Source: Halobellus clavatus (GTDB lineage Archaea > Halobacteriota > Halobacteria > Halobacteriales > Haloferacaceae). From it: a stretch of DNA of 64,000 nucleotides. The notes under the pieces are model-generated. The model had not been told where the DNA came from. It saw only the letters and a program-made list of their open reading frames with translations, and ran no database searches. Shown here one piece after another: positions 1-64,000 of the stretch. The stretch covers positions 62,001-126,000 of the forward strand of contig NZ_FNPB01000010.1 in NCBI RefSeq assembly GCF_900107195.1, written 5' to 3'. The translations under genes were made by a program, and so were the position numbers. The first letter of the stretch is position 1; each line of letters begins with the position of its first letter.

Positions 1-503
1 TTCCGGGGATGCGCGAGCGGACGGTCGTGTTCAACGGCTTCTCGAAGGCCTACGCCATGACGGGGCTGCGTCTGGGCTACGCGCTCGGCCCCCCGGAAGT
101 GATCGACGGGATGAATCGAATCCACCAGTACACGATGCTGTCGTCGCCGACCACGGCACAGTACGCCGCCATCGAAGCGCTCGAATCCTGTGACGACGCC
201 GTCGCGGAGATGCGAACGGAGTTCGATCGCCGGCGACAGTTCGTCATCTCGCGGTTCAACGAACTCGGGATGGACTGCTTCGAGGCGAAGGGCGCGTTCT
301 ACGTGTTCCCGCAGTGTCCGCCCGGGTGGGAGAACGACGAGGAGTTCGCAGAAGCCCTGATCCGAGAGGAACGCGTCGCACTCGTACCGGGACGGGTCTT
401 CGGGGCCGGCGGAGAGGGCCACCTGCGCGTCTCCTACGCGTCCGGAATGCGTGATCTGAGGACGGCACTCGATCGGATCGAGTCCTTCGTCGAGTCGCGC
501 TGA
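1..503 (+). CDS. PLP-dependent aminotransferase, C-terminal part (partial)
   Basis: The gene enters the window from the left, and the frame is open from base 3 to the TGA at 501-503. The visible part is the C-terminal half of a fold-type I (class I/II) aminotransferase. It has the PLP-lysine segment FNGFSKAYAMTGLRLGY near its start and the small-domain arginine region HLRVSYASG near its end. The same lysine segment occurs in the complete aminotransferase at 30566-31714, so this is probably another aspartate/aromatic-type aminotransferase. Substrate specificity cannot be read from this fragment. The true start lies outside the window. Confidence 0.9.
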   Translation, partial: PGMRERTVVFNGFSKAYAMTGLRLGYALGPPEVIDGMNRIHQYTMLSSPTTAQYAAIEALESCDDAVAEMRTEFDRRRQFVISRFNELGMDCFEAKGAFYVFPQCPPGWENDEEFAEALIREERVALVPGRVFGAGGEGHLRVSYASGMRDLRTALDRIESFVESR

Positions 504-525
504 GGGAGACGTTTCAGTTCACAAA

Positions 526-533
526 GTATTATT
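526..533 (+). promoter_or_regulatory. TATA box for the gene at 560
   Basis: The run gtattatt lies 27-34 bases before the ATG at 560. This spacing fits a leaderless haloarchaeal transcript starting at or next to the start codon. It separates the RecA-like gene from the upstream aminotransferase. Confidence 0.55.
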
Positions 534-559
534 TGGGAGGCCAACCTGAGTGAAAACGA

Positions 560-1342
560 ATGCACGCAGGACGCGGCTCCGACGACGCAGCCGTTGGTGC
601 CACTGTGGGCGTTGCGACGGCCCTCGAGGACCTGAAGTCGCGCGGAAGCGCGCTGCTGGTCGTCGGGTCGGTGCCGGAGACGGAGTACGCACGCGTTTCG
701 GGGTGTATGCTCGGTGACGCCTCCGAAGATCGGCGGCGATTGATCGTCGAACGGGGACGAAGTCCGGACGTTCGCTTCGCTGACATCGATCGCTGGACGC
801 CCGAGTGGACGCGGATCCTTCACTGCGATGTCGACGCCAGAGGGTCGACGGACGTAGACGCCTCGGGAGCAGCGACTCCCGAATTCGGAACCGACGGCCC
901 CGAATCAGGACCGACTGGCCCGTCGTCCGAGGGAATGCCGACGAATGGTCCCAAGCGATCGCTCGACGTCAGGACGTCGGTGTCGGGGTCGGTCACCGAA
1001 CTGGGTATCGAAGTCAGCACCGCAATCGATCAGTTGAACACGATCGCGGGAGGACTCGACCCGGCGGAACTACGAATCGCGTTCGACTGCACCACGTCGC
1101 TCCTCTCGAGGTACGACGAACAGACCGTCTTTCGCTTCCTCCACCTCCTCGCCAACGACGTGCGACGCGTCGAGGCGATGGGCCACGTCAGGCTCCAGAA
1201 GCCGTACGACGCGGAGATCGTCAGGCTGCTAGAACCGCTCTTCGACGCGGTCGTCGAACTGCGTCTCGAGGGGACGGTGACGCAGCAGCGATGGCACTTC
1301 CGCGACGCGGGGGTGACCTCGGAGTGGCTGTCGATCGACTGA
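560..1342 (+). CDS. RecA-like/HTR-like haloarchaeal protein of unknown function, paired with a CHAT protease
   Basis: A 260-residue acidic soluble protein. Its N-terminal third has the layout of a degenerate RecA/KaiC-like nucleotide-binding fold: a strand (ALLVVGSVPET) where a Walker A loop would sit, without the canonical GxxxxGK[ST]. A low-complexity, Gly/Ser/Pro/Asp-rich linker follows (about residues 95-135). The C-terminal part, including LRIAFDCTTSLLSRYDEQTVFRFLHLL, resembles the Walker B and following helix of such proteins. I recall similar haloarchaeal proteins labelled HTR-like or DUF7504. It lies 57 bases upstream of the CHAT protease gene on the same strand, and each gene has its own TATA box. 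A sensor or partner role for the protease is inference. Confidence 0.75.
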   Translation: MHAGRGSDDAAVGATVGVATALEDLKSRGSALLVVGSVPETEYARVSGCMLGDASEDRRRLIVERGRSPDVRFADIDRWTPEWTRILHCDVDARGSTDVDASGAATPEFGTDGPESGPTGPSSEGMPTNGPKRSLDVRTSVSGSVTELGIEVSTAIDQLNTIAGGLDPAELRIAFDCTTSLLSRYDEQTVFRFLHLLANDVRRVEAMGHVRLQKPYDAEIVRLLEPLFDAVVELRLEGTVTQQRWHFRDAGVTSEWLSID

Positions 1343-1370
1343 CTGCGGCGAGCACACCGACCAGTACGTT

Positions 1371-1378
1371 TTTTATTA
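1371..1378 (+). promoter_or_regulatory. TATA box for the CHAT protease gene
   Basis: ttttatta sits 22-29 bases before the ATG at 1400, right after the stop of the upstream gene. The protease can therefore be transcribed on its own as a leaderless message. Confidence 0.6.
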
Positions 1379-1399
1379 TGTGCGTGAATCCGTAACACG

Positions 1400-3613
1400 A
1401 TGGAACGCTTCGATCGCCGTGAGCACTCGGCTTCCGACCCGATCCCGGCGACCGGGGACGATCACCTCCAGATCGAGTTCGAGACGCTCCCGGATCGAAG
1501 CGGAGTCGTCGTCTCCGACCCGATCGAACGGAGCCAGTTCGCGCTTTCGACGCCCGGACCGGGCCGCATTCGACAGGCCGATCCGACGGCGTTCCAGTTC
1601 CCCGCCGACGCCGCGGTGAGCCTGCGGACCGACCAACTCGACCTCGAAACTGCTGTCTCCGTCTGTGTTCGCGACGGCGACGGCCAGATGCTGGCCCAGA
1701 CCGAACACTTCGCAGACCAGACGTTCCCCGAGGGTCGATACAGCATCGAACTCTTCGCGCCGATCAAACTCTACCTCCGGGTCGACTCCTCGCTTCGGGT
1801 CGTCTCGGACGCGATGCAAACCAGACTCGAGTTCGGTGACGACACCGACGTGCTCGTGGGCGCGCGTTCGCACCACAAACGCCCCGCAGCGACGATCCAG
1901 ACCACCGATCGACCGCGGGACGCGATGCGTGCGGTCTCGCTCCTCGGGTCAGCCCTGAAGACGACCAGCGTCGAGCGCTCGTACCCGTCGCTGCGTGGCC
2001 ACCCGCCGTCGATCGAGCGCGGGGCGACGTTCGACGCGCCCGACGGACTCGAACCGCCGGAGACGGGCGTCTCGATCGTTCTGCCGGAGACCCGACGGCA
2101 CACGTACGTGGCCGCACCGCTCGCGTACTACCTCGGGGCCGAGGTCGTCCCCGGTGAGGCGGCACGGATCGTCACCGACGACGGCTTCGAATACGATCTC
2201 GATGGTCCGACCGGGTTCGAAGAGACAGTGTCTCGCGTGCTGAAGCAGACGTTCTTCCTCGATTGTCTTACCAGGACGGAGGGCTACTACGAGGTCGACC
2301 TCCACGAGCGAGCGGCGCTGGAATCGGATCTGGGACTGGACTTCGGCGACCTCTACGGCCGCTCGCTCGGCGCACAACTCGATGCGTACCTCGACGTGCC
2401 GTACGAGCTGGTCGAACCGCACGTTCCCGAGTGGAAGCTCACCACCCACGTCGCTCCGACCGGGTCGAATATCGAACTGTTGCCGTTCGTCGCTAACGAT
2501 CTCGCCGTTGTCCGGACGCCGGAGCGCAACCCCAGCGATGGATCGGCCGTGCAGACGGACGCGGTGAACGAGTTCCTCCGCGGGGCATCGACACCGGTAC
2601 CGGCGGGCCCGACACCGTCCGGCGACGACTTCACCCGGAGCGTCGGCACCCGGAGCCGAAGCCGGAGCCAGAGTGTCGGCTCGGGCGAGCGCACCGACGC
2701 ACAGCAGACATACGTCAGGCCACCAGACTCCGACTCGCTCGAACAGTCGTGGGTCGGCGACGGGATCCCGATCGGCGCGAGCAAGGCCTCGCTTCAGGCG
2801 TACCGGAATCGGCTCGACAGAGAACCGATCGAGGGCGACATCGGCATCACCGTGGTCTGTAACGACCCGCGGATGGCCGAGGAGCGAGACGCCGTCGAGT
2901 CGGTGTACGGTTCCCGGGAGGAACTGCCGTTCGACGTGCGGACGCACTACGAACTCTCCGTCGGGGAACTCAGAGACGTCCTCACGGAGGAGACCGAGTT
3001 CCTGCACTACATCGGCCACATCGACGACGACGGGTTTCAGTGCCCCGACGGCGCACTCGATGTGACCTCAGTGGACTCGATCGGCGTCGACTCGTTCCTC
3101 CTCAACGCGTGCCAGTCGTACGAACAGGGAATGGAGTTGATCGAGCGCGGGGCGATCGCCGGGATCGTCACGCTCAACGACGTGATCAACAGCGGGGCGG
3201 TCGACATTGGACGGGATCTAGCACGCTTGTTGAACTATGGTTTCCCGATCCGAGTATCGTTGGACTTGGCCAAACAGGATAATGTAATCGGTCAAAACTA
3301 TATTCTCGTCGGCGATGGCGGATTTTCCGTCACACAGGTACAGGCATTGCTCCCTAATATGTGCAAGATTGAACGGCAGAATGAAATATATGCCGTAGAG
3401 TACCGGACATATCCATCTGGCGAGTACGAGTTAGGGAGTCTCGTGGTCCCCTATATCCCCGGAAACGAAACGTACTATCTCTCTTCAGGGACTGCTACAG
3501 TGTTTGATTTGTCACGGTCCGAACTCGAGGATTTCCTCTCGTTAGAGAACATACCGGTGATGGTCGACAGTTCGTTACAGTGGAGCGACGAACTCTGTAT
3601 CGACTCGATTTAA
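1400..3613 (+). CDS. CHAT-domain (caspase-like) protease, large haloarchaeal form
   Basis: A 737-residue protein. The C-terminal region has the signature of the CHAT clade of caspase-like cysteine peptidases. His540 lies in EFLHYIGHID after a hydrophobic strand. Cys571 lies in FLLNACQSYEQG, followed by RGAIAGIVTL, the usual strand-helix after the nucleophile. The 31-residue spacing fits the family. Residues 1-400 form an acidic N-terminal region I cannot assign, and residues 400-460 are a low-complexity Ser/Arg/Gly linker. There is no signal peptide or membrane segment, so it should be cytoplasmic. Neighbours are the RecA-like gene upstream and a 47-residue peptide gene that ends one base beyond its stop on the opposite strand. 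From about base 3205 the composition drops visibly below that of the rest of the gene. The substrate is unknown. Confidence 0.85.
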   Translation: MERFDRREHSASDPIPATGDDHLQIEFETLPDRSGVVVSDPIERSQFALSTPGPGRIRQADPTAFQFPADAAVSLRTDQLDLETAVSVCVRDGDGQMLAQTEHFADQTFPEGRYSIELFAPIKLYLRVDSSLRVVSDAMQTRLEFGDDTDVLVGARSHHKRPAATIQTTDRPRDAMRAVSLLGSALKTTSVERSYPSLRGHPPSIERGATFDAPDGLEPPETGVSIVLPETRRHTYVAAPLAYYLGAEVVPGEAARIVTDDGFEYDLDGPTGFEETVSRVLKQTFFLDCLTRTEGYYEVDLHERAALESDLGLDFGDLYGRSLGAQLDAYLDVPYELVEPHVPEWKLTTHVAPTGSNIELLPFVANDLAVVRTPERNPSDGSAVQTDAVNEFLRGASTPVPAGPTPSGDDFTRSVGTRSRSRSQSVGSGERTDAQQTYVRPPDSDSLEQSWVGDGIPIGASKASLQAYRNRLDREPIEGDIGITVVCNDPRMAEERDAVESVYGSREELPFDVRTHYELSVGELRDVLTEETEFLHYIGHIDDDGFQCPDGALDVTSVDSIGVDSFLLNACQSYEQGMELIERGAIAGIVTLNDVINSGAVDIGRDLARLLNYGFPIRVSLDLAKQDNVIGQNYILVGDGGFSVTQVQALLPNMCKIERQNEIYAVEYRTYPSGEYELGSLVVPYIPGNETYYLSSGTATVFDLSRSELEDFLSLENIPVMVDSSLQWSDELCIDSI

Positions 3614-3614
3614 T

Positions 3615-3758
3615 CTAAGGCCCAGAGATCGCGCCGTGATTTCCGGCAGCGACCGTCCCCGCCTGCGAGAGCAGGAGGAGCGCGGTGAACAGGACGCCCA
3701 TCGCACGGGGGTGATTGGACAGGTACTCCGCCACAGCGTTGGTGTCATCTTCGGACAT
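3615..3758 (-). CDS. 47-residue single-pass membrane or secreted peptide of the CHAT unit
   Basis: I start this gene at the ATG at 3756-3758, in frame below an upstream ATG at 3803, because a TATA-like tcttattaaa lies 23-32 bases before it. The product has a short acidic head (MSEDDTNAVAEYLSNHPRAM), one hydrophobic stretch (GVLFTALLLLSQAGTVAA) and the tail GNHGAISGP. The hydrophobic part ends in an Ala-x-Ala-like pattern, so it could be a membrane anchor or a signal peptide releasing a 9-residue peptide. I recall haloarchaeal peptides of this form (DUF7503) beside RecA-like/CHAT genes. It converges on the protease gene with a single base between the stop codons. Confidence 0.7.
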   Translation of the reverse strand: MSEDDTNAVAEYLSNHPRAMGVLFTALLLLSQAGTVAAGNHGAISGP

Positions 3759-3780
3759 GACGATTGGTACATAGCGTCGA

Positions 3781-3790
3781 TTTAATAAGA
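3781..3790 (-). promoter_or_regulatory. TATA box for the small peptide gene
   Basis: On the minus strand tcttattaaa lies 23-32 bases upstream of the ATG at 3758, in an AT-rich pocket. Its position supports the shorter start and a leaderless message. Confidence 0.5.
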
Positions 3791-3801
3791 ATTTTTCTGA
3801 C

Positions 3802-3840
3802 ACTTTCTGATATAATATAACTTTATTTTAAACAGAAAGT
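3802..3840. repeat. Inverted repeat in AT-rich spacer upstream of the peptide gene
   Basis: The arms actttctg (3802-3809) and cagaaagt (3833-3840) are perfect inverted copies separated by 23 AT-rich bases. The structure lies between the response regulator gene and the peptide gene, both read leftward. It could be a terminator for the former or an operator for the latter. Confidence 0.5.
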
Positions 3841-3943
3841 AGCCTCACAAAAAGTGGGACGGCGACGAGATGCGCTCTCGGGGCTAGCGCTCCGTTCACT
3901 GGAGAAAATTCGAATAGAACTGTTCAGCTCAGCTGATAGGTCG

Positions 3944-4543
3944 TTACTTCGAGGAGATATCTTCGCTGTCGGCGGCCTGATCGATGTCGCGGTACATTCC
4001 GGCGAACTCGTCGCCTCCGCCGAACTGACCGAGCGTCTCGTCGAGTTCACCTCGAAGCTCTGCGACGCGTTCAGAGAGTTCTTGGTACTCCTCGTTGTTC
4101 TCGAGCGAGACGGAGTCCTTCTCCGATTCGAGGAGGGCTTTTTTCGAGGCCAGTGAGAACAGCTCTTGGATTCCTTCGTCGTAGGTATCCCGCAGGAGGA
4201 GGTTCTCGGCGGTCTCTTTGAGCGCGTCGCGAGAGACGGGTTTGACGAGGTAGTCGTCGAACCCCATCTCGACGATGTCGTAGTCGGGTTCGACGGCGGT
4301 GACCATCGCGACGCGGCAGTCGACGCCGCGCTCGCGAATCGCCTCGAGCGCCTCGTCACCGGAGAGATCCGGCATCCGCCGGTCGAGGAGGGCTACGTCG
4401 ACTTCGTCGTCGAGTTTCTCGAGTGCCTCACGACCGCCGTAGGCGACTCTGACGCGATAGTCGTCTCGCAGCCACGTTGCATACAGGTCAGCGAGATCCG
4501 GTTCGTCTTCGACGACGAGGACCAGTGGCGGGTCAGCACTCAT
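3944..4543 (-). CDS. Response regulator with HalX-type C-terminal domain
   Basis: A 199-residue two-component receiver protein. The receiver domain (about residues 1-125) has the acidic pair in VVEDEPD, the phospho-accepting Asp in DVALLDRRMPD, the T/S switch in VAMVTAVEPD and the Lys in DDYLVKPVS. The C-terminal part (about residues 130-175) is the helical HalX-like domain of haloarchaeal regulators, with a predicted coiled coil in the Glu/Leu-rich stretch. There is no recognisable DNA-binding domain and no adjacent sensor kinase, so its partner is unknown. The ATG at 4543 starts the receiver fold directly. An 8-bp-arm palindrome sits 12 bases upstream of that start. Confidence 0.92.
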   Translation of the reverse strand: MSADPPLVLVVEDEPDLADLYATWLRDDYRVRVAYGGREALEKLDDEVDVALLDRRMPDLSGDEALEAIRERGVDCRVAMVTAVEPDYDIVEMGFDDYLVKPVSRDALKETAENLLLRDTYDEGIQELFSLASKKALLESEKDSVSLENNEEYQELSERVAELRGELDETLGQFGGGDEFAGMYRDIDQAADSEDISSK

Positions 4544-4554
4544 TGGTAGATTCG

Positions 4555-4573
4555 CGGTGTTTCTGAAACACCG
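4555..4573. promoter_or_regulatory. Palindromic operator candidate before the response regulator
   Basis: cggtgttt (4555-4562) and aaacaccg (4566-4573) are perfect inverted arms around a 3-base spacer. It lies between a TATA-like element (attgtatc on the minus strand, about 4573-4580) and the ATG at 4543, so it would cover the transcription start. Placement fits a repressor site; the binder is unknown. Confidence 0.5.
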
Positions 4574-4655
4574 ATACAATGTGATTGAACTCCGTGGGCA
4601 TATCAATATATCCCTTATGCGATGTGATCCCACACGGGTCCGGATCGGCTGCCTC

Positions 4656-4736
4656 ATACTGTCGGACAGAACTATGTGAAAATCATCGGCACCTCGTGGG
4701 TGCCAAAATGATTCACGAACTTCTGTCCGACAGTAT
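4656..4736. repeat. 81-bp palindromic (MITE-like) element abutting guaB
   Basis: The ends are perfect 16-base inverted copies: atactgtcggacagaa at 4656-4671 and its complement at 4721-4736. Inside them the strands keep partial complementarity and close on a central hairpin, ggcacc (4688-4693) and ggtgcc (4699-4704). The right end touches the guaB stop codon, sharing one base. No reading frame is inside. It looks like a non-autonomous terminal-inverted-repeat element or relic and could now act as a terminator for guaB. I see no clear target duplication. Confidence 0.6.
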
Positions 4737-6235
4737 CAGTTCCCGTCGGGGCTGTAGTTCGGCGCTTCGTCGGTGATCATCACGTCGTGCGGGTGGCCCT
4801 CGGTCTGGCCCGCGCTCGAAACGCGGACGAACTCCGCGCGCTCTTTGAAGCCCGGAATCGTTTCTGCGCCGACGTAGCCCATCCCCGAGCGCATCCCGCC
4901 GACGAGCTGGTGGAGCTCCGAGGCCAGGGTACCCTTGTAAGGCGTCGCGGCCTCGACGCCTTCGGGGACGAACTCCTCGTCTTCGGCATCCTCTTTGAGG
5001 TACCGCTCGCCGCCGCCGGACTTCATCGCGCCGACCGAGCCCATTCCGCGGTACTGCTTGTACTTCTTCCCGTTCATCGTGATGACGCGGCCCGGTGCCT
5101 CGTCGGTGCCGGCGAAGTACGACCCCAGCATCACGGCGTCTGCACCGGCAGCGATCGCTTTGATCGCGTCACCGGAGTACCGAATGCCTCCGTCCGCGAT
5201 TACGGGCACGCCCTCCGGCGCGGCGACGTCGGCGACCTCCGCGATGGCCGTGATCTGCGGCATCCCTGCCCCGGAGACGACGCGGGTGGTGCAGATCGAA
5301 CCGGGACCGATGCCGACTTTCAGGCCGTCTGCGAAGTCGACGGCGGCCTCCGCCGCCTCGCGCGTACCGACGTTGCCGACGACGACGTCCGCACTGACGG
5401 ACTCCTTAATCTCGCGGGCGCTGTCGAGGACGTTGAGGTTGTGCGCGTGGGCGCAATCGATGAAGATCACGTCTGCGCCCGCTTCGTCGGCCGCAGCGGC
5501 GCGTTCGTCGTCGAATGGCCCGACGGCGGCCCCGACGCGGAGGCGTCCGTCGTCGTCGCGGGCGGCGTTCTCGTGCTCGCGTCGCTGGAGGATACCCTGC
5601 ATCGTGACGAGTCCCACGAGTCGCTCGTCGTCGTCCACGATGGGGACGCGCTCGATCTTGTGGTCATACATCAGTTCGAGCGCGTCGCGCGCGACCACGT
5701 CGCGATCCGCGGTGATGACCTCGTCGGTCATCGCTTCTCTGACCTCGTCGAACTCACCGACCTCGAGGTACGGGCGGATGTCGGTGCCGGAGATAATGCC
5801 CAGGACGGTGTCGTCTTCGGCAACGACGGGTGCCCCCGAGATCCCCTCGCGCTCCATCATTTTGTCAACCTCACGGACCGTCTGGTCAGGCCGGGCGGTC
5901 ACCACGTCCTCGCGACGAATGACCAGTTCGTCCGCACGCTTGACGCGCTCGATCTCGGTGACCATCTGGTCGGTGTTCATATTCTGGTGGAGGACGCCGA
6001 GTCCGCCCTCGCGTGCCATCCCGATGGCCATCGCGCTCTCGGTGACGGTGTCCATCGCCGCCGAGAGGATCGGGATGTTGAGTTCGACGGTCTTCGAGAC
6101 GCGCGTGGAGACGTCGGCGGCGTCGGGTTCGACCCGACTCTCCATCGGTCGAAGCAGCACGTCGTCGAACGTCAGCGCTTCCGGTACCTGGAGTTTCTCC
6201 GAGAATGAACCGCGTTCGGAAACGTCGTTCGCCAT
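4736..6235 (-). CDS. guaB: IMP dehydrogenase
   Basis: A 499-residue enzyme oxidising IMP to XMP with NAD, the committed step of guanine nucleotide synthesis. The barrel starts with [10 protein letters not shown]. Two CBS domains are inserted at about residues 95-215, with the first including [19 protein letters not shown]. The catalytic cysteine loop is [15 protein letters not shown]. The flap and mononucleotide site appear as [13 protein letters not shown]. Length matches the family. The start is the ATG at 6235 (MANDVSERG); an in-frame ATG 36 codons upstream would add unrelated sequence. The 3' end touches the palindromic element at 4656-4736, and the stop codon TGA uses its terminal base. 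Confidence 0.97.
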
Positions 6236-6600
6236 ATAAACGGTCCGCAGGCGACCGACAAAAACGTTGTGAGATGCCAGGGGCGTGCAGATCGTTGCCA
6301 CGTGTGTGAGCGAAATATGCACGCCTGTGGATAAGGCGTTCACAGTGCGGGGGGAATGCTCGCAGTCGCTGTCGCGGGGACGCAGCTCGGTTCACCCGTC
6401 GAAGCCCCACTGTCCCACCCAAATGGCGGGAGAACGGCGCAATATCTGCGACGGGGTCCGAGGACGCCGTCGATTCGTCGGGAGTCGGCTGGTATTTTCT
6501 CACAATCGGTAGCTCATCGTGCTCGTTCCTGAAAGAGGCCCAGATCCGTGAGCACACCTCCCACACAACGTTTAATATCCCACTGCGATTATCCTCGTGT
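6236..6600. other. Intergenic region between guaB and the gene at 6601
   Basis: About 365 bases with no convincing gene in any frame. It holds the divergent upstream regions of guaB and of the rightward genes. At its right end gtttaatatcc (about 6567-6577) is a good TATA candidate 24-34 bases before the ATG at 6601. Confidence 0.5.
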
Positions 6601-6813
6601 ATGGACTCCGAGTGTCCCTCTGCATCGCGCATCGCGGGTCAGCCGATCGACCGCTTCGATGCCGCCTTTACATTTACAGCGATGCAGAATTTCAAACGCG
6701 GGAACTGGACGCTCCCCGCGCTCGACTCGCTCGGAGTGCTCGGTCGGGCCCGCGCCGCGTCGGCGTCGGGCTTGCGCCCGTATCGCCGTTTGGCCGATGG
6801 GTACGGCCGCTAG
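6601..6813 (+). CDS. Possible 70-residue protein of unknown function
   Basis: The frame starts at an ATG placed correctly after a TATA-like box and ends 6 bases before the next gene, so it could be the first gene of a two-gene unit. The product (MDSECPSASRIAGQPIDRFD onward) matches nothing I know. It has no membrane segment and becomes Ala/Arg-rich near its end, which weakens the case. The alternative is that this stretch is merely the 5' leader of the following membrane protein gene. Confidence 0.35.
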   Translation: MDSECPSASRIAGQPIDRFDAAFTFTAMQNFKRGNWTLPALDSLGVLGRARAASASGLRPYRRLADGYGR

Positions 6814-6819
6814 TCTCGA

Positions 6820-7770
6820 ATGAGCGTCTCTCGGCACCCAGTCGCGCTCCGACTCGAGCAGCAGGTCGGCGGTGCAACCCGACTCCTGGCGACGGTAATG
6901 GCGTTGCCGCTCATCGACGGGATCTTCCCGGCACTCATCATTGCAGGGACTCTCAACAGTCCGCTCGGGATCGTCGAGACCGGGCTGTTGATCTTCGGTG
7001 GTTCGGCGACCGTCGCAGTCATCCTCGCGGAGATGGATGGCTCCCGTCGTGAGCAGATCACGTCCGTGCTCATCCTCGGCGCGATCCTCCTCCCGATCGC
7101 CGGGCTGGAGGCCCTCTTCGCAGAAACGCTGAAGACGGTGCTGGACTTCCAGGTCTTCCACCGCTTCGCCGGACTGGTGATCCTCGCGGTCGCCGCGAAG
7201 ACGGCGTCTGCGAAGATCGGCGAGTACCTTCCCTCGCCGAGCATCATCATTGGGCTGGGGCTGGTCGCCAGCATCAACATCAGCGGCGCGGCGCTGGTCG
7301 TCAACCCCAACCCCGGGATGATCCTCCGCGCGGTCGCGGCCGCCGGTGTCGGCGTCGGCTTCGCCCTCGCCGTGGCCGTTTTCGCCCCCCGGCTTCGCGG
7401 AGCGGTCGACCTCGACCTCTTCCGCTTCGGGAGTTCGGTCGCACTCGGGATGCTGGCGATCGACGTGTTGGGACTTCTCCCCACGGAAGCGCCCGTGGCA
7501 CTGGGCGTCTTAGGCGTCACGGCGCTGTTCTCGTATGATCCCGGCACCGAGGTCGGACCGGCCCGAGACGACGGGACGGCAGACGACCCCGAAGGTCCGG
7601 CCGAAGCCGACGACAGCGCGGCTCCCGAATCACCGGCTCCCGCGCCGGGAGCGGTCGCCGACGGCGGCGACTGGAACGACGACGAGACGATCGAGAGCGA
7701 CGACGAGGACGGCGGCGACGTCGGATACGGCTACCCCGACTCCGACGGCTCACGCGCTCCGTGGCTCTGA
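6820..7770 (+). CDS. DUF5794-type haloarchaeal membrane protein
   Basis: A 316-residue protein with about seven hydrophobic helices in the first 240 residues, for example LLATVMALPLIDGIFPALII and ASINISGAALVVNPNPGM. A cytoplasmic-looking acidic, low-complexity tail of about 75 residues follows, rich in Asp/Glu/Pro/Ala. The residues PLIDGIFPALI and NPNPGMILRA are typical of the haloarchaeal family I know as DUF5794, whose function is unknown. The start is the ATG at 6820, six bases after the stop of the preceding small frame. It has no partner that hints at a pathway. Confidence 0.85.
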   Translation: MSVSRHPVALRLEQQVGGATRLLATVMALPLIDGIFPALIIAGTLNSPLGIVETGLLIFGGSATVAVILAEMDGSRREQITSVLILGAILLPIAGLEALFAETLKTVLDFQVFHRFAGLVILAVAAKTASAKIGEYLPSPSIIIGLGLVASINISGAALVVNPNPGMILRAVAAAGVGVGFALAVAVFAPRLRGAVDLDLFRFGSSVALGMLAIDVLGLLPTEAPVALGVLGVTALFSYDPGTEVGPARDDGTADDPEGPAEADDSAAPESPAPAPGAVADGGDWNDDETIESDDEDGGDVGYGYPDSDGSRAPWL

Positions 7771-7830
7771 GCGGTACCCTGCCGCCGACCGCACGACGGA
7801 TTTACCACACTCGGTTCCGTGAGTGGTGGT

Positions 7831-8052
7831 ATGAGCAACCGAGTCGTCGAGGGACGGATGGTGACGCCGGAACGGTTGGCAGAACTCGTCGAGGGCGATC
7901 GGCCGATGGAAGCCGAGGCGATCGAGGACGCCGAGATGGATTGCCCCGAGTGCGGTTCCAACGTCCTCTCGGTGGGCTATATGCCGAGCGTGACAGAGTT
8001 CGTGACGGCTTACAAGTGCCAGGAGTGTTCGTGGTCCGATACGGACCGCTGA
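7831..8052 (+). CDS. DUF5795-type small zinc-ribbon-like protein
   Basis: 73 residues from the ATG at 7831, which lies 26-33 bases after a TATA-like gatttacc. An in-frame GTG 12 bases earlier is less likely. The product has a variable N-terminal helix and then two cysteine pairs, CPECGSNV and CQECSW, about 30 residues apart, typical of a C4 zinc ribbon. The size and motif spacing match the haloarchaeal family I recall as DUF5795. Function is unknown; a nucleic-acid or protein-interaction role is only inferred from the fold. Confidence 0.85.
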   Translation: MSNRVVEGRMVTPERLAELVEGDRPMEAEAIEDAEMDCPECGSNVLSVGYMPSVTEFVTAYKCQECSWSDTDR

Positions 8053-8104
8053 ATCCAGGGAAGATCCGCGGACTGAGCCGGCACGGTATCGACCGATCGT
8101 AATT

Positions 8105-8113
8105 CCTTTAAGC
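8105..8113 (+). promoter_or_regulatory. TATA box for tRNA-Trp
   Basis: cctttaagc lies about 31-39 bases before the first base of the tRNA. This fits transcription starting a few bases upstream of the mature 5' end. Confidence 0.45.
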
Positions 8114-8143
8114 AGTATTGCCATACCCGTATATGCACATCAC

Positions 8144-8322
8144 GGGGCCGTGGCCAAGCCCGGCATGGCGACTGACTCCAGAGGCTTGCGCCCGGTGACG
8201 AGACTCCAGACTGATATACCGAGCGACCGACTGATCATCGGCTCGCGTTGACGACCCTCTGGAGTACCGAGGCGCGTACCGGAGATATCAGTCGATCGGG
8301 GGTTCAAATCCCTCCGGCCCCA
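8144..8322 (+). tRNA. tRNA-Trp (CCA) with a 105-nt intron
   Basis: The acceptor arms GGGGCCG (8144-8150) and CGGCCCC (8315-8321) pair, with discriminator A at 8322. The D arm is gcc/ggc, the anticodon stem is ACTGA (8171-8175) with TCAGT (8288-8292), and the loop reads CT-CCA-GA with anticodon CCA at 8178-8180. The T arm contains ggttcaaatc. The exons are 8144-8181 and 8287-8322, 74 nt in all; CCA is not encoded. The intron lies between positions 37 and 38, the canonical archaeal site cut at a bulge-helix-bulge. A short T run follows the gene. Confidence 0.97.
8182..8286 (+). ncRNA. Box C/D guide RNA within the tRNA-Trp intron
   Basis: Boxes can be placed as C gtgacga (8195-8201), D' ccga (8219-8222), C' ttgacga (8248-8254) and D ccga (8267-8270). 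The sequence before D (ctctggagta) is complementary to the pre-tRNA around the anticodon, and the fifth base upstream of D pairs with C34. The sequence before D' (actgatata) pairs with the 3' exon, and its fifth base faces U39. Both fit the N+5 rule and the two 2'-O-methylations known to be guided by this intron in Haloferax volcanii. The box placement is my reading of the sequence; the modifications themselves are inferred from that precedent. Confidence 0.85.
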
Positions 8323-9191
8323 TTTTCTGACCTGACGATCACTACCGCAGGACTGGCGCGCGTTGCGTAGAAAAGCGTCCGTCATTCCGATTTTGATTGT
8401 ATCATTGGGCTCGGGTGGGGCCGGGCAAGCCGAGCGCGGACGCTCGCACAAATCGTCACACAGTCCCCTGCCGAGGAATCCGCTCCAAAGTTTCCGACTG
8501 GTGCACTGAAACTTCACCTACTTGAAATCCACAAGGGGGTCGCCTCGGGCCCGACTGTGGCCGAACTCGCTGACAGCGAGACGCCTCACCCAGACAGGCA
8601 GCACCCATCCGGGGATAGTGTGTCTCCCATTGGCGAAAAAGATCCGGAGGAACTGTCCGCCGAAGGCCTGTTCCACCACGCGGCGGCAGCTCGCGTCGTG
8701 ACACTCTGGATGATCACGCCGGTGCTGTCGCTCGTGCGATCCTATGGCGTGTTTTCACTCCTCGGCTAAGAGACCCACCTCGGCTGTCCACCGGCCTCAG
8801 TCGTGGTCAGAGGCACAACCCATCGACGAGAATCGGATGTGAGTGGGAGAGTTGGGTCTTTGACACCGATACCGATGTGCTGACTTGCTCCTCTGTATCG
8901 GGCACTTCTCGACCTCTGATACGCTGAATAGATCGATCCACGGCGTGCAAGATGGAGGGCGCGTATCTTGCACAGAATCATCTCCAGGTTCGGTTAGCTC
9001 GAATCGCTCCGTACAGTAGCGCAGTCATACGATCATATCCAATACGAAAGTATCGTTAACAACAGTTCAGGCCAGCAATTACGTGTCGAAAGGAAAGTTG
9101 ATGACTGACAGTCAGTTCGTCTCGGACCTCCGAAACGGCGAGTTCTCGTCACGCCGGTCTTGTACCGCAATCGTCGGGTGATAATCCAACG
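8323..9191. other. Non-coding or decayed region downstream of tRNA-Trp
   Basis: About 870 bases without a gene I can support. Short open frames exist, such as 8557-8769 on the plus strand, starting at GTG with a hydrophobic C-terminus. Their products lack family features and codon use is mixed. The composition becomes visibly more AT-rich from about 8990. I see no copy of the tRNA 3' end here that would mark an attachment site. Confidence 0.5.
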
Positions 9192-9422
9192 ATGTTGGAC
9201 TTCTCTGTACGCATCGGCGCTGACGGGCGGCTCGGATACGGATGGCGTACTGCCGGTAGCGCAGCCCGTGCGACCGCGTTCTGGTCGGCAGTGACCTTCC
9301 GGTTACTCTATCTCCCGATGTTGGTTGTTGGCCTGCAGAGTACCACGTGGTGGCTCGTCTTCACTGCCCTGCTCGTGGCCCACGTGATCACACTGCTTGC
9401 TGGACGGACCCACAAACAGTAA
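9192..9422 (+). CDS. Small membrane protein of unknown function
   Basis: 76 residues from ATG 9192. After a 30-residue head (MLDFSVRIGADGRLGYGWRT) come two hydrophobic segments, about TFRLLYLPMLVVGL and WWLVFTALLVAHVITLLAG, with a charged end RTHKQ. The architecture and clean stop support a real gene, but I recognise no family. It stands alone in a poorly coding region, and I see no convincing TATA box at the usual distance, so it may be a remnant that is still intact. Confidence 0.5.
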   Translation: MLDFSVRIGADGRLGYGWRTAGSAARATAFWSAVTFRLLYLPMLVVGLQSTTWWLVFTALLVAHVITLLAGRTHKQ

Positions 9423-10213
9423 TCGTCTACCAGAGGATTTCACCGACAGCCGAAATAAAATCCCCGAACAGCGTGCTAATCCTGAGAAAACTATATACGA
9501 ACATATACTACCCGTTCCAGTCAATTATTATATGCTGCAATCCTAGGTTGGCGCCACTATCAGACTCTTCAGAGTACTAATCAAGGTTGGGAGAGACATT
9601 CAAATAATACTCCCAGAGCTCTGCTGTGGAGTTCCAAATCCAAGCGGCTAGGGTTCCGATGCGACCATTTACAAGATGGACGTTCTATATCCAGCACCTC
9701 GTTCCTGACAGTCTTCGAGTAGTTGGCCGCCTGCGGCGATACAACGTGCGTCTGCACTGAGCGGTTCCTACTTCTGGTGAGCAATTCTCCTGCGAGACTC
9801 TCAGCTACAATCTATCCAGCATTTGCTTCCGGTTCGGTGCCGGATCGGCTTCGAAGACGTCGCCGGCGCTGGGACGCAGGCCCAATTGAGCGGTGAGGAA
9901 ATGGGTGAGTTCGCGAGTCAGTCCGCGGTCGGCCTCGAGCTCGTCGATGGCCGCCGAGTGGAGTTCACTTGGAGTGATCCGAAGACGCTGCTGCTTCGGC
10001 ACGCGCAACAATTCAGCACTCCAGTCGAAGCTCGGTCACTGTATCAAGAACTGTTGGTCCCTCACAGAATCGCTGAGTACACTGATCGTTTTATGCGTGA
10101 ATTGGCCTGCGTCCGGTAGGTCCAGCCAGTTCAGGGACGACGGTCGGCGACGTTGCTGAAGTGGTGGTTTCAGTTATCTTGCAGATTAAGGCGTCTGCGA
10201 CGAACGGGTGCGT
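9423..10213. other. AT-rich, gene-poor stretch
   Basis: About 790 bases. The part from 9460 to 9700 is clearly lower in GC than the genome around it and has no frame of note. The part at 9805-10035 holds a possible gene fragment on the minus strand (listed separately). The last bases before 10214 supply the promoter of the PRC-barrel gene, with agattaagg about 24-32 bases before its ATG. Confidence 0.45.
9805..10035 (-). pseudogene. Possible 3' remnant of an unidentified gene
   Basis: A minus-strand frame open from 10035 to a stop at 9805. Its product has good haloarchaeal character: RITPSELHSAAIDELEADRG followed by LTRELTHFLTAQLGLRPSAG, then an acidic tail. There is no ATG start, and an in-frame stop cuts it just upstream (about 10036-10038). 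It therefore looks like the C-terminal end of a broken gene. I do not recognise the family. It could also be chance coding capacity. Confidence 0.25.
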
Positions 10214-10450
10214 ATGGTCCTCGCATCCTCCCTCAGTGGGTATGAAGTGATGACCACCGAGGGTACGGAACTCGGCGTCGTCGAAAGCATCACGATAAAC
10301 CCCAAGACTGGTGACCTCCAGCACCTCCGACTGGAGGGACACGATGGCGGTGGTGGTGGCTATCAGCGGATCGAAAACGGGCAGTTGTTGATTCCAGCCA
10401 CTCGCATCGAGGCGAAACAGGATTACTTGCTCGTCCGCCCACCGCGATAA
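10214..10450 (+). CDS. PRC-barrel domain protein
   Basis: 78 residues forming a single PRC-barrel: the opening LASSLSGYEVMTTEGTELG, then VVESITINPKTGDLQHLRLE, and the closing strand ending YLLVRPPR. Such short archaeal PRC-barrel proteins are soluble interaction modules; one has been linked to cell division (CdpB in Haloferax), but this copy need not share that role. The start is the ATG at 10214, 24-32 bases after a TATA-like element. An antisense frame crosses the whole gene, and I treat that as shadow over this interval. Confidence 0.85.
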   Translation: MVLASSLSGYEVMTTEGTELGVVESITINPKTGDLQHLRLEGHDGGGGGYQRIENGQLLIPATRIEAKQDYLLVRPPR

Positions 10451-10884
10451 GAGAACGTTCCCCAACGGCTTGTGCCGCGGTAACAGTCCAGCCGTGTCTG
10501 CGATTTGGACGACGACACCGACTCGCTCGTCGTCGTCCCCGATGTAGAAACTCCCCCGGTTCGGCCCGGCCTCATCCGACGGCAACCCGTTCTTACCGAG
10601 TCGCATTCCGACGGAGGCGATCGTCTCGTGGGTGGCTTCCAAAGGCCGGCGGGTCGGGCTACGCGTTTGATCCATCGCGACAGCGAGCAACTCCTTGCGC
10701 CTCGAGTATCACTGCACAGGACGTTTTGGTGGCTGGCCTGGCTAGCTGTTTCGAGCGTGCGTTGCGTGATCCACTGCGCCGGCGACCACCGTCGGATTGC
10801 AGTGGATTCGTCGTCTCTCTGAACGCTTGGGGCGTTTTTGACGAGGACGATAACGACCCATCCGCCGTTGGAGAGCGGAGCGCC

Positions 10885-10956
10885 CGGTACCGCCTCGATC
10901 AATCCGTTCGGTCCCTCCTCAATCAGTCCGTTCGGTACTCCCTCGATTCGTCCGTT
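10885..10956 (+). repeat. Three 24-bp tandem direct repeats upstream of the kinase
   Basis: The units are 10885-10908, 10909-10932 and 10933-10956, and a fourth begins cggtaccct at 10957. Each starts cggt and ends tccgtt, with a central cctc(g/a)at. The array ends just before the TATA-like cttatgta of the histidine kinase. It is a multiple of three, and in the kinase frame it would encode RY-x-L-x-x-SV repeats. Confidence 0.75.
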
Positions 10957-10966
10957 CGGTACCCTA

Positions 10967-10974
10967 CTTATGTA
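10967..10974 (+). promoter_or_regulatory. TATA box for the PAS histidine kinase
   Basis: cttatgta is 22-29 bases before the ATG at 10996. It immediately follows the tandem repeats, so the repeats occupy the activator/BRE position. Confidence 0.5.
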
Positions 10975-10995
10975 CTACCCACTCGTAGCCCTCGT

Positions 10996-12390
10996 ATGAC
11001 CGGAACGTTGCATCGAAAGCTGCTCGAAGAACTCTCCGATATGGCGACAATCATCGCATCGGACGGGACGATCACGTACGTGAGTCCCGCAGTCGAACAG
11101 ACGCTCGGGTACGAACCCGAGGACTTAGAGGGCGAAGTCGGATTCGAGTATCAGCATCCAGAAGACCGTGAGCACGTTGCTGACGCCATCGAGACCCTCC
11201 AGACGAATCCGGATGAGCCGCAGATAATCGAGACACGGTTTCGCCGCGCAGACGGCTCGTGGTGTTGGATTGAGTCGACACTGCAGAACCGGCTGGACGA
11301 TCCCGAAATCGATGGGATTCTCGTGAACAGCCGGGACATATCCGAGCGGAAGCGACAGGAACAGCGGTACCAGAAGCTCGCCGAGGAGTACAAGACGCTA
11401 CTCGAAACTGTCGACGACAGTATCTTCTTCCTCACTGTCGAGTCGAGTGATCAGGAGTACGAGTTCCGCTTCGAGCGCCTGAATCGCGCCTACGAGGAGC
11501 AGACCGGGATCACCACCGACGAGGTGCGCGAGAAGACGCCCAGAGAAGTGTTCGGCGACGACATCGGCGCAGACCTCCACGCGAACTACCGCCGATGCGT
11601 CCGGGCCCGAGAATCCATCTCCTACGAGGAGGAACTCCCCGTGGAGACGGGCGCACGGTTCTGGCAGACGATTCTGACACCCGTTATGACGAATGGCGAC
11701 GTGACCCAGATCATCGGCATCACACGGAACATCACCGAGCGGGTCAAACGAGAACGACAGCTCCAGAATCAGAAGGAGCAGCTCGACGAGTTCGCGAGCG
11801 TCGTCTCACACGACCTGCGAAACCCCCTCAACGTCGCACAGGGCCGGACGGAGCTACTGAACAACGACTGCGAGAGCGAGCATCTCACCCCACTCGTCGA
11901 CTCGCTCGACCGGATGGACGAGATCATCACGGATACGCTCACGCTGGCCAGACAGGGGCAGGCCGTGTCGGATCCGGAACCGATAGAGCTAGTCAACCTC
12001 GTCGGCTCCTGCTGGAAGAACGTCCAAACGGGGGAGGCAACCATCGAGATCGAAGACGAGGTCACGATCAGGGCCGATCGGAGTCGGCTCCAGCACGTCT
12101 TCGAGAACCTCTTTCGGAATGCACTCGAACACGGCGGGGCGAACGTGACGGTCCGCGTCGGCCGAATCGGTGACCACGGCATCTACGTCGAAGACACGGG
12201 ATCGGGAATCCCCGAAGAAGATCGAGAGACCGTCTTCGAGCCCGGGCACACCTCGATACCTGGCGGGACCGGGTTTGGGCTGACGATCGTCAAGCGGATC
12301 GCTGAGGCCCACGGCTGGCAGGTCGCGGTCGTCAGTGGCACTGAGGGCGGCGCCCGCTTCGAATTCACTGACATCGATCTCGAGTACTGA
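10996..12390 (+). CDS. PAS-domain sensor histidine kinase
   Basis: 464 residues, soluble. The first PAS domain (about 8-118) has IIASDGTITYVSPAVEQTLG, and the second (about 130-255) covers LETVDDSIFFLTVESSD onward. The dimerisation/phosphoacceptor helix has FASVVSHDLRNPLN with His272. The ATPase shows the N box LFRNALEHG, G1 VEDTGSGIPEED and G2 GGTGFGLTIVKRIAE. No transmembrane segment is present, so the signal is cytoplasmic (redox, light or metabolite through PAS). The frame extends 90 codons upstream through repeats, but the ATG at 10996 is preferred because it follows the TATA box and begins the PAS-like sequence. No response regulator is adjacent. Confidence 0.93.
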   Translation: MTGTLHRKLLEELSDMATIIASDGTITYVSPAVEQTLGYEPEDLEGEVGFEYQHPEDREHVADAIETLQTNPDEPQIIETRFRRADGSWCWIESTLQNRLDDPEIDGILVNSRDISERKRQEQRYQKLAEEYKTLLETVDDSIFFLTVESSDQEYEFRFERLNRAYEEQTGITTDEVREKTPREVFGDDIGADLHANYRRCVRARESISYEEELPVETGARFWQTILTPVMTNGDVTQIIGITRNITERVKRERQLQNQKEQLDEFASVVSHDLRNPLNVAQGRTELLNNDCESEHLTPLVDSLDRMDEIITDTLTLARQGQAVSDPEPIELVNLVGSCWKNVQTGEATIEIEDEVTIRADRSRLQHVFENLFRNALEHGGANVTVRVGRIGDHGIYVEDTGSGIPEEDRETVFEPGHTSIPGGTGFGLTIVKRIAEAHGWQVAVVSGTEGGARFEFTDIDLEY

Positions 12391-12455
12391 GCGCGAGCGC
12401 TGTGCACACGGCGGACGCTGCGAGAACCGACGGGGACCGCCCCGATCGTCTCCGG

Positions 12456-13682
12456 TCAGGTAGTGTCGACGACTGACCGTGCGACGCGGGTGAGGGTGTC
12501 GACGTCGACCTGGCCCTCCACGCGGAACGTGTAGCCGTCGGCGACCCACTCGATGCTCGTCGTGTCGTTCGTCTGTGAGCGTCGTGCCTCGTAGGGGCCG
12601 ATGTCGACCGGCGTTCCCGACGTGTCGTTGGTGGCCGATCCGAACACGAAGATGCGAATCGTGTCGTCGCCGTTCGGGCGTTCGTATCGGAGGCTGACGA
12701 GTTCCGGGTTCGCCGTGCGGTGCGTGGCCGATTCGAGGCTGAACCCTTCGGGAACGGTCGGCCTGGGGACCGGAACGTCGACCGCGTCGGCCATCGCCGC
12801 CGCCGAGTCGTACGCGCTGAACTGTACCTCACGGGCGCTCGCCGGGACCTCATCGGCGTCGACGCGGAAGGTCCCGGGCTCGAACGATGGATTGAACGTG
12901 ACGTTCCGGAACGTAACCGTGTACTCATAGTCGTCGCCGTGGGCCGTGAACCTCGTGTGCCGCTTCACCGGATACAGATACTCGGTATCGAGCCAGAGCG
13001 TCTGCGACTCCAGCGACATTTCGGCCGAGTTCGGCGTCAACTCCAGCCGGTAGGCCGCCCGGCCGTCGACCATCTCGGTCCCGGTGTAGGTAACCGAGAC
13101 GGTGCCCTCACGGTAGGACGTCGATCCGTTGCCGTCCTCCTCGGAACCGCTCTCTACGGGGACTCGTGGCAGCGAGGAGACGCCCGGAGTCGTCGTGGGG
13201 CGGGTGACGGGCTGGCCGCTGCGGGCCGCGTTCACGAGGCGCGGAAACGGCGATTCCTCGGAGTCCGTGCTGCCGCGGATCGTGGCCCTGGTCACCTGTT
13301 CGGAGGCCGGATCGAAGTACACGAACCGCGACTCGTTGACGACGACGAATCCACCCTCGGACACGAGCGGCTCGCGCGCGCCCTCTGTGCGCTGGACCGC
13401 GAGGACTCGGTCGCGGTAGGCCCACGGATCGAGACGGAGTCGTTTCTGCGCCACGGTGGTCATCGTGTTGTTGTTTCGCGTCTGGACGGTGGTCACCGTG
13501 GCATTGAGCGTCTCGAGTGAGGCATACCGATCTGCCGCCTCCGCTTGTGACGGCAGCGCGCTGTCGGCTTCCGATGGGGCCCCGTACGTACTGCACCCGC
13601 TCGCCGCGAGAAGCGCGGCCACGACGAGTATCGGGAGCAGTCGCGATCGAATAGCCGGACGACCGTCATCGGGCCCACTCAT
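12456..13682 (-). CDS. Secreted lipoprotein, LolA/DUF4367-like
   Basis: 408 residues. An N-terminal signal peptide ends in the lipobox LLAASGC with Cys30, so it is probably anchored at the outer face of the membrane. The mature part has a beta-rich domain resembling outer-membrane lipoprotein-sorting proteins (LolA fold), seen in VTYTGTEMVDGRAAYRLELT and LWLDTEYLYPVKRHTRF. A second domain follows, with the SLRYERPNGDDTIRIFVFG type of sequence seen in DUF4367-like modules. Haloarchaea have no outer membrane, so a carrier role is unlikely; cell-surface lipid or ligand binding is inference. The start is the ATG at 13682, the first one before the signal sequence. Confidence 0.82.
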   Translation of the reverse strand: MSGPDDGRPAIRSRLLPILVVAALLAASGCSTYGAPSEADSALPSQAEAADRYASLETLNATVTTVQTRNNNTMTTVAQKRLRLDPWAYRDRVLAVQRTEGAREPLVSEGGFVVVNESRFVYFDPASEQVTRATIRGSTDSEESPFPRLVNAARSGQPVTRPTTTPGVSSLPRVPVESGSEEDGNGSTSYREGTVSVTYTGTEMVDGRAAYRLELTPNSAEMSLESQTLWLDTEYLYPVKRHTRFTAHGDDYEYTVTFRNVTFNPSFEPGTFRVDADEVPASAREVQFSAYDSAAAMADAVDVPVPRPTVPEGFSLESATHRTANPELVSLRYERPNGDDTIRIFVFGSATNDTSGTPVDIGPYEARRSQTNDTTSIEWVADGYTFRVEGQVDVDTLTRVARSVVDTT

Positions 13683-13992
13683 CGGTCCGTGCGGGAAGCG
13701 TGGAACTGCGACCAGTTGAAAGACGCGGTGTGACAGGGAGCTATCACTTCTGCGGCGCGGAGCAGCAGCCGGTCGGTCCGGTTCCAGCGGGTATCGAACA
13801 GAGTGGAACCGCGCCCGCTCGACAGCAACGGGAGGGCGATTCACGCCACGAGGCCGGCGCTCGCGAGGTGGAGAGAATCGCGCCGTGACCGGAGCCACCG
13901 ACGAGTCCCGGTCCGCCCCCGACGGGTCCGGTGGGGGCACACCCGCTCGCGCCCATCGGATCCTTAATACGTCGGGCACCGCTGTTACTGGC
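13683..13992. other. Divergent intergenic region
   Basis: About 310 bases between the leftward lipoprotein gene and the rightward membrane gene. An in-frame ATG at 13885 would add 36 Gly/Ser/Asp-rich residues to the latter, but a TATA-like ccttaatac (about 13961-13969) argues that transcription starts near 13993. Nothing else is recognisable. Confidence 0.4.
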
Positions 13993-14289
13993 GTGTCCTG
14001 GCTTCCAACGGTCTTCTACTCGATCGCGGCCCTCGTTCCGATGGTCTGGCTGTTGATGGACGATGCGCACGAGGCGGCGGCGACACAGGCGATCGGGGTG
14101 GTCGTCGTGATGCTCGTCGTGGGGGGCGTGGCGACTGTGCTCCTCCTCGCGGGTCTCGGAGGCGCGAGCGTGCTCCAGTTCGGGGGTGCGGTGCTCTCGC
14201 TGACTGGCTTCCTGGGCGTGCTCGGATACTTCGGACGCCGCGTCGGGATCCTCTCGGTCGTCACGGCCATCTTCGATCCGATTCGCTGA
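13993..14289 (+). CDS. Small membrane protein, three to four helices
   Basis: 98 residues from GTG 13993, 24-32 bases after TATA-like ccttaatac; the alternative ATG at 13885 gives 134 residues. Hydrophobic segments are about WLPTVFYSIAALVPMVWLLM, AIGVVVVMLVVGGVATVLLL and VLQFGGAVLSLTGFLGVLGY, separated by short charged turns. I know no family function. It is divergent from the lipoprotein gene and is followed by a frame-broken membrane gene. Confidence 0.6.
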   Translation: MSWLPTVFYSIAALVPMVWLLMDDAHEAAATQAIGVVVVMLVVGGVATVLLLAGLGGASVLQFGGAVLSLTGFLGVLGYFGRRVGILSVVTAIFDPIR

Positions 14290-14405
14290 GGCGGGCCTGC
14301 CCCCCGTAGAGCGGAATGACGGACGGTCGGTGCGAACCGACACGACGGACCTGAGCGTCCCGACCAGTACACACATAGTGTCGAATTGTTCTACGGCTCA
14401 CTGAG

Positions 14406-15065
14406 ATGAGAGTCCCCGTCGGGATCACGACCCTCCACCTCTCACAGCGGAGCCTCCTCCGCTTGCTCGTCGCCAGCGGTCTCCTCGGTGTCGACGTCGC
14501 CGCGCTGTCGGGACTGAGAGCACAGCGTCCCGGCCGACAGGTGGGACGGCCGGCGAGCGAGGTCCAGTCACCACTGCGTCGGTCCTGGGTCGACCGCAAC
14601 GGAGCGACCATCACTCGGGTCTCGAACCGGCTGTTTGCCGGCCGCTTCGTAGCCTTCTGGCTCTCGATGCTCGGACTGCTCGTCGGCCTGGTGCGCGCGT
14701 CCGATGGACTCGGCAGCCCCGGAGGGACCATCCAGGCAGCTCCCGCCAGCCCGGTCGGGCTTGCACTGCTCCCGGGATTCGGATGGTGGATCGGGATGAG
14801 TCTCTGCTCTGTACGGCGTCTGGTCGCTCGCCGAGTACCGAGCGCTCGGACGGAGGCTCGAAAACCCGAAGCCACCGAGTCCGTTCGCCCACCCGAGCCG
14901 ACTCGTCAGCATCCTCGGGACGAAGGGCGACGAGTTGCGCGAGTACACGGGCGTCGCGTCCGGCTGACGGGGTTGGCACTCGTCGCGATCGTACTGATGG
15001 GAGGAGTCCTGATTCAGCTCCGCTCTGCCGCCGTCTCACTGTCACCCCAATCCACGCTCGGCGGA
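14406..15065 (+). pseudogene. Frame-disrupted membrane protein gene
   Basis: From ATG 14406 a frame encodes a plausible membrane protein with a helix FVAFWLSMLGLLVGLV and then LALLPGFGWWIGMSL. At about 14805 the protein-like sequence moves to the next frame (LYGVWSLAEYRALGRRLENP to a stop at 14967); removing one base restores continuity. A further hydrophobic run, LTGLALVAIVLMGGVLIQLR, lies back in the first frame at about 14964-15025. This looks like a gene with one or two frameshifts, or a sequencing error. The continuation of the first frame beyond 15065 is antisense to the next gene and not real. Confidence 0.4.
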
Positions 15066-15269
15066 TTAGGACTGCTCGCCGAGGTCGAACCAGTAGGCGA
15101 ACGCGGTCGTCGAGATTCCCATCGTGATCGTCTCGACGAGCAGCGACCGATCGAGGAACGCGCTAACGACGATCAGCAGCCCCGCCGCGACGCCGCCGGT
15201 AAGCAGAGCGGTCCGCAACCGAGAGCGGCCTCCGAGTGTCCCGACGACGGAGCGTGGCGATCGGCTCAT
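15066..15269 (-). CDS. 67-residue small membrane protein downstream of nuoN
   Basis: From ATG 15269, overlapping the stop of the upstream 57-residue frame as ATGA. A basic head (MSRSPRSVVGTLGGRSRLRT) precedes two hydrophobic segments, ALLTGGVAAGLLIVVSAFL and LLVETITMGISTTAFAYWF. The translational coupling and the position downstream of the complex I operon on the same strand support a real gene. I know no function. Confidence 0.6.
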   Translation of the reverse strand: MSRSPRSVVGTLGGRSRLRTALLTGGVAAGLLIVVSAFLDRSLLVETITMGISTTAFAYWFDLGEQS

Positions 15270-15439
15270 TGGTGGCCTCTTTCGGGCAGACGCTCGTGGA
15301 TCACCGTTGGAACGGCAATGTCGACACCGAGGGGGATCAGCCGCGACAGCCACGCTTCGATACGACCGAGCGCGAGACCCCAGAGTCGCGGCGCGTCGAG
15401 GACGAACGGGAAGGTTCGCTTCGTATTCGCAGCGACCAT
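15266..15439 (-). CDS. 57-residue protein coupled to the small membrane protein
   Basis: ATG 15439 to TGA 15266-15268; the stop overlaps the next start (ATGA). The product MVAANTKRTFPFVLDAPRLW continues GLALGRIEAWLSRLIPLGVD and ends PERGHQ. It is amphipathic, with several Trp/Leu positions that could lie on a membrane. Codon use is typical of the genome. It follows nuoN by 92 bases on the same strand and may be co-transcribed with complex I. No family is recognised. Confidence 0.5.
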   Translation of the reverse strand: MVAANTKRTFPFVLDAPRLWGLALGRIEAWLSRLIPLGVDIAVPTVIHERLPERGHQ

Positions 15440-15531
15440 ACGTTCGATTGTCGAAACGGCGTCAAGAGCCTGCTGTTGCAGACGCGAACCGAGTCTCCGC
15501 CATCGTCAGCGACAGAGCAGACGGGGCGGCG

Positions 15532-17052
15532 TTAGAACAGCGCCGCCGCGACAGTCTGGGCCGTCTCGATGACCGGACCGAAGGCGGGGAGCAAGAGCAG
15601 CGTCCCCAGTCCGGCGAAGAGCACGGCCGCGTAGAGGCCGACCGGTCGGCTCTGGATCTCGAAGGTTCCGCTGGGCTCTTCGATCCACATCGCCTTCACG
15701 ACGCGGCTGTAGTAGAACAGCGACAGCGCGCTGTTGACCGCGCCGACGGCGGCGAGCCACCAGAACCCGGACTCGATGGCCGAGTAGAATAGGGCGTACT
15801 TCGAGAGGAAGCCGCCGAACGGCGGGAGCCCCGCGAGGCTGAACATGAACACCGTCATCGCCACTGCGGCGACGGGGGCGGCCGAGGCGAGGCCGTTGTA
15901 GTCCTCGAACGTCCGACCGACACCCCAGTGCTCGACCAGTGCGATGAACAGGAACGCGCCCGTGTTCATAAAGCCGTAGACGAGCAGGTGTGCCATCGAG
16001 GCCCCGAGCACGTCGCCGTTGGGACCGCCTGCGGTCAGCGCCGCGAGACCGATCAGCGCATAGCCCGCGTGGCCGATCGAGGAGTACGCGAGCATCCGCT
16101 TGACATTCTCCTGTGTCGCGGCCGCGAAGTTACCGAGCGTCATCGTGACGACGGCCAGCACCTGGAAGGCGAGCACCCAGTCGACGCCCGCCGGGATCGC
16201 CCCGAGCGGGAACGCCTCGACGAAGACGCGGAACGCGAGCGCGAAGCCCGCCGCCTTCGAGGCCGAGGAGAGGAACGCGGAGATCGGCGCGGGCGCGCCC
16301 TCGTACGCCTCCGGCGCCCAGAAGTGGAACGGCACGGAGGCCGTCTTGAACGCCATCCCGCCGACGATCATCAGCACGCCGAGTCCCACGACGCCGGTCA
16401 TCTCGGAGACGCCGGACCCGAGCGCCGACGCGACGTCGGCGAAGATGAGCGAACCCGACGCGGCGTAGATCAGGCTGATACCGAAGACGAACACCGCCGA
16501 GGAGACCGATCCGATCAGCAGGTACTTCAGCCCCGCCTCGACGCTGCCGCGGTTCTTCCGGAGGTACGCGACGAGTGCGTACGACGGGAGTGACGCGAGC
16601 TCTAAGCTGACGAACGCCGTCGCCAGGGAGTTCGCCGTCGCCATCGTCGCCATCCCGGTCGCAGCGAAGAGCACCATCGAGTAGAACTCCGCGCGGTGCT
16701 CGTGTCCGTCGAGATAGTCGTAGGCGGCGACGGCCACCATCGCCGTGACGATCGTCGTGATGAGCGTGAAGAAGAGGCTCATCCCGTCGACGACGAGCGA
16801 CTCGCCGTACAGCGAGATCGCACCGCCGGTCTGTGGCTGACCCGTCCCGGCGACGAGGAACCAGGCGGTGATCCCGAACGCCAGCAGCGAGCCGCCAGCA
16901 GCGGTCCCGGCCAGGACCGTGTTGTTCGGATCGTCGCTCCACACCGTATCGATCCCGAGGAGCACGAGCCCCGTCAGCGCGAGGACGATCGCGGGCGCGA
17001 GCGCCGACCACATCGGCGTGGTGGCCTCCGCCGTCTGGAGGAGGACGGACAT
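15532..17052 (-). CDS. nuoN: Complex I subunit N (antiporter-like)
   Basis: 506 residues with about 14 transmembrane helices. It is one of three Mrp-antiporter-like proton-pumping subunits, and contains the conserved LASLPSYALVAYLRKNRGSVEAGLKYLLIGS region and the broken-helix lysine segment around FHFWAPEAYEGAPAPISAFL. The start is ATG 17052, sharing its A with the TGA of nuoM; a GTG three bases earlier is also possible. It is the last nuo gene of the operon. Confidence 0.96.
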   Translation of the reverse strand: MSVLLQTAEATTPMWSALAPAIVLALTGLVLLGIDTVWSDDPNNTVLAGTAAGGSLLAFGITAWFLVAGTGQPQTGGAISLYGESLVVDGMSLFFTLITTIVTAMVAVAAYDYLDGHEHRAEFYSMVLFAATGMATMATANSLATAFVSLELASLPSYALVAYLRKNRGSVEAGLKYLLIGSVSSAVFVFGISLIYAASGSLIFADVASALGSGVSEMTGVVGLGVLMIVGGMAFKTASVPFHFWAPEAYEGAPAPISAFLSSASKAAGFALAFRVFVEAFPLGAIPAGVDWVLAFQVLAVVTMTLGNFAAATQENVKRMLAYSSIGHAGYALIGLAALTAGGPNGDVLGASMAHLLVYGFMNTGAFLFIALVEHWGVGRTFEDYNGLASAAPVAAVAMTVFMFSLAGLPPFGGFLSKYALFYSAIESGFWWLAAVGAVNSALSLFYYSRVVKAMWIEEPSGTFEIQSRPVGLYAAVLFAGLGTLLLLPAFGPVIETAQTVAAALF

Positions 17053-18578
17053 CACAGCCCACCTCCCGTCAGGATCGGATTAACCGCATCTTGGATCATC
17101 CCGAAGAAGAGGTCGGGGGCGACCCCGAGGACGATCACGAGGAGCAGGAGCACCGCGAGCGGCGCGACGTCCTGCATCGGTGCGGTGGTGATCTCGTAGT
17201 CACCGTCGAAACTGAACGGACCGAACAGCGTCCGCTGCATCGCGAACAGCAGGTAGCCCGCGACGATCACGATGCCGAACATCGCCGCCGCGGTGAACAG
17301 CGGCATTCCCGAGTGGACCGTCGAGGCGAACGAGCCCTTGAAGATGAAGAACTCGCCCGCGAAGCCGGCCATCAGCGGCAGGCCCATATACCCGAACGCG
17401 CCGGCGACGAAGATGCCGGCGGTGACGGGCATCCGGTCTGCGATCCCGGACATATCGCCCACCATCCGCGTGTGGGTCGTGTTGTAAATGACGCCGACCG
17501 CCATAAACATCAGTCCGGAGATGAGTCCGTGCGCGATCATCTGGAACGTCGCGCCGCCGACGCCGTAGGTGGTGTACGCGACGAGTCCCAGGATCACGTA
17601 CCCCATCGACGAGACCGACGAGTACGCGACGATGCGCTTGAGGTCCTGCTGTGCGAGCGCCAGGAGCGCGCCGTAGATGACGCTGATGACGGCGATCCCC
17701 GCGATGGGGACGACGAGCGCCGTCGCCACGTCGGGCATCATCGTGAAGTTGAACCGCAGCAGGGCGTAGGTCCCCATCTTCAGGAGGACGCCCGCCAGCA
17801 TCACCGACACCGGCGTCGGGGCCTCGACGTGGGCGTCGGGCAGCCACGTGTGCAGCGGCGCGACAGGCACTTTCACCGCGAAGCCGAGGAACATCGCCAC
17901 GAAGGCGACGGTCTTCAGCATCCCGGCATTCAGCCCCGCGAAGCCGGCGAGTTCACCCGCTCGGAGCGCCTGGGCGATCTCCGGGAGTCGCATCGACGAC
18001 ACCGAGTCGCCGAGGCCGAAGACCAGCGCGATGAACCCGATGAACATCACGAGCGACGCCACGTTCGTGTATACGAAGAACTTGATCGCGGCGTAGCGCC
18101 GGTTCGGACCGCCCCAGACGCCGATGAGGAAGTACATCGGGACGAGGACGGCCTCCCAGAAGACGAACCACGCGAAGAAGTCGAGCGCAGTGAAGACGCC
18201 CAGGAGGTTCGCCTCCATAAACAGCATCAGTCCGTAGAACTGCGACTGGCGCTCGGAGATGGGCGTCCACGCGCTGATGATCGCCAGCGTCGAGAGGATC
18301 GTCGTGAGGACGACCAGCGGCAGGCTGATGCCGTCGACGCCGACGAACCAGTGCAGATCGAGACTGCCGAGCGTCAGCCAGACGAAGTCCGTCTCGAACG
18401 CGATCGACCCGCCCAGGAGGGCGTTGCCGCTCGCGTCGTACTGTGCCCACATCCAGAGGCTCCCGAGCACCGGGAGCGCGCTGAGTGCCGCCGCGAGTCG
18501 ACCGGCGTACTCGTCGGGGGCGACGAACACGACCAGCGCGGCGAGGAACGTGACAGCGATGAGCGCTTCAATGATCAT
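17052..18578 (-). CDS. nuoM: Complex I subunit M (antiporter-like)
   Basis: 508 residues, about 14 helices. Family hallmarks are FWEAVLVPMYFLIGVWGG (key Glu in the proton path), KVPVAPLHTWLPDAHVEAPT with its lysine, and RIVAYSSVSSMGYVILGL. The start chosen is ATG 18578, which overlaps the TGA of nuoL as ATGA; an upstream GTG at 18587 would lie inside nuoL. It acts with NuoL and NuoN in proton translocation. Confidence 0.96.
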   Translation of the reverse strand: MIIEALIAVTFLAALVVFVAPDEYAGRLAAALSALPVLGSLWMWAQYDASGNALLGGSIAFETDFVWLTLGSLDLHWFVGVDGISLPLVVLTTILSTLAIISAWTPISERQSQFYGLMLFMEANLLGVFTALDFFAWFVFWEAVLVPMYFLIGVWGGPNRRYAAIKFFVYTNVASLVMFIGFIALVFGLGDSVSSMRLPEIAQALRAGELAGFAGLNAGMLKTVAFVAMFLGFAVKVPVAPLHTWLPDAHVEAPTPVSVMLAGVLLKMGTYALLRFNFTMMPDVATALVVPIAGIAVISVIYGALLALAQQDLKRIVAYSSVSSMGYVILGLVAYTTYGVGGATFQMIAHGLISGLMFMAVGVIYNTTHTRMVGDMSGIADRMPVTAGIFVAGAFGYMGLPLMAGFAGEFFIFKGSFASTVHSGMPLFTAAAMFGIVIVAGYLLFAMQRTLFGPFSFDGDYEITTAPMQDVAPLAVLLLLVIVLGVAPDLFFGMIQDAVNPILTGGGL

Positions 18579-20596
18579 ACGAACCACCCTCCGAGGAGAC
18601 CGAAGGCGACGAGAAGTGCGGTCAGGCCGAGCGTGAGCAGCGCCGCGTAGTTACTCACCACACCCGTCTGGATGCGGCGAATGCGACTGCCCGAGAACAG
18701 GCTGACGCTCGAGACGCCGTTGACCACGCCGTCGACGATGCCGCCGTCGAACTTGTTGGCGGCACGCGCGACCGGCCGCGTCACACCGTTGGCCAGCCAG
18801 ACCTGGTACTCGTCCTGGTAGTAGTTGTTGTACAGCAGCGTCTTGATGCGCCCGAGCCGGTCGGTGTGTCGGATCGGTTCGGGGACGTCGTACAGGAGGT
18901 ACGCGAGCCCCGCCCCAGCCAGTGCCAGGCCGAGCGAGATTCCGGCACCGAGTGCCACCGTCGTGGCCTCGCTGCCGATGTACGACGAACTGTACGGGAT
19001 GAGTTCGCCGTAGTGGTGCGCGGTCAGAGACGCGTAGCCGCCGTCGAGCCACTGGTGCAGGAAGTCGATGCCCTTGATCCCGAGCAGTTTCTCCACCGGC
19101 ACCATGTTCACCAGTCCGGCCGTCGCGGCCAGGACGCCGAGCACGACGAGCGGAGCCTTCACGTTCCAGCCGACCCCGTGCGGATCGCGCGCCGTCTGCG
19201 AGCGCGGGTTGCCGTGGAACGTGAGGAACACCATCCGGAAGGTGTAGAACCCGGTGAAGAACACGGCGAGGAGACCCATCGCGTACGCGCCGAGCAGAAT
19301 CGGGTTCCCGCCGAGGCCGTGGATGAGCGTCTCATACAGGACCTCGTCCTTCGACCAGAAGCCGGCGAAGGGGACGATGCCCGCGAGCGCGAGCGACCCC
19401 GAGAGGAAGGTGTAGTAGGTCACGGGCATCTTGTCTTTGAGGCCGCCCATGTCCCACATATTCTCGTTGTGATGCATCGCGATGATGACCGATCCCGCAC
19501 CCAGGAAGAGCAGCGCCTTGAAGAACGCGTGCGTCATCAGGTGGAAGGTCGCGGCGACGTAGCCGCCGCCACCGAGGCCGAGCATCATATAGCCGTACTG
19601 CGAGATGGTCGAGTACGCAAGCACCTGCTTGATCTCGCGCTTGACGACGCCCATCGTGGCGGCGAACAGCGCGGTGAAGCCGCCGACGAACGCGATGATC
19701 GCCAGGGCGTTCGGTGAGAGCGCGTAGAAGCCGTACATCCGCGCGACGAGGTAGACCCCGGCAGCGACCATCGTCGCCGCGTGGATGAGCGCCGAGACCG
19801 GCGTCGGGCCTTCCATCGCGTCCGGCAGCCACGTGTGCAGCGGGAACTGCGCGGACTTGCCGATCACGCCGCCGAGGATAAGCAGGCCGACGATGGTGAA
19901 CCACGTCTGCGGCGCGAAGCCGAAGGTGGTGACCGAACCGGCCTCACCGTTGAGCGCGGCTTCGGCGAGGACCGGGAACGAGCCGTCGCCGGCGAACGCC
20001 GCCGTGCCGAACGTCGCGAAGACCGCGACGACGCCGACGAGGAAGAAGTAGTCCCCAAACCGCGTGACGAGGAACGCCTTCTTCGCGGCGCTCGGCGGAC
20101 CGGGCTCCCGGAAGTGGAAGCCGATGAGCAGGTACGAGCAGAGCCCGACCAGCTCGAAGAACATAAACGCCATCAGGAGGTTGTTCGCCACGACGAATCC
20201 GAGCATCGACGCGGTGAACAGGCCGAGGCCGGCGTAGTACCGTGGGAGTCCGGTCTCGCCCTCGTCGTTCATATAGCCGAGACTGAAAACGTGGACCAGG
20301 AAGGCGATGAGCGTCACGATGAGCAGCATCATCGCCGACAGCGGGTCGATCAGAAGGCCGAAACTCAGATCGACCGCATTGAGTCCCTCGGCCCACGTGT
20401 AGATCGTCGCGTTGTACGTCTGCCCGCCGGAGACCGTCAGGAACGTCGCGGCGGCCAGGAGTAGCGAGCCGGCCGTCGCGGCGATCCCGGCCAGCGCGCC
20501 GCCCTTCGGCAGGCGGTCGCCGACCGCGAGCGCGACGAGGAACGAGACGAACGGCAACAACACGATCGCGGGTGCGAAGTCGAGTATTCCTGCCAT
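18575..20596 (-). CDS. nuoL: Complex I subunit L (antiporter-like, with lateral helix)
   Basis: 673 residues, about 16 helices, the longest antiporter-like subunit, with a C-terminal extension expected to include the lateral amphipathic helix. Motifs include FFELVGLCSYLLIGFHF, the HTWLPDAMEGPTPVSALIHAATMVAAGVY channel region split over two helices, and LAYSTISQYGYMMLGLG. ATG 20596 begins directly after nuoK, with a one-base gap. Proton translocation in the membrane arm. Confidence 0.97.
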   Translation of the reverse strand: MAGILDFAPAIVLLPFVSFLVALAVGDRLPKGGALAGIAATAGSLLLAAATFLTVSGGQTYNATIYTWAEGLNAVDLSFGLLIDPLSAMMLLIVTLIAFLVHVFSLGYMNDEGETGLPRYYAGLGLFTASMLGFVVANNLLMAFMFFELVGLCSYLLIGFHFREPGPPSAAKKAFLVTRFGDYFFLVGVVAVFATFGTAAFAGDGSFPVLAEAALNGEAGSVTTFGFAPQTWFTIVGLLILGGVIGKSAQFPLHTWLPDAMEGPTPVSALIHAATMVAAGVYLVARMYGFYALSPNALAIIAFVGGFTALFAATMGVVKREIKQVLAYSTISQYGYMMLGLGGGGYVAATFHLMTHAFFKALLFLGAGSVIIAMHHNENMWDMGGLKDKMPVTYYTFLSGSLALAGIVPFAGFWSKDEVLYETLIHGLGGNPILLGAYAMGLLAVFFTGFYTFRMVFLTFHGNPRSQTARDPHGVGWNVKAPLVVLGVLAATAGLVNMVPVEKLLGIKGIDFLHQWLDGGYASLTAHHYGELIPYSSSYIGSEATTVALGAGISLGLALAGAGLAYLLYDVPEPIRHTDRLGRIKTLLYNNYYQDEYQVWLANGVTRPVARAANKFDGGIVDGVVNGVSSVSLFSGSRIRRIQTGVVSNYAALLTLGLTALLVAFGLLGGWFV

Positions 20597-20597
20597 C

Positions 20598-20900
20598 TTA
20601 CCACCTCATCGTTGTCGCTTCAGTGACGTCGACGCCGTCGAAGTTGCGGTACAGCACCAGGACGATCCCGATCCCGATCGCGACTTCGGCGGCGGCGAGT
20701 GCCATCACGAACAGCCCGAACGTCTGTCCCGTGACGTTCCCCCAGACGTAGGAGAACGCGACGAGGTTGATGTTCGCGGCGTTCATCATCAGTTCGACCG
20801 ACATCAGGATCAACAGCGCGTTCCGGCGCGTGAGGATCCCGAACAGCCCGATACAGAAGACGGCGGCCGAGAGGAGCAGATAGTACTCCGGTGGGACCAT
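20598..20900 (-). CDS. nuoK: Complex I subunit K
   Basis: 100 residues, three helices, family length. The two conserved membrane glutamates needed for proton coupling are visible in MSVELMMNAANIN and AAAEVAIGIGIVL. Start ATG 20900 shares its A with the stop of the upstream nuoJ half. Part of the E-channel with NuoA, NuoH and NuoJ. Confidence 0.97.
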   Translation of the reverse strand: MVPPEYYLLLSAAVFCIGLFGILTRRNALLILMSVELMMNAANINLVAFSYVWGNVTGQTFGLFVMALAAAEVAIGIGIVLVLYRNFDGVDVTEATTMRW

Positions 20901-21253
20901 CAGTCCTCACCTCCGAAGAGCGTCTGTTTGAGCTTCGTCCCGCCGTCGGTCAGCAGCGCCCGGTCCTCGTCGTCGCTCCGCCGTGCGAGGTGCACCGCCC
21001 CGTCGAGGGCGACGTCCAGCGCGACGGCGATCAGGAGGAACGCCGCGAGGAAACTCTCACCCGGCACGTCGCCGAGGTCGAGATTGAACATCGCATATCC
21101 GATGCTCGCGGTGATGTTCGATCCCTCGGCGAACCCCTGTGGGTCGGGGAACGACGCCGTGAGGAACGTCGTGGCCATCACGACGAACAGCGCCGCGGCC
21201 GCGAGGCCGGGCAGTAGGTGCGATCCGAGCTTCAGTTCAGGCTTCGTGGTCAT
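20900..21253 (-). CDS. nuoJ2: Complex I subunit J, C-terminal half (separate gene)
   Basis: 117 residues with two or three membrane segments (LLPGLAAAALFVVMATTFLT and SFLAAFLLIAVALDVALDGAV). Its position between the first nuoJ half and nuoK, and overlapping junctions on both sides, identify it as the second half of a split NuoJ. This is the usual arrangement in haloarchaea. Start ATG 21253 overlaps the stop of the first half (ATGA). Confidence 0.85.
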   Translation of the reverse strand: MTTKPELKLGSHLLPGLAAAALFVVMATTFLTASFPDPQGFAEGSNITASIGYAMFNLDLGDVPGESFLAAFLLIAVALDVALDGAVHLARRSDDEDRALLTDGGTKLKQTLFGGED

Positions 21254-21510
21254 GTGCTACTCACCTCCGGTTGTGTGCGCGTCAGCATCACGGCGAACGT
21301 GATGAGGATGAGAACCCCGCCCACGTAGACGAGGATCTGCATCGCGGCCAGAAATTCGGCCTGTAACATCACGTAGTGCACCGCGACGCTCAAGAGCGCG
21401 CCCCCGAGCAGGAGTGCGGAGTGCCAGATATCCCGCACGAGGACGACGCCCAGGCTGCAGCCCACGGTCACGAGGGCGAACAGCGCGAACGCGATGGTCT
21501 CGTAAACCAT
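21250..21510 (-). CDS. nuoJ1: Complex I subunit J, N-terminal half (separate gene)
   Basis: 86 residues from ATG 21510; an in-frame extension up to 21564 is leader sequence. Three helices, including WHSALLLGGALLSVAVHYVML and the NuoJ hallmark AAMQILVYVGGVLILITFAVML, which holds the conserved pi-bulge region. The C-terminal portion of NuoJ is encoded by the next gene. A 107-base gap with a hairpin separates it from nuoI, the only long gap in the operon. Confidence 0.93.
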   Translation of the reverse strand: MVYETIAFALFALVTVGCSLGVVLVRDIWHSALLLGGALLSVAVHYVMLQAEFLAAMQILVYVGGVLILITFAVMLTRTQPEVSST

Positions 21511-21583
21511 TGTATGTGTCTCCTTGAGGAACCCCTTTGAAGATTTCGAGAAGTCCGCGAACATCCGAAACGAGCCGTGGACT

Positions 21584-21602
21584 TCACGGGCCGAACCCGT
21601 GA
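21584..21602 (-). terminator. Hairpin in the nuoI-nuoJ1 gap
   Basis: tcacggg (21584-21590) and cccgtga (21596-21602) form a perfect 7-bp stem with a 5-base loop, inside the only sizeable gap of the operon. No T run follows on the minus strand. It may be a processing or attenuation point rather than a full terminator. Confidence 0.35.
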
Positions 21603-21617
21603 TCGAGGGGTTTCACC

Positions 21618-22079
21618 TCACTGGTAGTCCACCTCGCCCTCCCCCTCGCCGATCCACGCGTCGCGATCGGGTTCCCGGGAGTTGAGCGGGTCGATGTCCT
21701 TGTACCACGGGACGTTCTTCAACTGCTCTTTGTTGTACACGAAGTCGTCCTTCGTGTCGGCGGTGAACTCGAAGTTCTGCGTGAGCAGGATCGCATCGAC
21801 GGGGCAGACCTCCTCGCAGAGTCGGCAGTAGATGCACTGTCCGATGTGGAGGTTGTACTCCTCGCCGTTGCGCTGGTCGTCCTGTACGATCTGAATCGTG
21901 TCGTTGGGACAGACGTTCTCGCACTGGCGACACCAGATGCAGCGCTCCTGGCTGAACTTGTGGACCCCGCGGAAGCGAGGGCTCACTTCGGGTGCGACGT
22001 CCGGATACTCGACCGTGAACGTCTCGCCGTCCAGTGCGTGCTTCATCGTCGTCGCCATCGATTTGAGTACGCCAATCAT
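21618..22079 (-). CDS. nuoI: Complex I subunit I, two [4Fe-4S] ferredoxin
   Basis: 153 residues. Two classical ligand sets are present, CIWCRQCENVCPND and CIYCRLCEEVCPVD, for clusters N6a and N6b that pass electrons to NuoB. The start is ATG 22079 (MIGVLKSMATTMKHAL), overlapping the nuoH stop as ATGA; the longer open frame upstream is antisense-like within nuoH. The N-terminal helix is the membrane-contacting segment. Peripheral arm protein on the cytoplasmic side. Confidence 0.97.
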   Translation of the reverse strand: MIGVLKSMATTMKHALDGETFTVEYPDVAPEVSPRFRGVHKFSQERCIWCRQCENVCPNDTIQIVQDDQRNGEEYNLHIGQCIYCRLCEEVCPVDAILLTQNFEFTADTKDDFVYNKEQLKNVPWYKDIDPLNSREPDRDAWIGEGEGEVDYQ

Positions 22080-23137
22080 GCTATCACTCCCACGATGATG
22101 GCCGTGAGTGCCAGGTTCGCGAAGGAGAGTACGAGCATCCCCTTCCAGCCGATGTCCAGGAACTGATCGATCCGAACGCGCGGAATCGCCGAGCGCGCCC
22201 ACTGCGTGAACAGGTAGAACGCCCAGATCTTGATCGTGAACCACACGAAGCCCGGGAGGAACGGTCCGGCCGGGCCGCCGAGGAACAGCGTCGCGGCGAT
22301 CGCGCCGCCGAGGAAGATGTGGATGAACTCACCCAGGTAGATCAGGACGAAGTACACCGAGGAGTACTCGGTCTGGAAGCCGGCGACGATCTCGGTCGGG
22401 GCCTCCGGAACGTCGAAGGGGTTCCGGCCGACCTCTGCGAGGTTCGCCACCACGAAGAGCACGAAGGCGAAGGGATTGACGATAGCGAACCACTGCGGGA
22501 TCGTGACGCCAGCGATCGACAGCAGCGGTTGGGTCTGCTGGGCGACGATCTCGCTCATCTGCAGGGTGCCGGTGAACACGACCACCGACGCCGCGGTGAC
22601 GACGAGCGGGATCTCGTACGCGATGTTCGACGCGATCGCGCGCAGGCCGCCCAGGAGCGAGTACTTGTTGTTCGAGCCGTAGCCCATCATCACCAGGCCG
22701 AGCGAGGCGATCGACGACGCCGCGAAGGCGAAGACGAGCCCCGTCTCCGGATCGGCGAGGTGAATGCCGTTACCCATCGGGATCACGGCGAACCCGAGCA
22801 GTGCGGAGAACGGCACCAGAAGCGGACCGAGGTCGTACGCGGGCCGGTCGACGCCCTCCGGAATCACGAGCTCCTTCGAGAGCAGGCGGACGGCGTCGGC
22901 GACGATCACGACCAGGCCGAACGGGCCGACGCGGTTGACCGCGATTCGGTCGGTGAAGGCCGCGGTAATCTTCCGCTTGGCCCACGGGCCGGCGACGGCC
23001 GTCTGGACCAAGAGGAGATTGGCGATGATGAACGCGCCGAGGAGGCCACCGACGATCTGACCGATCGTTCCGGAGAGGCCGAGGAGCCCGGCGATCCGCT
23101 CGGGCAGGAGTACCTGCGACTGGAGCGGCGTGACCAT
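22076..23137 (-). CDS. nuoH: Complex I subunit H, quinone-site membrane subunit
   Basis: 353 residues, about eight helices. Conserved regions seen are GPWAKRKITAAFTDRIAVNRVGPFG across helix 1 and loop 1, the acidic E-channel/loop segment NPFDVPEAPTEIVAGFQTEY, and the C-terminal RVRIDQFLDIGWK. It connects the peripheral arm to the proton path and forms the quinone tunnel with NuoB and NuoD. ATG 23137 shares a base with the stop of nuoCD. Confidence 0.97.
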   Translation of the reverse strand: MVTPLQSQVLLPERIAGLLGLSGTIGQIVGGLLGAFIIANLLLVQTAVAGPWAKRKITAAFTDRIAVNRVGPFGLVVIVADAVRLLSKELVIPEGVDRPAYDLGPLLVPFSALLGFAVIPMGNGIHLADPETGLVFAFAASSIASLGLVMMGYGSNNKYSLLGGLRAIASNIAYEIPLVVTAASVVVFTGTLQMSEIVAQQTQPLLSIAGVTIPQWFAIVNPFAFVLFVVANLAEVGRNPFDVPEAPTEIVAGFQTEYSSVYFVLIYLGEFIHIFLGGAIAATLFLGGPAGPFLPGFVWFTIKIWAFYLFTQWARSAIPRVRIDQFLDIGWKGMLVLSFANLALTAIIVGVIA

Positions 23138-24807
23138 CAGCGATCCACCTCGCCGAGGACGATGTCGAGGCTACCGAGCGAGGCGACCATATCCGGGATG
23201 TATTCGCCGGTGGACATCTCGGGCAGCGTCTGAAGGTTCGAGAAGCACGGACTGCGGATCTTGAACCGGCCTGGCTTGTCGGTGCCGTCGCCGCGGATGT
23301 AGATGCCCAGTTCGCCCTTCGCGGCCTCGACGGCACGGTAGATCTCCGTGTCGTCGTCGGGCTTGAGCGTCCGCGGGACGTTCGCCTGGATCTCCCGTTC
23401 GTCTTCGGGCCAGTCCTCGAGCAGGTCCGCGCACTGTTCGATGATCTTCGCCGACTCCTCGACCTCTCGGAGCCGCACCAGCAGACGGCTGAAGTTGTCA
23501 CAGCCGTCCTCGGTGATGACGTCCCACTCGAGTTCGTCGTAGTAGCCGTAGGGATCGTCGCGGCGGAGGTCGTAGTCGATGCCGGAGCCGCGGGCGACCG
23601 GTCCGGTCGCGCCGTAGGACTTCGCGACCTCCGGCGGAAGGACGCCCGTGTCGATGGTCCGAGACTGCAGGATCTCGTTGCCGGTGATGAGATCGTGGTA
23701 CTCCTCGAGCGCCTGCGGGAGGTCGTCGAGGAAGTCGCGGACCGTCTCGAAGAACTCGTCACGGGGCTCGGGAAGGTCCCAGACGACCCCGCCCAGTCGG
23801 AAGTAGTTGAACATCATCCGCTGGCCGGTCAGGTCTTCGAGGATGTTCTGGGTCTTCTCGCGGTCCCGCATCGCATACATAAAGATCGCGGTGAAGTCGC
23901 CGTAGACGTCGAGCGCGAACGTGCCGACTGCGAGCATGTGTGAGGCGATCCGGCAGAGTTCCGACCCCATCGTCCGGATGATCTGTGCGTACTCCGGCAC
24001 CTCGATGTCGTTGAGGTCCTCGGCCGCGCGGGCGTACGCCCACTCGTTGAGGAGTCCAGAGGAGGCGTAGTCCCAGCGGTCGGGGTACGGCATAATCTGG
24101 TGCCGGTAGGTCTTCGTCTGACACATCTGCTCCTCACAGCGGTGGAGGTAGCCGATGTCGGGGTCGACGTCTGCGACCTGCTCGCCGTCGAGGACCGTCT
24201 TCACGTGGAGGACCCCGTGGGTCGCGGGGTGGTGCGGCCCGATGTTGATGTACATCGTGTCGCCCTCGTCTTCGCGGTGGTCCTCAGCGAGCGGATTCTC
24301 CCACTCGTCGAGCGTGACGATCTGCGGCCGGTCCTGGTCGTAGTTCTGTGAGAGCGGGTGCCCCTGCCAGGTCTCGGGCAGGAGAATCCGTCGCAGATCC
24401 GGATGGTCGTCGTAGTCGATCCCGACGAGGTCGTAGGCCTCCCGCTCGTGCCAGTCAGCCGTCCGGAACACCGGCGCGGCCGATTCGCTCACGGGGTCGT
24501 CTTTGGTCGTCGGGACGATGACGCTGACCTCGCGCTGGCGGTCGTCGAAGCTCGTGAGGTGATAGATCGACTCGTAGCGGTCCTCACGCTCTTCGGCGGT
24601 GACACACGAGAGGTGATCGAATCCGGCCTCGTCGCGGAGGCGGCGGAGCGTCTCCTGGACCGTGTCCGGCCGGATCACGAATCCGGGCGCGTTGACGTGC
24701 GTTTCCGTGTCGATCACGAGGTCGCCGAGCAGTTCCGCGATCTCGTCGGCACCGGTCGGCAGCGTCTCGACAGCGCCGTCGTCGGGCGTCGGTTCCTCTA
24801 AGCTCAT
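23137..24807 (-). CDS. nuoCD: Complex I fused subunits C and D
   Basis: 556 residues. The N-terminal part (about 1-165) is NuoC (30 kDa type), ending in the ERE(A/A)YDLVGIDYDDHPDLRR-like signature. The rest is the NuoD 49 kDa type: NIGPHHPATHGVLHV, then EKTQNILEDLTGQRMMFNYF and the final motif IRSPCFSNLQ..VASLGSLDIVLGEVDR. Fusion of C and D occurs in several lineages, including haloarchaea. It lines the quinone cavity. ATG 24807 overlaps the nuoB stop. Confidence 0.97.
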   Translation of the reverse strand: MSLEEPTPDDGAVETLPTGADEIAELLGDLVIDTETHVNAPGFVIRPDTVQETLRRLRDEAGFDHLSCVTAEEREDRYESIYHLTSFDDRQREVSVIVPTTKDDPVSESAAPVFRTADWHEREAYDLVGIDYDDHPDLRRILLPETWQGHPLSQNYDQDRPQIVTLDEWENPLAEDHREDEGDTMYINIGPHHPATHGVLHVKTVLDGEQVADVDPDIGYLHRCEEQMCQTKTYRHQIMPYPDRWDYASSGLLNEWAYARAAEDLNDIEVPEYAQIIRTMGSELCRIASHMLAVGTFALDVYGDFTAIFMYAMRDREKTQNILEDLTGQRMMFNYFRLGGVVWDLPEPRDEFFETVRDFLDDLPQALEEYHDLITGNEILQSRTIDTGVLPPEVAKSYGATGPVARGSGIDYDLRRDDPYGYYDELEWDVITEDGCDNFSRLLVRLREVEESAKIIEQCADLLEDWPEDEREIQANVPRTLKPDDDTEIYRAVEAAKGELGIYIRGDGTDKPGRFKIRSPCFSNLQTLPEMSTGEYIPDMVASLGSLDIVLGEVDR

Positions 24808-25514
24808 GGCGAATCAGCCCAGTTGTATCGCATCACCAGATCGTCTTCGTCGATCTGGTCTGCGAGCTTCTCGACGATCTCGTCCTGTTCGAGGTCGTCG
24901 AACTGTTCGAGTTCGTACGGCTTGACCGTCACCGGACTCGACTCGCCTTCGGCGATCCGCTGCTGCAATTTGGCGACGCCGTAGATCAGCGCCTCGGGGC
25001 GCGGGGGACAGCCCGGGACGTGGATGTCCACCGGGATGACCTCTTCGGCGCCCTTGATGACGTTGTAGCCCTCCTGGAACGGGCCGCCCGAGATCGTACA
25101 CGAGCCCATCCCCACGACGAACTTCGGCTCGGGCATCTGGTCGTAGACCCGCTTCATCCGCGGGGCGAACTTCGAGACGATCGTCCCGGGGACGATGATC
25201 ACGTCGGCCTGTCGCGGCGACGCGCGAGGGACCCCGGCCGCGAAGCGATCGAGGTCGTGCTTCACGGAGTAGGTGTGCATCATCTCGATGCTGCAGCACG
25301 CAATCCCGAACTGCAGCATAAACATCGAGGACCCGCGGACCCAGTTCATAAACTGGTCGAACTTGGTGAGGATGAACGGCGAGGAGCCGAACGCCTCCCG
25401 GAGTTTCGAGTTGAACCGGTTGTCCGCGCCGCCGCCCGTCATCCGGGCGTCTCGGGTCTCGGTCTGTACTTGCGTGTCGTCCGTGACAAATGGTCTGTCT
25501 CGTTCGCTACTCAT
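24804..25514 (-). CDS. nuoB: Complex I subunit B, N2 [4Fe-4S] subunit
   Basis: 236 residues. The four N2 ligands are recognisable: the tandem cysteines in FGIACCSIEMMH, the third in GMGSCTISGG and the fourth in VPGCPPRPEA. The N-terminal 45 residues and the acidic C-terminal 45 residues extend beyond the core and are common in haloarchaea. The start is ATG 25514 (MSSERDRPFVTDD), overlapping the nuoA stop as ATGA. Confidence 0.97.
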   Translation of the reverse strand: MSSERDRPFVTDDTQVQTETRDARMTGGGADNRFNSKLREAFGSSPFILTKFDQFMNWVRGSSMFMLQFGIACCSIEMMHTYSVKHDLDRFAAGVPRASPRQADVIIVPGTIVSKFAPRMKRVYDQMPEPKFVVGMGSCTISGGPFQEGYNVIKGAEEVIPVDIHVPGCPPRPEALIYGVAKLQQRIAEGESSPVTVKPYELEQFDDLEQDEIVEKLADQIDEDDLVMRYNWADSP

Positions 25515-25924
25515 GCGTTTCTCTCCGTCTTTCGGCGGTTCGCCAGCGGGCTCTTGACCCACTCGACCGCGCCGTTGCGCCACGCCCAGACCAGACCGAC
25601 GACGAGGGCACCGATGAATGCGAGCATCGGGCCGAGGATCGTCGTGAGTCCGACTCCCTGGTCCAGCGCGGACCGGTAGATGACGGTCCACGGGAGGATG
25701 AGAACGGTCTCGACGTCGAACACGACGAACAGCAGCGCGACCATGTAGTACTGAATGTTAAACTGGACGCGCGCCGTGCCGGTCGGCACCTCACCGCTCT
25801 CGTAGGTGGCGCGTTTGCCTTGTTCGGGTACCGATGGGCGGAGCAGCGCCGAAACGGCCATCATCCCGAGCGGGATGCCGACGGCCACGAGCCCAAGGGC
25901 ACCGATTGCGATCCATTCACTCAT
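25511..25924 (-). CDS. nuoA: Complex I subunit A
   Basis: 137 residues, three helices. Motifs are KRATYESGEVPTGTARVQFN and FVVFDVETVLILPWTV, with the membrane acidic residues of the E-channel. It is the first gene of the operon. A Shine-Dalgarno-like aggag lies about 10 bases before ATG 25924, and a TATA box about 52 bases upstream gives a leader of roughly 25-30 bases, so this message is not leaderless. The operon has no nuoE, nuoF or nuoG, as is normal for haloarchaea, whose electron donor is not NADH through those subunits. Confidence 0.95.
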   Translation of the reverse strand: MSEWIAIGALGLVAVGIPLGMMAVSALLRPSVPEQGKRATYESGEVPTGTARVQFNIQYYMVALLFVVFDVETVLILPWTVIYRSALDQGVGLTTILGPMLAFIGALVVGLVWAWRNGAVEWVKSPLANRRKTERNA

Positions 25925-25975
25925 TCCTGAATCTCCTGACGTTCGGCAGTTAGCAGTGCCCCCCCATAAGCGTTG

Positions 25976-25982
25976 ATTTATA
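25976..25982 (-). promoter_or_regulatory. Promoter of the complex I operon
   Basis: On the minus strand tataaat, preceded by an A/C-rich BRE-like stretch, is the best TATA match near the operon. It lies about 52-58 bases before the nuoA start and predicts a short leader carrying the Shine-Dalgarno-like aggag. Confidence 0.6.
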
Positions 25983-26078
25983 CTGTTGTGCGGGCACAAG
26001 TCCGGCGGCTCGGGGTTCGGAATCCTGCGAGAATATCGCACGCACTGGCCGATCGGCGGGTGCGCGCGCGCCGAAAGG

Positions 26079-26729
26079 TCACGCCCCGTCGCGTTCGTCG
26101 ACGTAGGCGTCGACGCCGCGGTCGTGGAGGTCCCGCGAATCGCGCGCGACGGCCCCGACGAGCGACTCGTGGTACTCGACGAGACGCGTCTCCAGTTCGT
26201 CGTGTTCGCGCGAGAGGATCTGCACTGCCGAGAGCGCGGCGTTGAACGACTTGCCGGCATCGACTGCGACGATCGGTGCGCCGGTGGGCATCCCGATTAC
26301 GCTGTCGACGGATTTCTCCTGGACCGGGACGCCGATCACCGGGACCGGATAGGCGATCGAGGCGGTCATATTCGGCAGATCTGCGGACTTCCCGCCCGCG
26401 CCGGCGACGATCACGTCGACCCCTCTGTCGGCCGCGGTCTCGCCGTAGGCGTACATCAGTTCCGGCGTGCGGTGTGCGGAGACGACGTACGTCTCGTAGG
26501 TGAACCGCGCGTCGGGGGCGTCGTGAAAGTCGGTCTGCTCGTCGAAGCCCAGTTCATCGAGCGCGTCGTGCGCGCCGCGCATTGTGTCGAGGTCCGAATC
26601 CGATCCCATAATGATGCCCACGTCGGGCGTCTCCGTCGGGTCCGCGTCGGCGTCGGCCTCGCGCTCGAGGCGGTCGATCAGGTCCTGTACGGTCACGTCG
26701 GCGTCGTCGTCTGGGGTGTAGTCAGTCAT
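26079..26729 (-). CDS. purE: N5-carboxyaminoimidazole ribonucleotide mutase
   Basis: 216 residues. The catalytic core starts at about residue 38 with VGIIMGSDSDLDTM, followed by VSAHRTPELMY and AGAGGKSADLPNMTASI, all class I PurE signatures. It converts N5-CAIR to CAIR in purine synthesis. An acidic N-terminal extension of about 37 residues and a C-terminal helix precede and follow the core. The start is ATG 26729; the GTG at 26738 is a weaker alternative. It lies 27 bases downstream of purK on the same strand, forming a two-gene operon. Confidence 0.96.
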   Translation of the reverse strand: MTDYTPDDDADVTVQDLIDRLEREADADADPTETPDVGIIMGSDSDLDTMRGAHDALDELGFDEQTDFHDAPDARFTYETYVVSAHRTPELMYAYGETAADRGVDVIVAGAGGKSADLPNMTASIAYPVPVIGVPVQEKSVDSVIGMPTGAPIVAVDAGKSFNAALSAVQILSREHDELETRLVEYHESLVGAVARDSRDLHDRGVDAYVDERDGA

Positions 26730-26756
26730 CGTCGTCACTCGGTCGTCCGCTGGTCG

Positions 26757-27908
26757 TCACTCGAATCGGAGCGCGTCCCGTGCTTCTCTCGCGTGCGCGA
26801 GGAGGTCACTCGGGTCCGTCTCGTCCGCGCTAGTCAGCGTCACGTGGCCCATCTTCCGAAGCGGGCGCACCTCGTCTTTCCCATACCAGTGCAGCGAGGC
26901 GTCCTCGTCTCCGAGGACAGCCTCGACGGCACCGAGGCGCGCCGGCTTCGGCTCCTCGACGGTGCCGAGCACGTTCGCCATCACGGTGGGACAGCGCAAC
27001 TGGGTCGAGCCGAGCGGCCAGCCCAACACGGCGCGGACGTGCTGTTCGAACTGTGAGGTGCGCGCGCCCTCGATAGTCCAGTGCCCGGAGTTGTGCGGCC
27101 GCGGCGCGATCTCGTTCACCGAGATCGCGCCATCCGGGGTCTCGAACAGTTCGATGCCGAACACCCCGCGGCCCGAGAGCGTTTCGAGGACGTCGCGGGC
27201 GACGTCCGCCGCGCGGGCGAGCACCTCGTCGTCGGTCCGTGCGGGCAGGATCGTCTCCCGGAGGATCTCGTCCTCGTGGACGTTCTCGCCCGCGGGAAAC
27301 GTCCGGACCTCGTCGTCGCCCTGAACGGCGATCACCGAGAGTTCCCGCGCGAAGTCCACGAATGTCTCGGCCATCGCGGGGCCGCCCACCGCCGCCATCG
27401 CGTCTTCGGCGTCGGCGGGATCGGTGACGGGGACGTTCCCGCGGCCGTCGTAGCCGCCGGTGCGAGCCTTCAGCATCACGCTGCCGAACTCCGCGAGCGC
27501 GTCGCGGAGGTCCGCGGCGTCGTCGACGCGCCGGAACGGCGGCACCGGGACGCCGGCCTCGCTAAGCGTGCGCTTCTGGATCAGTTTGTCCTCGATCATC
27601 GAGAGCGTCGCCGGGTCCGGGTTCACCGAGAGGTCGAACTCGTCGGCAACCGTTTCGAGGAGCGCCGAGTCCGCGAGTTCGATCTCGAAGGTCAGGGCGT
27701 CGACCCGCGAGGCCAGTTCGCGGAACGCCGCGGGATCGTCGAACTCGCCGACGATCTGATCGCGCGCGACCGGCGCGGCGGGACAGTCCGGGGTCGGATC
27801 GAGAACCACCACGTCGACACCGAGCGGGGCGGCCGCCTCGGCGAGCATCCGGCCGAGTTGGCCGCCGCCGACGACGCCGAGCGTGGGGCCGGGAACGGTG
27901 ACGGTCAC
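26757..27908 (-). CDS. purK: N5-carboxyaminoimidazole ribonucleotide synthase
   Basis: 383 residues, an ATP-grasp enzyme using ATP and bicarbonate to make N5-CAIR from AIR. The N-terminal dinucleotide-like loop is VVGGGQLGRMLAEAA, the ATP-grasp core has VMLKARTGGYDGRGN, and the metal site has VNEIAPRPHNSGHWTIEG. It starts at GTG 27908, about 24-32 bases after a TATA-like gtttattca, so probably leaderless. Upstream of purE. Confidence 0.95.
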   Translation of the reverse strand: MTVTVPGPTLGVVGGGQLGRMLAEAAAPLGVDVVVLDPTPDCPAAPVARDQIVGEFDDPAAFRELASRVDALTFEIELADSALLETVADEFDLSVNPDPATLSMIEDKLIQKRTLSEAGVPVPPFRRVDDAADLRDALAEFGSVMLKARTGGYDGRGNVPVTDPADAEDAMAAVGGPAMAETFVDFARELSVIAVQGDDEVRTFPAGENVHEDEILRETILPARTDDEVLARAADVARDVLETLSGRGVFGIELFETPDGAISVNEIAPRPHNSGHWTIEGARTSQFEQHVRAVLGWPLGSTQLRCPTVMANVLGTVEEPKPARLGAVEAVLGDEDASLHWYGKDEVRPLRKMGHVTLTSADETDPSDLLAHAREARDALRFE

Positions 27909-27930
27909 GGTCGAGGCTACCGAAGGACAG

Positions 27931-27940
27931 TGAATAAACC
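27931..27940 (-). promoter_or_regulatory. TATA box of purK-purE
   Basis: ggtttattca on the minus strand is 23-32 bases before the GTG start of purK, consistent with a leaderless operon message. Confidence 0.5.
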
Positions 27941-28040
27941 TTGCCGAACGGCCCGGTGAGGGAGACGGACAGACGGATCCGGGGGCGGGGCGTCGGTCAC
28001 GGTGTCGCGTGGGAAGCCGGCCGCGTCTGTTGGCTGCGCG

Positions 28041-30014
28041 TCAGATCTGCGTGCCTTCCTCGACGCGCTCGGGAGCGACTTCGCGGAGCCGTTCGGTGTC
28101 GATGTAGACGACGACGCGATCGTTCCAGAGCCGGAAGTCGTGTTCGAAGACGGTGTATCCCGACAGTTCCTCGCTGACCTCGTCGCGGTCGTAGTCCTTC
28201 GTGATGACGACCGGGGGTGCCTCAGCGAGTGCTCGGAGTGTCTCGTCGGGCGGCGAACTGGTGACGGTGGCGTTGTGTTTCTCCAGATACCACGGGAGCG
28301 GGAGGCGGTCGTGCCAGGCGGGGCCACCGGGGGGAGCTGTCCGTAGCGACGACTCGTTGCGGACGTAGAATACCTCGTTGTCGCTCCCGGGCGCGCTCGT
28401 CCCGACGAAGAGGACGTCGGTGCCTTCGTTCGCGGCCGACACGGCACCGGCGGCCTCCATCGTAGGCTTGAGGTCGTTTGCCGGCTGCGCCCACTGCAGT
28501 ACTTCTCTATTCTCTTCGGAGGCGGTATTGAAGTACGTCGCGTTGGCCGCGACGGCACCGCTGAACGCCGCGAGCACGACGACAGCGGCCAGGCCGACGC
28601 TGATGGCGTCGCGTGCGTCGAGCGCGTCGCGTGCGGACGAGACGACGAATCCGACGCCGACCGCGGCGGGGATTGCGAGCGGCACGACGACGTGGACGCC
28701 CGCCCAGGGGGCCTGGATGTCGGTGGCGATCGGATAGCCGAACAGCGACGCGATCGCCCAGTACGTCGCGAACGAGACGAGCTCGCGCTGTCCGCCCTCG
28801 CGCAGCCCGTAGCGGTCGATCACGACACCCAGCAGGCCGAAGGCGATCACCGCCGGCGCACCGTAGACGAGCGTCTCTGCGAGGTCCCCGAGATAGGGCA
28901 GGTACGGGTGGTCCTGATGGCTGCCGCCGGCCCACGTGTCGGTGAACTTCTCGGCCGCACCGACCGTCCCCGCGTCGAGGACGCCCGGGATCTGCGAGGG
29001 CGCGGCGAACATCTGCCAGAGGTCGGGCCGGGGCGCGTAGAAGAACAACACGACGCCGACGAACAGCGCCAGCGAGCCGACGGCGACGCCGAGGACGCGG
29101 CCGAGCGACGCGCGCGGCGTCGGGCCGTGGGCGAGGAGGCGTGTCCTGATCGCGGCGCGCCAGCGGCCCACGACGCTTCGAGCGGCCTCGCCGCGGGCCC
29201 GCGCCGCGAGCAGCCGATGGTCCGCCAGTACTGCACCCGCACCGAGGAAACAGAGGACGTAGAGGATAGCGTTCTCTTTGGTCGTGAAGCCCAGGCCGAG
29301 CGAGAGCGCTGCGGGGAACGCATAACGGAGTCGGCCGGTGTCGAAGCCGCGCACGACGAAGCCGAGCGCGGCGAACGCGAAGACGGCCACGAGGACGTCG
29401 TTGCGCATGAACCGCGAGTAGTAGACGGCGAGGGGGTTCAGCGCGAACAGCGCGGCCAGCGCGACGAGTTCCACGTTGCGGAGTCGCTCGCGGAACAGCC
29501 ACACCGACAGCGGCAGCAACCCGCCGACGACGGCGACGGGGAAGCGCGCGAGGAAGTCAGAGACGGGCGCGAGCGCGAACAGCCAGTCGTTGACGATCGG
29601 GAGGAACGGGCCGTGGACGATCGGGCGGTACTCGTGGATGCCCGTCTCGTGATACCGGAGGATCCAGTAGCCGACGCGGCCCTCGTCCCAGTGGAAGATC
29701 CGGCCGCCGAGCGCGACGAGTCTGAGCGCCAGTGCCACGACGGTGAACGCAGCGACGCCGGCGAACGCGTGTCGGCGGGAGAGGAGACCGCGCTCGCGGC
29801 TGGCGACGGCGGTTCCCTCGGGACTTCTGGTCGTGTCGACGGCGGACTCTCCGGGGGGAGTCTCACCGATGCCGAGTCCGGGGTCGGGATCCTCTTCGAC
29901 GGGGGCGTCGCCGACTGCGACGGGGTCGCCGAACGGATCGTCGCCGCCGGCGTCCGCTGGAGGGCTGCTGGAGGTCGTCTCGTCGGTTTCGCGGGGGCCC
30001 TCATCAGGGCTCAT
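28041..30014 (-). CDS. GT-C fold membrane glycosyltransferase, Agl23-like (TIGR03663 type)
   Basis: 657 residues. An acidic, Pro/Ser-rich cytoplasmic head of about 80 residues is followed by about 12-13 membrane helices. The first extracytoplasmic loop has the acidic GT-C motif in FHWDEGRVGYWILRYHETG. The end is a soluble domain of about 150 residues. This architecture matches the haloarchaeal family called flippase activity-associated protein Agl23 (PMT/GT39-related), which is linked to transfer or flipping of lipid-linked glycans for S-layer N-glycosylation. The start is ATG 30014. It is divergent from ribH with no other glycosylation gene nearby, so its exact substrate is open. Confidence 0.8.
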   Translation of the reverse strand: MSPDEGPRETDETTSSSPPADAGGDDPFGDPVAVGDAPVEEDPDPGLGIGETPPGESAVDTTRSPEGTAVASRERGLLSRRHAFAGVAAFTVVALALRLVALGGRIFHWDEGRVGYWILRYHETGIHEYRPIVHGPFLPIVNDWLFALAPVSDFLARFPVAVVGGLLPLSVWLFRERLRNVELVALAALFALNPLAVYYSRFMRNDVLVAVFAFAALGFVVRGFDTGRLRYAFPAALSLGLGFTTKENAILYVLCFLGAGAVLADHRLLAARARGEAARSVVGRWRAAIRTRLLAHGPTPRASLGRVLGVAVGSLALFVGVVLFFYAPRPDLWQMFAAPSQIPGVLDAGTVGAAEKFTDTWAGGSHQDHPYLPYLGDLAETLVYGAPAVIAFGLLGVVIDRYGLREGGQRELVSFATYWAIASLFGYPIATDIQAPWAGVHVVVPLAIPAAVGVGFVVSSARDALDARDAISVGLAAVVVLAAFSGAVAANATYFNTASEENREVLQWAQPANDLKPTMEAAGAVSAANEGTDVLFVGTSAPGSDNEVFYVRNESSLRTAPPGGPAWHDRLPLPWYLEKHNATVTSSPPDETLRALAEAPPVVITKDYDRDEVSEELSGYTVFEHDFRLWNDRVVVYIDTERLREVAPERVEEGTQI

Positions 30015-30164
30015 TGCCAGTGTTTGGCGACCACGCCGTTACAACTCTTGTGTTTGGTCAGTGCGCGCCGTGACCCTATCTGGCAGTCCGTGGAGTCGCC
30101 CGCGGGGCGGGTTCCCGCGTGGCCACCCGATACCTCTTTGAGGACCCCGTGGGACCGGACCAGT

Positions 30165-30569
30165 ATGGCAACGCTCGGACTGGTGGTGACCGAATTCAAC
30201 GCCTCGGTCACCGAAGAGATGGCGACGGCGGCGAAGGAAGCGGCCGTCGAACGCGACGCGACGATCACGGAGACGCTTCGGGTGCCGGGAGTGTACGACG
30301 CACCGCTGGCGGCGGATCGACTCGCTCGGCGCGAGGAGGTCGACGCGGTCGCGGTCGTCGGCGCGGTCGTCACCGGCGACACCGATCACGATCAGGTCAT
30401 CGCGGACGCCGCGGCGCACTCGCTCACGGAGATCAGCCTCGATCGGGACGTGCCGGTCACGCTCGGCGTCTCGGGCCCCGGCCAGAGCGGGGCCGAAGCG
30501 CGAGAGCGAGTCGACAAAGGTGCGGAAGCGGTAAACGCTGCGGTCGATATGGTGGAGACGTTGGCATGA
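30165..30569 (+). CDS. ribH: 6,7-dimethyl-8-ribityllumazine synthase
   Basis: 134 residues, the short archaeal form. Motifs include the substrate loop LRVPGVYDAPLAADRLA and VVGAVVTGDTDHDQVI, followed by the helix region VPVTLGVSGPGQSGAEARER. It forms lumazine from 3,4-dihydroxybutanone phosphate and the ribitylamino-pyrimidine in riboflavin synthesis. The start is ATG 30165, where similarity begins. Its stop overlaps the start of the next gene as ATGA, so the two are translationally coupled. Confidence 0.93.
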   Translation: MATLGLVVTEFNASVTEEMATAAKEAAVERDATITETLRVPGVYDAPLAADRLARREEVDAVAVVGAVVTGDTDHDQVIADAAAHSLTEISLDRDVPVTLGVSGPGQSGAEARERVDKGAEAVNAAVDMVETLA

Positions 30570-31714
30570 GTTTCGACTTCGCAGCCCGCGTCGAACGGGT
30601 GGAACCGAGCGCGACCCTGGCGATCAGCAACAAGGCGAGCGAACTGGAGTCAGACGGCGTCGACGTCGTCGACCTCTCGGTCGGCGAACCGGACTTCCCG
30701 ACCCCGGAGAACGTCGTCTCGGCGGGGCAGGACGCGATGGCCGCCGGACACACTGGCTATACGCCCTCGAACGGCATTCCCGAACTCCGGGAGGCGATCG
30801 CGAGCAAACTCCGCGACGACGGCATCGACGCCGAGAGCGACGAGGTGATCGTCACGCCCGGCGGAAAGCAAGCGCTCTTCGAGACGTTCCAGACGCTGAT
30901 CGACGACGGGGACGAGGTCGTCTTACTCGACCCCGCGTGGGTCTCCTACGAGGCGATGGCGAAGCTCTCGGGCGGGACGCTGAACCGCGTCGACACCGCG
31001 CCGTACGACTTCCAGCTCGAGCCCGCCCTCGAGGACCTCGAGGCGGCGGTTTCCGACGAGACCGAACTGCTCGTGATCAACTCGCCGTCGAACCCGACGG
31101 GCGCAGTCTACTCCGACGCGGCGCTGGCGGGCGTCCGCGACCTCGCAGTGGAGCACGACGTCACCGTCATCTCCGATGAGATCTACCAGCAGATCACCTA
31201 CGGCGTCGAACCGACGAGCCTCGCGACGCTTCAGGGGATGGGCGAGCGGACCGTCACGATCAACGGCTTCTCGAAGGCGTACTCGATGACGGGCTGGCGG
31301 CTCGGTTACCTCCACGCGCCCGAGTCGCTCGTCTCGCAGGCGGCGAAACTGCACTCGCATTCGGTGTCCTGCGCGGTGAACTTCGTCCAGCACGCCGGCC
31401 TCGAGGCCTTAGAGCACACCGACGAAGCCGTCCTGGAGATGCGCGATGCGTTCCGCGAGCGGCGAGACATGCTCGCCGATCTCTTCGCCGAACACGACGT
31501 CGACGTCCCGGTCGGCGACGGCGCGTTCTATATGATGCTGCCCGTGGCTGAGGACGATCAGGAGTGGTGTGCGGGCGCGATCGAGGACGCACACGTCGCG
31601 ACCGTCCCCGGATCGGCGTTCGGATCGCCCGGCTACGCGCGGATCTCGTACGCAGCCAGCGAGGAACGGCTCCGCGAGGCCGTCGATCGTCTCGCCGAGC
31701 ACGGCTACATCTGA
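30566..31714 (+). CDS. Aspartate aminotransferase-family enzyme
   Basis: 382 residues, class I/II aminotransferase of the Ib group. Visible are SVGEPDFPTPENV, the Asn/Pro segment INSPSNPTGAVYSD, the Asp/Tyr pair in VISDEIYQQITY, the PLP lysine segment NGFSKAYSMTGWRLGY and the Arg in ARISYA. Likely aspartate:2-oxoglutarate transamination, though aromatic or prephenate activity is possible. The start ATG 30566 overlaps the ribH stop. Coupling to ribH has no obvious biochemical reason. Confidence 0.93.
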   Translation: MSFDFAARVERVEPSATLAISNKASELESDGVDVVDLSVGEPDFPTPENVVSAGQDAMAAGHTGYTPSNGIPELREAIASKLRDDGIDAESDEVIVTPGGKQALFETFQTLIDDGDEVVLLDPAWVSYEAMAKLSGGTLNRVDTAPYDFQLEPALEDLEAAVSDETELLVINSPSNPTGAVYSDAALAGVRDLAVEHDVTVISDEIYQQITYGVEPTSLATLQGMGERTVTINGFSKAYSMTGWRLGYLHAPESLVSQAAKLHSHSVSCAVNFVQHAGLEALEHTDEAVLEMRDAFRERRDMLADLFAEHDVDVPVGDGAFYMMLPVAEDDQEWCAGAIEDAHVATVPGSAFGSPGYARISYAASEERLREAVDRLAEHGYI

Positions 31715-31718
31715 GCGT

Positions 31719-31790
31719 GAGAACGGAGGACGGGGGCTGAGAACAGCGAACGGAAACGGAGAGCGGAGAACGGAGAACGAAGCGCTGGGT
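31719..31790. repeat. Purine-rich degenerate direct repeats between convergent genes
   Basis: Imperfect copies of gagaacgga recur at about 31719, 31739, 31761 and 31768 in a strongly purine-rich strand, between the stop of the aminotransferase and the stop of the convergent oxidoreductase. There is no stable hairpin. It may act in termination or be a slippage product. Confidence 0.45.
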
Positions 31791-31848
31791 CGCACGACCG
31801 AGACAGACGCGCCCGAACGGCAGCGGGGACGCGAGCGAGGACCGGGGT

Positions 31849-33528
31849 TCAGTCGGCCGCCGTCGACGCCGGCCCGCCGACGTCTGAGACGACGCCCTCC
31901 TCGGACCACCCGCGAACGTCGTAGTAGGCGTCGAGTGCGGCCTCGAACCCGTCGACGTCGTAGGGGAGGCGGTCGTCGCTGCGGTCGAAGCCGCGCTGAT
32001 TGTTGAAGTGTCGTTCGAGTTCGACGACGCGCCCACCGACCGCCAGGAGGTCGTCGTAGTCGGCGCCGAACAGCCCCTCGAAGCGCTCGGGCGTCATAAA
32101 GTCGCGCGAGAACCGACAGACGACGCCGCAGTCTTCGAGCGCGCGCGTGTTTTCGAGTTCGACGAGCTTTGCGGCCTTCTCGTCGCTGAGGCCATCGGGG
32201 TCGAACGCGTGCTCTCGGGGCACGAGCGGGTACTCGTAGGCGTAGAAGGTGGCGTACATGTGATCCGCGCCGCGGTTGGCCGTCGCGAAGGAGAGGCCCT
32301 GCCCGTTGAGCGCGCGGCCGTCGTGGGCCGGGAACTCCATTCCTTTGACCGTCCAGTTCTCGACGCCCAGTTCCTCGTGGGCGCGGTCGATTCCCTCCGC
32401 GAGCGTGTCACCGACGCCCTCGCGGTGTGCGATCTGCTCGACGGTCTCTCTGACGAGGGCCGCGTCGCCGAAACGGTCCTCGCTCGCGAGGTACCCGGCG
32501 ACGACGTCGCCGGCGGAGATCACGTCCAGTCCGAGGCGATCGCACAGTTCGTTCGCGCGCATCACGTCGACGATGTCGTCGACGCCACAGTTGCTGCCGA
32601 ACGACATCACGGTCTCGAACTCGGGGCCCTCCGTCTCGACCCCGGTCGCCTCGTCGCGCGTCGGCAGTTTGCACGCGAACGCGCACTGCGAGCAGGTGCC
32701 CTTCTTGTACTTCTTTTCCTCGACGCGGTCGCCGTTGATGCCCTCGGCTCCCTCGAACGACTGGTCGGCGAAGTAGTACGCCGGGAGCGCGTCGGACTCG
32801 TTCGCGAGATCCGTCACCGAGGTCGTGCCCTGCCGCTTCATGATGTGGTCGTCGGTGGCGGCCTCCTGGTGGACCTCCATCTGCATCGGTGGGATCTCGA
32901 CGGGCGGTTCGGCCTCGCCATCGAACGTCAGCAGTTTGATGTTCTTCGCACCGAGGACGGCTCCCAGTCCACCGCGACCGAAGGCCCGCGACTCCGTCGT
33001 CATAATCGATGCGAAGCGGACCTCGTTCTCGCCGGCCGGCCCGATGCACGCGGTGTGTTCGGGGTCGAGGTCGTGTTCCGCCGCCGCGTATTCGACCGTC
33101 TCGGGGACCTCTGCGCCGGCCAGTTCCGGCACGGGCTCGAAGGTGACCCCGTCTTCGCGAACGTGGACCGCGAGGAGTTCGTCGGCTTTGCCGGTGATCT
33201 CGACGGCGGCGTTGCCGGCGCCGACGAAGTTCCGCGAGAGGAAGCCGCCGGCGTTCGACGAAAAGAGCCCGTCCGTCAGCGGCGAGATGCCCGTGCAGTT
33301 CATCCGCCCGGTGAACGACATCCGCGAAGCCTGCATCGGGCCGGTGGTGAAGTACAGTTTGTTCTCCGCACCGAGCGGGTCGGCGTCGAAGGGGATTCGA
33401 TCGTGTGCGAGCGCCGTCGCGACTCCCCGTCCGCCGATGAAGTCGACGAGGATGTCGTCGATCGATTCGGTGGTGGTGTCGCGCGCACCCACGTCGATCG
33501 ATCGGAGCGGTCCCTGGGTGTGCAGCAT
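31849..33528 (-). CDS. Tungsten-dependent aldehyde:ferredoxin oxidoreductase family protein
   Basis: 559 residues from ATG 33528, 24-32 bases after TATA-like catttattac. The AOR architecture is clear: an N-terminal domain with DFIGGRGVATAL and TGPMQASRMSFTGRMN, and the pterin-binding RAFGRGGLGAVLGAKN. The [4Fe-4S] ligands are the CSQCAFACK cluster set, with a late cysteine in LEDCGVVCRFSRDFM. The family oxidises aldehydes to acids with ferredoxin, using a tungsten-bis-pterin centre. Length is slightly short of the classic 600. Substrate is unknown; neighbouring amine-catabolism genes suggest an amino-aldehyde (inference). Confidence 0.93.
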   Translation of the reverse strand: MLHTQGPLRSIDVGARDTTTESIDDILVDFIGGRGVATALAHDRIPFDADPLGAENKLYFTTGPMQASRMSFTGRMNCTGISPLTDGLFSSNAGGFLSRNFVGAGNAAVEITGKADELLAVHVREDGVTFEPVPELAGAEVPETVEYAAAEHDLDPEHTACIGPAGENEVRFASIMTTESRAFGRGGLGAVLGAKNIKLLTFDGEAEPPVEIPPMQMEVHQEAATDDHIMKRQGTTSVTDLANESDALPAYYFADQSFEGAEGINGDRVEEKKYKKGTCSQCAFACKLPTRDEATGVETEGPEFETVMSFGSNCGVDDIVDVMRANELCDRLGLDVISAGDVVAGYLASEDRFGDAALVRETVEQIAHREGVGDTLAEGIDRAHEELGVENWTVKGMEFPAHDGRALNGQGLSFATANRGADHMYATFYAYEYPLVPREHAFDPDGLSDEKAAKLVELENTRALEDCGVVCRFSRDFMTPERFEGLFGADYDDLLAVGGRVVELERHFNNQRGFDRSDDRLPYDVDGFEAALDAYYDVRGWSEEGVVSDVGGPASTAAD

Positions 33529-33550
33529 ATCGGATATCAGGCCGTCCCCG

Positions 33551-33560
33551 GTAATAAATG
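33551..33560 (-). promoter_or_regulatory. TATA box for the aldehyde oxidoreductase
   Basis: catttattac on the minus strand lies 23-32 bases before ATG 33528. It is only 24 bases downstream of the stop of the cyclase-like gene, so the oxidoreductase has its own promoter. Confidence 0.55.
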
Positions 33561-33583
33561 GTGGCACACCTGTGCCAGGCAGA

Positions 33584-34216
33584 TCAGACGACGCCAACGG
33601 CGCGGACCGGCGCACCGTCGCCACCGAGTGCCAGCGGATACGCCCGAAGCTCAAACCGATCCGCGGCCGCGCCGAGGTTCGTGAGGTTCTCCAGAACCAG
33701 ACAGTCGGCTTCCAGAAGCGCGTGATGAGCCGCGAACCCCTCGGGCTCGCCGTCCGCGGCCGACGGCGTCGGCGTCGGATCCGGATTCAGCGTGTCGGAG
33801 GCGACGGCCAGTCCCCGTTCGGCACACCGACGGGCCGCTTCCGGTGAGAGATACGGGTGATCCAGATAGCGATCCGTTCCCCAGTGCTCGTCCCACCCGG
33901 TCCAGAGGACGAGACAGTCCGCAGCTGTCTCGGGGACGCGCTCGGGGGGAATCGGATCGCGGGGGCCGAGATCGCGGCAGTCGACCCGGACGGCATCGAA
34001 CGCGAAGCGGTCCACCGGGTACGCCGAGAGCGTCTTCCCGTCCGGAATCACGTGTGCGGGTGCGTCGACGTGCGTCCCCGTGTGACTCCCCAGTTCGAGC
34101 GCCTCGACCCGGTAGCCGTCGGCGTCGTGTGACGCGTGGTCCTGTACTTCCACCGTGGGGTCGTCGGGGTACGTCTGCATTCCCGTCTCGATCGAGTGCG
34201 TCAGATCGACGGACAT
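33584..34216 (-). CDS. Putative cyclase / kynurenine formamidase-family hydrolase
   Basis: 210 residues from ATG 34216 (MSVDLTHSIETGMQTYPDDP). The family metal motif HxGTHxDxPxH is present as SHTGTHVDAPAHV at about residues 44-56, followed by a D(F/C)R strand and a later AAHHALLEAD region. The metal-dependent family covers arylformamidases, isatin hydrolases and other amide or lactone hydrolases, so the substrate is open. An ATG at 34252 is an alternative, but a TATA-like element at about 34269-34277 makes 34216 with a short leader more likely. Divergent from the symporter. Confidence 0.88.
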   Translation of the reverse strand: MSVDLTHSIETGMQTYPDDPTVEVQDHASHDADGYRVEALELGSHTGTHVDAPAHVIPDGKTLSAYPVDRFAFDAVRVDCRDLGPRDPIPPERVPETAADCLVLWTGWDEHWGTDRYLDHPYLSPEAARRCAERGLAVASDTLNPDPTPTPSAADGEPEGFAAHHALLEADCLVLENLTNLGAAADRFELRAYPLALGGDGAPVRAVGVV

Positions 34217-34306
34217 TCTGGTGGGAGTTTGTGACACGTGTAGGTAAGCCATGCTACTTGGCTGCACAAATTTTATGTACATCCTCACACACTGGTTCTC
34301 TTGATA

Positions 34307-34322
34307 TGGTAATCCATTACCA
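34307..34322. promoter_or_regulatory. Palindrome in the cyclase-symporter divergent promoter
   Basis: TGGTAAT-CC-ATTACCA is a perfect inverted repeat with 7-base arms, set between the divergent hydrolase and symporter genes, 43 bases before the symporter start. It is a good operator candidate for co-regulation of the two genes. The binder is unknown. Confidence 0.55.
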
Positions 34323-34350
34323 CCCTCGTCGGTCGGGGACGGGGGCGATC

Positions 34351-34358
34351 GGAGGTGA
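34351..34358 (+). promoter_or_regulatory. Shine-Dalgarno sequence deciding the symporter start
   Basis: ggaggtga lies six bases before the GTG at 34365. It is a strong match to the 16S 3' end in a genome where most genes are leaderless, and it fixes the start. Confidence 0.65.
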
Positions 34359-34364
34359 ACGGGC

Positions 34365-35873
34365 GTGGTAACACAACTCACCGGTGCCGGCCTACTCGCG
34401 TTCTGGGGACTGGCGATGATCGCGCTGAGTTACTACATCTACCGGCGCCAATCGGTGACGGACACCGAGGAGTTCATCACAGCCGGCGGCCGGGCCCAGG
34501 TCGGATTGACGACCGCGTCATTCGCCGTGACGTGGATGTGGGCGGGCGACATCCTCGGTGTCCCGCAGTACGTCGGCATCACCGGCGTCGCGGGGCTGTG
34601 GATGTACGCCGCACCGGCGGTGCTCTCCTCGTTCGTGGTCATCCCCTTCGCACTCCGAATGCGGAAGCTGTTCCCGCAGGGGTTGACCTACAGCGAGTAC
34701 TTCATCGAACGGTTCGGTGACTGGGCGCACCTCGCCGTCATCCTCGTCATCCTGTACACAATGGTCCTCGGCGGCGTGATCCAGCTGTTCGTCGGGGGCA
34801 CCGTCATCGGCGGACTGACCGGGATCGACCCCAACGTCGTGATGGCGGTCCTGATGGGCGTCATCGGGATCTACATCCTCCTCGGTGGGCTCTGGGGATC
34901 GATGACGACGGACTTCGTGCAGTTCGTCAGTGCACTCGCGCTGACGCTGATCTTCGTCCCGCTCCTCCTCGTGGAGGCCGGCGGGCCGGGGCAGGTGTAC
35001 GAACAGATGGCCGCGAATCTCGGATCGCAGGCCTCGTCGTTCCTCTCGATGGCGAATCTGAACGCGATCGAGGGGCTGTTCCTGCCGTACGCGCTCGGCC
35101 TCGGCGTGTGGGGCGTCGTCTCGCTAGCGACGTGGCAGCGGGTGTTCGCGGTCCGGCGCGATAAGACCTCGCGGTTCCTGACCATCGGCGGCATCGGCGT
35201 GTTCACGACGATCGCGATGTACTCCGTCATCGGGTTCGTCGGGCTCGCGGCGTTCACTGACGTCGCGCCCGGAAACCTCTCGATCGAGGCGCTCGGGCTG
35301 ATGCCCGACTGGGCAGCGATTCTGTTCCTGCTGGTGGCGCTCATGGTATTGGGCTCCTCGGTCGACTCGTATCTCACCGCCATCGCGAGTCTCACCTCGC
35401 GCGACATCTACTACCGGCACATCAACAAGGGCGCTTCCGACGATCAGCAGCTTCGTGTCGCCCGCGCGGCGTCGATCGGCTTCGCGGTCGTCATCTTCGC
35501 CGCGACGGTGCTGGCGCTCGGCTCGATCAGCTTCGTCCAACTCCTGCTCATCGGCGGGATCGGCGCGTCGGCGCTGGTCGGCCCGTTCGCGCTCTCGCTG
35601 TTCTGGACGAAGGCGTCGCAGACCGGCTTCGTCACTGGCGTCGTGGTCTCCCAACTGGTCACGGCGTTCCTGCTCGCAGCCAGTTACGACGTCGTCGTGA
35701 CCAGCCCGACGCTGAAGCTCTGGGAGATTATGGCCGTCGGGCACCTCGTCTCGACGGGGCTGACGGCGGTTGTCAGCGCGGTCTCCCCGGACGACTTCCG
35801 CTTCGAGTCCATCGCCCAAGAGGGCTCGGCAGTCGCGGCCGACGGCGGCGTCGAAGGGGGTGATGCCGAATGA
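34365..35873 (+). CDS. Sodium:solute symporter (SSS) family transporter
   Basis: 502 residues, about 13 helices, starting at GTG 34365 behind a strong Shine-Dalgarno sequence. The SSS pattern is visible in YRRQSVTDTEEFITAGGR near the N-terminus, the GDILGVPQYVGITG helix 1 region, WQRVFAVRRDKTSR and LGSSVDSYLTAIASLTSRDIY, a typical SSS helix 8-loop with Ser residues of the Na2 site. The ligand could be an amino acid, amine, urea or carboxylate. The stop overlaps the start of a 76-residue membrane protein, so the two probably work together. Confidence 0.92.
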   Translation: MVTQLTGAGLLAFWGLAMIALSYYIYRRQSVTDTEEFITAGGRAQVGLTTASFAVTWMWAGDILGVPQYVGITGVAGLWMYAAPAVLSSFVVIPFALRMRKLFPQGLTYSEYFIERFGDWAHLAVILVILYTMVLGGVIQLFVGGTVIGGLTGIDPNVVMAVLMGVIGIYILLGGLWGSMTTDFVQFVSALALTLIFVPLLLVEAGGPGQVYEQMAANLGSQASSFLSMANLNAIEGLFLPYALGLGVWGVVSLATWQRVFAVRRDKTSRFLTIGGIGVFTTIAMYSVIGFVGLAAFTDVAPGNLSIEALGLMPDWAAILFLLVALMVLGSSVDSYLTAIASLTSRDIYYRHINKGASDDQQLRVARAASIGFAVVIFAATVLALGSISFVQLLLIGGIGASALVGPFALSLFWTKASQTGFVTGVVVSQLVTAFLLAASYDVVVTSPTLKLWEIMAVGHLVSTGLTAVVSAVSPDDFRFESIAQEGSAVAADGGVEGGDAE

Positions 35874-36100
35874 TGAGTCAAGGCCTCTTCACGGGAATGA
35901 TCGTCCTGTTCTGGGTTGCTGAGGCGCTGTTCGGTGCGCTGGTCGTCTACTGGTTCCTCACGCAAGGGTTCGACAGTGACGCGGACACCGCCGCGGGTGG
36001 ACCGGTCGAACTCGAAGACAAATCCGAGACGTTGCGTTCGCTGGGGATGTGGGCCGCGTTCTTCGGCGCGATCATTCTCGGGATCGTCGTCGGCGCGTAG
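35870..36100 (+). CDS. Two-helix small subunit coupled to the symporter
   Basis: 76 residues; ATG 35870 overlaps the symporter stop (ATGATG). Two helices, FTGMIVLFWVAEALFGALVVYW and LGMWAAFFGAIILGIVVGA, flank a charged loop (DSDADTAAGGPVELEDKSET). Small membrane partners beside SSS transporters occur in bacteria too (for example DUF485 or DUF3311 with their transporters), so a stabilising or gating subunit is the simplest inference. Its stop is adjacent to the convergent regulator gene with no gap. Confidence 0.75.
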   Translation: MMSQGLFTGMIVLFWVAEALFGALVVYWFLTQGFDSDADTAAGGPVELEDKSETLRSLGMWAAFFGAIILGIVVGA

Positions 36101-37063
36101 TCAGAGTCTCTCGCGGACCGCGGGCGCGGGCTCGAACGCGGCCCGCGGTTCGATACCGTCGAGCGATTTCCACCCGGAGAGGAGTCCGTGTTCGTGCAGC
36201 AGCGCGAACGCGGTCTCACCCGCGCCGCCGTAGGTGAGAGAGGCGAACTCCCACCCCTGCGTCCCCGTGGGCACCTCGCCGGGCTCGCGCGGCCGACGGA
36301 ACTTCACCACCCCCCCGAGCCGATCGCGGGTCGCCGTCGAGAGGTCCTGCGTCTCGTCGAATCGGGTGAGGGGAAACTCCCGGCTGTCGACGATCAGGAC
36401 GCCCTCGCTGCCGTGTAGGATCGCATCCACGTCCGTCCGGTCTGCCTCGACGAGCAGGTGGACCACGTCCATCGTGGATCCCTCGCCGCTGATGGCGTCG
36501 ATGTAACGGGTGATCTCCCCGTCGTACTCGACGAGTCCGGCGGCGACGAGGCGTGTGTTGATTCCCCGCGAGAGGAGCACACCATCGAGAGTGATACTGG
36601 AGGGGACCGCGAGTTCGACCCCCGAGTCTCCGTCGGTCACCGAGACGGGGATCGGACCGACGGGCGATTCGTGGAGTGCGGTCAACAGGTCGAACGCCTC
36701 GTCAACGCGGTCTGTGGGGACCTGGGCGGCCCCGGCGACGACCTCGCCACCGTCTTCGGCAGGGTCGTAGGTCACCTCGCTGGTCAGAGTGGCGATCCGT
36801 TCGCGGATCCGTTCGAGTCGGCCGCTCACGTCGCCGCGTTCGAGTTCCTCTCGGCCGTCCGACGTCAACCGTCGACCCTTGCCGGCGACCTTCTCGGTCA
36901 GGTTCTCCTCGTCCAACTCCGAGAGCATCAGTCGGATCGTCCGGTCCTTGATCGAGTACCCGCGCTGCTGCATCATATCGACGAGCCGAATGCTCCCGAT
37001 CGGTTCGTTCTCGTCGATGAGACGAAGCAAGTCGTACCGGCGTCTCTTCCCCCCGGTGGCCAT
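36101..37063 (-). CDS. NrpR-family transcriptional regulator
   Basis: 320 residues. An N-terminal winged-helix domain (about 1-75; RYDLLRLIDENEPIGSIRLV and IKDRTIRLMLSELDEENLT) is of the ribonuclease R/NrpR wHTH type. One NrpR regulatory domain (DUF128) follows, with GAAQVPTDRVDEAFDLLTAL, SSITLDGVLLSRGINTRLVA and DVDAILHGSEGVLIVDSREF. In methanogens NrpR senses 2-oxoglutarate and represses nitrogen genes through GGAA-N6-TTCC operators. ATG 37063 follows a TATA box at 37086-37094 and is probably leaderless. The operator-like site at 37258-37271 lies before the divergent aminotransferase. Confidence 0.9.
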   Translation of the reverse strand: MATGGKRRRYDLLRLIDENEPIGSIRLVDMMQQRGYSIKDRTIRLMLSELDEENLTEKVAGKGRRLTSDGREELERGDVSGRLERIRERIATLTSEVTYDPAEDGGEVVAGAAQVPTDRVDEAFDLLTALHESPVGPIPVSVTDGDSGVELAVPSSITLDGVLLSRGINTRLVAAGLVEYDGEITRYIDAISGEGSTMDVVHLLVEADRTDVDAILHGSEGVLIVDSREFPLTRFDETQDLSTATRDRLGGVVKFRRPREPGEVPTGTQGWEFASLTYGGAGETAFALLHEHGLLSGWKSLDGIEPRAAFEPAPAVRERL

Positions 37064-37085
37064 CGGTCACACCCACGAGTGCCCC

Positions 37086-37094
37086 GAATAAAAA
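37086..37094 (-). promoter_or_regulatory. TATA box of the NrpR-family gene
   Basis: tttttattc on the minus strand lies 23-31 bases before ATG 37063. About 23 bases further upstream (37117-37130) is GGAA-attgat-TACC, one mismatch from the NrpR operator consensus, suggesting possible autoregulation. Confidence 0.5.
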
Positions 37095-37248
37095 CCTCCC
37101 TAACCCCGTGTGAAGCGGAAATTGATTACCGTGTGAAATCGCCGTGTATTGTATCACTGACTGTCATTTTCGGCCGGAGAATGCCCAAATCTGTACGTTC
37201 AGGGGACGAAAGCCACCTCAAGATTTTTGAACACATCGGCACAAGTGC

Positions 37249-37271
37249 GTATAAGGTGGAATAGGAGTTCC
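37249..37271 (+). promoter_or_regulatory. TATA box with an overlapping NrpR operator (GGAA-N6-TTCC)
   Basis: The TATA-like gtataagg (37249-37256) is 20-27 bases before ATG 37276. Directly after it is GGAA (37258-37261), six bases (taggag) and TTCC (37268-37271). This is an exact match to the palindromic operator bound by NrpR in Methanococcus. Binding there would block initiation, so the aminotransferase-ureohydrolase operon is predicted to be repressed when nitrogen is ample. Confidence 0.65.
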
Positions 37272-37275
37272 ATAT

Positions 37276-38610
37276 ATGTCACACCAAACGGATCCTCCAA
37301 CGTCGAACGAGCGGGTCGAAGCGCAGTACGAAGAGTATCTGATGCCCATCTGGAAAAATCTGAATGTCCCGATCAAGCGGGCGTCGGGGTGCACCGTCGA
37401 GGACTTCGAGGGCAACGAGTATCTCGACGTGTTCTCCGGCATCTCGGTGACGAACGCGGGCCACAACAACGAGGCGGTCGTCGACGCCGCGAAGGAGCAA
37501 CTCGACGAGTTCGTTCACGGTTGTACGTACGTCCACCCGAATCAACCGGCGGCCGAACTCGGGGAGAAACTCGCCGAGGTGACGCCCGGCGATCTCCAGA
37601 AGACGTTCTTCTGTAACTCGGGGACGGAGGCCGTCGAGGGAGCGATCAAACTCGCTCGGAAGTACACCGGGTCCAAGGAGGTCCTGGCGCTCGAGATGTC
37701 GTTCCACGGGCGGACACTGGGATCGCTGGCGCTGACGGGGAACAAATCCTACAAGTCCGAGATGGCCCCGACGATCAACGACGTGTCCCACGTCGCGCCG
37801 CCGTACGCGTACCGGTGTCAGATGTGTGACGGCGGTCCCTGTTCGTGCGCCTGCGCCGAGGACGTCGAGCACGTCATCGACACCCACACCGCCGACGACC
37901 TGGCCGCGGTCGTCGTCGAACCCGTGATGGGCGAAGGGGGGATCATCGTCCCGCCGGAAGGCTGGCTCTCGCGGGTGAAAGAGATCGCTCACGACCACGG
38001 TGCGCTCCTCATCGTCGACGAGGTGCAGGCCGGCTACGGCCGCACCGGGGAACTGTGGGCGTCAGATCACTTCGACGTCGTGCCCGACATCATGCCGCAG
38101 GCGAAGGGCATTGCCAACGGGCTTCCGCTGGGGGCGTTCACCGCGAGCGCGGAGGTCGCAGACGCCTTCGAGGCCGGCGATCACCTCTCGACGTTCGGGG
38201 GCAACCCCGTGGCGTGTGCCGCCGCGCTGGCGACCATCGAAGAGCTAGAGAACGGCATCATCGACAACGCCCGAGAGCAGGGAGCGTGGCTGCACGAGCA
38301 GTTGGCTGAGTTGGAACGCGAGTACGACGTCGTCGGCGATGCACGCGGACTGGGCCTGATGCAAGGCATCGAACTCGTCGATCCGCAGGAGACCGGCCGG
38401 ATGGACGTCGCGCCCGCGCCCGATCCGAAGCTCGCGAAGGCGGTCGGCAAGCAGCTTCGCGAAGACGGGATCGTGATCGGCGTCGGCGGATTCCACAAGA
38501 ACGTGATGCGGTTCCAGCCGCCGCTGACCATTTCTCGGGACCAGCTCGAACGCGCCGTCGAGGCCCTCGGAGCAGCGATCGAAGCCCATCGAGAGGATTC
38601 GGGTGCCTGA
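37276..38610 (+). CDS. Class III (fold-type I) aminotransferase, omega-amino-acid/polyamine type
   Basis: 444 residues. Motifs are LDVFSGISVTNAGHNN, FCNSGTEAVEGAIKLARKYTG, the Asp in LLIVDEVQAGYGRTGELWAS, the PLP lysine segment DIMPQAKGIANGLPLGAF and the C-terminal FHKNVMRFQPPLTIS. The family handles ornithine, 4-aminobutyrate, putrescine or beta-alanine. An unusual feature is a cysteine cluster at residues 181, 184, 189, 191 and 193 (YRCQMCDGGPCSCAC), likely a zinc or iron-sulfur knuckle. The stop lies directly before a ureohydrolase gene, so agmatine/putrescine or guanidino-acid catabolism is likely (inference). Confidence 0.9.
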   Translation: MSHQTDPPTSNERVEAQYEEYLMPIWKNLNVPIKRASGCTVEDFEGNEYLDVFSGISVTNAGHNNEAVVDAAKEQLDEFVHGCTYVHPNQPAAELGEKLAEVTPGDLQKTFFCNSGTEAVEGAIKLARKYTGSKEVLALEMSFHGRTLGSLALTGNKSYKSEMAPTINDVSHVAPPYAYRCQMCDGGPCSCACAEDVEHVIDTHTADDLAAVVVEPVMGEGGIIVPPEGWLSRVKEIAHDHGALLIVDEVQAGYGRTGELWASDHFDVVPDIMPQAKGIANGLPLGAFTASAEVADAFEAGDHLSTFGGNPVACAAALATIEELENGIIDNAREQGAWLHEQLAELEREYDVVGDARGLGLMQGIELVDPQETGRMDVAPAPDPKLAKAVGKQLREDGIVIGVGGFHKNVMRFQPPLTISRDQLERAVEALGAAIEAHREDSGA

Positions 38611-38611
38611 G

Positions 38612-39628
38612 ATGAACCCGGAACAGCACGAGAGTCGCGTAACGGCGTTCCGGGAGTCCACTCCGGGGAGCGGCGTCGAGCTCCCCTACGCGGGGTTCGA
38701 CACGTTCCTGAAGCGGGAGATCGCCGACGTCGAGGATGTCTCCGGAGCCGACGCTGCCGTCCTCGGCGTCCCCTACGACGGCGCGGTGAGCAACCGCCCG
38801 GGAACGCGCTACGGGCCACGCGCCGTCCGCCGAGCCAGCGGCTGGCCGGCGTATCTCTCGGGGTACAAAGGCGGCCTGACCAACATCCGCACGGGTCGAC
38901 AGGTCGACTTCAGTGCCCTCGATCTGGTTGACTGCGGCGACGTGCCCGTCTTCCCGATGGATCGCGAGACGACGGCCGAGTCGATCACCGCCCACGTCGC
39001 GACCGTCGCCGAACAGGGCGTGATGCCGGTGGTCGTTGGCGGCGATCACTACTGTACGTTCCCCGCGTTCGAGGGGTTCGCCGCGGGCAGTAGCCACGAC
39101 ACCGTCGGCCTCGTCCAGATCGACGCCCACACCGACACGACGTCCGAGAGCGCGCTCTTCGGGGAGCACTTCCACGGCTCCTCGACGCACCACATCGCGG
39201 AGTCCCCGTACACCGACTACGAGCACGTCGCACAGGTCGGCATCCGCGGCTACGAGTCGCCCGGGTTCTTCGAGTTCGCCGAGGAGACCGGCCTGTCGGT
39301 GTTCACGATGCGCGACGTTGAACAGCGCGGCATCACCGACGTCGTGGAGGCGGCGATCGCGGCGGCCGCGGCCGACACCGACGCCGTCTACGTGACGTTC
39401 GATATCGACTCGGTCGATCCCGCAGTCGCGCCGGGGACGGGAACGCCCGAACCCGGCGGGCTCTCGGCGTCGCAGGCGCTGTCCGTGATGGAGCGACTCG
39501 GCACCCACGACGCCGTCGCGGCCGCCGATCTGATGGAGGTCGCGCCGCCCCAGGATCCGACCGACGGCACCGCGCGACTGGGGGCGTACCTGCTGACGAC
39601 GCTGCTCGAACAGCGGTTCGCCCACTGA
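38612..39628 (+). CDS. Agmatinase/guanidino-acid ureohydrolase family protein
   Basis: 338 residues. The binuclear manganese (or nickel) site of ureohydrolases is intact: His in VVGGDHYCTF, Asp/His/Asp in VQIDAHTDTTSES and the two Asp in VTFDIDSVDPAVAPGTGTPE. Further motifs are RPGTRYGPRAVRRAS and GLSASQALSVM. It releases urea from agmatine, guanidinobutyrate or a related guanidino compound; the specificity cannot be read. I use ATG 38612. A GTG at 38603 overlapping the previous stop is possible and has a better-spaced Shine-Dalgarno-like gagga. Co-transcribed with the aminotransferase. Confidence 0.9.
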   Translation: MNPEQHESRVTAFRESTPGSGVELPYAGFDTFLKREIADVEDVSGADAAVLGVPYDGAVSNRPGTRYGPRAVRRASGWPAYLSGYKGGLTNIRTGRQVDFSALDLVDCGDVPVFPMDRETTAESITAHVATVAEQGVMPVVVGGDHYCTFPAFEGFAAGSSHDTVGLVQIDAHTDTTSESALFGEHFHGSSTHHIAESPYTDYEHVAQVGIRGYESPGFFEFAEETGLSVFTMRDVEQRGITDVVEAAIAAAAADTDAVYVTFDIDSVDPAVAPGTGTPEPGGLSASQALSVMERLGTHDAVAAADLMEVAPPQDPTDGTARLGAYLLTTLLEQRFAH

Positions 39629-39802
39629 GGCGGCTGTCGCGCGGCGTGTCCGTGCCACCGAGATTGCGAACAGTCGGCACTCGTGACCGTCGCCCACGTC
39701 GGTCGTGCCGAACAACCGCGACCCGACGCAGGGCATCGCTTACGTCACAGCGTGCTTGGTTCCGTCTTCGTATATAAACGATCGCGTCGAACCCGCCGCG
39801 AG

Positions 39803-39810
39803 TTTTTATA
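39803..39810 (+). promoter_or_regulatory. TATA box for the Hel308-like helicase
   Basis: tttttata lies 23-30 bases before GTG 39833. A second AT-rich run, tatataaac, is 25-35 bases further upstream. Confidence 0.55.
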
Positions 39811-39832
39811 CGATACCGCCCCACGTACCACC

Positions 39833-41833
39833 GTGTACGTCCGGGATCTCCCCGTCTCCGCACCCGTCCGCGAGCACTACCGTGCGTCGGGGATCGACGA
39901 ACTGTATCCGCCACAGGCCGCAGCCGTCGAAGCCGGTGTGACAGCGGGCGAGAACGTCGTCGCCGCGATCCCGACAGCGTCCGGAAAGACCCTGATCGCC
40001 GAACTAGCGATGCTGACCGCCGACGGGCCGGCGCTGTACATCGTCCCCCTCCGCGCGCTCGCCCGCGAGAAGTACGAGTCCTTCGCCGAACTCCCCGGCG
40101 TCAGCGTCGGCATCTCGACCGGCGACTTCGACTCCCCCGCCGAAGAACTGGGCGGCGAGGATATCGTCGTTGCGACCGCGGAAAAGGTCGACTCCGCGAT
40201 CAGGAACGGTGCGTCGTGGGTTGCAGACCTCGCCTGTGTCGTGGTCGACGAGGTCCACCTGCTCGGTCGGCCGCGTCGGGGTCCCACGCTCGAAGTCACG
40301 CTCGCGACCCTCCAGCGCCGCGCGCCCGGCGTTCAGATCGTCGCGCTGTCGGCGACGATCGACAATCCCGGGGACGTCGCGGCGTGGCTCGACGCGGAGT
40401 TGGTGGAATCGACCTGGCGACCGGTGGACCTCCGGACAGGTGTCTATACCGACGAGCGCGTCGAATTCGACGACGAGAGCGTACTCGCCGTCGACGTTGG
40501 CCCCGTCGGCCCGGACGAGGAGCGGGACACGGAGGTGACCGCCGCGCTCGTGGACGACGTCGTCGACGGCGGTGGCCAGTGTCTCGCGTTCGTCCGCTCG
40601 CGCCGCGAGGCGGAATCGCTGGCGACGCGCCTGGCTCGGACCGCCGAGGGAGAGGCCGCCGACGTCGCCGAGTCCGTTCGCGAGGCCGGCGGGACCGAGA
40701 CCGGCCGCCAACTGGCCGCGGCGATCGAGTCCGGCGTCGGTTTCCACCACGCGGGCCTCGTGAGCGAGCACCGTGCACTGGTCGAGTCGGCGTTCCGCGA
40801 CCGCTCGCTGCAGGTGATCTGTGCGACACCGACGCTGGCGGCGGGCGTGAACGTCCCCGCACGCAGAGTCGTCGTCCGCGACCTGAAGCGCTACACGGGC
40901 GAGGAGATGTCGTGGCTCTCGACGCTTGAGGTCCACCAGATGTGTGGCCGTGCCGGCCGGCCGCACCTGGATCCGTACGGCGAAGCGATCCTCGTCGGCG
41001 ACGAACACACGGCCGGAGAGATCGAAGCCCGCTACGTCGAGGCTGGCCCCGAAGCCGTCGAGTCGCAACTGACCGCCCGCGACGCGCTCCGGACGCACGT
41101 CCTCTCGGTCGTCGCCTCCGGCTTCGCGGACTCGATCTCCGGGGTGCTCGATCTTCTGGACGCGACCTTCTTCGCCCACCAGTCGCCGGACGTCGACTTA
41201 TCGGGGTTGCTGGGCAGCGTCGTCGACGAACTGGCCGAGATGGAGCTCCTGGACGTGGACCCGAGTCGCGAGGGACATAGCGAATCGGCAGCGGACGGCG
41301 ATCCCAGCCCCGAGACACTCGCGGCGACGGCCCTCGGCGAGACGGTCTCGACGCAGTACGTGCGCCCCGAGACGGGCGCGCGACTGCTGGCCGGGATCCG
41401 GACGATCGAATCGATGCCTGACGGCGACGTCACCCCCCTCACTGCGCTGGGCGTCGTCTGCGAGACGCCCGACATGCGGGGTACATACCTGGGCAACCGC
41501 GAGCGCGCCGAGATCTACCGGTACGCGACGCGGCACGCCGCGGAGTTCACCACCGGTCCCGACGAGGCCGCGGACTTCGAGGAGTGGCTCTGTGCGATCA
41601 AACTCGCGCGCATCCTGCGGGAGTGGAGCGAGGGAGCGACCATCGAGACGCTGGTCGAGCGCTACCGGATCGGCCCCGGCGACGTCGAGTCGCACGTCGA
41701 GCGTGCGGCGTGGCTGCTCGGGGCCGGCGACGCCCTCGCGGAGACACTCGGTGCCGACGTGTCGATCTTCGAGTCGGTCCGAGCCGACCTCGGCGAGTCG
41801 CTCGGGGGAGCCGCCGACCGCCGTCGGACGTAG
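39833..41833 (+). CDS. Hel308/Ski2-like superfamily 2 DNA helicase
   Basis: 666 residues from GTG 39833 (VYVRDLPVSAPVREHYRASG), which follows a TATA box; the longer open frame upstream is promoter DNA. Helicase motifs: Q-like YPPQAAAVEAG, Walker A AAIPTASGKTLIAEL, DEVH box CVVVDEVHLLG, motif III LSATIDNPGDVA, motif V VICATPTLAAGVNVPARRVVVRD and motif VI QMCGRAGRPHLDPYGEA. A winged-helix and ratchet region follow. It is shorter than typical Hel308 (700-plus), lacking part of the C-terminal domain, so it is a paralogue candidate. Role in unwinding forked DNA or repair is inferred. Confidence 0.9.
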   Translation: MYVRDLPVSAPVREHYRASGIDELYPPQAAAVEAGVTAGENVVAAIPTASGKTLIAELAMLTADGPALYIVPLRALAREKYESFAELPGVSVGISTGDFDSPAEELGGEDIVVATAEKVDSAIRNGASWVADLACVVVDEVHLLGRPRRGPTLEVTLATLQRRAPGVQIVALSATIDNPGDVAAWLDAELVESTWRPVDLRTGVYTDERVEFDDESVLAVDVGPVGPDEERDTEVTAALVDDVVDGGGQCLAFVRSRREAESLATRLARTAEGEAADVAESVREAGGTETGRQLAAAIESGVGFHHAGLVSEHRALVESAFRDRSLQVICATPTLAAGVNVPARRVVVRDLKRYTGEEMSWLSTLEVHQMCGRAGRPHLDPYGEAILVGDEHTAGEIEARYVEAGPEAVESQLTARDALRTHVLSVVASGFADSISGVLDLLDATFFAHQSPDVDLSGLLGSVVDELAEMELLDVDPSREGHSESAADGDPSPETLAATALGETVSTQYVRPETGARLLAGIRTIESMPDGDVTPLTALGVVCETPDMRGTYLGNRERAEIYRYATRHAAEFTTGPDEAADFEEWLCAIKLARILREWSEGATIETLVERYRIGPGDVESHVERAAWLLGAGDALAETLGADVSIFESVRADLGESLGGAADRRRT

Positions 41834-41886
41834 GCGGGTGGCGTCAGCAGGACGAGACGTCGGCGAGCGGCCCCACTCGGCGTCTG

Positions 41887-41894
41887 TATTTATC
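41887..41894 (+). promoter_or_regulatory. TATA box for RuBisCO
   Basis: tatttatc lies 26-33 bases before ATG 41920, giving a leaderless message separate from the helicase. Confidence 0.55.
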
Positions 41895-41919
41895 AGCCCA
41901 CGCCGTGAACCGTACGGGT

Positions 41920-43197
41920 ATGGCTGGCATCACTTACGAGGACTTCATCGACCTGTCGTACGACCCGGCAGCCGCCGACCTCGTCTGCACCTTCCGGATC
42001 GAACCGGCGGCGGGGATGACCGTCGAGGAGGCTGCCTCCCGGGTCGCCTCAGAGTCGTCGAACGGAACGTGGGCCGCGCTCCCGACCGGCGAGGGATTCA
42101 CCGATATGGGCGCGACGGCGTTCGCGATCGGCGACGACGAGTCGGGGGCGGCCGACAGTGCCGGGACCGAGATCAAGGTCGCCTACCCCGAGGGGCTGTT
42201 CGAGCCCGGCAGTATGCCACAGATCCTCTCCTGTATCGCGGGGAACATTATGGGGATGAAGGCGGTCGATTCGATCCGGTTGGCGGACTGCGAGTGGCCG
42301 GAGGGGCTGACGACGTCGTTTCCGGGGCCGCAGTTCGGCTCCGACGTGCGCGAGGAGATCTTCGGCGTCGCAGACCGTCCCATCTTGGCGACGGTCCCGA
42401 AGCCGAAGGTCGGCCTCTCGACGGAGACCCACGCCGAGGTCGGCTACGAGGCCTGGACGGGCGGCGTGGATCTCCTGAAGGACGACGAGAACCTCACCGA
42501 CCAGGCGTTCAACCCCTTCCACGACCGCCTGGTGGAGAGCCTCGCCCAGCGCGACCGCGCTGCCGAGGAGACCGGCGAGCCCAAGTCCTACCTCATCAAC
42601 GTCACCGCGGGCACCAACGAGATGCTCGAACGCGTCGATCAGGTCGCCAGCGAGGGCTGTGAGTACGTGATGGTCGACGTGATCACCACCGGCTGGGCGG
42701 CGGTCCAGACCGTCCGCGAGCGGTGTGAAGAGTTGGGGCTCGCGATCCACGCCCACCGGGCGATGCACGCCGCGTTCGACCGCCTGTCGCACCACGGCGT
42801 CTCGATGCGCGTGCTCGCACAGATCGCCCGCCTCGTCGGCGTCGACCAACTACACACCGGTACCGTGGGACTCGGCAAACTCGCCAACGAGGACACCGTC
42901 GGCATCAACGCGTGGCTTCGGGACGACCACTACGGGCTGAACGACGTCCTGCCGGTGGCCTCCGGCGGCCTCCACCCCGGCCTGGTTCCGGACCTACTGG
43001 ACGCCACGGGGACGAACGTCTGCGTCCAGGCCGGTGGGGGGATCCACGGCCACCCCCACGGGACCCACGAGGGCGCGAAGGCGCTCCGAGCGGCCGTCGA
43101 CGCCTACGCGGCGGGGAGGTCACTCGAAGCGAAGGCCGAAGAGAGTCCCGCGCTCGCGACAGCGATCGACGAGTGGGGGACCGAGACACCGAGATAA
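41920..43197 (+). CDS. rbcL: Form III ribulose-1,5-bisphosphate carboxylase, large subunit
   Basis: 425 residues, archaeal form III. Active-site segments are all present: ILATVPKPKVGLS (catalytic Lys), GGVDLLKDDENL with the carbamylated Lys and metal Asp/Glu, AIHAHRAMHAAFDR (His), VDQLHTGTVGLGKL in loop 6 with its Lys, VASGGLHPG and VQAGGGIHGHPHGT. There is no small subunit gene. In archaea this enzyme acts in AMP/nucleoside degradation, fixing CO2 on RuBP made by ribose-1,5-bisphosphate isomerase. The isomerase gene lies 0.8 kb downstream on the opposite strand; AMP phosphorylase is not in the window. Confidence 0.95.
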   Translation: MAGITYEDFIDLSYDPAAADLVCTFRIEPAAGMTVEEAASRVASESSNGTWAALPTGEGFTDMGATAFAIGDDESGAADSAGTEIKVAYPEGLFEPGSMPQILSCIAGNIMGMKAVDSIRLADCEWPEGLTTSFPGPQFGSDVREEIFGVADRPILATVPKPKVGLSTETHAEVGYEAWTGGVDLLKDDENLTDQAFNPFHDRLVESLAQRDRAAEETGEPKSYLINVTAGTNEMLERVDQVASEGCEYVMVDVITTGWAAVQTVRERCEELGLAIHAHRAMHAAFDRLSHHGVSMRVLAQIARLVGVDQLHTGTVGLGKLANEDTVGINAWLRDDHYGLNDVLPVASGGLHPGLVPDLLDATGTNVCVQAGGGIHGHPHGTHEGAKALRAAVDAYAAGRSLEAKAEESPALATAIDEWGTETPR

Positions 43198-43269
43198 CTC
43201 TCCGAGGCGGTGGCCTCGGCACTGACAGATCGGCGCGGAGCGGAGTTTCTCGTTCCGTTCGCGACGGCT

Positions 43270-43938
43270 TCACCGGGAGCGGTCCGGTTCGTCGGTCTCC
43301 ACGGACTCCGTATCGTCGCCAGCGGGAGCGCCATCCCCGTCGGCGACGACGACGGGGTCGCCGGCAGCGGCCGAGACGGGGGCGGCGATGCGCCGTCGGT
43401 ACCCCCTCGCCGCGAGTGCGAACACGACCGCTCCGCTCGTGTTGACCACGAGGTCGATGACCGTGTCTTCGATGTAGAACCCGAGCGTCCAGTGGTGCCA
43501 GAAGCGCTTGAACAGGAACTCGTAGACCTCGAAGCCCGCACCGATCGCGAGGACGGCCGGGACGACCCAGAGCGGCGCGCGGAGCGTCGACCGCCGGAAC
43601 GTGAGACCGAGGAGCGCGGCGACGCCGAACCCGCCCATCGCGTGCGTGAGGAGGTCCCACCACGGGACGACCGTGTAGACGTTGTAGAGCACCCCGCCGA
43701 AGTGAAGCACCGAGACGAGCAGGGACCACCCTGCGAGCGCGCCCCACGCGGCCGTCAGCGAGTTGCGACGCGGTACCTCTCGACGAAGGCGGCCGGCCAG
43801 CACCGCGGGCCACGAGCGGAGGGCGTGCCGGTCCGGATAGCCCGACGTCCGCGCGGTCGCCCACGTCGCAGCGAGGGCGAGGAGGAGGGACCCGACGCCC
43901 ACGACGAGCTTCGGGGACAGATATTGGGAAGTCGCCAT
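43270..43938 (-). CDS. DUF2238/VanZ-like multi-pass membrane protein
   Basis: 222 residues from ATG 43938. About five helices, with the family-type acidic motifs WWDLLTHAMGGFGVAALLGL, GAGFEVYEFLFKRFWHHWTL and YIEDTVIDLVVNTSGAVV. The conserved Asp, His and Glu in the membrane suggest an enzyme or channel, but the family has no proven activity. A short acidic C-terminal tail follows. It lies between RuBisCO and the R15P isomerase, convergent with the former and downstream of the latter on the same strand. Confidence 0.75.
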   Translation of the reverse strand: MATSQYLSPKLVVGVGSLLLALAATWATARTSGYPDRHALRSWPAVLAGRLRREVPRRNSLTAAWGALAGWSLLVSVLHFGGVLYNVYTVVPWWDLLTHAMGGFGVAALLGLTFRRSTLRAPLWVVPAVLAIGAGFEVYEFLFKRFWHHWTLGFYIEDTVIDLVVNTSGAVVFALAARGYRRRIAAPVSAAAGDPVVVADGDGAPAGDDTESVETDEPDRSR

Positions 43939-43990
43939 CGACGCGAGATGACCGACGCGCGGGTAAAACCTTTCTGTGGTGGCGTGACCC

Positions 43991-44956
43991 TCAGGCGTCC
44001 CAGGGGTGGTCTGAGCCCTCACCGAACAGGTCGCGCATCAGCGTGACGATGCTCTCCGGTGGGTACTGGCCGCGTTCGGTGACGATGGCGTCGACGTAGC
44101 GCGGGGGCGTCACGTCGAACGCCGGGTTCAGGACCGTTGGATCGCCGATCTTCGCCGCCTGCTCGTCGTCGATCACCTCCGATTCCGCGCGCATCTCGAT
44201 GTCGACCGTGTGGCCGGTGAGCGTTCCTGGGTGGAGTTTGATCGTCTGCGCGGCACAAACAATTGGCGTCCCGCGATCGCGGGCGTTGACCGCGAGCCCG
44301 CTCGTGCCGATCTTGTTGATCACCGACCCGTCGGCGGCGATGCTGTCGGCCCCAACGAGGACGTGGTCGACGTCGTTGAGGTAACGCCGCGCCGCGGAGT
44401 CGACGATCAGCGTGACGTCGACGCCGATGTCCGCGAGCGCGTCGGCGGTGATGTGGCCCTGGTTCCGAGGCCGTGTCTCTTTGACGTACGCCGACAGCGA
44501 CTTCCCCTGCTCGACGGCGGTCTCGATGCAGGCGAGCACGTCTGTCGAGTGGCAGTGCGTCATCACCGTGTCGCCGTCGCGGAGGCGGTTCGCGCCCACC
44601 CGACCGAGGTCGTTCTGGGCCGTATCCAGTCGGTCACGGAACTCCGCGACGCTCGCGCGGACGCTCGTACGGAGTTCCTCCACCGTCGTCCCTTCCACGT
44701 CGCGGAAGACGTACCGGAGCGCGTTCGGGAGGCTCACGGCCGTCGGTCGAGTGTCGTAGAGGACGCGGGCGGCGGCGCGAAGCTGCGCGCGGAACGTCGA
44801 CGGCTCGTCGGCCTCGCTCTCGGCGGCCTGAACGCCGAGCGCCCGCGCGGCAGTGTCGGCGATGGTCGCCGCGCCACGGATCTCCATCGAACCGATGTCC
44901 GCGGCGACGCCGTGGACCTCGTCGACGACTTCGGGTTCGGTCGGAGCGCCGTTCAT
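43991..44956 (-). CDS. Ribose-1,5-bisphosphate isomerase (eIF-2B-alpha family)
   Basis: 321 residues from ATG 44956. The eIF2B/MtnA fold is shown by EIRGAATIADTAARALGVQA, RPTAVSLPNALRYV and GDTVMTHCHSTDVLACIETA (catalytic Cys region), then VKETRPRNQGHITADALAD, VLVGADSIAADGSVINKIGT (catalytic Asp) and NPAFDVTPPRYVDAIVTE. This subgroup converts ribose-1,5-bisphosphate to RuBP for form III RuBisCO. Proximity to rbcL supports that reading over translation-factor or MtnA roles. Confidence 0.9.
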   Translation of the reverse strand: MNGAPTEPEVVDEVHGVAADIGSMEIRGAATIADTAARALGVQAAESEADEPSTFRAQLRAAARVLYDTRPTAVSLPNALRYVFRDVEGTTVEELRTSVRASVAEFRDRLDTAQNDLGRVGANRLRDGDTVMTHCHSTDVLACIETAVEQGKSLSAYVKETRPRNQGHITADALADIGVDVTLIVDSAARRYLNDVDHVLVGADSIAADGSVINKIGTSGLAVNARDRGTPIVCAAQTIKLHPGTLTGHTVDIEMRAESEVIDDEQAAKIGDPTVLNPAFDVTPPRYVDAIVTERGQYPPESIVTLMRDLFGEGSDHPWDA

Positions 44957-45085
44957 ACTGGCTCTTCGACGCGGCGGCTGAAAAACGCGACCCCGCCGGC
45001 GGGGTCCCGATCGGGGGTGGGGGAACGCTGGAGGAGGAACGTTGTGGGGCGACCGCAACCGGATCGGAACGGCGTGACCGACAGC

Positions 45086-45514
45086 TTACAGGTACTGTTC
45101 GATCAGCGACCGGTACGTCGACTCGTCGCGGACACCGACCAGCTGTTCGACCGCCTCGCCGTCGCTGAACAGCATCAGCGTCGGCACACCGCGGACCTGG
45201 AACTGCTGTGCGAGCTGTTGGTTCTGATCGATATCGACTTTGACCACGGCGGCGTCGGTGCTCCCCGCGAGCGACTCGACGGTGGGTTCGAGCATCTTGC
45301 ACGGTCCACACCATTCCGCGTGGAAATCGACGAGGACCACGTCGTACGACGAGAGGGCCTCCTCGAACTCCGACGCGCCGTTCACGTGGATGGGCTCCGA
45401 GGGGACGGCTTCAGCACCGTCATCACCATCGTCTTCGAGTTGTGACGCCAGTTTCTTGCGTTTTTGTGCTTTGATCTCGTCGATTTCGTCGTCCGGGCTT
45501 GCTTCGCTCATCAT
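45086..45514 (-). CDS. Thioredoxin with N-terminal acidic extension
   Basis: 142 residues. The thioredoxin domain (about 38-142) holds the redox site VDFHAEWCGPCKML and the cis-Pro segment VRGVPTLMLFSDG. A charged extension of about 37 residues precedes it, including KAQKRKKLASQLEDDGDDG. Disulfide reductase or electron carrier in the cytoplasm. Two ATG codons (45514, 45511) are equally likely; a TATA box at 45535-45541 is about 21-27 bases upstream, so the message is leaderless. Confidence 0.93.
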   Translation of the reverse strand: MMSEASPDDEIDEIKAQKRKKLASQLEDDGDDGAEAVPSEPIHVNGASEFEEALSSYDVVLVDFHAEWCGPCKMLEPTVESLAGSTDAAVVKVDIDQNQQLAQQFQVRGVPTLMLFSDGEAVEQLVGVRDESTYRSLIEQYL

Positions 45515-45581
45515 CACGTCGTACGCGCTCTGCGAATAAAACAGTTTTGCAAACTAAGAACAATACAATCGGGGGAAGATA

Positions 45582-45875
45582 CTACTCTGCGTACAGTGAG
45601 TAGGTGATGACAGCGAAGCCGACGAACGTGAGCGCGGCGTCGATGAGGATGCCGGTCGTGATGTCGACACCGAGGATGAAGTCGAACGTCCCGCCGAGCA
45701 GGGACCCGAGCGTGATGATCCCGAACCCGATCGCGAGCGAGCGCAGCGCTCGGGCGCCGGTGCTCCGATATGCTTTCAGCGAGAAGTACGTGATGAGTCC
45801 ACCGAGGACGAGAATCCCCGTCTTCACCGCGACGATACCTGTTGCGACACTCGCTGAGAGATCTGCGTGTACCAT
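45582..45875 (-). CDS. Three-helix membrane protein paired with a regulator (DUF7521-like)
   Basis: 97 residues. Three or four hydrophobic segments: VATGIVAVKTGILVLGGLITYF, LRSLAIGFGIITLGSLLGGTF and TTGILIDAALTFVGFAVITYSL. The start ATG 45875 shares its A with the TAA of the upstream winged-helix gene. I recall similar haloarchaeal proteins (DUF7521) always beside such regulators. The function is unknown; a sensor or effector role is inferred from the pairing. Confidence 0.75.
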   Translation of the reverse strand: MVHADLSASVATGIVAVKTGILVLGGLITYFSLKAYRSTGARALRSLAIGFGIITLGSLLGGTFDFILGVDITTGILIDAALTFVGFAVITYSLYAE

Positions 45876-46249
45876 TATGTTTCCTCCCGTACGGCGGTCC
45901 AGATGTCGGCGAGCCGGTCTTCGGGGGTCTGGTCTGTCTTGACCACCTCGACGTCGAGCGTTCTGGATTCAGTGAGCGCGATCCGGACCTCCTCGAACGC
46001 CACCGCGTAGGTGGTCGTGTGGTGGCCATCAGAGCGGATCTCGGTCCCCTCTTCGAGCAGATCCGCCTCGGTCAGGAGGTCGAGCTTTCGATACGTGGTC
46101 GACAGCGGAATGTCGCAATCCTCCGAGAGTTCGCTGGCCGTGCGTGGCTCGTCGAGCTCCCGGATGATGGCCCTCCCGTCTGCGTCGTCCAGCGCATCGA
46201 GGACTGACTGAAGATCAGCTGACTCCTCCACGGACGGCTCGCGCGCCAT
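45875..46249 (-). CDS. Winged helix-turn-helix transcriptional regulator (ArsR-like)
   Basis: 124 residues. The DNA-binding part (about 10-80) reads SVLDALDDADGRAIIRELDE, TASELSEDCDIPLSTTYRKL (recognition helix) and DLLTEADLLEEG. A strand-rich C-terminus, GHHTTTYAVAFEEVRIAL, may bind a ligand or dimerise. ATG 46249 follows attaatacatc by 22-32 bases. It forms a coupled pair with the membrane protein at 45582-45875, probably its target or partner. Confidence 0.88.
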   Translation of the reverse strand: MAREPSVEESADLQSVLDALDDADGRAIIRELDEPRTASELSEDCDIPLSTTYRKLDLLTEADLLEEGTEIRSDGHHTTTYAVAFEEVRIALTESRTLDVEVVKTDQTPEDRLADIWTAVREET

Positions 46250-46348
46250 TACCGAATCCGACGGACACCGGATGTATTAATGTCTCGGGACGCACTCGTC
46301 TCCGTAACGATCTTTCGGACGCGAGGTGATACCCCTGAAGCGGCGCGT

Positions 46349-46576
46349 TCACGCCGTGTCCGCTTGCTCGTGGGTGTGGTGGTAGAAGTACACTCTGGCC
46401 TCGCCCTCGACGAGGACGGGATCGAAGCAGACCCGGCGGTACCGCTCGTTGTCCAGGAGGTTCACCATCAGTCCGGCATCGTGCGCTGAGACCGAGTCGT
46501 AGTCGGTCTCACACACCGGGCAGATGTCGGGCGCGTCGTCGGGGATCTCCATCGTCTCGGGCCGCTCACGCATCAT
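46349..46576 (-). CDS. Small cysteine-containing haloarchaeal protein
   Basis: 75 residues from ATG 46576; ATG 46573 and ATG 46552 are alternatives. It contains one CxxC knuckle (DICPVCETDYDSVSAHDAGL), a third Cys (VCFDPVLVEG) and a histidine-rich end (YFYHHTHEQAD), so metal binding is plausible. The start overlaps the 3' end of the macro-domain gene by 11 bases, which implies co-transcription. No assigned function. Confidence 0.65.
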   Translation of the reverse strand: MMRERPETMEIPDDAPDICPVCETDYDSVSAHDAGLMVNLLDNERYRRVCFDPVLVEGEARVYFYHHTHEQADTA

Positions 46577-47081
46577 CGGAACGGACGGCATCGGCGACGT
46601 CTGAGACGGTCTCGTAGCTGTCGTCTCCGTACGTGATGAACCGAACGTCGTCGAGGGAGTCGGGGTCGAACGCGCGGATCTCCTCGGCGATCAGCCGCGC
46701 TCCCTCTTCGAGCGGGAAGCCCGCGACGCCGCACCCGAGCGGGGGGACCACGACGGATTCACAGGCCAGTTCGTCAGCGCGCGCCAGCGCGTTGCTCGTC
46801 GCGTCGCGGATGCTCGACGCCGTCGCCTGACCGTCGCCGTAGTGCGGCATCACGGCCGCGTGGACCACGTACTCCGCATCGAGGTCGTAGGCGTCGGTGA
46901 CGGCGACCGCTCCGAGGGCGATCGACCCCTTCGCGACCGCGGCGTCGTTCAGCGCCTCACCGCCGGCGCGGCGGAGTGCCCCGGCGACGCCGGAGCCCAT
47001 CACGAGGCTCGTTCCGGCGGCGTTGACGAGGGCGTCTGCGGACTGCTGGGCGATGTCCCCCTTGACGACGGTAAGCTCCAT
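46566..47081 (-). CDS. Macro-domain protein (ADP-ribose/O-acetyl-ADP-ribose binding)
   Basis: 171 residues from ATG 47081, filling one macro domain. Motifs are VVKGDIAQQSADALVNAAGT, the phosphate loop MGSGVAGALRRAGG, YVVHAAVMPHYGDG and VPPLGCGVAGFPLEEGARL. This matches the MacroD-like deacetylase/ADP-ribosyl-hydrolase clade. It may remove ADP-ribose from proteins or act on O-acetyl-ADP-ribose. The longer open frame upstream is antisense to the promoter and the next gene. Divergent from the IMPase gene. Confidence 0.92.
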   Translation of the reverse strand: MELTVVKGDIAQQSADALVNAAGTSLVMGSGVAGALRRAGGEALNDAAVAKGSIALGAVAVTDAYDLDAEYVVHAAVMPHYGDGQATASSIRDATSNALARADELACESVVVPPLGCGVAGFPLEEGARLIAEEIRAFDPDSLDDVRFITYGDDSYETVSDVADAVRSDDA

Positions 47082-47189
47082 ACTGAATAATCGAGAGCGA
47101 CGGCAAAAATACCGGCGGCGCCTCGCGAGCGGGCGGTTCCCCGAGTGGAAGACCGAACGCTCTTGTTGCGGTCGGCCCGTTGCGCAGAT

Positions 47190-48014
47190 ATGGACGACAG
47201 CGCTCCCGAGCCAGCGGTGCTCGAGGCCATCGCCGCGCGAGCAGTCCGTGCCGGCGGCGACTACCTCGCGGACGCCTTCCGTGACCGTGAGATCGAGGCC
47301 GAGTACGGCACCCACGACGTGAAGTCCGCTGCCGACGAGACTGCCGAGCGCCGGATCGTCGACGTGATCACTGATGCCTATCCGACGCACGCGATCCACG
47401 GCGAGGAGTCGGGGCGGAACGGGTCACATCGGTACGAGTGGGTCGTCGACCCGCTGGACGGGACCAACAACTTCGCCGCTGGGCTCCCGTCGTTTGCGAC
47501 GGCCGCGTGTGTCCTCGAAGACGGGGAACCGCTCGTCTCGGCCATCTACGAGCCGCTTCCGGACTCGCTGTATCTCGCGCGCCGCGGCGGAGGTGCGACA
47601 GTCGACGGGGAGCGACTGCACGCCGAGAGTGACCTCTCGCTCCCGCAGGGCACGGTCTCGTTCGTCGTCGGACTCCCCGCCATCCGGGACGAGACGGATC
47701 GGGCCACTGCGACAGCGGTCGAGGACGCCCTCGGAGACGTCTGCAAACGCACGATCAACACGTGGTCTCCGTGCGTCGATTGGGGTCTCCTCGCCCGCGG
47801 CAGCATCGAAGGCCTCGTCGCCTACCGCCCGGACGTGTACGAGCAGTACGTCGGGACGCTTCTCGCAAGCGAGGCTGGGGTCGCGAACCGCGTCGTCCCG
47901 CTCGACGGCGAGGACGCCGACGAGATCGGGGTCGGACACCTCTACGTCGCCGCGCCCGAGGAGGCGAAACTCGACGCACTCGTCGAGGCCGCGACCGCGG
48001 GGATCGACGCGTAG
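47190..48014 (+). CDS. IMPase/FBPase-family phosphatase with a changed third metal motif
   Basis: 274 residues from ATG 47190. The first two Li-sensitive phosphatase motifs are intact: IHGEESGRNG (Glu) and YEWVVDPLDGTNNFAAGLP (Asp, Asp, Thr). The third motif, normally WDxAAG with a metal-binding Asp, reads VYEQYVGTLLASEAG, i.e. Trp to Tyr and Asp to Glu. Activity towards inositol phosphate, fructose bisphosphate or NADP is possible. Substitution by Glu may keep metal binding. Divergent from the macro-domain gene, which hints at nucleotide or ADP-ribose metabolism (weak inference). Confidence 0.88.
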   Translation: MDDSAPEPAVLEAIAARAVRAGGDYLADAFRDREIEAEYGTHDVKSAADETAERRIVDVITDAYPTHAIHGEESGRNGSHRYEWVVDPLDGTNNFAAGLPSFATAACVLEDGEPLVSAIYEPLPDSLYLARRGGGATVDGERLHAESDLSLPQGTVSFVVGLPAIRDETDRATATAVEDALGDVCKRTINTWSPCVDWGLLARGSIEGLVAYRPDVYEQYVGTLLASEAGVANRVVPLDGEDADEIGVGHLYVAAPEEAKLDALVEAATAGIDA

Positions 48015-48087
48015 GACCGCCTGAATCGCGTTCACGTGTGACGAACCAGCGAGGAAGGCGAAAGTACGTCGGGGCCGTATACCGAAT

Positions 48088-48783
48088 ATGAACGTACTCC
48101 GAATGCAGTGGCGCGACGCGCTCTTCGCCCACTGGCCGGTCGATCCCGACGTCGTCGCCGCAGCGCTGCCGGCCGGCCTCGACGTCGCCACCTACGACGG
48201 CGACGCGTGGCTCGGCGTCGTCGGCTTCGTGATGTCGGACATCCGTCCGCGCGGCTCGCCGGTCGGGCTCTCGTTTCCGGAACTGAACCTCCGGACGTAC
48301 GTGACGCGCCCCGGGAGCGACGAGCACGGCGTCTACTTCTTCAGTCTCGACGCCGACGATCGCCTCGGCGTCTCTGTCGCTCGGACCGTGTTCGAGCTCC
48401 CGTACTACCGTGCGGAGATCCGGGTGACGCGTGAGGACCACGACGGGACGCCGGAACTGTCGATGCGGAGCCGACGCGATCACGCGGGCGTGGCCCCCGC
48501 GCGATTCGAGGCGTCGTATCGGCCCACCGGCGAGCAGTTCACGCCGGAGTCGGGGACGCTCGAAGCCTTCCTGACCGAGAACTACCGGTTCTACACCGCA
48601 GGCGACGGGAAACTCTACTACGGCGACATCGAACACCCGCCGTGGCCGCTGCAGGAAGGGAAAGCCGAGATCGAGTCGAACACGCTGTTCGCCGCGGGCG
48701 GCTTCGATGAACCCGCAGGAACGCCACTCGTCCACTACTCCCCCGGGACCGAAGTCAGTGCGGGCCCGCTCCGGCGCGCATAA
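48088..48783 (+). CDS. DUF2071/YqjF-like protein
   Basis: 231 residues. Typical DUF2071 features are the opening MQWRDALFAHWPVDPDVVAA, GDAWLGVVGFVMSDIRPRG, PELNLRTYVTRPGSDEHGVY and the end VHYSPGTEVSAGPLRRA. The acetoacetate-decarboxylase-like fold is assumed for this family, but no reaction is established. It stands as a single gene with its own upstream region. Confidence 0.88.
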   Translation: MNVLRMQWRDALFAHWPVDPDVVAAALPAGLDVATYDGDAWLGVVGFVMSDIRPRGSPVGLSFPELNLRTYVTRPGSDEHGVYFFSLDADDRLGVSVARTVFELPYYRAEIRVTREDHDGTPELSMRSRRDHAGVAPARFEASYRPTGEQFTPESGTLEAFLTENYRFYTAGDGKLYYGDIEHPPWPLQEGKAEIESNTLFAAGGFDEPAGTPLVHYSPGTEVSAGPLRRA

Positions 48784-48887
48784 CTCGACGCGGCGATCCG
48801 GCGAACGGTCACGCGGTCGGTCGTCGGGGATCGCCGGGTTTCAAGCGCCGCCGGTCCATCTCGCTATTTATGGTACTCGACACCGTA

Positions 48888-49328
48888 ATGCGGACGCTCC
48901 ACACCGTCGTCGGAGGGCTGTGGGTCGGAAGCGTCGTCTTCGTCGCCGGAGCCGTGCTCCCGAGCGCCGTCGACGGCGCGATCGACGCGGCTCCCCTGGA
49001 GACGATCGCCGATCGACTCGTCTACCTCTCTCGCGGCGCCTCGGTCGTGATGCTGCTGACCGGCGGGCACCTCGCCGGCACCGGATACACTGTCGGCAGC
49101 CTCACCGGGAGCAGTCGTGGCCACCTCGTGTTGGCGATGCTCGTCCTGTGGCTCGTGTTCACCGCGCTGGTCGAGATCGGGCGGAGCCGGCTCGTCGACG
49201 GACTCCAGGAGAAGCGAGTCCGCACACCCGCCGCGGAGGTGACGACGCTCTTTCGCGTGGCTGCGGTGGTCGGCCTCCTCCTGCTCGTCGACGCCGGACT
49301 GCTCTCCTCGGGAATCGTGCTGTACTGA
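48888..49328 (+). CDS. Four-helix membrane protein upstream of PH-domain genes
   Basis: 146 residues from ATG 48888; the ATG at 48870 overlaps a TATA-like ctattta (48864-48870) and is too close to it. Four helices with GGLWVGSVVFVAGAVLPSAV, GASVVMLLTGGHLAGTG, LVLAMLVLWLVFTALVEIG and VAAVVGLLLLVDAGLLSSG. It resembles the DUF4149/CopD-like group with a His in helix 1 (RTLHTVVGGLWVG). It starts a three-gene run with two bacterial-PH-domain membrane proteins, the gap being six bases. Confidence 0.7.
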   Translation: MRTLHTVVGGLWVGSVVFVAGAVLPSAVDGAIDAAPLETIADRLVYLSRGASVVMLLTGGHLAGTGYTVGSLTGSSRGHLVLAMLVLWLVFTALVEIGRSRLVDGLQEKRVRTPAAEVTTLFRVAAVVGLLLLVDAGLLSSGIVLY

Positions 49329-49334
49329 GTACCA

Positions 49335-49802
49335 ATGAACCGCCTGCATCCCCGCGTTCGGCTGTTGTGGGTCGCCCGCGCCGTGCTCACCGCCGCGGTG
49401 CTCGGCGGCGTCGCCGGCGGCGTCCAGTTCGCCGTCGCACCGCCGTGGCTCCCCGGCTGGACGCCCGCAGCCGTCTTCGCCTTCCTGGCCGTCGTCGGCG
49501 TCGTGACCTCGCTCCTCCGCTATCGGGTCTGGCGCTACGAGGTCCGTGAGGACTCGCTGTATCTGGAACGCGGCGTCTTCACCCGCGTCAGGACCGTCGT
49601 GCCGTTCGTCCGTGTCCAGCACGTCGACACGTCGCGCTCGCCGACGGAGCGACTCGTCGGTCTCGCCAGTACTGTCGTCTACACCGCGGGCTCACGGGGG
49701 GCCGACGTGTCGGTCCCGGGGCTCGCGCTGGAGGACGCCGACGGCCTGCGCGAGCGGCTCAAGGGGCTGGCGATCCGCTCGGAGGGCGAAGACGCCGTCT
49801 GA
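49335..49802 (+). CDS. bPH2 (YdbS-like) membrane protein
   Basis: 155 residues. Two helices (about 12-35 and 45-65) precede one bacterial PH domain: YEVREDSLYLERGVFTRVRT, VVPFVRVQHVDTSRSPTER and LASTVVYTAGSRGADV. In Bacillus the pair YdbS/YdbT has been linked to protection from bacteriocins, but here the role is unknown. It lies one base upstream of the larger three-PH-domain gene. Confidence 0.85.
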   Translation: MNRLHPRVRLLWVARAVLTAAVLGGVAGGVQFAVAPPWLPGWTPAAVFAFLAVVGVVTSLLRYRVWRYEVREDSLYLERGVFTRVRTVVPFVRVQHVDTSRSPTERLVGLASTVVYTAGSRGADVSVPGLALEDADGLRERLKGLAIRSEGEDAV

Positions 49803-49803
49803 G

Positions 49804-51546
49804 ATGGTCCGGAGCCTCTCGCCGCTGTCGGTGCCGTACCGCGTCTTCCAGCGGGGCAGCGGCATCGCGATCGCGCTCCTGTTCGCGCTCGGCGGCGGCT
49901 TCGATCTCCCGGTCGTCGGGGCCGCCGGACCGTTCGTCGTCGTGGGCCTCGGAGTGGTCGCGGCGACCGCACTCGTCGGCTACGAGGTCGCGTACGTCAG
50001 TCGGTTCAGCTACGAACTCACCGCGGACACGCTCGATATCGACTCCGGCGTCCTCTCACGGCGGAGCCGCGAGATCCCGCTGCGACGGATCCAGAACGTC
50101 GACATCTCCCGGAACGTGATCCAGCGCGTCCTCGGGATCGCCGTCGCCTCCTTCGAGACCGCCGGGGGCGGCGAGACCGAGGCCGAACTCCGGTTCGTCT
50201 CGTTCGAGGAGGCGAAACGTCTCCAGCGTGAACTCGGCCGACTGAAGCGCGACGAGGACGCGACCGCCGAACCGGACGCTGCCGGTGCACCCGCCGGGCC
50301 GGAGACGACCGAACTGTTCGCGCTCGATCGCGGCGAACTCGCGCTGCTCGGCGCGTTCTCTATCGATCTCCGCGTGCCTGGGCTCCTGTTCGTCGCGGTC
50401 TCCACGCTCGGATCGACCGTCGTCCCGCAGTACCTCACCGGCGCAGGGGGCGTGGCAGTCGTCGGACTCGGGGTCGCCGGCGTGATCCTGCTCGCCCTCG
50501 CCTCGTGGGTCGTCGGCGCGGCCGCGTCGATCGTGGAGTACTACGACTTTCGGCTGGTGCGCTCGGGCGAGGAACTCCAGTACGAGCGGGGGTTGCTCCA
50601 GCGTTACGACGGATCGATTCCGTTCGACAAGATCCAGACGCTGACGATCCGGGACAACCCACTGAAGCGGCGGTTCGGCTACGCCACGCTGTACATCGAG
50701 ACCGCGGGCTACGGCGGCGGCGACGGCCGGTCCCGGGGTTCGGAGGCGGCGATCCCGCTGGCCGAGCGCGACCGCATCCTCGATCTCGTCGAGGAACTCG
50801 AACCCGTCGGCGACGTCGACTTCGAGCGGCCGCCGAAGCGGGCGCGGCGACGCTATCTGGTCCGCTATCTGTTCGTCGTCGGTGCGCTTGCGGCCGGGCT
50901 CTACGCGGCGCAGGCACTCGTCTCGCCGTCGATTCCGTGGTGGCCGCCGCTGGTGCTCGCGCCGCTCGCCGTCTGGTACGCCCACGCGACGTGGCGACAC
51001 CGTGGACACTGGCTGGGCGATCAGCACGTCGTCACGCGAAACGGCGTCTTGCGACGGGAGACGAAGATCGTTCCCTACTACCGGATCCAGACGGTCATCG
51101 ACTCCCGGAACGTCTTCCAGCGCCGCCTCGATCTCGCCACAGTCACCGTCGACACGGCGGGGTCGCTCTCGCTCGGCGGGCAGGACGCTGCCGCAGTCGA
51201 CATCACCGGCGAGCGAGCGGACGAACTGAGGACGGCACTCGACGCGCGACTCGACCAGGCGGTCGACGCCTATCGGGCCGGCCGCGCGGGGATCGGCCTC
51301 GAAGCGGACGGAACTCACGCGGAGACGTCTGGACCCGAAGAAGTCGACGCGGGCGCGGTGACCGAGCACGTGGGGGCCGGATCGACCGAGCGCGGAGGAC
51401 CGACGTCACCCGACAGTGAGCCGGTGGCCGACCCCGAGGGTGCGGACGAAACCGACGAGACCGAGAGTTCCGGCGGCAATCGGAGTGGAACCGACGAGAC
51501 CGAGAGCCCGGGCGACGGTCAGAGCGGAATCGAAGAGAACGGGTAG
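49804..51546 (+). CDS. Large membrane protein with three bPH2 domains (YdbT-like)
   Basis: 580 residues from ATG 49804. Three repeats of two helices plus one bPH2 domain, each with the basic phrase seen as IPLRRIQNVDISRNVIQRVL (first), IPFDKIQTLTIRDNPLKRRF (second) and VPYYRIQTVIDSRNVFQRRL (third). An acidic, Gly/Ser/Thr-rich tail of about 70 residues follows. It partners with the single-domain protein upstream, matching the bacterial YdbS-YdbT pair. Substrate or lipid bound is unknown. Convergent with dabA. Confidence 0.88.
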   Translation: MVRSLSPLSVPYRVFQRGSGIAIALLFALGGGFDLPVVGAAGPFVVVGLGVVAATALVGYEVAYVSRFSYELTADTLDIDSGVLSRRSREIPLRRIQNVDISRNVIQRVLGIAVASFETAGGGETEAELRFVSFEEAKRLQRELGRLKRDEDATAEPDAAGAPAGPETTELFALDRGELALLGAFSIDLRVPGLLFVAVSTLGSTVVPQYLTGAGGVAVVGLGVAGVILLALASWVVGAAASIVEYYDFRLVRSGEELQYERGLLQRYDGSIPFDKIQTLTIRDNPLKRRFGYATLYIETAGYGGGDGRSRGSEAAIPLAERDRILDLVEELEPVGDVDFERPPKRARRRYLVRYLFVVGALAAGLYAAQALVSPSIPWWPPLVLAPLAVWYAHATWRHRGHWLGDQHVVTRNGVLRRETKIVPYYRIQTVIDSRNVFQRRLDLATVTVDTAGSLSLGGQDAAAVDITGERADELRTALDARLDQAVDAYRAGRAGIGLEADGTHAETSGPEEVDAGAVTEHVGAGSTERGGPTSPDSEPVADPEGADETDETESSGGNRSGTDETESPGDGQSGIEENG

Positions 51547-51607
51547 TTCGGGCGGCAATCGGGGCGGAGCCGAAGGGGCCGAGAGTCCGGGCGGCGGTCG
51601 AGACGAC

Positions 51608-54085
51608 TCAGTCGTCGGCGGCGACCGGGGTCTGTGCCGTCGCGGGTTCGGCTTCGGCCAATGGCTCGGATTCGGCGTCCCCTGTCCAGGAAAGGTTCTC
51701 CTCGTAGTGGAAGGCCTCGTGATCCCGAGTGGGATCGACGACCGTCAGCGAGAGCCAGTCGTTGTCGAGCAGTTCGACGAGGTTGGCGTGAGCCGAGAGG
51801 ATGTCGGTCACGCGCTCGACGGGCGCGTGGATGACCGTCGAGAGCCGGAGCGGCTGGTGGTAGGGCTCGTCGTCGGCCTGCTTCACGGACTGGAGGGGGA
51901 GGCCACGCATCAGATCGCCGCCGTTGCCCTGGTAGACCCCGACGTTACCGACGGGGTTGTGCGTGACCTTCGATCCGCTCCCGTACGCGGCGGTGTCGAC
52001 GGTCGCGAAGTAGTACTGGGTGTTGATCCACTGGGTGACGACCATCGGCCCGGTCAGGATCGCTTCGAGCGCGTCGCCCTCGGCGTCGGTCCGCCAGTCG
52101 TAAGAGTGCAGGAACGCGCGGCCGTCGAGGTCGACGTCCGCAGTGAGATCGCGGGGGCCGATGACGAAGCCGGCGTTGCCGGCGAGGCCCCACTCGGGCC
52201 GGGTCTCCGCCCAGTCGGCGGCGCGGCGCTCGGTCTCACGGGCGGGGTTCGACGCGTCCCCACCCATCGACGCCACGCGTTCGGCCGCCGCCGATTCGGC
52301 CGCCGCCGCGAGATCGCCCCGCAGTTGGTCGAGATCGCCAGCGTGGCTCTCGGGGACGGGATCGTCGAACAGTTCGATCTCGTCGGTCGTGGTGTTGTGT
52401 TCGCCGGCGACGAAGACGGTGTCGTCGGGGATCTCGATTCCGCGCGTTTCGAGCGCCGCCCGCACCGCCTCGTCGTTGCAGATCGCCGCGAGCACGCGGG
52501 CGTTCGGGCCGCCGGGGCTCCCGGCGCAGGCACCGCAATCGAGACTCGATTCGTGGGGGTTGTTCGTGGTCTCACTCGCGTGGCCCGCGAACACGACCAC
52601 ACGCGCGAACTCGTCCCAGCCCATCAGCTCGAAGGCCGTCGCGGCGTACTCGACGCGCTCCTCGTGGGTCAGCCCCGCAGGGAGGCCGCCGTCGGCGGCA
52701 GGGGTGCCGGAGTCCGCTCCCGCGTCGGGATCGAGCACCGGCCGGCAGAACTCCATCGGGCTCGGGATCCGCTCGTCGATCGCGTCGATGGCGTCGTGAA
52801 CCCGACCGGGGAGAAGGGTCCGAGCGGTGAGCGCGGCCCCGTAGCCGCTCCCGGCGGTCTCGACAAAACTGAACGCGGTCGCCGCGTTCGACTTGAGCGA
52901 CTCGATGAGGTGTTCGGCTGCCTCGAACCCGGCCGTCCAGCGCGCGTGATCCGCGTGGCGGTGGTCGTGGTCGTCGCTCGGCCGGTCCGCGATCCGGTGT
53001 TCGGGATCGACGATCGGCGGGCACGCGTTCGTTCTCGTGGCCGCGTCGTACCCCTCGTACCGCATCGGGATCCCGAAGAAGCCCGCGTAGCCGTGCGTCT
53101 CGTAGTCTCCGGTCGACTCGATGTGCCGACGGATGACTTCCGACCGCGTGTCGATACAGAAGACCAGTTGCGCGTCCGGCCTGTCGCCATCGCGTTCCTC
53201 GGTGAGCGAGGCGCTCCGCGTCGCGACGACGTCGCTCAGTTCGTCGCGGTACGTCGCCTCCCACGCGGTCAGGAAGGCCTCGGCGGGCGGGGCGGCGTCT
53301 GTCGGTGCAGCGTCGTCCCCGGTGCCTGGCGTCTCGTGCCCGCTCGTATCCGCCGGTGCGATCGGCGCACCGAACGCGTCTGCGAGCGTCAGTCGGACGG
53401 CCAGGTAGCCCGGGAGCGTGATCGGGTGCGCGGACTGCCAGACGTCTCCGTCCTCGACGCGCTGTTTGAGCAGCCCCGTCCAGCCCGGGAGCGCGGTCAG
53501 GTGGTGTTCGAGAATCGACGGCCAGTGGTCCTGCGGATGCTCGGTCAGGTGCGCGGCGAGTGCGTCGATCGGATCCTCGGGGAGGTTGGCGACTGTTCCG
53601 TTCGGGATTTCGCCGTCGTGCCGGGCGACCGAACGGAACGCGCGGTAGAATCCCTGCGAGCGGTCCGGCATCGGCCACTCCGCGGCACCCTGGTCGAGGA
53701 ACGCCGACAACCACTTCGTCAGGACGTGGTCGACGCGCTCGGAAGCCGGTTCTGAGTCGCGACCCTCGCTGTCGTCGGCCGAATCCGCCGACGCCATCCG
53801 GTCTAAGAGCGTCTGGGGGTCGGCGTCGTATCCGTGGCGATCCAGTTCCTCGCGCAGGACGTCGCTATCGATCCGGCCCGCCGCCACGGCCCGGCGGAAG
53901 ACCGCGGCGCGCGGGTAGCCGTCGGCCCCGAACAGCGCCTCGCCTCGTGCCACCGCCTCGTGGAATGGGCGGTCCTCGAACCCGGCGAGCGGGTTGGCCG
54001 TCACGAACGAGTGGAGCGGCCAGACCCGGCCCACCGCCGTCGATGCCTGTTCGATGCTGTCGCGGATGGCTGTCTCAGTACTCAT
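51608..54085 (-). CDS. dabA: DabA, inorganic-carbon uptake protein (carbonic-anhydrase-like subunit)
   Basis: 825 residues, UPF0753/DUF2309 family. The beta-carbonic-anhydrase-like zinc set is visible: Cys and Asp in LVFCIDTRSEVIRRHIE, His in VVFAGHASETTNNPHES and Cys in LDCGACAGSPGG. The N-terminal WPLHSFVTANPLAGFEDRPF is another family signature. Together with DabB it is thought to hydrate CO2 vectorially and trap bicarbonate inside the cell, driven by a cation gradient. The start ATG 54085 overlaps the 3' end of dabB, so the genes are coupled. Confidence 0.93.
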   Translation of the reverse strand: MSTETAIRDSIEQASTAVGRVWPLHSFVTANPLAGFEDRPFHEAVARGEALFGADGYPRAAVFRRAVAAGRIDSDVLREELDRHGYDADPQTLLDRMASADSADDSEGRDSEPASERVDHVLTKWLSAFLDQGAAEWPMPDRSQGFYRAFRSVARHDGEIPNGTVANLPEDPIDALAAHLTEHPQDHWPSILEHHLTALPGWTGLLKQRVEDGDVWQSAHPITLPGYLAVRLTLADAFGAPIAPADTSGHETPGTGDDAAPTDAAPPAEAFLTAWEATYRDELSDVVATRSASLTEERDGDRPDAQLVFCIDTRSEVIRRHIESTGDYETHGYAGFFGIPMRYEGYDAATRTNACPPIVDPEHRIADRPSDDHDHRHADHARWTAGFEAAEHLIESLKSNAATAFSFVETAGSGYGAALTARTLLPGRVHDAIDAIDERIPSPMEFCRPVLDPDAGADSGTPAADGGLPAGLTHEERVEYAATAFELMGWDEFARVVVFAGHASETTNNPHESSLDCGACAGSPGGPNARVLAAICNDEAVRAALETRGIEIPDDTVFVAGEHNTTTDEIELFDDPVPESHAGDLDQLRGDLAAAAESAAAERVASMGGDASNPARETERRAADWAETRPEWGLAGNAGFVIGPRDLTADVDLDGRAFLHSYDWRTDAEGDALEAILTGPMVVTQWINTQYYFATVDTAAYGSGSKVTHNPVGNVGVYQGNGGDLMRGLPLQSVKQADDEPYHQPLRLSTVIHAPVERVTDILSAHANLVELLDNDWLSLTVVDPTRDHEAFHYEENLSWTGDAESEPLAEAEPATAQTPVAADD

Positions 54086-55571
54086 TGTAGTCCTCCGTCG
54101 CGGTCGTCATCGTTGTCGTCGGCGAACGGGATGCGTTCAGGAGCGCCACGTAGAGACGGCGACTCCGCTTATACGCGCCAGTGTCGATCGCAACGTAGGC
54201 GATCACGAACGCGGCAGCGACGAGTGCGTGAACGGGCGTCAGTGCCGTCGGCGCGGTCACGAGCGGGACGCCGCGCAGAACCGTCGTGATCGCGTTGTAG
54301 ACGAGGCCGTAGAGGGCGATCGCCGGGAGCAGCACCAGCGGGATCGCGGCCAGACGGGCTGCGGCCGGGAGCGCCTCCTGTCCCAGCGTCGCCCGGGCCG
54401 CGTGGGTCGTCGATAAGACGACGATCAGGGTCAACAGCAGTCCGGTGTCGAGTCCCCCTCCCTTTCCGGTGATCACCACGAACACAGCGCCGCCGGCGAC
54501 GGCCGAGACGGCTGTGACGGCGATCCCGACGACACCGAGTGAGTCGCGGTCCGCCGCTGTCGACGGAGCCGTGCGCTCGACGCGGCTGCCCGTCGAGAGG
54601 AACTTGTAGGCCTTATAGAAGCCGTGCAGGACCAGGTGCGTGATCGCGGCACCGAAGAATCCGAGGCCGGCCTGCATCAGCATAAAGCCCATCTGTCCGA
54701 CCGTCGAGCAGCCGAGCCGGCGCTTGACGTCGGTCTGGACGGACTTCAGTAGTTTACCCCCGAGCGCGCTGACAGTCCCCAGAGTCACGATCGCCAGCAT
54801 CACGCTCGGTTCGATCGTCACGACCGGTGCGACGCGGAGCAGGAGAATCCCGCCGGCGTTGACAAACCCCGCGTGCATCAGTGCCGACGCCGGAGTCGGG
54901 GCCGTCATCGACGAGAGGAGCCACGTGTGAAACGGCAGGAGCGCGGACTGGATCGCCGCCGCGAGGACGAGCGTGCCGGCAGCGACGAACACCACGGGGC
55001 CGGACAGCGACCCGGCCGCCGCGGCGACGCCGGAGACCGTCGTCGCTCCGGTCTGCCACCACAGGACGGCGAACGCACCGCCCACCAGCGCGCTACTGCC
55101 GACGAAGTACCGGCGGGCGAGGCCGGCGGCCGCCTGCGCCTGTGACCAGCCGCGAACGTGACCGATCAGGTCGGCCATCACGAGCCCCATAGCCAGCCAG
55201 CCGCCGACGAACAGCGCGGCGTGGTCGGCAGCGGCCAGCAGCATCACGGCCACGGTGAAGCCGAAGACGCGCGTGAAAAAGCGGGCGAGCCCCGAGTCGC
55301 CAGCCATATACCGGCGCGAGTAGCTGTGGACGATCCCGCTGAAGAAGGTCACGACGACCCACAGCAGGGCGGTCAGCCCGTCGACCGTCACGGCACCGAA
55401 GAACTGCCACGGCGCGTCGGCCCCGCCGAGGACTCGCACGCCGAGCACGCCAAGACTCGCGGCGAACAGCGCCCACACGAGTCGCGTGAACGCCGCCGGC
55501 GCGAACGGCGTCGCGTCCGTGACCTCGCTCGGTACCGGTCCCACCGTCGTCGACTGTGTCTCGTCCGTCAT
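54075..55571 (-). CDS. dabB: DabB, NuoL/antiporter-like membrane subunit of the DAB pump
   Basis: 498 residues, about 13 helices, an antiporter-like subunit related to NuoL/MrpA. Motifs are FFSGIVHSYSRRYMAGD, HTWLLSSMTAPTPASALMHAGF, and KLLKSVQTDVKRRLGCSTVGQMGFMLMQ. In DAB systems it supplies energy coupling to DabA. The start is ATG 55571 (MTDETQSTTVG); the upstream open frame is leader. The 5' region has two palindromes and lies downstream of an Lrp-family gene. Confidence 0.92.
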   Translation of the reverse strand: MTDETQSTTVGPVPSEVTDATPFAPAAFTRLVWALFAASLGVLGVRVLGGADAPWQFFGAVTVDGLTALLWVVVTFFSGIVHSYSRRYMAGDSGLARFFTRVFGFTVAVMLLAAADHAALFVGGWLAMGLVMADLIGHVRGWSQAQAAAGLARRYFVGSSALVGGAFAVLWWQTGATTVSGVAAAAGSLSGPVVFVAAGTLVLAAAIQSALLPFHTWLLSSMTAPTPASALMHAGFVNAGGILLLRVAPVVTIEPSVMLAIVTLGTVSALGGKLLKSVQTDVKRRLGCSTVGQMGFMLMQAGLGFFGAAITHLVLHGFYKAYKFLSTGSRVERTAPSTAADRDSLGVVGIAVTAVSAVAGGAVFVVITGKGGGLDTGLLLTLIVVLSTTHAARATLGQEALPAAARLAAIPLVLLPAIALYGLVYNAITTVLRGVPLVTAPTALTPVHALVAAAFVIAYVAIDTGAYKRSRRLYVALLNASRSPTTTMTTATEDYNEY

Positions 55572-55676
55572 GCGTTGATACGTGGTCGGCCGAGCGCCCC
55601 TCGCAGCGAGAGATGAGACACGCAACGAACGGCGCGCGGCCAACTTGCCCCAATATGGAACAGAACGTCTATTAAA

Positions 55677-55694
55677 TCTGTTTATCTGAACAGA
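55677..55694. promoter_or_regulatory. Palindrome next to the dabB TATA box
   Basis: tctgtt (55677-55682) and aacaga (55689-55694) are perfect inverted arms around tatctg. They lie directly upstream of the TATA-like element in minus-strand sense, in the BRE/activator position. A candidate site for the adjacent Lrp-family protein. Confidence 0.45.
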
Positions 55695-55716
55695 TCGTTC
55701 TCTCATCTTGTATTAT

Positions 55717-55731
55717 AGAACATTATGTTCT
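55717..55731. promoter_or_regulatory. Second palindrome upstream of dabB
   Basis: agaaca-tta-tgttct, perfect 6-base arms, centre to centre about 38 bases from the first palindrome. The half-sites (tgttct, tctgtt) share a tgtt core, so both may bind the same dimeric regulator. Confidence 0.45.
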
Positions 55732-55890
55732 TTGATGTGTGGCGTGGTCACACGGAACTCGGTCGATCCGGTTGGCTCTCTCGGCGCGTGCAGGGCGGAA
55801 TTTCCGGAAGGTACGAGACGATCGAGAGCAACGAGGAACCACTCCGCAGTCGTCCGACTCGACGGCACCGACGTGCTGACGCGAGCGGCC

Positions 55891-56355
55891 TTATTCCGTG
55901 CCGAACTCCCCGAACGGCGTCGTCTCGTGGCTCCGGACGAGGACCTCGTCGGCGACGGTCAATCCCATCTCCAAGAGCTCCTGCGCGACGGGGGTGATGT
56001 CGTCGTCGTCCTTCCCGACGACGGTGACGAGGAGGTTCTGTTCGCCCGTGACCAGTTCCTGTACGGAGACGACGCCGTCGATCGCTAAGATCCCGGGGAT
56101 GAGTTCGCCGCGCTCGGGGATCGAGGCGGTGCAGAACAGCAGCATCCGGAGCGGGTAGCCGGACGCCTGATAGTCGATCTCGGCGCTGTAGCCCTTGATG
56201 ACGCCGTCGGATTCGAGCCGTTGAATCCGCTTGCGGACGGTGCTCCCCGAGGTCTCGGTGCGCTCGGCGATGTCCCCCGAGGACATATTACGGGCGTCTT
56301 CCTGAAGCGCGTGAAGAATCGCTCGATCGACGTCGTCGACGTCCTCTTGACTCAT
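55891..56355 (-). CDS. Lrp/AsnC-family transcriptional regulator
   Basis: 154 residues from ATG 56355, about 22-35 bases after a TATA-like gtatctta. The helix-turn-helix (about 8-60) includes VDRAILHALQEDARNMSSGD and ETSGSTVRKRIQRLESDG. The RAM ligand-binding domain follows, with VQELVTGEQNLLVTVVGKDD. The ligand is probably an amino acid or small metabolite. It lies upstream of dabBA on the same strand with a 319-base regulated spacer, so it is a candidate regulator of carbon uptake (inference). Confidence 0.9.
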   Translation of the reverse strand: MSQEDVDDVDRAILHALQEDARNMSSGDIAERTETSGSTVRKRIQRLESDGVIKGYSAEIDYQASGYPLRMLLFCTASIPERGELIPGILAIDGVVSVQELVTGEQNLLVTVVGKDDDDITPVAQELLEMGLTVADEVLVRSHETTPFGEFGTE

Positions 56356-56424
56356 ACGCACTTATCGCGAGTGGCGAACTAAGATACTTCGGCTCCCTGG
56401 CTGTGTGTTCTCCGAACCGCCCTC

Positions 56425-57084
56425 TCAGTCGCTCCGGGCCCGTTCGATTTCGCGCGTGAACGCCCGTGCGGTGTCGGTAATGGCCTCGAAGTCACCCGCC
56501 GCGATCGCGTCGGCATCCATAATCGCACTGCCCGCGCCGACGACGGCCGCACCGGCCTCGATGTAGTCGCCGACGTTGTCGGCGTCGATGCCGCCGGTCG
56601 GCATCAGCGGGATCTGCGGCAGCGGGCCGGCGATGCTGGAGAGGTGTCCGGGCCCCATCGACGAGGCGGGGAACACCTTCGCGACGTCGGCACCGGCCTC
56701 GTAGGCGTCAAGCGCCTCGGTCGGCGTCAGCACGCCGGGGGCGACGAGCGTCCCGTAACGGTTGCACGTCTCGACGACGTCCGCGTCGAAGGTGGGGCTG
56801 ACGACGAACTCGGCGCCGCGTTCGACCGCCCGCCGAGCGGTCGCACCCTCGAGAACCGTCCCGGCCCCGACGATCGCCTCGTCCGCCGAGAACGACGCAG
56901 CGACCTCCTCGATGAGCGCCATCGCGTCGGGGTTGTCGGCGGTGATCTCGTAGGCCGTGACGCCGCCGTCGTGAAGCGCCTGAGCGACCTCGATGACCGT
57001 ATCGGCGTCTGCGCCGCGCATCACCGCGACGACGCCGCTGTCGACCAGCCGATCGAAATCCGAACTCGGATCTGGGATACTCAT
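56425..57084 (-). CDS. KHG/KDPG aldolase
   Basis: 219 residues from ATG 57084. Bacterial-type KDPG aldolase features: GVVAVMRGADADTVIEVAQA, AYEITADNPDAM, IVGAGTVLEGATARRAVERG, FVVSPTFD and the Schiff-base lysine in GADVAKVFPASSMGPGHLSS, ending GIDADNVGDYIEAGAAVVGAGS. It cleaves KDPG to pyruvate and glyceraldehyde-3-phosphate in the semi-phosphorylated Entner-Doudoroff route. A sugar dehydrogenase lies at 58975-60396, but the intervening ABC exporter breaks any operon. Confidence 0.93.
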   Translation of the reverse strand: MSIPDPSSDFDRLVDSGVVAVMRGADADTVIEVAQALHDGGVTAYEITADNPDAMALIEEVAASFSADEAIVGAGTVLEGATARRAVERGAEFVVSPTFDADVVETCNRYGTLVAPGVLTPTEALDAYEAGADVAKVFPASSMGPGHLSSIAGPLPQIPLMPTGGIDADNVGDYIEAGAAVVGAGSAIMDADAIAAGDFEAITDTARAFTREIERARSD

Positions 57085-57181
57085 CTCGTCTCTCCGTCGT
57101 CGGGGAGACAAGATAAAAGCAGGCGACGCGCAGTGGCGACGTGCGCGGTCGCGAGCCCAGCGAAGGCTGCACTCAGTGCAC

Positions 57182-57943
57182 TCAGTCCGTCTGTGGGACC
57201 GCGTACGCGCCCGCGACGAAGAACGCGGCGGCCAGCACTGCGGCGATCACGAGATTCGGGAGCACCACGGTCGTCGCGTCGGCGTACGTGACCGCGCGGA
57301 TCCCGCGGGCGACGTACGTCAGTGGCGAGAGACCGAGCGCGGGGCGGAACCACGCGGGGAGGAGTTCGGGCGTGACGAACGTCTCCGAGAGGAACAGCAG
57401 CGGGAGTGCGATGGCGTTCGACGCCGCAATGACGCCGTCCTGGGAGTCGGCGACACGGCCGATGATCGCACCCAGGCCACAGAAGAGCACGACGCCGACG
57501 GCGACGAGCGGAACCACGAGGAGCGTCGCGGGCGACAGCGCCAGCGCGGTTCCGGTGACGAGCACCGACAGCGCGAGTAAGAGGAGCGCGGCGACGCCGA
57601 TGACGACGACGTTCACGAGCGATTGCGCGAGGAGCCACTCGGCGCGAGAGAGTGGCGTCGTCGACAGCTTCTCGAACTGGCTCCCCGCCCGGTGCCGCGC
57701 CACTGTGCTCCCGACCCGCGATAGTGGCGTGAACAACACGACGACGGCGAGGTAGCCGGCGACGTAGTAGCCCTTCGGCTCGGCGAAGATGCCGCCGCCG
57801 GTCGGCTGGGTCTGGATCAGCGCGCCGAAGATCACGACGATGATCGCGGGGAAGAAAAACGTGAAGAACACCGCAGTCCGGCGGCGAAGGAATGCGTGCC
57901 AGGCCGCCGTGAACTCCGCGCGGAGGCGACCGTGACGGGTCAC
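57182..57943 (-). CDS. ABC-2 type transporter permease
   Basis: 253 residues, six helices. Starts at GTG 57943, overlapping the ATPase stop (GTGA). The sequence FFTFFFPAIIVVIFGALI, FEKLSTTPLSRAEWLLAQSL (coupling-helix region) and LFLSETFVTPELLPAWFRPA are typical of ABC-2 permeases for drug or lipid export. Works with the ATPase encoded just upstream. Confidence 0.92.
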   Translation of the reverse strand: MTRHGRLRAEFTAAWHAFLRRRTAVFFTFFFPAIIVVIFGALIQTQPTGGGIFAEPKGYYVAGYLAVVVLFTPLSRVGSTVARHRAGSQFEKLSTTPLSRAEWLLAQSLVNVVVIGVAALLLLALSVLVTGTALALSPATLLVVPLVAVGVVLFCGLGAIIGRVADSQDGVIAASNAIALPLLFLSETFVTPELLPAWFRPALGLSPLTYVARGIRAVTYADATTVVLPNLVIAAVLAAAFFVAGAYAVPQTD

Positions 57944-58887
57944 TGGTCCTCACCTGCCGTCGCGGGCGGAGATGCCGCCGTGACCGCGGCCGATCCCTCG
58001 AACGCGTCACCCGTGAGTTCGAGGTAGACGTCCTCTAAGTCCGGTTGTTTCCACGTCAGCGATTCGAAGGCGAGCCCCGCGGCGTCGAGCGCGTCGACGA
58101 CATCGCCGATCTCCCGCGGGCCGACGTCTTCGACAACCAGCCGGTCGCCGCGGGTCGAAACCGCGTGCGAGAGCGTCTCCGTGAGGCCGGCAGGGGTGGC
58201 GTCGGTCTCGACGAGGAGTCGGGACGCGCCGCCGTGGGTCTCCACGAGGTCCCGCGGGGAGCCGACGGTGACGAGATCGCCCTCGGTGAGAAAGCCCACG
58301 CGGTCCGAGAGCCGCTCGACCTCCGCCATCGAATGAGAGGTGAGAAAGACTGTGGTCCCGCCGGCGGCCAGTTCCTCGAGCAGTTCCCACAGGGCTCGCC
58401 GACCGGCCGGGTCGATCCCGGTCGTCGGCTCGTCGAGGAAGAGCACGTCGGGGTCGTTCACGAGCGCGATCGCGACGCAGACGCGGCGCTTTTGCCCCCC
58501 GGAGAGTTCCTCGTACCACTGCTCGGCCGGGCCGCCCTCGATGCCCACGTCCGCGAGCACCGCGGCTGGGTCGCGGCCCGCATCGTACCGACCGGCGTAC
58601 TGCGCGAGCAACTCCCGGGGCGTGAGGCGACCGGCGGGCGAGAAGGACTGCGGCAGCAGGCCGATCCGCGACGGGTCGACCGCCGTCGGCTCCCGACCCA
58701 AGAGCGAGACCTCGCCTGTCACCGCCGTCGTCCCGGTGAGTGCGCGGACGAGCGTCGTCTTGCCGGCACCGTTCGGCCCGACGAGGCCGAACACCTCGCC
58801 GGCGTCGACGGAGAGCGAGACGCCGTCGAGCGCCGTCACGTCACCGTAGGATTTGGTCACGCCCTCGGCGACGAGTGCGGCTGTCAT
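57940..58887 (-). CDS. ABC transporter ATP-binding protein (exporter)
   Basis: 315 residues from ATG 58887. Walker A GPNGAGKTTLVRAL, Q-loop LGLLPQSFSPAGRLT-like, signature ELSGGQKRRVCVA, Walker B DVLFLDEPTTGIDP and the H-loop FLTSHSMAEVE. The C-terminal 90 residues form the DrrA-type accessory domain seen in ABC-2 exporters. Coupled to the permease downstream. The substrate is unknown; efflux is inferred from the subfamily. Confidence 0.93.
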   Translation of the reverse strand: MTAALVAEGVTKSYGDVTALDGVSLSVDAGEVFGLVGPNGAGKTTLVRALTGTTAVTGEVSLLGREPTAVDPSRIGLLPQSFSPAGRLTPRELLAQYAGRYDAGRDPAAVLADVGIEGGPAEQWYEELSGGQKRRVCVAIALVNDPDVLFLDEPTTGIDPAGRRALWELLEELAAGGTTVFLTSHSMAEVERLSDRVGFLTEGDLVTVGSPRDLVETHGGASRLLVETDATPAGLTETLSHAVSTRGDRLVVEDVGPREIGDVVDALDAAGLAFESLTWKQPDLEDVYLELTGDAFEGSAAVTAASPPATAGEDQ

Positions 58888-58974
58888 ACCTACGGCTCGG
58901 AGGCCTCCGGTCCTAAGGCGTTCGGATTCGATCGACGGGGGACGATACTTGTGTCTCGGAACCAAGCAATCGGT

Positions 58975-60396
58975 ATGAAGCGTCTGCGACGACGGCGGTT
59001 CCTTCGGGTCAGTGGCCTCGCCGCGCTCGGGTCGGTGGCGGGCTGTAGCGCCTCCGAGGACCCGGCCGGTGAGGACGGCGACGCCGGAGAGACGGCCAGC
59101 GCGTACGGGACGACAGACGGGTCGGACAGTGGCGACACCCAGAGCACGCGAGTCCCGACGCCCACCGAGAGTGGCGGCCCCAGTCCGGCGCTCGACGGGG
59201 CGCGCGTCGCGCTCGAGACCGTCGCGTCGGGGTTCTCGGCCCCGCTGGACTTCGTCGCCCCAGAGGACACGGACCGACGGTTCGTCGTCGACCGCGACGG
59301 ACGGATCTGGGACGTCACCGACGACGGCCGTCGGGAGACGCCGTTTCTGGACCTCACCGACCGGATCGTCCTCGGGAGCGAGCGCGGCCTGCTCGGCGTC
59401 GCCGCACACCCGTCATTCGCGAGTAACGGCCGGCTGTACGTTCGCTACAGCGCACCGTCGCGGGAGGGGACGCCCGACGGGTACAGTCACACGTCCGTGC
59501 TCGCGGAATTCACTGTCGACCCGGCCGCACGGGTCGCCGAGGACGCGCAGGAGCGCACGCTGTTGGAAGTGCCGCAACCACAGGGGAACCACGACGCTGG
59601 CGCGGTCGCGTTCGGCCCGGAGGGCTCCCTCTACGTGCCCTTCGGCGACGGTGGCGGAGCCAACGACGTCGGACAGGGTCACGCCGAGGACTGGTACGAC
59701 GCCGTCGACGGTGGCAACGGCCAGAACGTCACGGACAATCTGCTCGGGAGCGTCCTCCGGATCGACGTCGACGGCCGCGGTGGTGTCGACGGGAGCGACG
59801 GCGAGAAGCCCTACGCGATCCCCGACTCGAACCCGCTCGTCGGGCGCGAGGGACCCGCCGAGCAGTACGCCTGGGGCTTCCGGAACCCCTGGCGGCTCTC
59901 GTTTCACGGGACGGACTGCTACGTCGCGGACGTCGGCCAGAACGCCTGGGAGGAGGTGAATCTGCTCGAATCCGGAGGCAACTACGGCTGGAACGTTCGC
60001 GAGGGAGCCCACTGCTTCCGGCGTGCGGACTGCCCGACGACGACGCCCGACGGCGAACCGTTCGTCGATCCGGTGGCGGAGTACCCCCACGAGGGCGGCG
60101 AGGTCGCCGGGATCTCGATCATCGGCGGCCACGTCGCGACCGGGGACGCGGTCTCGGAGCTCCGCGGCGCCTACGTCTTCGCGGACTACGTGGCTCGCGG
60201 CCGGCTGTTCGCGGTCGATCCCGGTACTACGCCGCCCTGGGAGATCGCGACCGTCCCGGTCAGCGGCGACACCGAATTAGGCCAGTACGTGCTGGGATTC
60301 GGCCGCGATCAGGCCGGAGACCTCTACGCGCTGTCGACAGACCAGAGCGGCGGCGACGGCGAGTCGGGTCGTCTCCTCCGACTCGTGGCGCCCTGA
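58975..60396 (+). CDS. PQQ-dependent sugar dehydrogenase-family lipoprotein (Tat-exported)
   Basis: 473 residues from ATG 58975, about 25-31 bases after TATA-like gatactt. The N-terminus MKRLRRRRFLRVSGLAALG is a twin-arginine signal, followed by the lipobox SVAGC with Cys24. A Ser/Thr/Asp-rich linker leads to a six-bladed GdhB/YliI-type propeller: GLLGVAAHPSFASNGRLYV, GNHDAGAVAFGPEGSLYVPF, YAWGFRNPWRLSFH and ISIIGGHVATGD. It should sit on the outer face of the membrane and oxidise sugars with PQQ; whether the cell makes PQQ is unknown. A divergent neighbour is the ABC exporter. Confidence 0.88.
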   Translation: MKRLRRRRFLRVSGLAALGSVAGCSASEDPAGEDGDAGETASAYGTTDGSDSGDTQSTRVPTPTESGGPSPALDGARVALETVASGFSAPLDFVAPEDTDRRFVVDRDGRIWDVTDDGRRETPFLDLTDRIVLGSERGLLGVAAHPSFASNGRLYVRYSAPSREGTPDGYSHTSVLAEFTVDPAARVAEDAQERTLLEVPQPQGNHDAGAVAFGPEGSLYVPFGDGGGANDVGQGHAEDWYDAVDGGNGQNVTDNLLGSVLRIDVDGRGGVDGSDGEKPYAIPDSNPLVGREGPAEQYAWGFRNPWRLSFHGTDCYVADVGQNAWEEVNLLESGGNYGWNVREGAHCFRRADCPTTTPDGEPFVDPVAEYPHEGGEVAGISIIGGHVATGDAVSELRGAYVFADYVARGRLFAVDPGTTPPWEIATVPVSGDTELGQYVLGFGRDQAGDLYALSTDQSGGDGESGRLLRLVAP

Positions 60397-60409
60397 CGTC
60401 GACGCGCCG

Positions 60410-61453
60410 CTATGTGGAATCGGCGGTATCCGAACTGTCGGCGGGATTCTCGGCGTCTTCGGTGTCGCTTTCTCCGTCGTCGCTCGTGCTGTCGGCGTCC
60501 GCTGGATGGCTGTCCGCGTCCGTGGCGTGGCTGTCGGCGTCCGCTGGATGGCTGTCGGCGTCCCCGGTTTCGTGGTCGGCGCTGTCCGTCTCGCCGTCGG
60601 CATCCTCGTCGCTGTCCGCTGTGGGGTCCACGCGACCGGTGCCGCCTGCCACCTCGTCTTTGATCGATTCCAGTTCCGCCTCGACGTCGACTTCGGGAGT
60701 CGCTTTCCCCTCCGCGGAGTGGTGTTCGTCGTCTCCGTTGCTGGCGTCCGCACCCGGGTCCGTCTGCGGCCCGGTGACGTCGATTTCGACCGCCTCTGTC
60801 GTGTGGGTCGTACGTCGGTCCGTGTCGGCTCGTCCGTCCGAATCAGTTCGTTCCGCCACGTCGGTCTCCCGGTGCTCACGTCCGGACGCGCCGCGTGCCG
60901 CGTACGCGTCTCCCCGCTCGCCCGACGCCGAAAGGCGGGCCGAGACCTCCTCGGAGAGTTGCCGGGCGTCTTCGAGTAACTCGCGGGAGGGCTCGTCGTC
61001 GGGGAGATCAGACTCCGAGAGCGCGCGCTGCAGTTCGGAGAGGGCGCGTTCGACGCCGGACGCGGCCCCGCGGCCGAGGTCGGCAACACCGTCACTCAGG
61101 CGGGCGGTCGACGACGCGCCGGGGTCGCGAGCGTCCCGTGAGTCGAGCGCCGATCGCTCCGGGTCGACGAGTCGCAGGACGCTGCGGAGGAGTTCCAACG
61201 AGCGGATCGTCGCCTCGAGTGTCGAGATGAGCGTCGGAATCGTGTGCTGTTCGGTGAAGCGAAACAGCTCCGAGGGTGAGGGCGGACGCAGGCCACGCTG
61301 ACGGCGACGCCCCGAACCGGTTCGCTGCGCCGGCGACGCCGTGTCGTCCCGTCGTTCCAGTTCGTCGCGGAGGGTCGAGAGCGTCCGGTCGAGGTCCTCG
61401 ACGAGGCCGCGGAGGTCCTCGTCAGCGAGGTCGTCCGGGTCGGGAGCAGCCAT
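60410..61453 (-). CDS. Haloarchaeal protein with conserved head and repetitive acidic tail
   Basis: 347 residues. The conserved part (about 1-170) includes EDLRGLVEDLDRTLSTLRDE, then PPSPSELFRFTEQHTIPTLI and a helical, coiled-coil-prone region ELLRSVLRLVD. I recall this head as a haloarchaea-only family (possibly DUF7547). The second half is very acidic, low-complexity, with four 7-residue repeats of the DADSHPA type near the end. It is probably a cytoplasmic or membrane-surface structural protein; no function is known. Convergent with the sugar dehydrogenase gene (13-base gap). Confidence 0.8.
   Translation of the reverse strand: MAAPDPDDLADEDLRGLVEDLDRTLSTLRDELERRDDTASPAQRTGSGRRRQRGLRPPSPSELFRFTEQHTIPTLISTLEATIRSLELLRSVLRLVDPERSALDSRDARDPGASSTARLSDGVADLGRGAASGVERALSELQRALSESDLPDDEPSRELLEDARQLSEEVSARLSASGERGDAYAARGASGREHRETDVAERTDSDGRADTDRRTTHTTEAVEIDVTGPQTDPGADASNGDDEHHSAEGKATPEVDVEAELESIKDEVAGGTGRVDPTADSDEDADGETDSADHETGDADSHPADADSHATDADSHPADADSTSDDGESDTEDAENPADSSDTADST
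60489..60572 (-). repeat. Four 21-bp tandem repeats inside the acidic tail
   Basis: Unit starts at 60489, 60510, 60531 and 60552, each beginning ctgtc(g/c)gcgtcc on the plus strand. In the gene they encode DADSHPA, DADSHAT, DADSHPA and DADSTSD. The multiple of three keeps the frame, so copy number can vary without harm. Confidence 0.8.
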
Positions 61454-61510
61454 ATCACTGCTTGGGCGTGCAGCGGCAAAAAGTGTCCGTGCAGGTCGCG
61501 ATCGATTCGG

Positions 61511-62425
61511 TCACGACACCGTCGTCTCGGTCGGGTGCTCGACGCGGCGTCGCCAGGCACCCTCGACAGCGTGGTCGTGGTCGGGATGGAGACAGTCCGC
61601 CAGCACTTCGAGAGACGCAACGAGGCGGGGGCCCGGACGATTGAAGAGCGCATTGCCGTCGGCGGCGTAGACGTGGCCGCTGCGGACCGCGCTGAGATCC
61701 GCCCACCCCGGCCGTGCGGCCAACTCGGCGACGGCCTCGGCCGCCCGGTCCGGCCCGAACCCGCAGGGTGCGACCACCAGCCGCTCGGGGTCGTACGCGC
61801 GGAGGTCCGACCAGCGGACCGGCTCCGACGGACCGTCGGGCTGGAACGACGCGTCGCCGCCGGCGATCCCGACGAGATCGCGGACCCAGTGACCGGCCCT
61901 GATCGGCGGGTCCGTCCAGTCGAGCACCGCGGTCCGTGGGCGATCGGCATCTTCGGCACGTGATCGAACCCGTTCGATGCGGTCTCGGGCCGCCTCGAGC
62001 AGTTGCTCGGCGTTCTCGACTCGGTCGACGGCGTCGCCGACGCGACGGACGTCGGCGAGCACCTCCTCGAAGGAGTGTGGATCCAGGGTGAGCACCGTCG
62101 CGTCGAGGTCCCGAGCGGCGACCGTCTCGAAGACTGCCGAGGACTCGACCGCGCAGACGTCGCAGGTGGCCTGTGTGACGATGATGTCGGGGTCGAGGGC
62201 TTCGAGCCGATCCGCGTCGATGTCGTACACCGCGCCGTCGACGGACTGCATCTGCTCGTCGATCTCGCGGCTCGATCGCCCCTCGTGGTCGATGATGGTA
62301 CTCGTGACGCGGGGGCGATCGGTGACATCGGGCGGGTGATCGCAGCTGTGTGAGATCCCGACGGGGTCGACGCCGACGGCCGACAGGATCTCGGTCGCGG
62401 AGGGGAGCAGGGAGACGGCGCGCAT
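61511..62425 (-). CDS. BtuF-like cobalamin/metal-binding protein without a signal peptide
   Basis: 304 residues from ATG 62425, 21-32 bases after TATA-like gaatttattctc. Periplasmic-binding (class III) features: MRAVSLLPSATEILSAVGVD, GISHSCDHPPDVTDRPRVTS, ALDPDIIVTQATCDVCAV, VLTLDPHSFEEVLADVRRVG, and WSDLRAYDPERLVVAPCGFG. The protein begins directly with the fold, so it is probably cytoplasmic, unlike BtuF proper. It has extra cysteines in ATCDVC. Role in corrinoid salvage, sensing or metal handling is inferred from homology only. Confidence 0.82.
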   Translation of the reverse strand: MRAVSLLPSATEILSAVGVDPVGISHSCDHPPDVTDRPRVTSTIIDHEGRSSREIDEQMQSVDGAVYDIDADRLEALDPDIIVTQATCDVCAVESSAVFETVAARDLDATVLTLDPHSFEEVLADVRRVGDAVDRVENAEQLLEAARDRIERVRSRAEDADRPRTAVLDWTDPPIRAGHWVRDLVGIAGGDASFQPDGPSEPVRWSDLRAYDPERLVVAPCGFGPDRAAEAVAELAARPGWADLSAVRSGHVYAADGNALFNRPGPRLVASLEVLADCLHPDHDHAVEGAWRRRVEHPTETTVS

Positions 62426-62491
62426 ATCGGCGAGTCGGCCCCTGTGAGAATAAATTCGGGGGTGAGGAACGGACGCTCGATCGGCGGTCGA

Positions 62492-63577
62492 TTACCGGAA
62501 CCGGCCGCGGTCGTACTGCTTCGGCCACTCGATATCGACGCCGAGTTCGTGGGCGGCCTCCAGCGCGAAGTAGGGGTTTCGGAGGTGCTCGCGGCCGACG
62601 ATCGCGAGGTCGGCCCGGTCGTTCCGGATCAGCTGATCGGCCTGCTGGGGCGTCGTAATCCCGCCGACGGCACCGACACGGATCTCCGTGGCGTCACCGA
62701 CGCGCTCGGCGTAGGGGACCTGATAGCCCGGGCCGGTCGAGGGGAGTTGTTGATCCGGGTGGATACCGGCCGAACTGACGTCGATCAGATCTGCGCCGGC
62801 GTCGGCCAAGAGCGGGGCGAGGCGGGCCGAGTCCTCGACGGTCCACGAGTCGCGGTCCGGGAGCCAATCACTCGCCGAGATTCGGACGAAGACCGGGGCC
62901 TCCTCGGGCCACACCGATCGGACCGCCTCGGTCACCTCGCGGACGAGTCGCGCGCGGTTCTCGAAGGTCCCGCCGTACGCGTCGTCGCGGTCGTTGGTGA
63001 CCGGCGAGAGGAACTCGTGGAGCAGGTAGCCGTGCGCTGCGTGTACCTCTGCGACCTGGAAGCCGATGTCGCGTGCGCGCTCGGCGGCGAGGCGGAACTG
63101 CTCGATCACCCGATCGATGTCGGAGTGGTCCATCGCCTGCGTCGGGACGTCGCCGTCCTCGTGTGGGTAGGGGTTCGCACTCGGTGCGAGCGTCTCCCAA
63201 CCGCCCGCATCGGGCGCGATCGGGCCGCCGCCGTCCCAGGGCGGGCGGGTGCTCGCCTTCCGCCCGGCGTGCGCCAACTGGATCCCAGGGACGCTACCGC
63301 GCTCGCGGATGAACCCGACAGTGTCCCGGAGCGCGTTGGCGTGATCGTCCGACCAGATGCCGAGGTCTTGCGGGGTGATTCGCCCCGTGGGCGAGACGGC
63401 CGTCGCTTCGGACATCACGACGCCCGCACCGCCGACGGCGCGGCTACTCAAGTGCACGTGGTGCCAGTCGGTCGCGAACCCCTCGGGCGCGGAGTACTGA
63501 CACATCGGCGACATCATAATTCGGTTCGGAATCGTCGTGTCCCGGAGCGAAAGCGGCGTGAAGAGTGAGTCAGTCAC
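62492..63577 (-). CDS. Old yellow enzyme-family NADH:flavin oxidoreductase (YqjM-like)
   Basis: 361 residues from GTG 63577, 24-33 bases after TATA-like cagtattagt. The FMN barrel shows IPNRIMMSPMCQYSA (the YqjM-type Cys tuning flavin redox), GIQLAHAGRKAST, VAEVHAAHGYLLHEFLSPVTN and VGAVGGITTPQQAD. It reduces activated alkenes with NAD(P)H; the physiological substrate is unknown. Divergent from the small gene at 63687. Confidence 0.93.
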   Translation of the reverse strand: MTDSLFTPLSLRDTTIPNRIMMSPMCQYSAPEGFATDWHHVHLSSRAVGGAGVVMSEATAVSPTGRITPQDLGIWSDDHANALRDTVGFIRERGSVPGIQLAHAGRKASTRPPWDGGGPIAPDAGGWETLAPSANPYPHEDGDVPTQAMDHSDIDRVIEQFRLAAERARDIGFQVAEVHAAHGYLLHEFLSPVTNDRDDAYGGTFENRARLVREVTEAVRSVWPEEAPVFVRISASDWLPDRDSWTVEDSARLAPLLADAGADLIDVSSAGIHPDQQLPSTGPGYQVPYAERVGDATEIRVGAVGGITTPQQADQLIRNDRADLAIVGREHLRNPYFALEAAHELGVDIEWPKQYDRGRFR

Positions 63578-63657
63578 ACCGGATCGGTCGAACTGGACGG
63601 ACTAATACTGTCTGCACTCGTCCCGACGAGGCGGCGATTGTTTAGGCCGACCAAAAA

Positions 63658-63665
63658 CATTATAC
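63658..63665 (+). promoter_or_regulatory. TATA box for the 57-residue gene
   Basis: cattatac lies 22-29 bases before ATG 63687, in line with a leaderless message. Confidence 0.5.
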
Positions 63666-63686
63666 ACGCCTGCACGTCACTTGCTG

Positions 63687-63860
63687 ATGATGGAACACAG
63701 CGACGCCGACCCGCGCGCGACCGACGGAGAGACGGGCACCGCTCACGAACAGATCTCCGCACACCAGTCCTCGCCCGACAGGGTCGTCTTCACCGAGGCC
63801 GACAACAGCGACGGGTGGATCGCGCTCGACGCGGACGCCGCGGTCACCATCGAGCGCTGA
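63687..63860 (+). CDS. 57-residue haloarchaeal protein (DUF7331-like)
   Basis: Starts at ATG 63687 or the adjacent ATG 63690, after a well-placed TATA box. An acidic disordered head (MMEHSDADPRATDGETGTAH) is followed by SPDRVVFTEADNSDGWIALD and AAVTIER. I recall the RVVFTE..N.DGWIA signature from small haloarchaeal proteins (possibly DUF7331). Function is unknown. Its short length and clear promoter suggest an abundant small protein. Confidence 0.65.
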   Translation: MMEHSDADPRATDGETGTAHEQISAHQSSPDRVVFTEADNSDGWIALDADAAVTIER

Positions 63861-63909
63861 AGCGGCGTCCCGAACCGCCCGGACCGGTCAAGAAGAGATG
63901 CGGTCGGTA

Positions 63910-64000
63910 TTACTCGCTGACGAGCGTGTCGTCTTCGAGGTAGTGCTCGATGTGGTGCGCCGCCTCCTCAACCTCGATGAGGTTCTCGCGGAGCATATGA
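63910..64000 (-). CDS. C-terminal end of an unidentified protein (partial)
   Basis: The gene runs off the right edge. The visible end reads HMLRENLIEVEEAAHHIEHY then LEDDTLVSE and a TAA at 63910-63912. It is a short helical, acidic tail with haloarchaeal codon use. An ATG at 63996 could be internal. Too little is present to name the family. Confidence 0.55.
   Translation of the reverse strand, partial: HMLRENLIEVEEAAHHIEHYLEDDTLVSE

Follow-up and report, generated by a model that had tools for sequence, protein, structure and literature searches.

A convergent micropeptide precursor and CHAT protease in the Halobacteria: a candidate peptide-protease pair

A CHAT protease gene and the DUF7503 micropeptide gene that faces it form a core module of the Halobacteria and not an accessory defence island, and the micropeptide has, from its sequence, the appearance of a precursor and not of a membrane toxin. 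By analogy with RRNPP systems we tentatively favour, at somewhat less than an even chance, a precursor-peptide/cognate-protease pair in which the peptide would act as the ligand that switches its own CHAT. The literature searched holds no description of DUF7503, DUF7504 or CHAT proteins in haloarchaea, nor of a precursor-peptide/protease circuit there, and the system may be undescribed archaeal peptide signalling or protease control; what is new here is the architecture and the family membership, with the function a candidate one.

Results

Layout of the locus

The window, a 64,000-nucleotide stretch of Halobellus clavatus DNA, carries the three open reading frames of interest exactly where the earlier note placed them: a DUF7504 protein of 260 aa (560..1342, + strand), a CHAT protease of 737 aa (1400..3613, + strand) and a DUF7503 precursor peptide of 47 aa (3615..3758, - strand), the last convergent with the CHAT gene, with 1 base between the two stop codons. 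Upstream of the DUF7503 gene and codirectional with it lies a HalX response regulator (3944..4540, - strand; PF08663 and PF00072) whose start is the internal MSADPP; the window neighbours are an aminotransferase, DUF7504, the HalX regulator and IMP dehydrogenase. A response regulator is found within 15 kb in 14 of the 46 peptide-first loci, those located through DUF7503, which makes an association with the CHAT-DUF7503 pair a possibility.

The DUF7504 protein (PF24336, E 1.2e-51) had been described as degenerate RecA-like, a description that its model upholds: the fold is KaiC-like (best Z to KaiC 17.7, over 183 residues) and the P-loop is missing, the position of the Walker A motif reading LVVGSVPETEYA, with no GKT/S, throughout the DUF7504 alignment. 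DUF7504 lies upstream of CHAT in only 17/46 loci, yet it is present in 391/391 Halobacteria genomes, with up to 9 matches per genome, and it is therefore an accessory to the pair; where present, it might serve as a non-ATPase scaffold or adaptor.

The protease has a CHAT, clan CD-like fold

The window protein has no Pfam or NCBIfam match at E 0.1 and no match by sequence search of solved structures; the CHAT profile PF12770 matches 17 of 62 homologues, with a best E value of 2.1e-5. The AF2 model (pLDDT 89, pTM 0.89) superposes on separase, SAVED-CHAT, gingipain and Craspase TPR-CHAT. The best structural matches are gingipains R and K (C25), with Z 19-21 over ~240 residues at 10-13% identity (RgpB, Z 21.2), while separase gives Z 14-18 and Craspase TPR-CHAT (Csx29) Z 12-14. 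The catalytic caspase-fold domain, residues 476-646 (2825..3337, + strand), matches SAVED-CHAT 8tl0 with Z 19.0 and 2.2 A over 169 residues. The predicted catalytic residues, His540 (codon 3017..3019, + strand) and Cys571 (codon 3110..3112, + strand), are those that the earlier note had picked out, and both are invariant in a 66-sequence alignment; the dyad is retained in 59/59 DUF7503-paired CHATs and 19/19 glyA-linked CHATs, and is absent from 2/19 CHAT paralogues in one genus. By modelled fold, dyad and homologue profile, then, the protein is a member of CHAT/clan CD, as had been proposed, and proteolysis is its predicted activity.

Ahead of the catalytic domain, AF2 secondary structure shows a beta-rich domain at residues 26-160 (1475..1879, + strand), with pLDDT mostly >90 and no fold assigned from the model, and an alpha/beta region at residues 165-475 (1892..2824, + strand) that includes an invariant R199-GHPP-203 and a disordered segment at 404-430; the secondary structure of the protein contains no helical-repeat array. 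From about residue 345 the protein aligns with the segments that precede the active domain in separase and gingipain, and this region is possibly a second (pseudo)caspase-like subdomain. No signal sequence is evident in the protease.

CHAT and DUF7503 are a near-universal pair

CHAT was found in 366 and DUF7503 in 335 of 391 Halobacteria genomes; DUF7503 occurs in 0/25 genomes that lack CHAT vs 335/366 that have it (Fisher p 3e-24, genomes treated as independent). The two genes are adjacent and convergent in all 46 peptide-first loci, with a median gap of 3 bp and a maximum of 152 bp. The same arrangement recurs in every one of another 30 loci, drawn from 8 genomes; 29 of these loci had not been counted before, and in one the facing CHAT is frameshifted. 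Each copy has its own peptide tail in genomes with 4-15 CHAT copies. No peptide faces the CHATs of a glyA-linked subclade, nor those copies that stand in tandem. The trio that the earlier note mentioned for other haloarchaea does recur, but in part: CHAT and the micropeptide are the invariant unit (46/46), and DUF7504 joins them upstream in 17/46. The same note had suggested an effector system; a defence or abortive-infection effector is unlikely for a family that is near-universal in its class and for which we found no PADLOC match and no phage-record match.

The micropeptide has the plan of a precursor

The micropeptide (PF24335, E 1.5e-21) has the single hydrophobic segment attributed to it, and its gene is coding: pN/pS in the leader is 0.14-0.15 within a genus, and changes in the GP codons never alter the amino acid. 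Alignment of 58 upstream regions shows an A/T-rich, promoter-like block at a fixed distance from the gene, corresponding in the window to a putative TATA-like promoter block at 3782..3796 (- strand), 24-38 bases upstream of the ATG. The plan of the protein is a conserved leader, a signal-peptidase-like site, 8-9 variable residues and a C-terminal Gly-Pro; the leader consists of an [HN]P[RK] n-region, a hydrophobic core and an A-x-A site. In the window the variable peptide is GNHGAISGP (3618..3644, - strand), which follows a VAA signal-peptidase-like site and carries the invariant GP end.

By the -3/-1 rule only, the signal peptidase I pattern (A/G at -1, V/A/S/T/G at -3) is present in 77/77 precursors; the tail is 8-9 aa long in 73/77 and ends in GP in 75/77. 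The GP end is thus not absolute, since some canonical tails finish otherwise (e.g. GGTIR), and in many tails of the expansion genus GP stands 3-8 residues short of the end. Entropy reaches 2.5-3.3 bits in the tail, whereas key positions of the leader show 0.1-0.3. Such sequence conservation of the leader exceeds what a normal signal peptide would call for, an observation that counts against the ligand reading. Among 18 divergent precursors, 66 K/R residues precede the hydrophobic segment vs 7 after it, and 19 D/E residues precede it vs 79 after, a charge bias that points to an N-in/C-out orientation for the hydrophobic precursors.

Leaderless precursors keep and multiply the C-terminal peptide

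Precursors of one genus lack the hydrophobic segment and instead carry 4-13 repeats of a 9-mer, GN(G/S)(G/S)GISGP. Across the 46 units of these tandem arrays, from 6 genomes (L085-L089 and L166), there are zero amino-acid differences inside any array, and the units vary synonymously at up to 8/9 codons. Since selection has retained and multiplied the 9-mer where the hydrophobic segment is absent, the C-terminal peptide is the functional part, and a membrane-disrupting peptide, one of the possibilities in the earlier note, is unlikely. Precursors without a hydrophobic leader also occur in L159/L161 and L148/L175; these lineages imply either that Sec export is not general or that the peptide acts intracellularly there. 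Each repeated core in the tandem-repeat genus is preceded by [TN]AD-G, whose Asp-Gly junction could be a cut site for a caspase-type enzyme.

Discussion

The export, processing, CHAT binding, control and output that we infer would run as follows. The micropeptide would be a propeptide with a Sec-type leader, whose functional product is the 8-9-residue, Gly-Pro-ending peptide; most likely the precursor is exported and signal peptidase cuts the leader. The free peptide, after uptake, or directly where the precursor has no leader, would then be the ligand of its partner CHAT in the cytosol and would activate or silence that protease, much as an RRNPP peptide controls its receptor; the switched protease would cleave its targets. 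Points against this reading are the precursors without a hydrophobic leader, the unusually conserved leader, the tails that do not end in GP and the CHATs that no peptide faces. A fuller version we regard as rather unlikely: a ribosomally made archaeal peptide pheromone would be released and read by a caspase-fold receptor-effector, and this protease family would also be the source of the caspase-like activity that has long lacked a gene in haloarchaea. That pheromone reading takes in the private, Gly-Pro-ending peptide, in some lineages as tandem repeats within one precursor.

The micropeptide could instead work inside the cell or tethered to its membrane, inhibiting or activating the one CHAT it is paired with, or serving that CHAT as a pseudosubstrate, on the logic of securin and separase and not as a signal between cells; we hold this possible, if doubtful. 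One-to-one private pairing, leaderless and presumably cytosolic precursors with multiplied units, a CHAT without an evident signal sequence and a catalytic domain that resembles separase, the target of securin inhibition, would all suit such a regulator, but the charge bias and the signal-peptidase-like site (77/77) place the usual tail outside, and a tether needs neither. It is improbable that the peptide is a secreted, microhalocin-like antagonist with CHAT as its maturation or immunity factor: the near-universal distribution, the short, uncharged and not hydrophobic tail and the unchanging peptide within leaderless arrays all speak against this, and a cytosolic protease would be an unusual immunity protein, whereas the signal-peptide-like leader, the variable tail and the several differing copies per genome are what one would expect of it. 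A gasdermin-like model after the earlier note, in which CHAT would cut or free a micropeptide that disrupts membranes, with dormancy, death or antiviral defence as the result, is quite improbable; it draws on the effector role of CHAT proteases in Craspase and SAVED-CHAT and on the hydrophobic segment of most micropeptide versions, but several lineages without that segment retain the C-terminal 9-mer, and the distribution is that of a core family without defence or phage matches. Cleavage of the peptide by the protease is in itself conceivable, but the charge bias in hydrophobic precursors would set their tail beyond the membrane, away from a CHAT with no evident signal sequence.

Two further readings have very little chance. 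A leader followed by a C-terminal GP recalls ribosome-arrest or secretion-monitor peptides (cf. SecM, TnaC), in which Gly-Pro-stop would slow termination, but a precursor with as many as 13 internal GP repeats would halt the ribosome time after time, the next gene on the DUF7503 strand is not conserved, and CHAT is on the opposite strand. Convergence itself might also be the function, with overlapping 3' transcripts giving antisense regulation of CHAT and the peptide incidental; every locus is convergent and the median gap is small, but gaps extend to the 152 bp noted above, the peptide is under purifying selection as a protein, and the tandem arrays are conserved at the amino-acid level. Identity of the peptide with the disk-forming quorum signal of Haloferax was set aside, as that signal can be extracted with ethyl acetate and withstands proteinase K (PMC12240190).

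If the ligand-switch reading is correct, a precursor-peptide/protease circuit is present in almost all haloarchaea, among them the model species Haloferax volcanii, which would offer a candidate ribosomal peptide-signalling system for Archaea and a candidate gene for the 'archaeal caspase' activity. H. volcanii has DUF7503, and 10/10 other Haloferax species sampled have the CHAT-peptide pair; the 9-mer predicted for Haloferax is of the GN[TS]xxIYGP type. An Asp-specific caspase-like protease activity of H. volcanii has no assigned gene, and such activity is reported also in archaea beyond the range of the CHAT family (PMC3615174); CHAT is a candidate for the H. volcanii gene, and the proteasome is another possible source.

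Among known systems, bacterial gasdermins, whose pore-forming domain is cut by a neighbouring protease, differ in the partner, which here is only 47 aa long with a hydrophobic segment dispensable in several lineages. SAVED-CHAT and Craspase TPR-CHAT (Csx29) share the CHAT catalytic domain; the haloarchaeal CHAT, in contrast, has no SAVED or TPR domain found and no CRISPR or cyclase partner seen, and its distribution is core and not defence-like. Where Craspase combines TPR with adjacent gRAMP/Cas7-11 and Csx30, the haloarchaeal N-terminus is beta-rich and then alpha/beta, and the window neighbours are different genes. Gingipains, unlike CHAT, are secreted and self-processed, without a precursor-peptide partner. 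Separase shares with CHAT a caspase-fold catalytic domain that another domain precedes, and would share a dedicated protein regulator, but securin is large and disordered whereas the haloarchaeal regulator would be a short peptide precursor, and CHAT has no cohesin link. RRNPP systems (Rap-Phr, PlcR-PapR, arbitrium) are alike in plan: they too have a small propeptide gene beside the partner gene and many private peptide-partner pairs, and the putative Sec-like leader and short product from the C-terminus may be further likenesses. A small (10-100 aa) propeptide beside its partner gene, part of the RRNPP signature (PMC10075063), is found in 46/46 loci, and tandem-pheromone propeptides exist among RRNPP systems too (PMC11343458). 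The partner, however, is a 737-aa caspase-fold protease and not a TPR receptor of 250-500 aa, and the haloarchaeal pair is archaeal, encoded by convergent genes and part of a near-universal core.

A convergent protease-micropeptide pair

The window contains, exactly where the earlier note had placed them, open reading frames for a 737-residue caspase-fold CHAT protease (1400-3613, + strand), an upstream DUF7504 protein (560-1342, + strand; Pfam match) and, facing the protease, the 47-residue DUF7503 micropeptide (3615-3758, - strand; family match), which reads MSEDDTNAVAEYLSNHPRAMGVLFTALLLLSQAGTVAA-GNHGAISGP. We sampled 46 loci across many genera via the DUF7503 gene and inspected the neighbours. 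CHAT adjoins DUF7503 convergently in 46/46 (median gap 3 bp, range -38 to 152), and only 17 have DUF7504 upstream of CHAT on its strand; the trio proposed earlier as an effector system is thus a core pair of CHAT and DUF7503 with DUF7504 as an optional accessory, not a fixed member. DUF7503 likewise faces CHAT in 30/30 further loci from eight multi-copy genomes (one already among the 46, one facing a frameshifted CHAT duplicate). At L031 (genome G367, contig C1, near base 1820) the pair is duplicated, the peptide gene being intact and the CHAT copy frameshifted. A response regulator lies within 15 kb in 14 of the 46 loci.

The window protease itself has no Pfam match; PF12770 (CHAT) is matched by 17 of 62 homologues. 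In an alignment of 66 sequences His540 and Cys571 never vary, and the dyad is retained in 59/59 CHATs paired with DUF7503. In the AF2 model (pLDDT 89, pTM 0.89) the catalytic domain spans residues 476-646, and as modelled it resembles gingipain R (Z 21.2), SAVED-CHAT (Z 19.0, 2.2 Å), separase (Z 14-18) and Craspase TPR-CHAT (Z 12-14). For the DUF7504 protein, structure comparison of the AF2 model gives a KaiC-like fold (best Z 17.7); because its Walker A position reads LVVGSVPETEYA, it is degenerate and probably not an ATPase. DUF7504 is present in 391/391 Halobacteria genomes, with up to nine matches per genome.

CHAT matches occur in at least 366 of the 391 genomes, a lower bound with two candidates scored per genome, and DUF7503 in 335, including 0 of the 25 without CHAT (Fisher p 3e-24, ignoring kinship of genomes). 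Outside Halobacteria we found CHAT homologues only in one other, non-halophile family of the phylum (L169-L172); these are distant, and a search opposite them for a convincing Gly-Pro precursor found none. Given these counts and this restricted range, the CHAT family is core to haloarchaea. PADLOC and phage records gave no match for the family. Copies also occur on plasmids, annotated 'hypothetical protein'; two annotated plasmid records (L229, L230) list no gene directly 3' of CHAT, their gene table being incomplete.

The micropeptide as a probable precursor

The 77 distinct DUF7503 sequences share a leader, [HN]P[RK]-hydrophobic-SQAG, whose end obeys the signal peptidase -3/-1 rule in 77/77; a highly variable tail follows (8-9 residues in 73/77), and Gly-Pro terminates 75/77. 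Within two genera, pN/pS is 0.14-0.15 for the leader, 0.23-0.56 for the tail and zero for Gly-Pro, values which indicate translation of the gene under constraint. Upstream, at constant spacing, lies an A/T block resembling a promoter. Divergent precursors opposite divergent CHAT paralogues have the same plan, yet are missed by the Pfam model. In 18 of these, the hydrophobic segment is preceded by 66 K/R and 19 D/E and followed by 7 and 79, respectively, a bias that predicts a cytoplasmic N-terminus and an outside C-terminus. Together, the sequences point to a precursor peptide. Canonical precursors at L200, L201, L211 and L213 end in GGTIR, GGGIR or GGAVF where others have Gly-Pro, a separate C-terminal class.

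Six genomes, all of one genus (L085-L089, L166), have an ORF 3' of and facing CHAT that lacks the hydrophobic segment and carries 4-13 tandem GN(G/S)(G/S)GISGP copies with the linker [YMFS][TN]AD, giving [TN]AD-G junctions between 9-mer cores. Among 46 repeat units there are no amino-acid differences inside any array and up to 8/9 codons vary synonymously; it is the 9-mer itself that is under selection, much as in multi-core pheromone precursors. Two other lineages have leaderless precursors, '...LDGSSSPYTGP' about 50 bp past CHAT (L159, L161) and '...RAKRVSTYGGP' (L148, L175), each kept between species of one genus. Since arrays and both lineages retain the C-terminal peptide, the hydrophobic segment can be dispensed with and the peptide cannot.

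In one genus (G124, G345; L129-L139, L149-L157) there are 14-15 CHAT matches; most of the copies read have a small ORF opposite them, each with a tail of its own, and the catalytic residues are gone from two paralogues. The tail also differs from pair to pair in other multi-pair genomes, so that every peptide-facing protease seems to have a private peptide. Some tandem CHAT copies lack a facing peptide, as does a subclade whose housekeeping locus is conserved, glyA - CHAT - TbsP (regulator, PF19138/PF23336) - YcaO (PF02624) (L140, L142-L145; e.g. L140:6636-11537).

Possible roles and known systems

Haloferax volcanii extracts have very high Asp-specific caspase-like activity, for which its authors note that gene homologues are lacking (PMC3615174). 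H. volcanii, a control in our genome search, carries DUF7503, and the pair is present in 10/10 other Haloferax species sampled, making CHAT a natural candidate gene; the proteasome may be an alternative source, and such activity has also been reported from archaea beyond the CHAT family's range (PMC3615174). The quorum signal for disk formation in Haloferax dissolves in ethyl acetate and withstands proteinase K (PMC12240190), so it is probably not a DUF7503 peptide.

Sequence and structure analysis establish the pairing, the coding status of the peptide gene, the cut-site pattern, selection on the C-terminal peptide, and the protease's fold and dyad. In the main rival reading, favoured by the leaderless precursors, the peptide acts inside the cell as the protease's private regulator. 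We favour, by analogy with RRNPP pairs, a ligand-receptor-effector system in which the peptide would be exported and cleaved, then perceived by its cognate CHAT, which would produce the output. RRNPP quorum-sensing pairs, whose signature criteria have been described (PMC10075063), have a TPR receptor as the partner; CHAT is not one, and the pair therefore falls outside RRNPP. Tandem propeptides are also documented among RRNPP pairs (PMC11343458).

Follow-up and report, generated by a model that had tools for sequence, protein, structure and literature searches.

Does the palindrome GGAATAGGAGTTCC, which lies at positions 37258-37271 of a haloarchaeal window (the whole stretch of DNA that was analyzed, 64 kb in length) and adjoins a gene for an NrpR-family protein, serve as an operator of that regulator and, if so, for which genes? 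The operator of NrpR in Methanococcus maripaludis is GGAA-N6-TTCC (PMC2723118), and that of NrpRI in Methanosarcina mazei is GGTA-N6-TACC (PMC3177094). In non-methanogenic haloarchaea, a master NrpR-type regulator is reported not to be conserved (PMC6801745), and the set of papers that we searched contained no description of a haloarchaeal NrpR-like regulator. To judge from the sequence comparisons reported here, the palindrome is probably (with a probability of roughly four in five) the operator of the adjacent regulator, which would act as a local, autoregulated repressor of the uptake and catabolism of guanidino or polyamine-type compounds. The site itself, its conservation, the specificity of its spacing, its tie to the regulator gene, its local distribution, and the domain and fold identity of the regulator were all computed directly.

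The gene cluster around the palindrome is organized as follows:

31849..33528, minus strand: aldehyde:ferredoxin oxidoreductase-family enzyme (PF01314, PF02730); probable start at 33528, from the reading frame
33584..34216, minus strand: cyclase-family (arylformamidase-like) enzyme (PF04199); probable start at 34216, from the reading frame
34365..35873, plus strand: sodium:solute symporter (PF00474)
35873..36100, plus strand: small protein encoded 3' of the symporter gene, kept in syntenic loci
36101..37063, minus strand: NrpR-family regulator, 320 aa (Pfam HTH_12 and NRD1_2)
37276..38610, plus strand: class III aminotransferase, GABA/omega-aminotransferase-like, divergent from the regulator
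38603..39628, plus strand: ureohydrolase of the arginase family, in the divergent operon with the aminotransferase

The first-pass annotation of this DNA had described an exact GGAA-N6-TTCC beside an NrpR-family gene and a divergent aminotransferase-ureohydrolase operon. Both descriptions hold: the sequence is present, the neighboring gene encodes the HTH_12 and NRD1_2 domains, and the two enzymes are annotated as an aminotransferase of class III and an arginase family member. The solved structures nearest to the ureohydrolase are annotated as agmatinase 2, followed by guanidinopropionase and guanidinobutyrase; guanidine, agmatine or guanidino acids could be its substrate. The small protein encoded at 35873..36100 (plus strand) gave no match in a Pfam search.

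The regulator is a member of the NrpR family

The regulator consists of a winged-helix HTH_12 domain followed by an NRD domain, both with Pfam matches above the cut-off. Its AlphaFold model (pLDDT 88) has the NRD fold, with a fold E-value of 6e-14 and a TM-score, normalised to the target, of 0.80 against the NRD of MJ0159 (PDB 3nek); the sequence match to the same protein has an E-value of 2.5e-8, and the identity is 19%. Residues R41, R44, G63, R64 and T67 are invariant in 30 haloarchaeal homologs, and the same residues are found in NrpRI-type proteins of other classes, taken from genomes of the phylum outside the haloarchaea. The haloarchaeal regulator and the NrpRI-type proteins share the recognition-helix arginines R41 and R44, which are located in helix 40-52 of the model; G63-R64 are in the wing. 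Within the NRD, the haloarchaeal family has SS(I/V/L)T where the methanogen NrpRI proteins have the CSIT motif, which is a hint, and only a hint, that the effector domain might differ.

Like NrpRI of M. mazei, the regulator combines the HTH with a single NRD unit (PMC3177094). In the genome from which the window derives, it is the only PF01995 protein, so that, unlike in M. mazei, there is no NrpRII-like partner. PF01995 is represented in 24 of 292 haloarchaeal genomes, and the regulator is thus absent from most haloarchaea.

The palindrome is a conserved, probable operator with a fixed spacer

We searched the 292 haloarchaeal genomes for regulator homologs and retrieved loci of 18-20 kb. In the window, four sites, denoted O1 to O4, and one promoter element are relevant:

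33562..33577, no strand: O4, TGGCACACCTGTGCCA, with the core GGCA-N6-TGCC at 33563-33576, upstream of the probable ATG of the oxidoreductase gene (33528, minus strand)
34307..34322, no strand: O3, TGGTAATCCATTACCA, with the core at 34308-34321, 5' of the Na+/solute symporter gene in the divergent cyclase/symporter intergenic region
37117..37130, no strand: O2, GGAAATTGATTACC, with one mismatch to GGAA-N6-TTCC, 54 bp upstream of the regulator start codon
about 37217..37230, plus strand: BRE/TATA-like element CTCAAGATTTTTGA of the aminotransferase promoter, assigned by conservation
37257..37272, no strand: O1, TGGAATAGGAGTTCCA, the longer form of the core palindrome, directly 5' of the aminotransferase ATG

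O1 is an exact GGAA-N6-TTCC and O3 an exact M. mazei-type GGTA-N6-TACC; GGCA, GGAA and GGTA half-sites are all present in this one cluster. Among the relatives, O1 is kept as GG[A/C]A-N6-T[T/G]CC, O2 is kept in L050, L051, L052, L054, L187 and L189, O3 has counterparts in L047, L050-L054, L187 and L189, and O4 has counterparts in L050 (at 5092) and L051 (at 13537). O2 lies 141 bp from O1 in the window and 142-146 bp from it in the other loci; this distance of 141-146 bp is common to seven loci, the window included, from at least two genera, and the intervening sequence varies; looping or a fixed-geometry arrangement is possible.

The evidence that the palindrome is real comes primarily from its spacing. 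When spacers of k=0 to 15 were scanned with the strict pattern TGGHA-N6-TDCCA and its variants, k=6 yielded 50 sites, present in all 25 regulator loci, compared with 0-7 sites at any other spacer and a mean of 0.57 (maximum 2) in a first-order Markov control; these counts come from related species, which are non-independent samples. The degenerate pattern was written with this first set of loci in view, and a fairer test is provided by 21 named loci that were held out of its definition and were found with an alignment query (a single-sequence query found no relatives): here, 33 sites occur at N6, in 19 of the 21 loci, versus 0-3 at other spacers. The scan thus recovers the inverted repeat GGNA-N6-TNCC that is characteristic of NrpR operators. 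In a motif-free count of gapped 4+4-mers, GGCA-N6-TGCC, together with its one-base-shifted form, ranked first and was found in 24 of 39 regulator-side promoters.

An intergenic chance match would be compatible with the 47 exact copies of GGAA-N6-TTCC in the genome, 12 of the 15 inspected being coding, and with the lack of signal in the window, where shuffles predict 17.0 one-mismatch matches and 18 were found. The conservation of the site, the specificity of its spacing and its clustering all contradict a chance match, rendering chance exceedingly improbable, and on the strength of the spacing scan and the held-out loci we rejected this explanation. Because of the genome-wide clustering and the conservation, and not because of the frequency in the window, the palindrome is, on the sequence evidence, a genuine operator. 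That it is bound by a different protein, encoded elsewhere in the genome, would leave the operator intact but is very unlikely, given that the sites track the regulator gene: they are found in 25 of the 25 loci with the regulator, versus 2 strict sites in the 29 loci that contain the ureohydrolase without it. From this co-occurrence, we infer that the regulator itself binds the operator.

The intergenic regions contain TGGAA-N6-TTCCA in L050 and L051, which are of the same genus as the window; most other genera have TGGCA-N6-TGCC(A/G), and mixed forms occur in other loci. Read from these sequences, the code in haloarchaea is GG[C>A>T]A-N6-T[G>T>A]CC, of which exact GGAA-N6-TTCC is one of the less common variants, present in just a few loci. 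The earlier suggestion that methanogens and haloarchaea share one operator code therefore survives for the GG-N10-CC frame with its N6 spacer but not for the third base, which is broader.

Promoter geometry points to repression

The element of the aminotransferase promoter is CTCAAGATTTTTGA in L050, L051, L053 and L187, and CTCAAAGCTTTT in L052, L054 and L189. No conservation was found among the relatives for the GTATAAG that abuts O1 on its 5' side. In archaeal promoters, the TATA box is located ~25-30 bp upstream of the transcription start; given this usual spacing, O1 would be positioned at or shortly past the predicted start, that is, where a bound protein would block initiation. The repressing position between the TATA box and the start codon that had been proposed for O1 is thus supported, but the likely TATA box is the element at ~37217-37230 and not the adjacent GTATAAG, which is not conserved. 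Across the relatives, most of the sites are located at or past the likely transcription start, and some overlap the ATG.

Unlike these start-site operators, O2 and O4 are located upstream of TATA-like stretches; O2 is the one-mismatch copy ahead of the regulator gene that had already been spotted. This placement would suit a regulator that activates part of its regulon, namely the oxidoreductase gene and its own gene, but the predominance among the relatives of sites at or past the start, some over the ATG, argues against activation, which we consider unlikely. Because binding at start sites would block initiation, we favor a local, autoregulated repressor.

Extent of the regulon and the question of nitrogen status

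The strict pattern has only 10 sites in the 3.75-Mb genome, and three of these (O1, O3 and O4) are no more than 4 kb away from the regulator; for 3 of 10 sites in one 4-kb stretch, the binomial P is about 1.4e-7. O4 precedes the oxidoreductase gene, O3 the symporter gene and O1 the aminotransferase-ureohydrolase operon, and because these three sites fall inside the cluster, the predicted regulon looks local. The seven other strict sites are inside predicted genes or intergenic and, as judged from translations only, show no obvious connection to genes of nitrogen metabolism. The half-extended pattern GTGGHA-N6-TDCC revealed no convincing further regulon member across three genus genomes; given that this pattern occurs at the control level in the genome of the window (30 versus 29 sites), a small number of distant targets may have escaped detection or be false positives.

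The first-pass annotation had linked the operon to nitrogen status, which would imply a true NrpR ortholog that senses 2-oxoglutarate and couples the operon to general nitrogen supply, as in methanogens. The domains, the fold and the HTH arginines all match the NrpR family, and both methanogen versions of the operator occur as exact copies in one cluster (PMC2723118, PMC3177094). However, in the genome of the window no GGHA-N6-TDCC site occurs in the loci of glnA, amtB and glnK (L084-L088), and the operators that a global NrpR regulon would have in front of genes such as glnA and glnK-amtB are accordingly missing; the regulator, which just 24 of the 292 haloarchaeal genomes encode, goes together with a single ureohydrolase pathway; non-methanogenic haloarchaea are reported not to conserve a master NrpR-type regulator (PMC6801745); and the CSIT motif of the NRD has become SS(I/V/L)T. 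General nitrogen control is therefore improbable, and the proposed link to nitrogen status is not borne out; a 2-oxoglutarate response confined to this cluster is possible.

Predicted mechanism and relationship to methanogen NrpR

Under the local repressor model, a dimer of the regulator would probably bind the palindrome with one winged helix on each GGNA half-site. It would occupy the transcription-start sites of the aminotransferase-ureohydrolase operon and of the symporter gene, where its presence would prevent initiation, as well as O4 ahead of the oxidoreductase gene and O2 ahead of its own gene. The pathway under its control would most likely import a nitrogen compound of the guanidino or polyamine type and process it through urea release and transamination, and a metabolite of this pathway, possibly 2-oxoglutarate, would act on the NRD domain to release the regulator from DNA.

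The resemblance to NrpR of M. maripaludis includes the HTH and NRD architecture, the GG-N10-CC palindrome with its N6 spacer, and the exact match at O1, but the M. maripaludis protein controls nif, glnA and glnK-amtB (PMC2723118), whereas the haloarchaeal regulon is predicted to be local and its commonest half-site is GGCA. A broader evolutionary scenario, to which we assign even odds, is that the haloarchaeal branch of NrpR kept the operator frame of the methanogens, with drift at the third base, and exchanged the global control of nitrogen for a local role as a catabolic switch, the effector now being a metabolite of a guanidino or polyamine pathway. The result would be a regulon whose operator is defined and whose targets are predicted, in a group, the haloarchaea, where the master NrpR was reported not to be conserved (PMC6801745), and a case for studying an archaeal repressor family in which the DNA frame is kept and the target pathway, and perhaps the ligand, has changed. 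It also hints at inducible use of guanidino or polyamine-type compounds by hypersaline archaea.

Variation among related loci

The regulator is accompanied by the ureohydrolase nearly everywhere, and often also by the aminotransferase, aldehyde dehydrogenases or a polyamine-type transporter. In other genera, the sites precede genes for a second type of symporter or for an ABC transporter of the polyamine type (potA model above the cut-off); in the loci with this transporter, the ATG of the binding-protein gene lies within the operator. Several loci (L056, L058-L064, L066, L196, L202-L204 and L214) contain pairs of facing regulator paralogs ~6 kb apart; the polyamine-type ABC transporter is encoded between the two paralogs, and an operator overlaps the start codon of its binding-protein gene.

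In L053 (9295-9591), the aminotransferase gene appears degraded, and the operator and the ureohydrolase gene are retained. A short ORF is located between the operator and the ureohydrolase gene in L057 (8600-8774) and also in L046, L048, L062 and L069, all of which lack the aminotransferase; in L057, its start resembles the N-terminus of the aminotransferase, suggestive of a decayed gene. In L049, an operator is found at the start codon of a gene (1767-2948) whose product is 59% identical to a histone-deacetylase-fold protein, a family that includes acetylpolyamine amidohydrolases.
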